From positions 1 through 27,161 of IMG/VR virus record IMGVR_UViG_3300029309_000288: 27,161 nucleotides of DNA, one strand, 5' to 3'. A program made the translations under genes and the position numbers. The notes beneath the pieces are model-generated. The model did no database searches, was not told the origin of the DNA, and was given only the letters and a program-made list of their open reading frames with translations. Of this stretch, positions 1-27,161 are shown piece after piece (the stretch's first letter is position 1; every line of letters starts with the position of its first letter). The DNA is from a virus.

Positions 1-178
1 TGTCACGTCTAGTAGCCTTTCAAAAAATTGACCCCCCCTACCGGCCTAAAAACGGACTTTTTGCCCCAAGATCGGCGTTTCTGAGCCGTGAGAGGGGCTG
101 TTTGTTTGTGTTTGTTTGTAAAGTCCTCGACACAATCGGCCGATGATGCTCTCGGCTTCGAGCCAGAAAGGATCCAAC
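1..178. other. Left-end non-coding region upstream of the endolysin
   Basis: No gene is supported here. The stretch holds a run of seven C at 32-38, a small hairpin of A5/T5 around CGGAC at about 48-62, and a tandem TTTGTTTG repeat at 101-118. It must contain the plus-strand promoter of the endolysin if that gene has its own, but I find no convincing -35/-10 pair. If the molecule is circular, this region joins the purine-rich right end and forms a divergent control region with the rightmost minus-strand promoter. Confidence 0.4.
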
Positions 179-628
179 ATGATTAGTATCTCTTCTTTCG
201 TGACTGGGCTCGTCTCAGTCTTCTCCGCTCCCCTCGAGACTCCCGCCGGCAGAGTTGGCATGACCGACCTCGAGATCGCGATCTGGGTCGTCGAGAGTAA
301 TCAGCATCCCGGAGGCGAGCCCTTCTTCGCCGATCGAGGATTCACGGCGGGGCCTTACTGCATTAGTAAAAACTATCTCGCAGACTCTCGCCTCCCCGGT
401 CGCTGGCCCGATGCGGTCTTTGACTTGGACTTCTCGGTTCAGGTCTTCCGCGCCTATATGGCCCGCTGGGGATCAGACGACCGCCGACCGGATGGAATGT
501 CCCAGGAGGAGTTCTGGGCTCGCCTGCACAACGGAGGCCCCCAAGCCGCCAAGGCGACCGGCAAGAAGAAGGAACGACTCGATCGATACTGGGAGAAGGT
601 CCGGAAGGTCTTGGACCAGTTCGACTAA
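179..628 (+). CDS. i-type (invertebrate/destabilase-type) lysozyme-like endolysin
   Basis: 149-residue protein predicted to cut the peptidoglycan glycan chain at lysis. The i-type lysozyme pattern is visible in order: a Glu in AIWVVES (E39), a following Asp (D52) in about the spacing of the family's Glu/Asp pair, GPYCIS (58-63), RAYMARWG (91-98), the signature HNGGP (117-121), and a C-terminal RYWEKV. The cysteine-rich scaffold of animal members is absent (one Cys only). The ATG at 179 is chosen because AAAGGA lies 6 nt upstream; an in-frame ATG at 143 has no such site. Residues 1-17 are hydrophobic and could be a weak signal or signal-arrest sequence, but lack positive charge. This is the only plus-strand gene and it converges on the large minus-strand operon. 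Family assignment is by eye; the role as endolysin is inferred from phage context. Confidence 0.75.
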   Translation: MISISSFVTGLVSVFSAPLETPAGRVGMTDLEIAIWVVESNQHPGGEPFFADRGFTAGPYCISKNYLADSRLPGRWPDAVFDLDFSVQVFRAYMARWGSDDRRPDGMSQEEFWARLHNGGPQAAKATGKKKERLDRYWEKVRKVLDQFD

Positions 629-651
629 TCTCGCCCCGTTGCGAAGGAGGG

Positions 652-680
652 AGCCCCCGCTAGTCGGGGGTTCTTTCGTT
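652..680 (+). terminator. Intrinsic terminator between the convergent endolysin and dockerin-protein genes
   Basis: Arms 652-659 and 665-672 pair over eight bases (AGCCCCCG with CGGGGGTT, one G-T wobble) around a 5-nt loop, followed by TTCTTTCGTTT-type T-rich sequence. It lies 24 nt after the endolysin stop and 9 nt from the stop of the minus-strand operon. The T-rich side favours plus-strand termination, but the stem could stop both transcripts. Confidence 0.7.
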
Positions 681-1751
681 TCAGGGACACTCGCCCCATT
701 CCGAGAGGACCTTGAGGATCGCCTGGAAGCCGTTATTCGTCTGGGGGTGATAGCGGTAGCCGGCAACATCCGAGAGTACTTGGAGAAGATCCTCGAAGCC
801 GACGATCCCGTCCTCGTTAAGATCGGAGGGACAGGAGTTGTCGGCGTAGTAGTTGACCGAGTATATGGAGGGGTCGCAGGGGTAGCCGTTACCGCATGCC
901 CATCGAATGACCCCGCCCGAAGAGAAGTAGTCCGGCCCCGTAAAGCGAGCGATGTGAAACGATCCCGGATGCTTTTCGCTTTCCCAGTCGACATCGGCAT
1001 CCCATCGAATCAGATCCCCGTAGTCGATTTGAGAGGCCGACTGACAGCATTGTTGGAAGGGAACTTGGCCGGTCGGGAGAGGGAGCCAGAACTTGAGGAC
1101 AGGCGAGTCCATCAGGTCCTTGTGTTGTTGCTGGACCAGAGGGTAGCGGTATTGAGGGTTCGAATTTCCGTACTTCCGACCGACGGGACCATGAAGGATC
1201 CAAGAGTCGCACCAAAGATAATCGAGGCCGATCAGGTCGACTTGTCTCGGACAGCATCCCTCCGGCCCCTCAAACTTCCAGTTCACCGGGGTGAACTTGG
1301 CGCCAAGATATCGAGTTCGCTGGTATGGATTAGCTTGGACACAATCCCAAGGAGTCCCAGGGATGTCGCAAGGAATGACCGTCCCGTCTGGTAGCTCCCA
1401 GTCTCCGAAGCTAGAGCGAGCTTCCTCGTATTCGATGCATTCGAGACAGTTGTCGAGCCAAGGGTATAGATTGTCGTTCCGGTTCTTGAAGACAGGACCT
1501 TCAAGAGCCCATCCGAAGGATCGGGAGGGAGACTCGTTGCCCCGTGTCGACCCGATCATATAGGGAGGCCGAGGATCCCCGTTTGGCTTACTGAAATCTG
1601 GATCGAATCCGGTTTGGATGTAGACGTCGAAAGTCCGGCCGAAAGGCGTCAGCCGGCCAAGATCATCGACCCAGACCGCGACAGCGTCAGGGTCTGAGGG
1701 TTTCGCTCCATTGTCGAGGGAGCCCAGGAGGATCAGTGCGGAAAGAATCAT
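681..1751 (-). CDS. Secreted protein with C-terminal planctomycete-type dockerin-like domain
   Basis: 356 residues. Residues 1-16 form a hydrophobic signal-like segment (MILSALILLGS). The middle (about 20-300) is Trp-, Cys- and Pro-rich with no fold I recognise. The last 50 residues match the dockerin-like tail common in planctomycete secreted proteins: CP, then an EF-hand-type loop with D310, N312, D314, G315 and D321-L322, then a second half ending WGECP. Such tails bind calcium and are thought to anchor or assemble extracellular proteins. The chosen ATG (1751) overlaps the HNH stop as ATGA; an ATG at 1763 would add four residues. It is the last gene of the lysis-side operon, so it may modify the host envelope, aid lysis or block superinfection. 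The dockerin call rests on the visible motif; the function is inference. Confidence 0.7.
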   Translation of the reverse strand: MILSALILLGSLDNGAKPSDPDAVAVWVDDLGRLTPFGRTFDVYIQTGFDPDFSKPNGDPRPPYMIGSTRGNESPSRSFGWALEGPVFKNRNDNLYPWLDNCLECIEYEEARSSFGDWELPDGTVIPCDIPGTPWDCVQANPYQRTRYLGAKFTPVNWKFEGPEGCCPRQVDLIGLDYLWCDSWILHGPVGRKYGNSNPQYRYPLVQQQHKDLMDSPVLKFWLPLPTGQVPFQQCCQSASQIDYGDLIRWDADVDWESEKHPGSFHIARFTGPDYFSSGGVIRWACGNGYPCDPSIYSVNYYADNSCPSDLNEDGIVGFEDLLQVLSDVAGYRYHPQTNNGFQAILKVLSEWGECP

Positions 1752-2113
1752 CTCGTTTCCCATCTTCTGTGACGGACGACCGTCGACATGACCTCCGATG
1801 CGGTTTCGACGCGCGCGAGGTTTGACATTTGTTCACGAGCGGTCTTGTCCTTATGGCATTCCAGACAGATCCCTTGGAGGTTGGTGTATTCGTCACCGCC
1901 GCCCTGAGAGAGCGGGAGGATGTGATCGACCTGAACAGCTTCGGCTTGGTTGCAAACTTTGCAGACCGGATCTCGAGCGAGGATCTGGGCTCGAAGCTTC
2001 ATCCAGCGATGCCCTCGGTTTGGTCGAGATGAGTTGTCTCGACGAGGTTCTGGCCCTCGATCTCGTTTGCCGAGCGGTACGAGTCGACCGTCTCCGGTCA
2101 CTCTCCGAATCAT
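1748..2113 (-). CDS. HNH endonuclease
   Basis: 121 residues with a clear zinc-bound HNH core: CxxC at 51/54, the catalytic-type DH at 63-64, N78, a second CxxC at 83/86 and H87 in CLECHK. HNH enzymes nick or cut double-stranded DNA with one metal ion. In many siphophages a free-standing HNH protein assists terminase during packaging, but those genes usually sit beside terminase. This one lies at the far end of the genome inside the lysis-side cluster. The start ATG overlaps the upstream stop as ATGA, and the stop overlaps the dockerin-protein start as ATGA. It could be a packaging helper or a homing-type nuclease; the sequence does not decide. Confidence 0.85.
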   Translation of the reverse strand: MIRRVTGDGRLVPLGKRDRGPEPRRDNSSRPNRGHRWMKLRAQILARDPVCKVCNQAEAVQVDHILPLSQGGGDEYTNLQGICLECHKDKTAREQMSNLARVETASEVMSTVVRHRRWETR

Positions 2114-2226
2114 TTGACGCAGTTCTCGTCGTGACGACAGAGCTTTTTGAGGACTCGCTGCTTGTGAACCATGCCCAAGACAAAGCCAAGGACGAGGGAG
2201 CCGATTATTGAGAAGACGGTATACAT
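2110..2226 (-). CDS. 38-residue single-pass membrane protein (holin-like or lysis accessory)
   Basis: A very short gene. The protein has one hydrophobic segment at about residues 2-21 (YTVFSIIGSLVLGFVLGMVH) followed by a basic tail with two Cys (KQRVLKKLCRHDENC). Support for a real gene: AAAAAGG about 7 nt before the ATG at 2226, a 22-nt overlap with the end of the upstream membrane-protein gene, and an ATGA stop/start overlap with the HNH gene. The layout resembles small phage membrane proteins of lysis clusters. A holin, pinholin or antiholin role is possible, but no family is recognised. Confidence 0.6.
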   Translation of the reverse strand: MYTVFSIIGSLVLGFVLGMVHKQRVLKKLCRHDENCVK

Positions 2227-2609
2227 GGAGAGACCTTTTTCAGAGTTCTGAGAGTTGAAATAAACATCCCGGCACCGATGACAAGTGCAATGGTCGCAGC
2301 GGGGACAAGTAGAGTTTCGTTCAGTGCCAGGAAGATCGGAGGGACCAGAGAGATCCCGATCCCGATCAATAGAGTCCGTTTTCCAATCGGTCCCGGCATC
2401 AGGACCATCGAGACAATGCCCGCCAAGATCGCAAGAGCCCCCGCGAAGCTCAGAGGCCATAGGGTCGCCGCCACTTGGTCTGATGTCGAGATGCTGGGGA
2501 GGTTGAGGGTCTTCTCCGCCTCCCGAGGGACAAAAGGGAGGCGTAGACCTCCCGAAGATTCGCAGGCCGTGAGAAGGCCGGCAGTCGTCAGCGTTACGAA
2601 CTTTGTCAT
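2205..2609 (-). CDS. Three-helix membrane protein with lipoprotein-type N-terminus
   Basis: 134 residues. Residues 1-16 look like a lipoprotein signal, with LLTAC at 12-16 placing the lipidated Cys at 16. Three hydrophobic helices follow at about 50-70, 79-96 and 99-120, with a basic end (RTLKK). The start overlaps the stop of the preceding coiled-coil membrane protein as ATGA, which suggests coupled synthesis. A TM/coiled-coil protein followed by a lipoprotein recalls i-spanin/o-spanin pairs, but a true o-spanin would not have three membrane helices. A three-helix holin is the main alternative. I see the membrane segments and lipobox; the lysis role is inferred from position. Confidence 0.6.
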   Translation of the reverse strand: MTKFVTLTTAGLLTACESSGGLRLPFVPREAEKTLNLPSISTSDQVAATLWPLSFAGALAILAGIVSMVLMPGPIGKRTLLIGIGISLVPPIFLALNETLLVPAATIALVIGAGMFISTLRTLKKVSPCIPSSQ

Positions 2610-2839
2610 TTGGTCCGCTCCCTAAGATCCCGCTCCAAGGCGTCGAGCTTGTTCTCGAGACGGTTGATCCGTTCACCTTGGAGTTGCTGAGAGACCGCGA
2701 TCTCGGAGAGAAGGCGGTCGTGTCGCTGGTAGGCCATGAAGAAGGCCGAGATGATGGTGACAGAGATCGCAAGAAGACCGACCCAGTCCTTCGAGGAGAG
2801 TTGGACGGATTCGGGACTTGGCTTAGGCGTCTTTTGCAT
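2606..2839 (-). CDS. Small membrane protein with C-terminal coiled coil (i-spanin-like)
   Basis: 77 residues: a polar N-terminus (1-18), one membrane helix (about 20-37), then a charged heptad-rich helix (41-75, including LQGERINRLENKLDALERDL). This is the topology of an Rz-type i-spanin, though shorter than usual. An XhlA-like membrane protein is an alternative, but XhlA usually has the coiled coil before the membrane helix. The ATG at 2839 lies inside the end of the upstream gene (17-nt overlap) without a strong ribosome-binding site. The stop overlaps the next gene's start as ATGA. No family match is certain. Confidence 0.6.
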   Translation of the reverse strand: MQKTPKPSPESVQLSSKDWVGLLAISVTIISAFFMAYQRHDRLLSEIAVSQQLQGERINRLENKLDALERDLRERTK

Positions 2840-3227
2840 GTTTGGCGAGTCGACTGAGGGCTTGAACTGCTCGAAGAAGTAAGGCGAAGATATCGTCCTT
2901 CGCTACTGGTAGTTCGGACTTTGCCGGCGAGACATAGCCGAGATCGAGGTCCGTGTGATACGACCGCTTGTGATCCTTGGACCTCCGGATCTTCTTCCCG
3001 AGTGACTTCTGGTAGAGATCTGGAAGCCGTCGACTGAATGCCGTCTTCGCGAGTTGGCGCCATCGGTGATCGATCTCCTCGCCGTATCGGATGACGATCG
3101 CGGACCAGATCAGCCAGCATTCGGAGATGATCTCGTCCCGAGACCAGAGGGGATATTTCCGCTCTCGCTGGGCCTTCGAGGCATAGACGTTGAGGTACTC
3201 CATGATTTCCTCGTCAGTCGGAGGCAT
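2823..3227 (-). CDS. Hypothetical protein, faintly sigma-factor-like
   Basis: 134 residues from the ATG at 3227, which overlaps the end of the methyltransferase gene by 14 nt and has AAAGG about 10 nt upstream. The central part (about 27-75: DEIISECWLIWSA, then WRQLAKTAFSRRLPD) has the acidic-then-aromatic-then-basic helical pattern seen in region 2 of ECF-type sigma factors. It is followed by a basic stretch (KKIRRSKDHKR) and a C-terminal helix. A region-4-like HTH is not evident. It could be a transcription regulator of the lysis genes that follow, but this is weak pattern recognition only. Confidence 0.5.
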   Translation of the reverse strand: MPPTDEEIMEYLNVYASKAQRERKYPLWSRDEIISECWLIWSAIVIRYGEEIDHRWRQLAKTAFSRRLPDLYQKSLGKKIRRSKDHKRSYHTDLDLGYVSPAKSELPVAKDDIFALLLRAVQALSRLAKHAKDA

Positions 3228-4149
3228 GGATCCGAGCCTTTGCGATCTCGAGATAGTCTGGTTCCCGCTCGATCCCGAGGAAAGAGAACCCCTCGGACTT
3301 TGCCGCGACACCAGTCGTACCGCTCCCCATGAAGGGGTCCATAACAATCCCGCCTGCGGGAGTAATGAGCCGGACTAAGTATTTCATCAGGTCGGTCGGT
3401 TTGACAGTTGGATGGGTGTTCCCTTCGCCGCGGTCCTTTTTGGATGGTTTTGATCCGTAGAAGTATCTCGAGGCTTTGCCCATCCCTTCGGTCGCCTCTG
3501 GGCTTCCGTCGTGTATTACGTTTGCCGGCCAGCGTTCTCCGATTCTTGACTCATCGATATTGATTCCCCCCGTCCCGTACTCCAGGACATTCGAAACGAC
3601 GGTTTGAATCGGTCGACGTCTCGCTAAGACAATAGGTTCATGGGCCGGCTTGAGTGTTGTACCCCAGCCTTCAAAGTGCTTCGCCTCTTTTGACGATGAC
3701 TTGGTGATCTCGACTTGGACCTTTTTCTGCTTCAGCCCGGTTTTGAACCCCCCGACATCATTACCGTCGACAGCGTAAACCCCCGGCTTGTGTCCGATCA
3801 CTTCTCTTTTTCTGCCGAGTTTCTTGTCAATGGCTTTCGAGATATCCATCGATTTAGGGAAGCCAGACGAGTAGACCCAGAAGATCTGGTCCCTGATTTC
3901 GAAGCCTGAGTCTTCTATTGAGACGGCCATCCGATGATATGTTCGGGACCCTCCAAAACTCAGAAGATGTCCTCCGGGTTTCAATACCCGAAGTACCTCC
4001 GACCAGATCTCCTCAGACGGTACGTCGTAATCCCATTTGTTCCCCATATACGACAGGCCGTAGGGGGGATCGGTCAGGACAGAATCAACAGATGAGTCGC
4101 CTAAAGTTCTCAGGATCTCGAGACAGTCCCCAAGACGTAGATCAATCAC
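3214..4149 (-). CDS. Orphan DNA adenine/cytosine-N4 methyltransferase
   Basis: 311 residues. The catalytic motif DPPY is at 27-30, preceded by a GDCLEIL start typical of this family. The AdoMet-binding motif DPFMGSGT lies near the C-terminus (271-278), after HPTVKP. Motif IV before motif I is the beta-class order of amino-methyltransferases (N6-adenine or N4-cytosine). The start is GTG at 4149, in a GTGA overlap with the upstream nuclease-like gene. No restriction partner with an obvious pairing is seen, so it probably protects phage DNA from host restriction or marks it for regulation. The target sequence cannot be read from the protein. Confidence 0.9.
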   Translation of the reverse strand: MIDLRLGDCLEILRTLGDSSVDSVLTDPPYGLSYMGNKWDYDVPSEEIWSEVLRVLKPGGHLLSFGGSRTYHRMAVSIEDSGFEIRDQIFWVYSSGFPKSMDISKAIDKKLGRKREVIGHKPGVYAVDGNDVGGFKTGLKQKKVQVEITKSSSKEAKHFEGWGTTLKPAHEPIVLARRRPIQTVVSNVLEYGTGGINIDESRIGERWPANVIHDGSPEATEGMGKASRYFYGSKPSKKDRGEGNTHPTVKPTDLMKYLVRLITPAGGIVMDPFMGSGTTGVAAKSEGFSFLGIEREPDYLEIAKARIHASD

Positions 4150-4511
4150 TCGTAGTCCTCCAAGGTGATCTCAACGACCCGAAGAGACCAAGACTTCTCG
4201 CCTTGATCCCATCCCCATCCCCAGATCTCAAGCCTTCGATCCGGACAGGCCAGCCAGTCCCAAGAGTTCTCCCTCTTCTCTCCGAGAATCTTGTTCTTCC
4301 GAGCGGAGACGTTGGAGTCCGAAGTCGCTTGGATCGCCAAAGTCTCAAAGGGGTTGATCGCCAAGAAGTCGATAAAGCCGTATAGGTCCCGCTTGATCCC
4401 TCGAGTCCCCGGGATGACCTGCTCGACGTTCTGGACGAGATAGCCTTGGCCTTCGAGCGTCGTCTTGGTGAGCGGGTTGACCCGATCGCAGTTCCGACGC
4501 TTCTTCGCCAT
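4146..4511 (-). CDS. Small PD-(D/E)XK-like nuclease-fold protein
   Basis: 121 residues from the ATG at 4511, overlapping the upstream stop as TAATG. The pattern KRDLYGFIDFLAI, then ETLAIQATSDSNVSARKNKI, resembles small phage proteins of the restriction-endonuclease fold: an Asp on one strand and Q/E-x-K/T on the next. Here the second motif is QAT, so the usual catalytic Lys is missing or displaced to K77 or K79. It may be an active nuclease in recombination or a degenerate one. It sits directly before the methyltransferase, so a restriction-modification pairing is possible but unsupported. Confidence 0.6.
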   Translation of the reverse strand: MAKKRRNCDRVNPLTKTTLEGQGYLVQNVEQVIPGTRGIKRDLYGFIDFLAINPFETLAIQATSDSNVSARKNKILGEKRENSWDWLACPDRRLEIWGWGWDQGEKSWSLRVVEITLEDYE

Positions 4512-4663
4512 TACTCGTCTTCTTCTTGATCTTTGGGAATGTATTCCAAGACAAGCGTCCCGCAATCTGAACACGAGTAGTTGTTGACGATCAGCCAATC
4601 GTCAGACTCCTCATAATCGTGAGAGCCGCCCATAATCATTTCTTTTCCGCATCCGCAGATCAC
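4511..4663 (-). CDS. Small zinc-ribbon protein
   Basis: 50 residues with a CGCG knuckle at 3-5 and CSDC at 29-32, the two Cys pairs of a zinc ribbon, and an acidic C-terminus. The start is placed at the GTG at 4663, which overlaps the preceding stop as GTGA and lets the protein begin just before the first knuckle. A longer upstream reading would run through the neighbouring gene. Such phage ribbons often bind nucleic acid or partner proteins; no specific role can be assigned. Confidence 0.6.
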   Translation of the reverse strand: MICGCGKEMIMGGSHDYEESDDWLIVNNYSCSDCGTLVLEYIPKDQEEDE

Positions 4664-4860
4664 TCGTCGTCCTCGTCTTCTGGTTCGTCCTCGATCGGCT
4701 CCTCCTCGATCGACCATCTCGAGATCTGGAGATCGAATCTGGCGGTATCCAAAGCCCCGATGATTTCATGGATCGAGATGTTCCATTCGAGCCGCCATCT
4801 CTCGATAAGTTGGCGTATCTCGCCGGCCAGTTTCTCGGATGGATCTCTCGAAGAAGTCAC
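4660..4860 (-). CDS. Hypothetical acidic protein
   Basis: 66 residues from a GTG at 4860 (a TTG at 4863 is the other choice; no ATG exists). A helical N-terminal half (LAGEIRQLIERWRLEW) is followed by HEIIGALDTARFDLQ and a very acidic tail of Glu and Asp. It lies 6 nt after the replication protein stop and overlaps the zinc-ribbon start as GTGA. The tight packing and conserved frame support a real gene. I do not recognise the family. Confidence 0.55.
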   Translation of the reverse strand: MTSSRDPSEKLAGEIRQLIERWRLEWNISIHEIIGALDTARFDLQISRWSIEEEPIEDEPEDEDDE

Positions 4861-4866
4861 CAAGAA

Positions 4867-5625
4867 CTATTCGGCGCCGGCCGCTTCCCGCAGTTCTCGG
4901 ATGAGTTTCAGCATAAAGGCGGTCGGATCCTTGATGGCCCTCTTGGGATTGTTGACTCCTTCAACGTAGGCGGCCGTGAATGCCCCTACAACCGTCTCCC
5001 AGTCTTCCAGAGACATCCGACCCGCCGAGAGGACTAGACGGTCTCCAGAGAGCCTCTGAGGCGATCCGTTGGATTCTCGCTTCTTGTTGAATTTGTTTGC
5101 GTAGTCACGAACGAGAGAACGGACCGAAAGCCCATCTCCCCCCCCCTCGACCGACTCCCCCCTTGGGGGGGATATAGGGGGGGAGGGTTTCTTGTTCTGG
5201 TTCTTGTTCTGGGCGCCGTACGCAGCGCGTGACGTACGCGTTTTGTCACGCGTGACGTTATGCGTACGGTCCTCCTTATTTGCGGATTTCCGTTCTCGGT
5301 ATGCCCTTTGCCGCTCCGTCTCGGTCTCCCGCTTTTTGGTCGCCCGCTCGACTTCTTCCGTCATCTTCCCATTCTGGAGGTATCGCTCTCCGGTGTCTGG
5401 ATCCTCGACGACGTCGAACTTAGACCGTATCAAGTTCCAAGTCGAGATGGACATCCCCGGACAGGCGACTTGGAGCTGCTCCAGATCGTCTGGGATCTTT
5501 TGGCCGGAAGCCTGAATCGCGAGAAGGGTGATGTAGGCTCCTCGAGCCTCGAGCGGGAGCATGAAGACGCCGCCCATCCAGTCATTGGGGAAGAAGCGGA
5601 CCCATGCGTTGTTCTTGTCCTTCAT
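4867..5625 (-). CDS. DUF1376-type phage replication protein
   Basis: 252 residues. The N-terminus (about 8-75) matches DUF1376: WVRFFPNDWMGG, then LEARGAYITLL. Phage proteins with this domain resemble replication initiators of the lambda O type and often precede a helicase loader. A basic, low-complexity linker (about 88-165, rich in Lys, Arg and Thr, then Pro/Gly) joins a C-terminal helical region (170-250). The DNA encoding the linker holds a dense cluster of inverted and direct repeats that looks like an origin. The ATG at 5625 has AAAAGG 7 nt upstream. No helicase gene follows, so the host helicase must be recruited by another route, perhaps by this protein's C-terminus. Confidence 0.8.
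   Translation of the reverse strand: MKDKNNAWVRFFPNDWMGGVFMLPLEARGAYITLLAIQASGQKIPDDLEQLQVACPGMSISTWNLIRSKFDVVEDPDTGERYLQNGKMTEEVERATKKRETETERQRAYRERKSANKEDRTHNVTRDKTRTSRAAYGAQNKNQNKKPSPPISPPRGESVEGGGDGLSVRSLVRDYANKFNKKRESNGSPQRLSGDRLVLSAGRMSLEDWETVVGAFTAAYVEGVNNPKRAIKDPTAFMLKLIRELREAAGAE
5138..5187. repeat. C-run/G-run tract inside the replication gene (possible G-quadruplex)
   Basis: On the plus strand there are nine C at 5138-5146 and six C at 5157-5162. Seven G follow at 5165-5171, seven G at 5177-5183 and three G at 5185-5187. The C6/G7 pair with a TT loop can fold as a hairpin, and the G-runs can supply four or more G3 tracts for a quadruplex. The stretch encodes the Pro/Gly-rich linker of the replication protein. 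Confidence 0.7.
5189..5212. repeat. Tandem 12-bp repeat TTCTTGTTCTGG x2
   Basis: Two exact, abutting copies (5189-5200, 5201-5212) lie between the G-run tract and the nested palindromes of the origin-like region. They encode an Asn/Gln/Lys repeat in the replication protein. Confidence 0.85.
5216..5269. other. Origin-like cluster of nested inverted and direct repeats
   Basis: Read directly: an outer 9-bp perfect inverted repeat CCGTACGCA (5216-5224) / TGCGTACGG (5261-5269). Inside it is an 8-bp inverted repeat CGCGTGAC (5226-5233) / GTCACGCG (5245-5252). A 10-bp direct repeat CGCGTGACGT occurs at 5226-5235 and 5249-5258, and a 12-bp palindrome GTCACGCGTGAC at 5245-5256. Iterons inside the initiator gene are the arrangement of lambda ori within gene O, so this is the best candidate for the replication origin. 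Origin function is inference. Confidence 0.6.
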
Positions 5626-5627
5626 AG

Positions 5628-5969
5628 TTAGACCTTTTCTAGGATTCTGAGTTTAAGTTGTGCGTTCACGGTCTCCCGAGTCCAATACTTTGAGGAGACA
5701 TTTTTCTTGGTTGCGAAGGGATGAGTCTGAGCCAATACGATCATCTGCTTCCGGATCAGATCATCCAGTTCGAGGAGTCTCTCCCTGATTTCCTGATCGA
5801 CCCATTCGGTAAGGATCCGCCATTCTTTCCCGAACTTCTTCGCGGGAATCTCGCCGGCCCGGCATTTCTTGATGATCGCTTCCCGACGATACCCCTTGAC
5901 CCCGGGAAGACGGGATCGAAACTCGACCCCAGCCTCACCGACGGTCATGGTATGAGGTCTCCGCTCCAT
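5628..5969 (-). CDS. Excisionase/MerR-like HTH DNA-binding protein
   Basis: 113 residues from the ATG at 5969, which overlaps the SSB-like stop as TAATG. Residues about 16-50 (VEFRSRLPGVKGYRREAII, then IPAKKFGKEWRI) show the winged-helix pattern of excisionase-type HTH proteins, in which the wing is formed around K-x-G-xx-W-R-I. A long charged helix follows (RERLLELDDLIRKQM). With no integrase in the window, true excision is unlikely. A role in replication or in regulating the adjacent origin region fits the position better. Confidence 0.6.
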   Translation of the reverse strand: MERRPHTMTVGEAGVEFRSRLPGVKGYRREAIIKKCRAGEIPAKKFGKEWRILTEWVDQEIRERLLELDDLIRKQMIVLAQTHPFATKKNVSSKYWTRETVNAQLKLRILEKV

Positions 5970-6391
5970 TAGAACGGGATCTCGTCTTGGGTCGGTTGTT
6001 GGGGTTGCACGTGCCCAGTGAGCCGCTCCTGGGTAGCTTGCGTGACATGGTTCGAGATGCTCTGGGCGATCGCCTGAGTCGGAAAGGCGCCGGGAGCCCG
6101 GACTCGGACGCATTGCATCGACCGCCCTTGGAAGTGCGTCATGTCCTGATAGACCTCGATTTGTTTGCCGGCCCAGCCTTCGGTCGCTCCGCCGTAGAGT
6201 TGAGCGATCGAGTTGGCGTTGGTCTTGTTGAGGCCGAGACGCTGGGAGATCTCTTGGAAGCCGACGCAGGGCTTGGAGGTTCCGTCGTCGAAAGTCTCCG
6301 AGACGACGTCGGTCATCGTCAGGACTCGAGGTTGGGGCACATCAGCCGCCCGAAGGTATGACGAGGGAAAGAAAGAGTTTATATCTGGCAT
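5969..6391 (-). CDS. Probable single-stranded DNA-binding protein
   Basis: 140 residues. The C-terminus ends DEIPF after a Gln/Pro-rich linker, matching the acidic D-x-I-P-F tip by which SSB proteins recruit partners. The core (about 20-105: PRVLTMTDV, KPCVGFQE, LNKTNANSIAQLYG, then a W-x-GK strand, RSMQCVRVR) is beta-rich and consistent with an OB-fold family frequent in phages. An AGGAGG lies about 9 nt before the ATG at 6391. The neighbouring exonuclease and nucleases support a replication/recombination role. Confidence 0.6.
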   Translation of the reverse strand: MPDINSFFPSSYLRAADVPQPRVLTMTDVVSETFDDGTSKPCVGFQEISQRLGLNKTNANSIAQLYGGATEGWAGKQIEVYQDMTHFQGRSMQCVRVRAPGAFPTQAIAQSISNHVTQATQERLTGHVQPQQPTQDEIPF

Positions 6392-6411
6392 TTTTTGATC
6401 CCTCCTAGAGA

Positions 6412-6951
6412 TCAGAGGAAGAGCGGACCCTTCCCGTATGGTTGAAGTTGAGAGTACGGGACACGGTGTCCTGCTCTCCGTTGATTTGTGTTCCGGTCGT
6501 CCCAGAGAAACTCGTTCTCCGAGGCGAAGAGTTCATCCCTCGAGATATATCCGACTAAGGCCGTGAATGCATCCTCGAGGTCGACGACGACGCAGACCCA
6601 ATACTCCGCGACCTTGTGCCGGTCATTCTCATAAGCGTAAAGAGATCGGAAGTTCGGGTGCTTCCCTTTGACCTCGAGACGGAGCCCTCGGTAGATGATG
6701 TCCCAGTATCCCCTTGGGTCTGGGTTCAGCTCCGAGCCGGCGAAGGTGTCCAGTACAGTCCGCTCCGCCAAGGCGCCGATCAATTGACGCTGGAAATAGT
6801 CGTGATTCCCTGTCTGAGTTTGCCTAGCGAGCGATCCATTCTGGCCCGTCCGCTCGACCGCTTGAGCCCAAGCCTCGGCGTGACGTTGCTGATCGATGTC
6901 GAAGACTGGTCCTTGGATGTAGTCGCCGTGTTTGTTGAAATAACCGCTCAT
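6412..6951 (-). CDS. PD-(D/E)XK nuclease-like protein
   Basis: 179 residues. The active-site pattern of the restriction-endonuclease fold is visible: E63 in GALAERTV, D84 in GYWDII, and E93-V-K95 in LRLEVKGK, followed by a strand AEYWVCVVVD. Such enzymes resolve or trim DNA in recombination or act as phage endonucleases. The start overlaps the RecE-like exonuclease stop as ATGA, which suggests the two are made together. The exact substrate cannot be told. Confidence 0.65.
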   Translation of the reverse strand: MSGYFNKHGDYIQGPVFDIDQQRHAEAWAQAVERTGQNGSLARQTQTGNHDYFQRQLIGALAERTVLDTFAGSELNPDPRGYWDIIYRGLRLEVKGKHPNFRSLYAYENDRHKVAEYWVCVVVDLEDAFTALVGYISRDELFASENEFLWDDRNTNQRRAGHRVPYSQLQPYGKGPLFL

Positions 6952-7841
6952 GCGTCAAACTCCTGGAACCAAGGCATAATTGCCTCGTATCCAGTCGGCC
7001 AGTCCTCCTCCGATTCGAAGAGTTGAGCCAGTCGAGCGATATGTTCCTCGTTCCGGTTCTGGAGAACTTGCAGAATCGAGTGAGGGAGGTTTGCGACTGC
7101 GACCTTGTATGGAGCCTTCTTCTCGACCGCGACGATCAGGACGTCGATCTGGCCCGGCGTGTTTCCAGTCGTCCGACAGAAGAGATCTTTGTAGAAGGCG
7201 AGTTGCTCGGGGTATCCAAACTTCCAAGCCTTACGAGCGAAGGTCGACAGGTCGTCCGTTGTCTTAAGATCGACCAAGACAATCCCGCCGGATCCAATGT
7301 CTGAGACAAAGTCCATTCGACTCTGGCGGTAGAAGGGTTCGTCGTTCACCCTCTGGCGGAATACCCTTTCAGGATCGCCGACTTCCAGCATGCGGGACGC
7401 GATCGGATGCTTCCGGACCGAAGCCGCCATCCCTTGACAGTCTTCCCAGACCTCTTTGGATATGATCGTCGTCCCCGGATGGACCTCGTCCAGCTTCGCC
7501 TTGGCTTCTTTCCAAGCCTTCGTCGTCTCCCCGTAGGCCGAGCCCGTCTTGGGGTTGATGAAGCCAAACTCCTCGTCCAAGTCCTCAACCATGACGAAGG
7601 ACTTCTCAAAGACCTCGACCCCTTCCAGGACGAGAGCGTGAGCGGCCCGGCCGATGACCAGCGCCGGACTCTCGGATCGCTTGACTTCGCCTCGATGGTA
7701 CTGGGCTTGGTAGTCACGCGGAGATTTTCGGAAGACCTTCAGAGCCGAGGCCGAGACAGCCAGTCCCCTATTCGCGATGTCGTGATAAGCCGAGTCCTCC
7801 TCGACCAAGAAACTACCCTCTGGAATCTTTGTCGCCGTCAT
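6948..7841 (-). CDS. RecE/YqaJ-like exonuclease (DUF3799-type)
   Basis: 297 residues. The family pattern is visible: S-x-SALKVFRKSP (30-41), then GRAAHALVLE with H68. Next come RMDF with D177, the PD-(D/E)XK strand VDLKTT with D191 and K193, and YPEQLAFYK (210-218). These are the marks of the phage RecE C-terminal exonuclease group, which degrades one strand of linear duplex DNA to give 3' tails. An annealing protein normally works with it; no RecT homologue is evident, so the SSB-like protein may stand in. AGGAGG lies about 9 nt before the ATG. Confidence 0.8.
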   Translation of the reverse strand: MTATKIPEGSFLVEEDSAYHDIANRGLAVSASALKVFRKSPRDYQAQYHRGEVKRSESPALVIGRAAHALVLEGVEVFEKSFVMVEDLDEEFGFINPKTGSAYGETTKAWKEAKAKLDEVHPGTTIISKEVWEDCQGMAASVRKHPIASRMLEVGDPERVFRQRVNDEPFYRQSRMDFVSDIGSGGIVLVDLKTTDDLSTFARKAWKFGYPEQLAFYKDLFCRTTGNTPGQIDVLIVAVEKKAPYKVAVANLPHSILQVLQNRNEEHIARLAQLFESEEDWPTGYEAIMPWFQEFDA

Positions 7842-8139
7842 GGTTCTTTATCCTCCTGATGTTTGCGACCGCCCGCTCGAGATCAGAGATAAATAACTCG
7901 AGGGACTTCTGGTGTATTTCAAAACGCCAAGCCTGAGAGAGTTCATCGTCTCCCCTTGACTCGATCAGGACCTGAGTCTTCAACATGCCGAGAAGAATCC
8001 AAGGCGAACAGACCATCCATCGAGAAGCTGCTCGAGTGACGTCGTCGCATCTTTGGAGGAGATTGTCCTCGGAGCTGAGCGAGATCTCCTCATAGAGATC
8101 CATCGCCCGCTTGATTTTCTCGTCGAATCCGTTCGACAT
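7813..8139 (-). CDS. Hypothetical protein, first gene of the replication operon
   Basis: 108 residues, predicted mostly helical and soluble, with no recognised motif. AGGAG lies 6 nt before the ATG at 8139, a good ribosome-binding site. The 29-nt overlap with the exonuclease gene and its position as first gene after the candidate promoter support expression. It might be an exonuclease partner or an early host-directed factor; neither is shown by the sequence. Confidence 0.6.
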   Translation of the reverse strand: MSNGFDEKIKRAMDLYEEISLSSEDNLLQRCDDVTRAASRWMVCSPWILLGMLKTQVLIESRGDDELSQAWRFEIHQKSLELFISDLERAVANIRRIKNHDGDKDSRG

Positions 8140-8411
8140 GACCGCTCCTGATTGTCGGGCCTACCTTGGCCCAAACTCCCCTCAGGCACTCACCTACCTG
8201 AGAGGAGACAGAAAGGATCCCAAACAAACTGGGAAACCCTCGACGGTTGTTTCCTCCCGCCGAGAGGAGTAGAGGCAGCAAGGAGCGGAGCCTTGTTCCA
8301 TCCGACCCGCCGCGCGTGTCATCATGGCCCGCTGCTTGATGCCTCGATCAGAGACTAGGTTAAAAGGTAATAGCCGTCAAACTTCATCTATTCTTAGACT
8401 GTCAGAATCTG
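8140..8411 (-). promoter_or_regulatory. Intergenic leader between the tail-fibre genes and the replication operon
   Basis: 272 nt with no gene I can support. It holds the candidate promoter at 8352-8380 and so would give a leader of about 200 nt. The leader has small hairpins, for instance CTCAGG/CCTGAG arms near 8182-8201. No clear rho-independent terminator follows the tail gene, so late transcripts may read into the replication genes. The repeat CTGTCAG-AAT-CTGTCAG lies at the boundary (8399-8415). Confidence 0.45.
8352..8380 (-). promoter_or_regulatory. Candidate sigma70-type promoter for the replication operon
   Basis: On the minus strand TTGACG (8380-8375) is separated by exactly 17 nt from TAGTCT (8357-8352). 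The -35 matches five of six consensus bases, the -10 only three. The spacing and position before the replication genes support it; strength is uncertain. Confidence 0.4.
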
Positions 8412-9962
8412 TCAGGCTATGGCGACAGAGTGACCATCTCCAAGAATTATTTGTCCCCCGAAGCTGGTGATCGTTCCAGAAAAATCAGCAATCGGAGCGC
8501 CTGATAGATCAAGTCTTCCGCCGTTGTAGATTGAGAAAGCATTTAGATCTAATTCTTGGGATGTGCTACCCAAGATGGTCAGGAGCCCCCCATAGATTTT
8601 GTTCGTCGTTCTGGAGATTTCTTTGCCGTGAAAGAGAACATCTCCTCCGAAAATCTGTAGACCGTTGATGTCTGTACCAGCATTTTGGAACAAATATCCT
8701 CCTTCATAAACCTTGACCCCAGAAAGATCATTATTTCCTTGAACGTTCCCCCCGTAACCGACGACCGTGTTCGTTCCGCTTTGTGTCTTGATGATCCCTC
8801 CGGCGCCCGAACTATGTCTAACTTCTAGCCGTTGAATAGAAGTAAGAGAGAGATTTAGGGAGTCTTTGGATTCGACGAATACATCCGTCGCGGTTCCTTC
8901 TATATGAACTCCTCGTCCGTTGCCGGCGATGAATATTTCCCCAATGGATTTGCAGTCGATATTGATCGAGGCGTCTGGAGAGTTGATTGTCAGAAGATCG
9001 GTTGTGATGTCCAGAGGCGCCGAGGAAGTTCCGAAGTCACCAGAGAATCCATCAGAGAATCGAACCTCCCCGGCCGTCAAGGTTCCCAGTGTGATCGAGC
9101 TGGACTTGTCATTGAATACACATTTTTTGTTCGCATCCGGGACAGCGTTGTCCGACCAGTTGTCAGGATCGGAGACGTCGGCAGGATTTCCCCCGGCAGT
9201 CCAGTAGACAGTTGGGAGAGTAAATGTCGGAGGGAATTTCTTGTATTTATGGTTTGATGGTAGATTCTCTTCAAGACCCCATTTCCAAGCGAGATAGCCC
9301 TCAAGCCTTTTCCGATCATCCTCGGTCAACGTAGCGCCCCCGACCAAAACTTCCGCGATATCTCCGGTCATTGGCCCAGCCCCAATCGCCCTAGATCCAA
9401 TATCTAAAACGTTAGAGTTTGAAATACTTCCGTTATCAGTTGTTCCAGTCGTATCCATCGCGGATCCGTTGACGAAGCCGTTGTTGGTGTTGGAGACCCT
9501 TGAGCCAGTAACTAGGACAAACTCGGTACGGCTCCAGTTCCCGGCGTCTTGGACGGGTCCGTTTGCAGTCGATCCCATACATATCCGTAGTTTGCCATTG
9601 GCCAAACAAGACAGGCCGAACTCTTGATGTCCCTTCTCGAAGTAGTCTTGGACTCCAGAATCATCAGTCGACTTCAAAACCGTAGCCATCCAGATGTCAC
9701 CAGTGCCTACGTCTAATTCTGCAATGTCGCCATCGGTGAGGATGTCGTTTGTACCGTCATAGCGAACGACTGGTAAGTCATTCAACTCATCAGTCTGGAA
9801 CGTAGGCTGTCTGACAGCGACCGATTGAGAAACGTCGTTCCCGTTGCCGCTTGAGTCAGTCCAAGAGGTAACAGCGTCCCCATCGGACCCAGTTATAGAA
9901 TCCGCTTTGTACCAGGCAGTAAGAACGCCTGATCCGAGGTTAGATGGAGTCCAGAGAGCCAT
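8412..9962 (-). CDS. LamG-type lectin-domain tail protein (probable receptor-binding protein)
   Basis: 516 residues. The N-terminal part (about 1-240) has the concanavalin/LamG pattern: LTAWYKAD, W-x-DSSGNGND, PVVRYDGTND, IAEVLVGG, then RLEGYLAWKWGL and a closing H-x-Y-x-x-x-PP. This fold binds carbohydrate. From about 250 a module opens with YWTAGGNP, DNWSDNAVPD and continues as a beta-rich, probably beta-helical, repeat to the end. The same module makes up the neighbouring protein. Last gene of the late operon; start and upstream stop overlap as TGATG. A receptor-binding or host-glycan-binding role at the tail tip or on side fibres is inferred. Confidence 0.65.
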   Translation of the reverse strand: MALWTPSNLGSGVLTAWYKADSITGSDGDAVTSWTDSSGNGNDVSQSVAVRQPTFQTDELNDLPVVRYDGTNDILTDGDIAELDVGTGDIWMATVLKSTDDSGVQDYFEKGHQEFGLSCLANGKLRICMGSTANGPVQDAGNWSRTEFVLVTGSRVSNTNNGFVNGSAMDTTGTTDNGSISNSNVLDIGSRAIGAGPMTGDIAEVLVGGATLTEDDRKRLEGYLAWKWGLEENLPSNHKYKKFPPTFTLPTVYWTAGGNPADVSDPDNWSDNAVPDANKKCVFNDKSSSITLGTLTAGEVRFSDGFSGDFGTSSAPLDITTDLLTINSPDASINIDCKSIGEIFIAGNGRGVHIEGTATDVFVESKDSLNLSLTSIQRLEVRHSSGAGGIIKTQSGTNTVVGYGGNVQGNNDLSGVKVYEGGYLFQNAGTDINGLQIFGGDVLFHGKEISRTTNKIYGGLLTILGSTSQELDLNAFSIYNGGRLDLSGAPIADFSGTITSFGGQIILGDGHSVAIA

Positions 9963-10795
9963 CAGGAGATTGTCAGAGTTCGAGCAACATCGGCCAAGAT
10001 CGAGCCCTTGCCCTTGACCGAAATCCCGTTGGTGAAGGTGACGTTCGCGGACCCGTTCCTCTCGTTGATAGTTCCGTCAAATAGGTTCGTCGTCGTAACC
10101 GTTGCCCCGGTCGTAGTATTTTTGGAGAAGTCCAAAAGACTAGGCCGGTCGAAGACGCTGGCGGTTGTGATCGTCCCGCTGGACTGGTGAGAGACGACGC
10201 CTTTACCGTATATGTTGACGGTTGCAGCGCCGGCCCCGGACTCCAGCCGATACTCCCCTCCGGTGATGTTGGCCGTCCCGGTAAGACTTTCCTGAGAGCG
10301 GACAATTCCAGAGTCCATCGTGAGAGAGTTGAAGTTGCCCGCGGCCGCGACAATCAAGACCTCGACCGCCGGCGATCCTGAGACTTCGACGTTTGTAATT
10401 GTGCCAGAATGAACGGAAATTCTTCCAGCCCCCCCGGTAACTCTGAGCGTCGTAACGCTGCTCGAAGATCCAAAAAGGACCGCCGAACTCGCCGCCTTGG
10501 TCTGGGTGATGTGTGCCGTCGTATATGTCCCGTTCAGGTTGACCGTCCCAAACTCAGTCGAGATATAAAGGTCCGTCGCGGATGCAGCTAGGGGGGTGCT
10601 GGTGCTTCCGAGTGTGCCGGTAAAGCCTTCCAGAATTTTGATCTCAGCGACCCCGGTGATCGAGGTTCCGGTAATGGTCTGGGCTCCGGTGTTGAAGATC
10701 ACCGTATCGCTGGCGTCGGGAACGACGCCCCCAGACCAGTTCGATCCAGTCTTCCAGTCGCCATCAGTTGAGCCAGTCCAGAGATAAGTCGCCAT
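9962..10795 (-). CDS. Beta-rich repeat tail protein / adhesin
   Basis: 277 residues, rich in Thr, Ser, Gly and Val. It opens with YLWTGSTDGDW, SNWSGGVVPDASDTVIF, a start also seen in bacterial autotransporter-like and planctomycete surface proteins, then runs into short beta strands suggesting a beta-helix. No signal peptide is present, consistent with a virion protein. The first 75 residues align with residues about 250-330 of the next protein, including FTGTLGSTSTPL against FSGDFGTSSAPL. Probable fibre or baseplate decoration; the family is not certain. Confidence 0.55.
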   Translation of the reverse strand: MATYLWTGSTDGDWKTGSNWSGGVVPDASDTVIFNTGAQTITGTSITGVAEIKILEGFTGTLGSTSTPLAASATDLYISTEFGTVNLNGTYTTAHITQTKAASSAVLFGSSSSVTTLRVTGGAGRISVHSGTITNVEVSGSPAVEVLIVAAAGNFNSLTMDSGIVRSQESLTGTANITGGEYRLESGAGAATVNIYGKGVVSHQSSGTITTASVFDRPSLLDFSKNTTTGATVTTTNLFDGTINERNGSANVTFTNGISVKGKGSILADVARTLTIS

Positions 10796-10810
10796 GTGCT
10801 TCTGTTCGGA

Positions 10811-12460
10811 TCAAGAGATCGAGGAAATATAAAGAGATTTTGCTGGATTATTTAGTTGACCAAAATTTGGGGTCAATAACTCGGGGTTCTTTTCAACGGG
10901 GCCGTTACCTTCGCCCGGATTAGAGGCAGCCGTGAATCCAAGATAGAAATTTATTGGGCCAAAAAAATCGTCACATCTGAGTTCGGGCTTTTTGTGATAA
11001 AAAGTATCCGAGCTCCCGGGGTACTGGTGATCTTCGAGTTCAAACGTTACAGATCCGCTACCCGCCTCATCTGACCAAGAGAGAATCGGAGCCCAGCCAA
11101 GGACGAATGGTTCACCTACCCCAGAAGTAAAAATCTCTCCTCCGGTAGTGTTATCTTCTTCGATTAGAAAAGGAGGATGTTGGTTTGGGTTTATAAAATT
11201 GTAAGGAAATCCAGACGGAAATCTTGCGAGGAAAGCATTCGAATTCTTGTTATCTACTGCCGTGCCAGCAAAGGTATAAGGGGTCTTATCAAAGGTTGGA
11301 ATGCTTTGTCCCCCATCGCATTCGGTACACCAAAGATAGCATGCGTCCGTATTTTGGGAGAAGTTCTTATTTAGTCTAGCTCCGTTCCTTTGGTAAATGA
11401 ATTCACGGCCGGGTACTTGATTAAATCCAGAGCCAAAAATGTCCGCGACTCCGTTATAACGATTCTGGGAAGCGAAAATTATATCCGGTGCTTCGTTTAC
11501 CAGTCCGACCTGCTGAACAATGTCAAAGTTACCATCTGGCCCTTCAAAGGTCACTGTGTAATCTACTCTTGGACCCAATAGATGTTTACCGCTATCTAGT
11601 TCTCCGGACTGGTTTGTCTTTACATATTTTACGACAGACGTAGCGCCGCTATCGACGATTATCTTCTCATATGTCGCGGTATAATTCATACCGTAAGTCT
11701 TGGTTTGTCTTGGATCGTTGATACCTCCCCCCTCTCGGAGAATAACACTCCCAGACCCCGACCAAGTAAGAGTCACGGTAGAGGGAAAGTGAGCGGAAAA
11801 ATCGAACCAGACAACACTGTCTTCGTCGATGATTCGATCTGGAAGATTTGCGCAGATCTTTGGGTAAACGACATATTCAAATTCTTCGCCGTCTGATCTG
11901 GTATGGGTTTCGGAGATGGCGGGACTCTGGTCATATTGACCAGAAACGAAAAAGTAACCAGAATTAAAAGCCTTCGGCCCAAAGCTACTCGATGATCCCG
12001 GTCGATAAACTTTCACTCGGTTCTCTTCAAGTGCAAAAACCTGAGACTCAGTCAGGAATCGGGAGGAATCACTCCAAGTAAATCCTCGACGAGCCAAAGC
12101 CATTCCTTGCCCTCTCTCATCACTACTAGAAGAAAGATTTTTCCAGGCAGACTCCCCATTAGCTGCACAGTCAAACTTACCGGATGATACGAAAACAGTG
12201 TCGGTAAAGTCAAGATATTCAATATCCGAGGTCGCGTTGCTGTTATTGGTATTCGAGAAGACAGAGAAAATAACAGTGTCGTTTGCTGGCCTACTTGTCC
12301 CCGGTTCATTTTCAACGTCTCCCAATAAGATCCAATAAGAATATGTTCCAGAAAGTTGCTTTTCAGAAGATGTTGAATTGATCTCTGGAAAGACCTCAAG
12401 ATACATTGGCCCAGTCTCTGGGGCGTCGCAACAACATTGTCGTTTCTTGTTGAAGGTCAC
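10811..12460 (-). CDS. Large distal tail / fibre protein of unknown family
   Basis: 549 residues. The start is placed at a GTG (12460) because it overlaps the preceding stop as GTGA; any earlier start would lie deep in the upstream gene. The N-terminus has a striking Cys triplet (QCCCD), and the rest is rich in Ser, Asn, Phe and Tyr with beta-type composition (for instance VTLTWSGSGSVIL). Two further Cys lie in LWCTECDGG. I recognise no domain. The gene is clearly AT-richer than its neighbours. Position after tape measure and tail-tip genes suggests a host-contact protein. Confidence 0.55.
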   Translation of the reverse strand: MTFNKKRQCCCDAPETGPMYLEVFPEINSTSSEKQLSGTYSYWILLGDVENEPGTSRPANDTVIFSVFSNTNNSNATSDIEYLDFTDTVFVSSGKFDCAANGESAWKNLSSSSDERGQGMALARRGFTWSDSSRFLTESQVFALEENRVKVYRPGSSSSFGPKAFNSGYFFVSGQYDQSPAISETHTRSDGEEFEYVVYPKICANLPDRIIDEDSVVWFDFSAHFPSTVTLTWSGSGSVILREGGGINDPRQTKTYGMNYTATYEKIIVDSGATSVVKYVKTNQSGELDSGKHLLGPRVDYTVTFEGPDGNFDIVQQVGLVNEAPDIIFASQNRYNGVADIFGSGFNQVPGREFIYQRNGARLNKNFSQNTDACYLWCTECDGGQSIPTFDKTPYTFAGTAVDNKNSNAFLARFPSGFPYNFINPNQHPPFLIEEDNTTGGEIFTSGVGEPFVLGWAPILSWSDEAGSGSVTFELEDHQYPGSSDTFYHKKPELRCDDFFGPINFYLGFTAASNPGEGNGPVEKNPELLTPNFGQLNNPAKSLYISSIS

Positions 12461-12978
12461 GAACAGGACCCGTCGATCGCGTTCTCTGCTTGGAAGAGAA
12501 AGATCGTATCCCCGTTCTTGTCTTTCCAAGCGCGTATGAAGACGAGCGATCCAACCGCAATAGGTTGAACCGACATCCCAGAGGGGAAGTCTGAGGCCGA
12601 GAGATCGACTCCAGGTTTCATTTCTGTCGCAGTATTGTTTACCTCCATGATGTTGAAGGCCGTACCCGCGATCCCTCGACCTCCGCCTTCAAACTCGAAG
12701 TTTCCAGAATCTCCAAAACTCTCAGCGACTGATTCGGTAAATGCATAAGAGTATCGGTTCGACTCGCCGGGGATAGCGGTCGAGCTTTCAATAAATCCAA
12801 CAAACCATCGACCAGTTAGAGAGGACTCTTGTTGCCCAAGAGTATTCAGTCCCGGCTTCCGAATAGCCCCGCCTCCGTTGTCAGACTCGAAGACCTCGAG
12901 CATTCTCATAAGTCGAGCGAACAGGTCTGGCGTGAATTTGCCGAGTCCTTGTTGGATTTTCGGATAGTCCGCGCTCAT
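12457..12978 (-). CDS. Hypothetical minor tail protein
   Basis: 173 residues, no recognised family. The N-terminus (MSADYPKIQQGLGKFTPDLFARLMRMLEVFE) looks helical and could dock on a tail structure. The remainder is beta-rich with a final strand SLVFIRAWKDKNGDTIFLF. Start and stop overlap both neighbours (ATGA and GTGA), so it is probably made together with them. Tail-tip or adaptor role inferred from position. Confidence 0.55.
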   Translation of the reverse strand: MSADYPKIQQGLGKFTPDLFARLMRMLEVFESDNGGGAIRKPGLNTLGQQESSLTGRWFVGFIESSTAIPGESNRYSYAFTESVAESFGDSGNFEFEGGGRGIAGTAFNIMEVNNTATEMKPGVDLSASDFPSGMSVQPIAVGSLVFIRAWKDKNGDTIFLFQAENAIDGSCS

Positions 12979-13802
12979 GATGTTGGATTCGGGAGTCCAA
13001 GAAGATTAAAATTCTGGGTCTCTGGAAACGGCTGTTTATATTCTACGGTCTGAGCCTTGAATCGACCCGATCCTAATGGCGCGAGGTTGACGTCGCCATT
13101 TTGGTTCCTTGCTGGAACTTGCCGCATGTGAAACCATTGGTCCCAAGTAAAAGTAAATGTCGCGCGGTATGAATTGATTCCGTCTCTTGTAACGCTCATC
13201 CCTGTGAACAAAAGCGTCCCGGATTCTGCACCAAGGAAGGGGACGGAGTTTCTTTTGGAGACCAGATAAAGAGACGTCTGAGTCGGGACTCGATCTAAAC
13301 TTGGGTAACGGACCGAGAGTTCGAGATCTTGTTGGATGATGAAGGCGGTTAGAGGGACGCCTGCTTCATCGACAGGGTGCCCATCTATATCCGTGCCCTC
13401 TTCAATTTTCAAGTCTTCTGTAGAATCTGATCGGTAAAGATCAATCGCGACGGGTCTTTGTGCAAGGGTAAAGGTTACGAAGTTCGGATCGTCCGGAGAT
13501 TCTTCGTCTGGGACCAGAGCGTCGAGCCCATATTTGAATTCGACGGAATACTGGATCTGAGCGTCGGACTCTGAGCGGACGTTGACCGTGAGCGGGATCA
13601 GGTTCCCTAGCGGAGGAGGTTCGTCGCCGGCGGGATTGTCTTGGACATAGAGCCGGACCCCAGTCGCCCGGATAACCTGATCGATAGAAGGTTGGGATGT
13701 GACGGTCGAATCATTTTCGACGACCAAGAACGTCCTAGACCCGCTCTGGCCGTCAGTGTCTCGATCAAATCCTCTGGACTGTTCAAAAGCGACGAGGGTC
13801 AT
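12975..13802 (-). CDS. Distal tail / baseplate protein of unknown family
   Basis: 275 residues directly after the tape measure gene, where siphophages normally encode distal tail and tail-tip proteins. The sequence is beta-rich (LIPLTVNVRSES, AQIQYSVEFKYG, SYRATFTFTWDQWFHM) with no signal peptide or membrane segment. The start overlaps the tape measure stop as ATGA. I do not see a firm Dit or Tal signature, so only the general role is proposed. Confidence 0.5.
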   Translation of the reverse strand: MTLVAFEQSRGFDRDTDGQSGSRTFLVVENDSTVTSQPSIDQVIRATGVRLYVQDNPAGDEPPPLGNLIPLTVNVRSESDAQIQYSVEFKYGLDALVPDEESPDDPNFVTFTLAQRPVAIDLYRSDSTEDLKIEEGTDIDGHPVDEAGVPLTAFIIQQDLELSVRYPSLDRVPTQTSLYLVSKRNSVPFLGAESGTLLFTGMSVTRDGINSYRATFTFTWDQWFHMRQVPARNQNGDVNLAPLGSGRFKAQTVEYKQPFPETQNFNLLGLPNPTS

Positions 13803-15787
13803 GAAAAAGCACCTCCTGAAGATTCGAGCGCTCGAGCTGTTCGTTGGGAAGCCTTCGCGATTGTATCAAGATTTTGAGAGTCCTTTTTGCCGGCTAGAGG
13901 ATCGACCCGAACTTGGCCCAAGACGGTGTCGATCGTTTCGGCGAAGCCTTGGACCGGGTCTTCTGGTTCCTTCTTCTCCGGTTCTGGGAGATCAATGAAG
14001 GACTCGAGGATCGCGTCCCGTACTTCTTCAAAGATTCCAGCATCTCCGCGAAGGATCTCAGACTGGTCGAGGAGTTTGGTGAGTTTGCCCAGATCGCCTT
14101 CGGAGATGTCGCTGGCGAGAAGTTTGTCGGCGAACTGGCCCAGACCTCTCGCCTCCATCATCTTCATTACATCTTCAGGAAGTGCAGCCATTCCCTCGAG
14201 AAACTGATCGAGTTCTTTGGTGTCTTGTGCTACTTCTTCGACAGTCTCTTGTGCTGCCGCGGCGAACTTTTCCGGGAAGATCTGGCGTCTTTCGGATTCA
14301 GTCAAGAATTTGGACATCTCTTCAAACGATGTCGGAGAAGCTAACCCGCCGGCTACGTTCTGGACAGCGTTCTCTTCTACAGACGCAGTCGGCGCCAAGA
14401 GGGAATCCAGTTCCGCGAAGAAAGAAGTGACCTTATCGAGACTACTTCCTCGCTTCTGCTGGGCGAAAATAAAATCATTTAGAGCGCTTAAGTCTTCTTT
14501 GGACAGTAGTTGTACGGTTCCAAGACTCAGTCGTTCGAGACTGAGATTTAGCCTCAAGATGTCATTTGCTGCTTTGGCTAGGGTTTGGTCTATAAAGTCT
14601 CCGATCTTTGCCAGAGCGGAAGCTACGCCTTCAAAGACGAAGAGCAAAACTTGAGCGGCTGTCTTTCCGGCATTTTCAAGCTGTGAAAAGTTCAAGTTCA
14701 TTTTCTCAAACATTTGATTTAGAGTCGCAAATATTCGAGTCAATTCGTCAAAGAATCCAGTACCAAATCCCTCGAAAGTTTCGCCGATCTGAATCCTCAG
14801 ACCTTCGAGAGCCGATCCGGTCTTAACTGCTGAGCCTCCGATACCTGAGAGCATTGTCTCGGCCATCCGGTCAGAGATGCCATCGACACTCTGCATTTCC
14901 TTATGGAGTTGCTTTAGTACACCCATCTGCCCAGTCAGAGCGACCGCGGCCGTACCTGCTCGAGCGTCCAGTTGTTTCATCGTCTCGACGACCGCTTGGA
15001 CGCCTTCGGTGTTGAGGGTTTCGAGCGCTTGGGTCAAGCCTCCGGCGCCGGCGACATCTTCGCCCATCTTGACCAAGACCATCCGGAGACCAGTACCTGC
15101 GAGCGATCCCTTCAGGCCGGCATTCGAAAGGACTCCTAGAGCCGCGGCCGTTTCTTCCAAGGAGACTCCCATGGCCGAGGCGACTGGGCCGGCAAACTTG
15201 AAAGCCTCCCCCATGCCCTCGACAGAAGTATTGGACTTGGAAGCCGCCGCCGCCAAGACATCCGCGACCCGTCCGGATTCACTGGCCTCCAGACCAAAGC
15301 CTCGGAGTACGCTGGCCGTGATGTCAGCCGCTTGGGCGAGATCGAGCTGGCCGGCCGCAGCAAGACTTAATACTTTCGGGAGAGCCTTGTGAACTTCCCC
15401 GACGTCGAATCCTGCCTGTGCGAGGAAGCCCATAGCCTGAGCCGCCTCTCGAGCCGTGAAGGCGGTCGTCGATCCGAGTTCCTTGGCGAGATCGGTCAGA
15501 CTCTTAAACTCTTCACCAGTCGCTCCGCTGATCGCCTTTACTCGGAGCATGGAGGTTTCGAAGTCAGCGAAGACTCGGATCGAATCCGCGATGGCGATGG
15601 TCGCAGCGGCCCCAAGAGCGGCGAAGCCTCGAGCCATCGCTCCCGTCGCTCCGACGACCATACCCCGAGCCCGTCTGGTTGATTTCTCGAAGTTTCGTAG
15701 GGATCTCTGAGCCTTGGACATCCCTCTCTGGAATCCCTCGACTCTGGCGCCGATCGCGATATGTAGAGCCTTGACCGTTGCCATCAT
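13799..15787 (-). CDS. Tail tape measure protein
   Basis: 662 residues. The N-terminal half has the TIGR01760-type pattern: FADFETSMLRVKAISGATGEEF, TDLAKELGSTTAFTAREAA, GFLAQAGF, then Ala-rich helices. It continues through GTGLRMVLVKMGE to MSGIGGS-like repeats ending near residue 320. Hydrophobic helices at about 50-67 and 370-395 fit the membrane-active segments of the family. The protein sets tail length; by the usual 0.15 nm per residue it predicts a tail of about 100 nm. The start (ATG ATG at 15787) overlaps the chaperone stop as ATGA. Confidence 0.9.
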   Translation of the reverse strand: MMATVKALHIAIGARVEGFQRGMSKAQRSLRNFEKSTRRARGMVVGATGAMARGFAALGAAATIAIADSIRVFADFETSMLRVKAISGATGEEFKSLTDLAKELGSTTAFTAREAAQAMGFLAQAGFDVGEVHKALPKVLSLAAAGQLDLAQAADITASVLRGFGLEASESGRVADVLAAAASKSNTSVEGMGEAFKFAGPVASAMGVSLEETAAALGVLSNAGLKGSLAGTGLRMVLVKMGEDVAGAGGLTQALETLNTEGVQAVVETMKQLDARAGTAAVALTGQMGVLKQLHKEMQSVDGISDRMAETMLSGIGGSAVKTGSALEGLRIQIGETFEGFGTGFFDELTRIFATLNQMFEKMNLNFSQLENAGKTAAQVLLFVFEGVASALAKIGDFIDQTLAKAANDILRLNLSLERLSLGTVQLLSKEDLSALNDFIFAQQKRGSSLDKVTSFFAELDSLLAPTASVEENAVQNVAGGLASPTSFEEMSKFLTESERRQIFPEKFAAAAQETVEEVAQDTKELDQFLEGMAALPEDVMKMMEARGLGQFADKLLASDISEGDLGKLTKLLDQSEILRGDAGIFEEVRDAILESFIDLPEPEKKEPEDPVQGFAETIDTVLGQVRVDPLAGKKDSQNLDTIAKASQRTARALESSGGAFS

Positions 15788-16457
15788 TTACCCTTGTTCT
15801 GGAGTTGCATCAGAGCGAGCATTCGTTCTTTCATTTGTTCGGCATCTGTAGCCTTATCTGAGTCATCAGCGAACGGCATAAAATCCGCCGGCTTGAAGGT
15901 CTTGGACCGTTTGCCGCGGTTGGCGTTGGCTATGACGGAGGTCTGAATCGCCTGATTGATGTCGTGACGCTCCGGCCCGATCGGAGAGATCCGGTCGTAA
16001 GCCATCCATCCGGCAAGTTCTAGGGAGGACATCTCCCGCTTTATCTGGCCGACCGTCTTCCCAAGTGCCAAGGCGAGACGGAAGAGGAATCGGGTTAGAG
16101 GTCGGCCCCGGATTCCCCCTCGAGCGTCTCAATGTCACCCGAGGTAAAGCCGTTCAGAGCGGCTGAGACTCCGAAGACCCGGTCCATCGCCGCCGCGGAC
16201 TTCTTGCCCAGAGCGTCGATATCAGCGTCCTTAAAGAGTCTCTCCCCCTTCTCATCGCAAGCCGTCAAGACGACCAGACGAGCTCGAAGGTTGACGAGGT
16301 TCCGACGCTTCCCCCCAGAGACAGAAGCCTCGAAGGCGTCCCGCTCGGCCGCGGTCAAGATGCGAACGAATAAGTCTCCGCCCCATTGGGGGACGGAGAT
16401 CTTTTCGAGGTGTAGGTCGTCGGACCCGAGGATGTCGAGTCGGTTGAGGATTGCCAT
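15784..16457 (-). CDS. Tail assembly chaperone, frameshifted long form (GT-type)
   Basis: Predicted 224-residue product made by a -1 slip near 16115-16119, joining the first 114 residues of the short form to a 110-residue second part. The second part has no good start of its own; the in-frame upstream codons read RFLFRLALALGKT and the reading continues MSSLELAGWMAYDR, then FKPADFMPF. This is the usual pattern of the T-like extension in siphophages, which binds the tape measure protein during tail assembly. The frame relation is worked out base by base; that the slip occurs is inferred from family behaviour. Confidence 0.75.
16095..16457 (-). CDS. Tail assembly chaperone, short form (G-type)
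   Basis: 120 residues. The pattern VPQWGGDLFVRILTAAERDAFE, then NLRARLVVLTACDEKGERLF, ALGKKSAAAMDRVF matches the phage tail assembly chaperone family located between tail tube and tape measure genes. It coats the tape measure protein before tube polymerisation and is absent from the virion. A strong AGGAGGGA lies just before the ATG at 16457. The short form ends at TAA 16097-16095, shortly after the slip site. Confidence 0.85.
   Translation of the reverse strand: MAILNRLDILGSDDLHLEKISVPQWGGDLFVRILTAAERDAFEASVSGGKRRNLVNLRARLVVLTACDEKGERLFKDADIDALGKKSAAAMDRVFGVSAALNGFTSGDIETLEGESGADL
16114..16120 (-). other. Predicted -1 ribosomal frameshift site
   Basis: The coding strand reads GAG GGG GAA TCC in the short-form frame, with five consecutive G. 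A -1 slip lets the GGG-reading tRNA re-pair with GGG and enter the frame that encodes the long form. It is not the classic lambda GGGAAAG; A-site re-pairing is imperfect, so this may be a mainly P-site slip. Confidence 0.6.
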
Positions 16458-16474
16458 GTTCCCTCCTAGTTAGT

Positions 16475-16894
16475 TTATGGAGTTACGCTTGCGTGAACGA
16501 TGTTACCAGTGACTTTCAATACCATCGTGACTCGGTTAACTTCGTCCATGTTTTGGCTAACGCTAAACGATCTAACATGAGCGCCGAAAGTAAAAGTATC
16601 TGAGTCTGAGGTAGTAATTACGACCGCGGCAGATGCAGATGATCCAGTCTCGAATGACTCGAGGACGTCTTGTTGGCCGGCGTCGTCATTGTCGAACTGA
16701 GCCTCGATCGTGACTTCTCCGCCATCTCCGAAGCCGGGTACAAAAGTTCTAAGTGAAGTAGTCGCCATGTTGGTCGTGTCTACCATCGTCCGTTCCATAT
16801 TTGGACCGTCGATTGATAGAAGCTGCCCAACTGTCTGGAGGCCTGAGCCTAGATTAATTGTGATCGTTGCGCCTTGTCCTAAGAATGCTGTCAT
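16475..16894 (-). CDS. Major tail tube protein
   Basis: 139 residues, in the standard position before the assembly chaperone. The pattern fits tube proteins of the lambda gpV type: a beta-sandwich with VDTTNMATTSLRTFVPG (contacting residues of the ring), GEVTIEAQFDN and a C-terminal VTMVLKVTG strand. Six subunits per ring stack to form the tail tube around the tape measure. The start overlaps the DUF3168 stop as ATGA, so the two are coupled. Confidence 0.85.
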   Translation of the reverse strand: MTAFLGQGATITINLGSGLQTVGQLLSIDGPNMERTMVDTTNMATTSLRTFVPGFGDGGEVTIEAQFDNDDAGQQDVLESFETGSSASAAVVITTSDSDTFTFGAHVRSFSVSQNMDEVNRVTMVLKVTGNIVHASVTP

Positions 16895-17352
16895 CCGGGA
16901 TAGTCCGTTTCGTTAGATCGATAAGAGAAGAGGAAAGAAAGTTGTCGGATGAAGACACCGACCCGACCCCCATCGACAGGGCTCGCATAATCTGTTCGGT
17001 CATTGGTATGGGTACAGCCCAAGATCTGGACAGAAACGATCCCGTCGCCGTCCGGTATGAGCCGATTCTCTCTGCGACCCGAAAGAGCCTGGCGGACCCG
17101 TTCGGCAAGATCAGTCGCGGTCCCGTAGTCCTCCGCCATACAATAGATGTCGAAGTCGACGGAGACGATGTCGGAGGCGCCGGTGAGGGTCGAGTAGGGA
17201 CGAGACGATCCGATTTCATACATAATCGCAGGCAGGGCCTGTTCTTGATCCAGAGCCAAGGGAGCGACCCGAGTCGAGACAATCGCCGAGACCTCAGAGT
17301 CGACTTGGAGGATTCGGAAGAGAGCCCGTTCAGCTTGGGAGACGACAGCCAT
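16891..17352 (-). CDS. Tail completion / tail terminator protein (DUF3168-type)
   Basis: 153 residues with the DUF3168 pattern: ALFRILQVDSEVSAIVSTRVAP, then LPAIMYEIGSS, and a central strand VSVDFDIYCMAEDYGTATDLAERVRQAL. Members of this family cap the tail and join it to the head (lambda gpU / HK97 gp10-neighbour role). Start and stop overlap both neighbours (TGATG and ATGA). Position between gp10-like protein and tube agrees. Confidence 0.85.
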   Translation of the reverse strand: MAVVSQAERALFRILQVDSEVSAIVSTRVAPLALDQEQALPAIMYEIGSSRPYSTLTGASDIVSVDFDIYCMAEDYGTATDLAERVRQALSGRRENRLIPDGDGIVSVQILGCTHTNDRTDYASPVDGGRVGVFIRQLSFLFSYRSNETDYPG

Positions 17353-17873
17353 CAGGCGACCCCCCTTGTCTTTTCGAGTTTACGGAGCCGTCGCTCTATT
17401 GACTTCATCATCCGATCGGCCAGTCGCTTGTCCAGTCCTCGGAGATGTCTTTCAGCGGTCCGGGTCAAGAATCGGTCTCCTCGTGTTCCTGGAACTTTGA
17501 CAGAATATCTGGTTCCGTTTCGACCTCTGATCCGCATAAAAAAGGGTCGCCGGCCAAACTCGATGATATGAGCGAGGTTCTTGCGAGAGTTGAATCCTCT
17601 ATATCGGCCGGAGCCTTTACCCTTGATCGCGACGCCGACCCGACCGATGAGTTCGCCTCTCTGATTTCGTACGGTCCGGTCAATCTGAGCCTTTAGCGCT
17701 CCTTGGTCTCGAGAGGCGAGAGATCTGGCGGTCTGTTCCATTTCCTTCGTCTCTTTGGTGATGGCGGCCCGACGGATCTTGTCCGCCTCTTTCTTCCCAA
17801 GTTCCGAGAGGGCCCGCTGGAAGGCCGCGGCGCCTTCGAGCTGGATTTGTACGTTCAGATCTGAGACTCCCAT
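17352..17873 (-). CDS. HK97 gp10-like head-tail joining protein
   Basis: 173 residues, strongly basic. The family pattern is visible: VQIQLEGAAAFQRALSELGKK, a long basic helix, then HIIEFGRRPFFMR and a C-terminal basic helix RMMKSIERRLRKLEKTR. HK97 gp10-type proteins act at the tail-head joint or in tail completion. The gene overlaps its neighbours by single bases (TGATG), typical for this block. Confidence 0.85.
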   Translation of the reverse strand: MGVSDLNVQIQLEGAAAFQRALSELGKKEADKIRRAAITKETKEMEQTARSLASRDQGALKAQIDRTVRNQRGELIGRVGVAIKGKGSGRYRGFNSRKNLAHIIEFGRRPFFMRIRGRNGTRYSVKVPGTRGDRFLTRTAERHLRGLDKRLADRMMKSIERRLRKLEKTRGVA

Positions 17874-18190
17874 CAGACCATCTCCCTCGCTTGGATCTCG
17901 ATCATCTGGTCGATCTCTCGGCGGTTGAGGAACTCGACGACCTCAAAGGTTCGTGAGTCATGCACCAGGCGAGACGTCGCGGAGACGTTTGAGGTGAACC
18001 TCATCGTGATCTTGTGAGTGATCCGAGCCTTCGTCTGATCGGCGTTCTGGAGTTCTGTTCCCCGTACGGGATCTATCGAAGCGAAGACGGTCTCCGCGGT
18101 CGAGAAGGACGCGGACCTTCCGCCGAAGTTGTCGACGGTCATCGATGGATTCTGGATGGCGACTCGGTGTCTGAGAAGCCCGGCCCGCAT
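17873..18190 (-). CDS. Head-tail adaptor (head closure protein, SPP1 gp16-like)
   Basis: 105 residues. MRAGLLRHRVAIQNPS, then DNFGGRSASFSTAETVFASIDPVRGTE and ITHKITMRF plus DSRTFEVV are the hallmarks of the small SPP1 gp16-type head closure family, a beta-barrel ring that closes the connector after packaging. Neighbour order (connector, closure, gp10-like, completion, tube) is the standard siphophage order. Confidence 0.9.
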   Translation of the reverse strand: MRAGLLRHRVAIQNPSMTVDNFGGRSASFSTAETVFASIDPVRGTELQNADQTKARITHKITMRFTSNVSATSRLVHDSRTFEVVEFLNRREIDQMIEIQAREMV

Positions 18191-18789
18191 CAGAAAGCCT
18201 CCGCGACCCGATACTGGAGGATCAGACGCTCGACCCCCATCGGGACCGGAGCGAAGGTATTCCCCTTCGGATCGACTGCTTCACGATGCTCGTAGTAGTG
18301 AGCCGCCAACATGAGGACCGCTTGGATCAGAGGTTCAGGAACATCAGTCGAGGCAGTCCCGTAGCCGGCGACCGCTGTGATCGTGACCGCTTGCTCTTGG
18401 TCGAGAGTCGAAGGCCATTCTTGGCCCGACTTGAGATAGATCCTTCCCGGGTCTCTGATCGTGTCTACGGCGTAGACGTCCGTCGAGAGGGTCTGAGATG
18501 CCCCGTTGGCGTCCAAGTAAGAGATCGACGTCACAGAGCCCAGAGGCGAGACTGGGGAGTAGATCACATCCCCATGAGGGAACATATCGAAGGAGAAGGT
18601 GTACGTCGCGTTTATCAGTTGCCGGCGGGTTTCGTTCTCGACGTAGTTGGTAGCTCTGGTGATGAGGGAGGCGATGACGGCGTCCTCGTCCGAGTGTGTA
18701 ACCCTCATCCAGAGCTTGGCGTCTGACGTTGCAACGACGGCCGCAGAGGGTCCGGTCGTGATTTTGAGTCCGTAGTCGTGTGAATTCAT
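18190..18789 (-). CDS. Head-tail connector protein (HK97 gp6-like)
   Basis: 199 residues. The N-terminal helical bundle has HSDEDAVIASLITRATNYVENETRRQLI, and the C-terminal helix has PLIQAVLMLAAHYYEHREAV, both typical of the gp6-like connector that stacks below the portal. A longer central beta part (about 60-140) is present, as in many members. The promoterless gap before it carries the attenuator-like hairpin after the capsid gene. Confidence 0.9.
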   Translation of the reverse strand: MNSHDYGLKITTGPSAAVVATSDAKLWMRVTHSDEDAVIASLITRATNYVENETRRQLINATYTFSFDMFPHGDVIYSPVSPLGSVTSISYLDANGASQTLSTDVYAVDTIRDPGRIYLKSGQEWPSTLDQEQAVTITAVAGYGTASTDVPEPLIQAVLMLAAHYYEHREAVDPKGNTFAPVPMGVERLILQYRVAEAF

Positions 18790-18819
18790 GCGGTCCTCCC
18801 CCTTCTGTTCGGCATAAAC

Positions 18820-18845
18820 GAAGAAGGGGCTCCCGAAGGAGCCCC
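18820..18845 (-). terminator. UUCG-loop hairpin after the capsid gene (attenuator)
   Basis: On the minus strand an exact 8-bp stem GGGGCTCC / GGAGCCCC (18845-18838 and 18833-18826) closes a very stable TTCG loop, followed by TTCTTCG. It lies 28 nt after the capsid stop and 37 nt before the connector start. The T-tract is short, so partial read-through is likely, giving more capsid than connector message. Confidence 0.65.
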
Positions 18846-18872
18846 AGAGGGTATTTGGTTGTCAGGCTAGTT

Positions 18873-20066
18873 TTAGCCCAGAGTGATGACCTTACAGGCC
18901 GCGGTATTGAGGAGTTCGCCGTCGTTGAACGCCATGCCTCGGACCCCGACTTGGCCGGATGCCGCGAACAGTTCGTCCAGACGGGTGAACTCGAAGCCGC
19001 CGAAGTCGACGATCTGATAGTACGAAGTATCCCCGAAGAGGATCGGCTTCTTGCCAGTTGTCATCGGATCGACGTTGTCCGACTCGTAGACCGGCTTCCC
19101 GAGCAAGGTGTCAGGAGCGGCGCCGAGACCAGGCGTCCAAAGGTAGTTCAAGGATCCCGAAGTGTCGACGGGGTTCTTGAGCTGGCGGATAGCCTTGGCG
19201 GCTTCTGGGGAGATGATCCAGTTCGCAGTTGGAGCGGATCGGTACTGGACCGCGACCGAGTAGAAGAGATCGATAACTTCGTCGCCGGTCACAGCCGTAG
19301 CAGATGCCGCGGTGACTCCCGAGGTAGCGTTGTCGAAAATGCCCCGAGGAGCGTTCGAGTTGTCCCCGGTCAAGAAGCCAGCGAGTTCAGCGGTCGCGAA
19401 GGACCGGGCGAAAGAAGAAGCGATGTATTGCTCGAGTTGAGCCGCGGAGAAGGTTCCGGTGTAGTTGAGGAGTTCCTCCGAGACTTTCATGATCCGAGCC
19501 AGACGGACAGGGTTGAAAGTGACCTGCCCAAACGAGTGATCGCTCTCGTCGATTGCTCCGCCTTCAGCGCCATACGCGGCGGTCCCGATGCTGGACTCGG
19601 TCGCGAATGCGGTCTTCTGGGAGACCTCGACGACTGTACCGATTTGACGCATGAAGTTAGCTTCTTCGCGGAGTTGGCTGATTTGCTGGGATACTTGGGT
19701 AGTCGCCAAGTTTCCGCCTGCACCAGCCGAGCCGATGGAGAGAGCCCGCATTTCACGCTCGGAGAGACGCTCGCCGCATACGTTCTTGAGGAAGGCGTCC
19801 CGGTACTCTTCAGAGTCGATCGTGATGGCGCGCTCTTCGACTTCTGGGGTGAGGTCGACGTTAGCCATCTCGGCTTCGCGAGATGCGGTTCTTTCTTCAA
19901 GTTCGATACGGGTTTCGAGACCGCGGATTTCGGCTTCGATCTTCTCGAATTTTTCGGTCTGGTCAGCGTTCAGGTTAGCGGAGCCGTCATTCTGAGCGGC
20001 GTCCAAGATCGAGCGCTGCTCCATAATCAGAGCGGCGCGCTTCTCTTTGAGTTCGTGAATCTTCAT
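18873..20066 (-). CDS. Major capsid protein, HK97 fold with N-terminal delta domain
   Basis: 397 residues. Residues 1-100 are a charged coiled coil (the scaffold-like delta domain), followed by the likely cleavage region at about 105-115 (RALSIGSAGAGG). The mature shell domain continues with FMRQIGTVVEV, QVTFNPVRLARIMKVSEELL, WIISPEAAKAIRQLK, then YESDNV and FGDTSYYQIVD. AAAGGA lies about 9 nt before the ATG. The protease encoded just upstream would remove the delta domain. Confidence 0.92.
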   Translation of the reverse strand: MKIHELKEKRAALIMEQRSILDAAQNDGSANLNADQTEKFEKIEAEIRGLETRIELEERTASREAEMANVDLTPEVEERAITIDSEEYRDAFLKNVCGERLSEREMRALSIGSAGAGGNLATTQVSQQISQLREEANFMRQIGTVVEVSQKTAFATESSIGTAAYGAEGGAIDESDHSFGQVTFNPVRLARIMKVSEELLNYTGTFSAAQLEQYIASSFARSFATAELAGFLTGDNSNAPRGIFDNATSGVTAASATAVTGDEVIDLFYSVAVQYRSAPTANWIISPEAAKAIRQLKNPVDTSGSLNYLWTPGLGAAPDTLLGKPVYESDNVDPMTTGKKPILFGDTSYYQIVDFGGFEFTRLDELFAASGQVGVRGMAFNDGELLNTAACKVITLG

Positions 20067-20248
20067 TCTAGAAGTTCCTTTAAGTTAGATAGTCAAAAAA
20101 AAGAACAGGCCGCGACGATCGACGGATCGGTTTGGTCTGAGATGTTTAGGCCGGACGATCGACGGATCCCGCTGGCGGTTGCCAGACCTGAAAGACTTGA
20201 GCCGAGCGAGAGCCCAGCCCAAGCCCGGAGGGTCGAGATTCTGTTCGG
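20067..20248 (-). promoter_or_regulatory. Leader between protease and capsid genes with a 15-bp direct repeat
   Basis: 182 nt, an unusually long gap in a densely overlapping operon. It contains two exact copies of GACGATCGACGGATC (20114-20128 and 20154-20168) and a run of eight T on the coding strand shortly before the capsid ribosome-binding site. No gene is supported. It may hold a processing site, promoter or attenuator for high capsid expression. Confidence 0.45.
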
Positions 20249-21727
20249 TTATCCTTCGTTCATCAGGACGCGCAGTCTGGCGAGTTCGACAGACAAGCCG
20301 CGATCTCGACGACAGTGTTCTCGATTGAATCGACGAACCGCGACCGAGGTGTCCTCGTAAGCCGGGAAAGAGACGACGGAAACATCGAAGAGGTCGAGGT
20401 CGCTGATCTCTCTGATCGCTTGGCCCTCGTCTTCCCGCCATTGGTCATCCCGGACGACGAAGCCAAAGGACATCGAGTCCAGATCCCCGCGACGGATGCT
20501 CTCGATGGTGTCCCGGCCGACGCTTGTGTCGGGAGGATCAATCTCGACTCGGAGACCTACTTCATCGACCAGCATCCGGAGAGTGCCAGACTTGGAGCGG
20601 CCGAGGATCATCTTGGGATCGTGATCGACCAGAGCCCGGACATCATGCTCTTCGACGAGAGCCCGATCGAAGGCGCCCGGTTTGATGATCTCCTTAAACT
20701 GGCCCAGATCTCGAGACTCAGAATCGAAGACCGAGGCATAGCCGACAATGGTCGGGAGGTCTGATTCGTCGTCTACGACGATCGCTCGAGATGTCCGGAC
20801 CTCGAGGGTCTTGGGGTTGGCTTTGCGGTTGTAACCCGTATCTGGTGAAGACTGGCCGGCAAGAGACTCGAACTCTCCGTGAGTAGAACAGGGCATAAAG
20901 ATAGTTTCTCCGTCCTCTGTCATCTCGTGAAAGCCTTCGCAGCCGATACGCTCGGCGGCTTGGAGTGCTTCTTCTTTGGTTGTGAATCGGTTCGGAGCGA
21001 TCTCCGCGCGTTGTTCGTCCATGTCTTCGCCTTTCGTGCTAAGAGGATGCTCCTCGGGGAGGAGGTCGGTATCGTGTTTGCCCGATCGAAAGCGAAGATT
21101 TCGCAGGGCGTAGAGAAAAGAATTCACGCGGGCGTATGCCCATTGTTCGGGAGATGTGACAGTCGGCCGGACTGACTGGGGGTTCGTCTTATAGGCGCCG
21201 ACCCCGCGGTCGAAGACCTTTTCGAGAGTTGCGAGCGTTGTCTGCTTTCGCGGATCATCGCCGACATCTTCTTTGTGTTCTTCGAGTTTGTTCTTAAGAC
21301 CCTTCTCGATTGTCGGCGTGAGTTGACGCTCCTCCAGCTTGACCTTCATCTCGTCGAGGATGTCGATCATCCGATCGGCGCCCAAGACTCCGACGGTCCC
21401 CCATTTGATCTGAGCGACAATGCCGGCGATGTTTGAGAGGTTTGGGGAGAGGTCTTTGTCTTGGAACTGAGCCCCATCCTCGAAGTGTCGAGCGGCCCAA
21501 GCCTCTCTCTCGCGAATCCAGTCCAAGACTATCTCCGACTCGACTCCGCGGTTGGCTCGCTTCCAGATCTCGAAGGCGTCGTTCCCGCGGATGTTCCCGC
21601 CGGCGTCCCAGATCTCCGGGAAGTCCTCTTTCAGATCCCGAGCGTACTGGTGAGGGAAGACGTCGAAATTCGAGTTGTCCAGAGAGACCTCGAGATCATC
21701 GCCGCTTTTAGGGAAGTCGGTCGCCAT
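20249..21727 (-). CDS. Prohead protease (HK97-type) with large N-terminal domain
   Basis: 492 residues from the ATG at 21727, which overlaps the portal stop as TGATG. The C-terminal part (about 325-480) is the S78/U35-type protease: PTIVGYASVFD, H369 in LVDHDP, S420 in MSFGF, E440 in REISDLDLFDVSVVSFPAY. These fit the His-Ser-Glu set and spacing of HK97 protease. The N-terminal 220 residues are a separate helical domain containing YARDLKEDFPEIWDAGG, REAWAARHFED and NSFLYALRNLRFRSGKHDTDLLPEEHPL. I know the last motif from proteins of phage head gene clusters. Between them (about 235-290) is a short Cys-containing linker. The fusion is real in one uninterrupted frame. Confidence 0.85.
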   Translation of the reverse strand: MATDFPKSGDDLEVSLDNSNFDVFPHQYARDLKEDFPEIWDAGGNIRGNDAFEIWKRANRGVESEIVLDWIREREAWAARHFEDGAQFQDKDLSPNLSNIAGIVAQIKWGTVGVLGADRMIDILDEMKVKLEERQLTPTIEKGLKNKLEEHKEDVGDDPRKQTTLATLEKVFDRGVGAYKTNPQSVRPTVTSPEQWAYARVNSFLYALRNLRFRSGKHDTDLLPEEHPLSTKGEDMDEQRAEIAPNRFTTKEEALQAAERIGCEGFHEMTEDGETIFMPCSTHGEFESLAGQSSPDTGYNRKANPKTLEVRTSRAIVVDDESDLPTIVGYASVFDSESRDLGQFKEIIKPGAFDRALVEEHDVRALVDHDPKMILGRSKSGTLRMLVDEVGLRVEIDPPDTSVGRDTIESIRRGDLDSMSFGFVVRDDQWREDEGQAIREISDLDLFDVSVVSFPAYEDTSVAVRRFNREHCRRDRGLSVELARLRVLMNEG

Positions 21728-23631
21728 CAGCGAACCGCCTCGATCCAAGACTTGTCCCCGCTCCGATATGGATTATGCCTAATGTCGGTCCGGACTGGGT
21801 AGTCGCTCCCATCGGTCTCGGTCACGTTGTCGCCTTGGAGGATGAAGGACTCGCCCAGAGCGACGACCTTGTCGGAGAGACTGTTCCGAGAGTCTTCTGG
21901 GGATCGCCATCGGATCTCCTCGACCCCGGCCGCCCGGAAGAGTTCTAGGATAATCGCACCTTCGGCCCGACGGAGTTCATCGTCCAATATGTCCGCGGTG
22001 TGTCTGGTCTTCCAGTCGGCGATCGTGTTGGCGATGTTCCCAGAGCCGCGTAGAGCCGCGAGAGATCTCTGAGACCTACGGGTCGCGAACCTTCTCGCCA
22101 AGTCTTCGAGAGTTCCATCTTGGAGTTGGATCCGCTCTTCGGCGCCGAGTTCGTCTTGGACCGTGAAGGAGAGACCTCGAGCGAGAGTCTCCAGAGTCGG
22201 GAGGATCAGAGAGAACGCTTGTCGCTGATAGTCGACCTCGAAGAAGTCCTCTGCCCAGTCGAAGAAGGTCGTGTCGTCCCGCTTCGCATGTTCGCGAGAT
22301 GCTGCTCGAGACTCGAGGCGAGCCAGTCGCTCGAGGGTGTCCAGCATCGCCGGCGAGGTTTGTTCCCGTACTCTCGAGCGATCGTCCTCGACTGCTCGGA
22401 TCTCGAGGGATCGCATCTCTTCCGGCATGTCGGGCTCTTCGTCCGGAGTAAGTGCTTCCATGTTGAGCGGAGTCAGATACTTGTCGCCGATCTCGCCCAG
22501 AGGATCCAAGTTCTCGATCGCCCGGATGTCGTTCGCCGAGAGGAAGCCCGCTTGCCGGCCGGTCTGGTAAGCCTTGAATCTTGTCTCGAGATCTCCGCGC
22601 AAAAGGTGATCGAAGGAGAACTCGGCGTATACATCGCCGGCCGAGGGGAGAAGTTTGGACTTGATCTCCGACTCGATCCGTCTGGCCCAAGGTGTCAGGG
22701 TGTGAACGACGAAGGCCCGATTGAGTTCGCCAATCGACCCATAGGATCCGGCGTTCTCGAGGTCGGCCAGCATTGACGGAGGGACCCGGAAGATCCGAGC
22801 GATCTCGGCGACTTGGAAGCGTCGAGTCTCGAGGAACTGAGCGTCGTTCGGGGTGATGCTGATCGGCTTGAAGTCGATCCCAGCTTCGAGCAAGGCGACC
22901 CGAGCCGAGTTGCCGCTTCCCTTATGGATCTTCTCCCAAGATCGACGGAGGTTCTGGAAAGCCTCGTCCGACATCTTCCCAGGTACCGAGAGGATGCCGG
23001 AAGGCGTGCCCGAGTTGCCGAAGTACGCGGCGCCATACTTCTCCGCCGCCAAGCCCAGACCGATCGTCTCTCGAGCTAGACCGATCGGGGAGTATCCGAC
23101 GAGACCGACTTGGCCGAGAGCCCGGATGTGAAGGACCTCCTCGGAAGTGAGAGCCCCTTGGACAGTTCCTCCGGTGATCTCGTAGGCAACCCGACCCGAT
23201 TCCGTCATCTTGACATCGATATATCGGGGATCGAGCGGAGTAAGACCCGTGACTTGGCCGGCGTTGTTCCTGGAGATGTAGGCGTAGCCGTTCCCGTATG
23301 TGCAAGCATGCGAGACGATGGTTTCGATCATCATAAAGGACGTCAGATTCGGATCGGCTTGATCCCGCAGGATCGAGTAGATCGGGAGGTCAGTCGCTTG
23401 TCGCCGGCCGTCTTCCGTCTCCCGGTAGGTAATCAGAGGTAGAGCCGCAAGGGATTCCGAGATGATCCGGACACACGAATAGACCGCGGTCAGAGCCAGA
23501 GCTGAGGTCTCAGAGACCTCCATCCCAGACGAGGCAGGACTACCCAGAAAAGAGAACTTGTCTGGAGATTTGAAGTTATGCCGAACTTCTTCGGCGGGTT
23601 TGGTTCGTCGGAAGATATCTCTCAGAGGCAT
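21727..23631 (-). CDS. Portal protein (HK97-type) with MuF-like C-terminal extension
   Basis: 634 residues. Residues 1-400 are a typical HK97/PF04860-type portal: TAVYSCVRIISESLAALPL, CTYGNGYAYI, ALGQVGLVGYSPI, RFQVAEIARIFRVPPSML, then LETRFKAYQTGRQAGFLSANDIRAIENL. The portal ring drives packaging and joins head to tail. The last 200 residues carry TADILDDELRRAEGAI, a VEEIRWRS strand and DKVVALGESFI, resembling a degenerate MuF (SPP1 gp7-like) domain without its usual Cys. The start overlaps terminase by 10 nt. Confidence 0.88.
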   Translation of the reverse strand: MPLRDIFRRTKPAEEVRHNFKSPDKFSFLGSPASSGMEVSETSALALTAVYSCVRIISESLAALPLITYRETEDGRRQATDLPIYSILRDQADPNLTSFMMIETIVSHACTYGNGYAYISRNNAGQVTGLTPLDPRYIDVKMTESGRVAYEITGGTVQGALTSEEVLHIRALGQVGLVGYSPIGLARETIGLGLAAEKYGAAYFGNSGTPSGILSVPGKMSDEAFQNLRRSWEKIHKGSGNSARVALLEAGIDFKPISITPNDAQFLETRRFQVAEIARIFRVPPSMLADLENAGSYGSIGELNRAFVVHTLTPWARRIESEIKSKLLPSAGDVYAEFSFDHLLRGDLETRFKAYQTGRQAGFLSANDIRAIENLDPLGEIGDKYLTPLNMEALTPDEEPDMPEEMRSLEIRAVEDDRSRVREQTSPAMLDTLERLARLESRAASREHAKRDDTTFFDWAEDFFEVDYQRQAFSLILPTLETLARGLSFTVQDELGAEERIQLQDGTLEDLARRFATRRSQRSLAALRGSGNIANTIADWKTRHTADILDDELRRAEGAIILELFRAAGVEEIRWRSPEDSRNSLSDKVVALGESFILQGDNVTETDGSDYPVRTDIRHNPYRSGDKSWIEAVR

Positions 23632-25265
23632 CGGATTCCTCGGTCTCCATACACTTCATCCGGATCGACTTCCGGTTCTTGTGACTCCATAACGCGACCG
23701 ATCGCCATTACAAGAGCGACGATACCGTCTATTCGTTCGGCATTCTTACGCGCGCCGCTGGTCTTCTTGGTTGGCTTGATGTTCCCGGCCGGGTCCATCT
23801 CGACCCGAACTTGGGAAGCCTGAGCCCGAAGGATCGGGTGTCCGCCGTGTCTGAGTCGCTTCGATAGGACCAGTTCCTCAAGCCGTTTGGAGGGTCCGCT
23901 CATCGAGCGATACCCTTGGCCCATGAAGGTGACTGGAGCGCCTTCTTTGTCGAGTCTGGTCGCGATGTCGGTCGCATTCCATCGGTCGAGGGTGACTTCC
24001 CGTACCCGGTACTTCTCAACGAGTTCCATGATCTTCGCCTCGACGAAGGCGTAGTCGGTGACGACTCCCGGCGTAAGTTTGATGTGACCCTCGTGAGCCC
24101 AAGCTCGATAGGGAATCCGATCTCGTCTCTCTCTGGACTCGATATTGTCTTCGGGAAGAAAGAAGTATGGAAGGACCGAGATCGACCCGTCGTCATCGGG
24201 AAAGACCGCGACGAGCGCCGTAGTGTCGGCGGTTGAGCCGAGGTCGAGACCGAGCCAGCATTCTCGCCCGACGAGACTTTCGGAGTCGATCGACTCTTCG
24301 TTCATCTCGTCCCATCGATCCATCGGGAGCCATCTGGTCTCTTGTTCGGTCCATACGTTGAGATGTAGCCGGAGGAAGGTGTTGACATACGCGGGGACTT
24401 CTTTCGCCCGTTGACATTCTTGCTCGAGGTAATCCTTCGAGATCGAGACTCCGAGACAAGGGTTGGCGATCTTCCAAGTCTCCGGGTCGGTCCAGTCCGA
24501 TCCCTCCGGCGCCGCATAGACGACCGGGAGAAAGCGGGGATCCTTGATGGTTCCGTCTCGGACCTTGAGCGCGTAGTCGTGTTGTTCCCATGCGATCGAT
24601 GTCCTCGAGTGTCCGGCCGTCGTGATCGCGATCGAGAGAGGTTGAGCTCTGGCGCCCATCGAGGTGTGAAGAGTGTCCCAGAGATCTCGGTTCGGCCAGA
24701 CATGAACCTCGTCCGCGATCAGACCGGAAAGGTTCATCCCGTGTTTCGTGCCGGCATCGGACGAGATGACTCGAAAAGAACTCTGAGAATGATCGAAACG
24801 GATCTCCCGACGGTAGACCTTGGACATCTTCGAGAGCATCGGATCGCCCTGGATCATGCCCTTCGCGACATCGAAGACGATCGCCGCTTGATCTCGGTCG
24901 CCGGCCGCGGAGACGACTTCCGCCGATTGTTCTCCATCGCCGTACAGGAGATAAAGCCCAAGCCCGGACGAGATCGTCGACTTCCCATTCTTCCGAGGGA
25001 TCTCGAGCCAGACCCGCCGGTATCGTCGGAGCCCCTTCTCGTCGACCCATCCGAACATCGTCGAGAGGAGATCTCGTTGCCAAGGAAGAAGGGTGAAAGC
25101 CTCCCCGGCTTGGAGCCCCTTCTGGTGAGTGAGGAACTTCTCGAAGAAGCCGATCGCCCGGTCCGCTTTGGTCTGGTCGAAGATGAAGCCGTCCGAGTCT
25201 CGGAGCGGGTCGTAGCCGGCGAGATCGCTCGGAGGTTCAGAGTCCAAGGATCTGCTTCTTCTCAT
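23622..25265 (-). CDS. terL: Terminase large subunit
   Basis: 547 residues. The ATPase domain has a Walker A-like PRKNGKST (90-97), Walker B LIADE (180-184) and a coupling ITTAG motif near 212-216. The RNase H-like nuclease domain has D339 in WLGLDLGS, DRW further on and a final Asp in ERIDGIVALVMA. These are the marks of HK97-type large terminases, which cut concatemers and pump DNA into the prohead. The start ATG at 25265 overlaps the small subunit by 29 nt; a TTG at 25247 is an alternative. Confidence 0.93.
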   Translation of the reverse strand: MRRSRSLDSEPPSDLAGYDPLRDSDGFIFDQTKADRAIGFFEKFLTHQKGLQAGEAFTLLPWQRDLLSTMFGWVDEKGLRRYRRVWLEIPRKNGKSTISSGLGLYLLYGDGEQSAEVVSAAGDRDQAAIVFDVAKGMIQGDPMLSKMSKVYRREIRFDHSQSSFRVISSDAGTKHGMNLSGLIADEVHVWPNRDLWDTLHTSMGARAQPLSIAITTAGHSRTSIAWEQHDYALKVRDGTIKDPRFLPVVYAAPEGSDWTDPETWKIANPCLGVSISKDYLEQECQRAKEVPAYVNTFLRLHLNVWTEQETRWLPMDRWDEMNEESIDSESLVGRECWLGLDLGSTADTTALVAVFPDDDGSISVLPYFFLPEDNIESRERRDRIPYRAWAHEGHIKLTPGVVTDYAFVEAKIMELVEKYRVREVTLDRWNATDIATRLDKEGAPVTFMGQGYRSMSGPSKRLEELVLSKRLRHGGHPILRAQASQVRVEMDPAGNIKPTKKTSGARKNAERIDGIVALVMAIGRVMESQEPEVDPDEVYGDRGIRCL

Positions 25266-25566
25266 CGTCCAGAGCGTCCAAGGCGTCCGGCGCTTCTTCC
25301 AGGAGTGAGAGTTGGCGGAGCCATCGAGAGATCCGGTCCGCGGCCGCGACCTTCATGGCTTGGCCGGGATGTGCGACTGGTTGGCCCTGAGAGCCTTCCG
25401 CGATCAGACCTTCGACTTTGAGGATTTCCCGCAGCTCCAAGAAGTCCCGGATCGCTTCCCTCATCTGGCGGAGGAGAATCTTCTCCGAGGGATTGAAGTT
25501 CCGCATCTTCTCGAGTTCGCCGACTAGATCGTCGGCTTGGGTTTCTACGTCTTCTGAGCGCGTCAT
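25237..25566 (-). CDS. terS: Terminase small subunit (P27-like)
   Basis: 109 residues from the ATG at 25566, preceded by a strong GGAGG at 7 nt. A longer reading upstream would cross the terminator at 25622-25639 and is rejected. The helical pattern LLRQMREAIRDFLELREIL, then PVAHPGQAMKVAAADRISRWLRQL, resembles the P27-type small terminase family, which recognises the packaging site. Gene order supports it strongly. Confidence 0.75.
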   Translation of the reverse strand: MTRSEDVETQADDLVGELEKMRNFNPSEKILLRQMREAIRDFLELREILKVEGLIAEGSQGQPVAHPGQAMKVAAADRISRWLRQLSLLEEAPDALDALDDEKKQILGL

Positions 25567-25613
25567 CCTTGACCCTCCATAGGTGTTTGTCTCTGAGTGT
25601 GTTCGGACAATAC

Positions 25614-25639
25614 AAAAAAAAGACCCGCCGGAGCGGGTC
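25614..25639 (-). terminator. Strong intrinsic terminator before the terminase genes
   Basis: On the minus strand a perfect 7-bp stem GACCCGC / GCGGGTC (25639-25633, 25628-25622) with a TCCG loop is followed by eight T. It separates the small-gene block from the terminase gene and implies a separate, unseen late promoter just downstream, or antitermination. Confidence 0.9.
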
Positions 25640-25652
25640 GAGGGTTTGGGGT

Positions 25653-25838
25653 TTAGTTCTTTAGGATTCGTTTGGCGCCCTTCTGAATCAGGCTTCGAGC
25701 GACCCAAGTGAGAGGGGGCTTGAGGCCGTTAGGATCGCCGAGTTTCTTCATCTGCTCGGCTTGGATCTCTTCGAGGAGAGCGATCGTCTCCTCGTCTTGA
25801 ATCAGGATCGACTTCTTTTTGGGTTTGGTTTCATGCAT
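25653..25838 (-). CDS. Small basic protein, possible ribbon-helix-helix type
   Basis: 61 residues. A basic N-terminus (HETKPKKKSILIQDEET) leads into a helix (IALLEEIQAEQMKKLG) and a second helix (WVARSLIQKGAKRIL), a layout reminiscent of ribbon-helix-helix DNA-binding proteins. AAAGGA lies 6 nt before the ATG at 25838. It is followed directly by the strong terminator and preceded by a hairpin of the repeated type, so it is the last cassette of the small-gene block. Confidence 0.6.
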   Translation of the reverse strand: MHETKPKKKSILIQDEETIALLEEIQAEQMKKLGDPNGLKPPLTWVARSLIQKGAKRILKN

Positions 25839-25864
25839 TTTGATTCCTTTCGGGGAAAGAGTGA

Positions 25865-25882
25865 GCCCCTCCGGAGAGGGGC
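25865..25882 (-). terminator. Repeated-type hairpin terminator, copy 1
   Basis: On the minus strand GCCCCTC / GAGGGGC with TCCG loop, followed by TCACTCTTTCC. The T-tract is weak, so it may attenuate rather than stop. The surrounding 30-35 bases are nearly identical to those at 26265. Confidence 0.65.
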
Positions 25883-25889
25883 GGGGATG

Positions 25890-26234
25890 TTATGCCATTG
25901 TCGATCGATACAGGTCTTCAAACCATTCGCCGCCATTCTCTTCGTAGATCTTCACGCCTTCTTTGGTGAATGCGCTCATATCCCAGTAGTCGGAAAATGA
26001 AGAATCGCTCCGGAAGTTGTCTTCGTCGAGTTCGACCCATCCGGCTTGGACGAGAGTCCCGAAGACCCCTCGGGCAGATTTAGGGGTAAGCCCGGCGACC
26101 TTGGCCCAGTTGCCGATCTCAGTATTACAGAAGCCGGTTTTCATGGCTTCGAGTCCGTCGCAAGAATAGGCGACTTGGCATCGATCTTGTGCCATAGCGG
26201 TTAGGAGTGACATTTGTTTATTTGTTGGTTTCAT
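25890..26234 (-). CDS. Winged-helix-like DNA-binding protein
   Basis: 114 residues. Residues about 40-70 (IGNWAKVAGLTPKSARGVFGTLVQAGWVELDED) have the winged-helix form: recognition helix followed by a G-W-V turn into a wing. The C-terminal half is acidic and aromatic. AAAAGGA lies just before the ATG at 26234; an in-frame ATG at 26213 is possible. Position in the promoter-rich small-gene block suggests an early regulator of phage or host genes. Confidence 0.55.
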   Translation of the reverse strand: MKPTNKQMSLLTAMAQDRCQVAYSCDGLEAMKTGFCNTEIGNWAKVAGLTPKSARGVFGTLVQAGWVELDEDNFRSDSSFSDYWDMSAFTKEGVKIYEENGGEWFEDLYRSTMA

Positions 26235-26264
26235 TTTCGGGTTCCTTTTCTGGGGAAAGAGTGA

Positions 26265-26282
26265 GCCCCTCCGGAGAGGGGC
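26265..26282 (-). terminator. Repeated-type hairpin terminator, copy 2
   Basis: The same GCCCCTC / GAGGGGC stem with TCCG loop as copy 1, in the identical context GGGGAAAGAGTGA on the plus strand. It lies 6 nt after the stop of the upstream gene. Confidence 0.65.
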
Positions 26283-26287
26283 GGGGG

Positions 26288-26593
26288 TTAGTTGGTAGAA
26301 AAATTCTTTTCAATGGGCCCTTGCCATTTGTCGCAAAATTCTTTGGCGGCTTTCTTAGCTTTGGGCGCTGATCCGTAATCCTTGACCATGAATTCGATAT
26401 CGTGTTTGAATGGTCCAAAGACCTCGTAAGATTCAGTTACATATCGGTATTGAGTCGACAGGGCAGAAGGAGTAGAGCATTCGATCGAATCAAGGATCTG
26501 CTCGATGTACCAAGTACCGTTCTCGCTAGTCCAGCCGTTGCCGTATTCGTTGCCGTCGGTTGTCTTCTTGCTTTGGGTCTTTGTGAATTTCAT
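26288..26593 (-). CDS. Hypothetical small protein behind a consensus promoter
   Basis: 101 residues from the ATG at 26593, which has AAAGGA about 9 nt upstream. An in-frame ATG at 26623 lies only a few bases after the -10 box and would give an almost leaderless message, so the internal start is preferred. The protein is rich in Lys, Thr and Tyr (WTSENGTWYIEQILDS, then SYEVFGPF) with no recognised domain. Strong promoter suggests an abundant early product, perhaps directed at the host. Confidence 0.55.
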   Translation of the reverse strand: MKFTKTQSKKTTDGNEYGNGWTSENGTWYIEQILDSIECSTPSALSTQYRYVTESYEVFGPFKHDIEFMVKDYGSAPKAKKAAKEFCDKWQGPIEKNFSTN

Positions 26594-26629
26594 TTCTGGG
26601 TTCCTTTCTGGCTTCGTTGCCATGCTCTA

Positions 26630-26658
26630 AGTATATTTGCATCTTCTTAGCGTGTCAA
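26630..26658 (-). promoter_or_regulatory. Consensus sigma70-type promoter P2
   Basis: On the minus strand TTGACA (26658-26653), 17-nt spacer, TATACT (26635-26630). The -35 is perfect and the -10 matches five of six. It sits directly behind terminator copy 3 and drives the 26288-26593 gene. Confidence 0.9.
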
Positions 26659-26679
26659 CAGTCTTTGAAGAAAAATTTG

Positions 26680-26707
26680 AAAAAAAAAAGCCCCTCCGGA
26701 GAGGGGC
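26680..26707 (-). terminator. Repeated-type hairpin terminator, copy 3 (strong)
   Basis: Same GCCCCTC / GAGGGGC stem with TCCG loop, here followed on the minus strand by nine or more T, a textbook intrinsic terminator. It ends the rightmost cassette. Confidence 0.9.
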
Positions 26708-26713
26708 AGGGGA

Positions 26714-26980
26714 TTAGGCGATCTCTTCTTGAAGACAGGCGAACATCTGATCTCGGATCGCGTCGGCCTCCTGGCCCCAGATATCTTGGGTCGATCGGGG
26801 AAGAGTCCCGCGGGTGTAGGAGATGATCCGGACGCATCCGTTCGAGAAAGCGATGAGACACTTTTCGCCGCCCCTAGGACCCTTGACGTAGACAACGGCA
26901 TCGGTGTAGTCGGTGTTGCTGGTTCCGCCGGAGGTGACTTTGTAGGAGGTCTTGCCGATTGTGATTTGGGAGTTGGTCAT
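26714..26980 (-). CDS. Hypothetical small protein, rightmost cassette
   Basis: 88 residues from the ATG at 26980, with AAAAGGAAA upstream. An in-frame ATG at 27013, just after the -10 box, is less likely. Beta-rich N-terminal half (ITIGKTSYKVTSGG, AVVYVKGPRGGEKCLIAF) and helical C-terminus (DIWGQEADAIRDQMFACLQEE). No family recognised. It is the first gene transcribed if entry is from the right, behind a near-consensus promoter. Confidence 0.55.
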   Translation of the reverse strand: MTNSQITIGKTSYKVTSGGTSNTDYTDAVVYVKGPRGGEKCLIAFSNGCVRIISYTRGTLPRSTQDIWGQEADAIRDQMFACLQEEIA

Positions 26981-27019
26981 TTGTTGGTTTCCTTTTCTTG
27001 GCTTGATTGCCATGCCCTA

Positions 27020-27048
27020 AGTATATCGGCATCTTATTAGTGTGTCAA
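27020..27048 (-). promoter_or_regulatory. Consensus sigma70-type promoter P1
   Basis: On the minus strand TTGACA (27048-27043), 17-nt spacer, TATACT (27025-27020). It is nearly identical to P2 from about -45 to the ribosome-binding region, including GACTGTTGACAC and the downstream ATGGCAA. It drives the rightmost cassette. Confidence 0.9.
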
Positions 27049-27161
27049 CAGTCTGAGAAGAAAAAAGTGAAAAAAGGGGGAGAGGTAGAAAAGGGGGCTC
27101 AGATGGGGAAAAGAGGGAGAGGGGCAAAACCTCAAAAAGTGAGGTCCGCTTTTTTGAGCCA
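27049..27161. other. Right-end purine-rich region
   Basis: No gene is supported. From about 27050 to 27130 the plus strand is almost all A and G, with runs of G5 and A6. A small hairpin CCTCA / TGAGG lies at about 27130-27144, followed by TCCGC and six T. The strand bias, and the position next to the only divergent promoters, make it a candidate for an UP-like element or a packaging site. Confidence 0.4.

Follow-up and report, generated by a model that had tools for sequence, protein, structure and literature searches.

Proteins anchored by a GC-type dockerin-like tail (NF041540) are widespread in Phycisphaerae, and the phage protein described here ends in a tail that resembles theirs in its Cys-Pro start, its D-x-N/D-x-D-G-x-V-x-x-x-D loop, its two helices and its C-terminal W-G-x-C. 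It departs from them in giving no match to the curated model, in having lost the second calcium loop, as some host tails have, and in being joined to a viral body. The cellulosomal dockerin type I (PF00404) shares with the phage tail the type of F-hand calcium loop and the pair of helices; the phage tail, however, carries one loop instead of two and has no Pfam match, and cohesin (PF00963) was found in none of the seven candidate host MAGs, some of which are incomplete and which represent a presumed host. Llp-type phage lipoproteins are exported and held on the host envelope, where they protect against superinfection and against loss of progeny to debris. Llp of phage T5 is reportedly a surface exclusion lipoprotein with a lipid anchor and FhuA as the receptor. 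Both it and the dockerin-tailed protein are encoded by phages, but the latter would be held by a candidate protein anchor in place of the lipid. Substrates of the PEP-CTERM/exosortase system (PF07589, TIGR02595) are resembled by c8, a protein linked to ours in some phages, in the leader, the C-terminal PAP, the hydrophobic stretch and the Arg-rich end; c8 differs in being phage-encoded and in matching below the curated cut-offs. The phage endolysin LysBT1, known from a single prophage, combines an amidase body with a C-terminal S-layer homology domain (PMC12285257). It is thus likewise a phage protein with a host-type surface-anchoring domain at its C-terminus (PMC12285257), whereas the dockerin-tailed protein has another anchor, a body without known fold match and a distribution over several phage lineages. 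The body is viral, and the tail is homologous, by sequence profile, to GC-type dockerin-like domains. Among the listed titles and abstracts of the open literature on superinfection exclusion, planctomycete phages, PEP-CTERM and dockerin, none described a phage protein with a tail of this kind, and a term search in one planctomycete-phage paper returned no mention of dockerin.

The window, i.e. the whole stretch of 27,161 nucleotides that was analysed, is a virus record of IMG/VR and encodes a capsid protein of the HK97 type as well as a terminase. Its relevant features are:

681-1751, minus strand: gene of the dockerin-tailed, putatively secreted phage protein, 356 aa, stop codon within the coordinates
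1701-1751, minus strand: signal-like hydrophobic N-terminus, residues 1-17 (from homolog hydrophobicity; helix 2-10 in the model)
843-1700, minus strand: Cys-rich, beta-rich body, residues 18-303, without known fold match
684-842, minus strand: dockerin-like tail, residues 304-356, one calcium loop and a loop-less second helix, apparently closed by C307/C355
789-824, minus strand: calcium-binding loop D310-x-N-x-D-G-x-V-x-x-x-D321, invariant or conserved in 67 homologs
1748-2113, minus strand: HNH endonuclease gene
2110-2226, minus strand: 38-aa membrane protein
2205-2609, minus strand: small protein with lipobox and several TM segments, lysis-region candidate, conserved in 9 fetched loci
2606-2839, minus strand: Rz-like coiled-coil membrane protein, weak (phrog_739, E 0.0097)
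143-628, plus strand: divergent, destabilase-like lysozyme candidate (PF05497, E 8.5e-5, below the Pfam cut-off)
18873-20066, minus strand: HK97-type major capsid protein (phrog_10, E 1.1e-76)
23622-25265, minus strand: terminase large subunit (phrog_9, E 7.8e-174)

The plus strand of 681-1751 contains stops, and the gene is on the minus strand. It begins with ATG 1751, where its start codon and the stop codon of the HNH gene upstream are fused in the tetranucleotide ATGA; an alternative ATG lies at 1763. The product is composed of the hydrophobic N-terminus, the Cys-rich body and a 53-aa tail (NSCPSDLNEDGIVGFEDLLQVLSD...GFQAILKVLSEWGECP) with one perfect calcium loop. Counted from Met 1751, CP occupies residues 307-308, D310, N312, D314 and D321 stand where the initial annotation had placed them, and the protein does end in WGECP, as it had read. 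The loop is a real feature of the tail: D310, E313, D314, G315, V317, G318, D321 and C307 are invariant among the 67 homologs of four subfamilies, and this conservation rules out a chance motif. C355 is kept in every sequence of the 67-row alignment except one truncated row, and the conservation of both cysteines suggests that a disulfide closes the tail. The data do not support the idea that the window acquired the gene recently: its G+C content is 0.566 against 0.549 for the whole window, and in one close phage the protein is 95% identical at a synonymous divergence of 0.57.

The tail had been called planctomycete-like at the outset, and the genome searches bear this out. A scan of GTDB for the pattern CPxDL[N/D]EDGxVG, with one genome for each of 84,980 species, returned 21 stretches, 19 of them in Planctomycetota and many in marine Phycisphaerae; flavobacterial proteins matching the pattern were set aside for their unrelated bodies and single-repeat tails. 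In seven Phycisphaerae MAGs the family profile matched by the tail and never by the whole body, with 22-119 tail matches per genome in six of the seven, so that the phage tail is homologous to dozens of proteins per marine Phycisphaerae genome. These host tails carry either two loops or one loop plus a loop-less second helix exactly like that of the phage. When the phage and Phycisphaerae tail profiles were aligned with hhalign, the probability was 99.4% (E 1.1e-21), and the C-terminal similarity on which the initial annotation depended thus exists. Its comparison with curated families turned out otherwise, since no Pfam or NCBIfam model matches the tail and it is not a canonical dockerin type I. 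Neither the window tail nor the tails of subfamily 3 match NF041540 at E 10, and PF00404 finds none of 55 members at E 10, nor the tail alone. The calcium loop and the terminal G-x-C of the GC-type dockerin are conserved in the 67-row alignment; of the two loops of dockerin type I only one is present, the second repeat retaining only its helix. The Phycisphaerae tails themselves match NF041540 and PF00404 mostly below the curated cut-offs, four of five tails tested scoring 14-25 bits against the NF041540 cut-off of 29 bits.

Phage-like tails were present in 11 of 26 genomes of the MED-G178 family at E 1e-6 and, in a class-wide sample at E 1e-4, in one of 61 genomes (the centre genome). NF041540 tails were more broadly represented, in 22 of the 61 class-wide genomes versus none of 14 control genomes. 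A host origin of the body was sought and not found: none of 150 genomes from the Phycisphaerae class matched it, while the same query, as a control, does match in virus records. The carriers are ocean viruses whose hosts, judging from the tail, are probably planctomycetes of the class Phycisphaerae, and the tail would have been copied from the GC-type dockerin-like anchoring system of the host. The family may help to connect contigs with Phycisphaerae, of which few members are in culture, and it makes testable what GC-type dockerin-like tails bind.

Relatives of the whole protein came from viral metagenomes, where a search had been recommended. IMG/VR contains more than 80 of them at 57-95% identity, and the tail pattern together with follow-up searches added two more distant subfamilies, sf2 and sf3 (overall identity about 30-37%), the paralog cluster c65 and an additional body type seen in locus L212. 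No significant relative was detected in 50,697 phage records, and INPHARED matches to a cyanophage tail fibre (E 5) are at chance level. The whole protein matched no Pfam, NCBIfam or PHROG profile (for PHROG, none at E 0.1). A sequence search of the PDB with the single protein gave only S100/EF-hand proteins and a dockerin (E 0.4-2.4), and with the family profile only S100 and a carbonic anhydrase (E 0.2-0.65). The tail is the most conserved part of the family, as sf1 and sf2 share 29% identity in the body and 74% in the tail, and sf1 and sf3 share 27% and 57%, respectively. A median omega of 0.07 over 27 pairs, and of 0.038 between the window gene and its nearest relative, indicates strong purifying selection, and the family is far more conserved than other genes of its carrier phages.

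A strongly hydrophobic N-terminus (9-residue Kyte-Doolittle above 1.8) was found in all 65 homologs with a start versus 8% of 815 other phage proteins, and cysteine makes up 3.9% of the homologs versus 0.7% of other phage proteins; leader and cysteine content both point to export. The signal-like N-terminus noted initially therefore holds as regards hydrophobicity, but Lys or Arg occurs within the first eight residues in only 14 of 65 homologs. The leader of the window protein (MILSALILLGSLDNG) has neither at these positions, so its signal is hydrophobic yet not a textbook one. Considered together with the tail homology, these properties make export and anchoring via the host system a well supported prediction, and we regard it as quite probable that the protein is exported and host-anchored. 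The proposal that a virus exports a protein with the anchoring tail of its host is also well supported, at the level of sequence, by the conservation of the tail and by exchange breakpoints that respect it.

The AlphaFold model, built from 67 sequences, has a mean pLDDT of 82.8 and a pTM of 0.84; an earlier model from 55 close homologs (pLDDT 58) was too weak and its Foldseek matches were discarded. The tail is predicted at pLDDT 91-97 as a helix pair (319-330 and 340-350), and the body is beta-rich. The Foldseek comparison of the body proposed in the initial annotation yielded no significant structural match, with none better than E 0.1 in the PDB and none better than 0.006 in BFVD, and no catalytic motif or enzyme fold emerged from these structure searches. 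The adhesin-like top PDB matches (SspB, SpaP, CNA) were set aside at a probability of about 0.1 or less.

Most carrier contigs have few or no other genes in common with the window. T4-like carriers are recognised by a gp23-like head protein (phrog_138), portal (phrog_213) and tail tube (phrog_45), and T7-like carriers by phrog_449, phrog_267 and phrog_457; HK97-like carriers were found as well. In T7-like phages the gene is located near portal or capsid genes. On a quick tree of 55 members, with coarse phage-type labels, the label changes at least 27 times, which is below random yet far above what vertical descent needs. Homology between phage types can end at the boundaries of the gene: L069 and L075, of different type labels, share 90% DNA identity over 992 bases of the gene and one 68-base spot elsewhere, and L063 and L072, again of different labels, share 85% over 998 bases with little or nothing alike beside the gene. 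As judged from these comparisons, the gene has apparently been exchanged among very different phages of what seems to be one host lineage, to which this secreted family would be tied by its surface anchor. The label of a moron, given at first, undersells a gene that occurs in at least three phage lineages and adjoins the major capsid gene in T4-like phages.

Downstream of gp23, T4-like phages carry between one and three genes of the dockerin-tailed kind, followed by c8; where the contig extends that far, tail tube and UvsW-like genes come next, UvsW having been named by eye. In the near-identical T4-like phages L042 and L212, identity is 97.9% over a stretch that starts in the portal region and ends 13 nt into the gene. 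The sequences are then unrelated until the tail-coding part, from approximately whose first base the alignment resumes at 89%; the position of sf1 in L042 is taken in L212 by another body together with sf2. Between L053 and L212 the break falls at this leader too, and the sequences join up again within the c65 tail. Both pairs of breakpoints thus indicate that a constant leader and tail frame interchangeable bodies. A late-promoter-like octamer lies 27-36 nt upstream of the gene in five of nine T4-like loci (binomial P about 6e-8, for a motif chosen after looking), and from gene position and promoter-like motifs we infer late expression. In T4-like phages the c8 gene (L078:7652-8290, L042:11076-11708 and 11 more loci) is a neighbour of the dockerin-tailed gene, and it keeps its position regardless of the body type. 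The N-terminus of its product is signal-like and the C-terminus PEP-CTERM-like (VPAPASVALGGLGILMGGRRRRY); in three of the four members tested PF07589 matches the extreme C-terminal end (E 0.002-0.011) with 16-19 bits against a cut-off of 20.7, and exosortase is encoded in six of seven candidate host MAGs. These observations suggest that unrelated phages remodel the exterior of the infected cell with shared, swappable parts. In some T4-like phages the gene immediately before the dockerin gene, on its upstream side, belongs to cluster c56 (L041:615-1016, L077:7406-7813, L078:5190-5585) and encodes a small heat-shock-like protein, recognised by eye.

We propose that the phage makes the protein late in infection, that the host Sec route would export it and that the tail would hold it on the host surface. 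There the body, rich in Cys and in beta structure, would most likely attach to some surface component and mask it. Such masking could keep competing phages from adsorbing (superinfection exclusion) and progeny from re-adsorbing to the dying cell, to debris or to sister cells. The surface target would differ from one body type to another, unrelated lineages that share a host would exchange bodies, and T4-like phages would string several of them together with a second, PEP-CTERM-like surface protein. To this main reading, a late, exported and host-anchored phage protein that most likely excludes competitors or stops re-adsorption of progeny, we assign a probability of roughly 0.5; the blocking role by itself falls slightly short of an even chance. 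The initial annotation had offered a lysis aid, a superinfection blocker or a glycan binder, and among these allele swapping appears to fit the blocker best. More broadly, a surface blocker best accommodates body exchange, conservation within each type, sharing across phages and absence from hosts. Against it stands the strong conservation of the body within a subfamily, unlike a fast arms-race protein, and against the export model the lack of a positive n-region in most leaders. In a more tentative extension, which we hold to be somewhat less probable, the gene would be a new kind of surface-display cassette: leader and host-mimicking anchor stay constant, the body between them can be replaced, and phages of the T4, T7 and HK97 types that infect a single bacterial lineage trade the cassette with one another. 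Alongside a phage-encoded mimic of the exosortase sorting signal of the host, it would set the exclusion type of the cell surface.

The same late position in T4-like phages, and the lysis-type genes beside the gene in the window, would also suit a secreted lysis or release factor whose body acts on the outer membrane or extracellular matrix for virion escape while the tail holds it at the envelope. The lysis-type operon described initially is nevertheless only partly as stated: membrane, lipobox/TM and weakly Rz-like genes do lie upstream on the same strand, but the lysozyme candidate is on the opposite one, and the Rz and lysozyme assignments of these neighbours are weak. As the T4-like gene adjoins the major capsid gene and the T7-like one lies near portal or capsid genes, as no catalytic motif or enzyme fold is seen, and as allele swapping and several paralogs per phage would be odd for such a factor, we consider this role quite unlikely. 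The strong purifying selection and the spread across phage types, both of which are also seen in cyanophage photosynthesis genes, together with the tightest constraint on the tail, are what an auxiliary host-surface protein might show, one that boosts the infected cell (nutrient or particle capture, attachment) or drives the dockerin-tailed proteins of the host off their receptor. The lack of any relative of the body in the 150 class genomes argues that no host function was borrowed, and conservation of the body would be unnecessary in a protein that did nothing but compete; such an auxiliary protein is therefore unlikely, though a hydrolytic or nutritional role is still conceivable. Adjacency to major capsid and tail-tube genes in T4-like phages, and proximity to LamG-type virion proteins in others, could finally mean a decoration or fibre whose dockerin-like tail binds the host tail receptor during adsorption. 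The export-type leader of every homolog with a start, the many cysteines, and the occurrence in T4-, T7- and HK97-type phages with unrelated virions make a virion component very unlikely.

Several neighbours were noted in passing. The lysozyme candidate at 143-628 has relatives in 18 fetched loci; destabilase is an i-type lysozyme and would be unusual in a phage. Virion-type proteins rich in beta structure, LamG-like ones among them (window 8412-10795, as well as cluster c1; 8412-9962 matches phrog_10356, E 3e-29), have relatives in about 30 otherwise different phages and are near the dockerin gene in some loci. Cluster c3 (22 loci, e.g., L095:2124-2591 and L005:2009-2431), a small CxxC-starting protein with an internal hydrophobic stretch, often adjoins the dockerin gene in T7-like and window-like phages; its C-terminus resembles PEP-CTERM/LPXTG ends (VPEVG...KRRR), with no profile match of note. 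At the right end of the window a GC-rich hairpin-like repeat (GCCCCTCCGGAGAGGGGC) recurs between small genes at about 400-base spacing (25852-25886, 26252-26286 and 26677-26711), two copies being identical over 35 nt. A 77-nt direct repeat, 86% identical (26609-26685 and 26999-27075), lies at the upstream ends of two small minus-strand genes and perhaps represents shared promoter regions.
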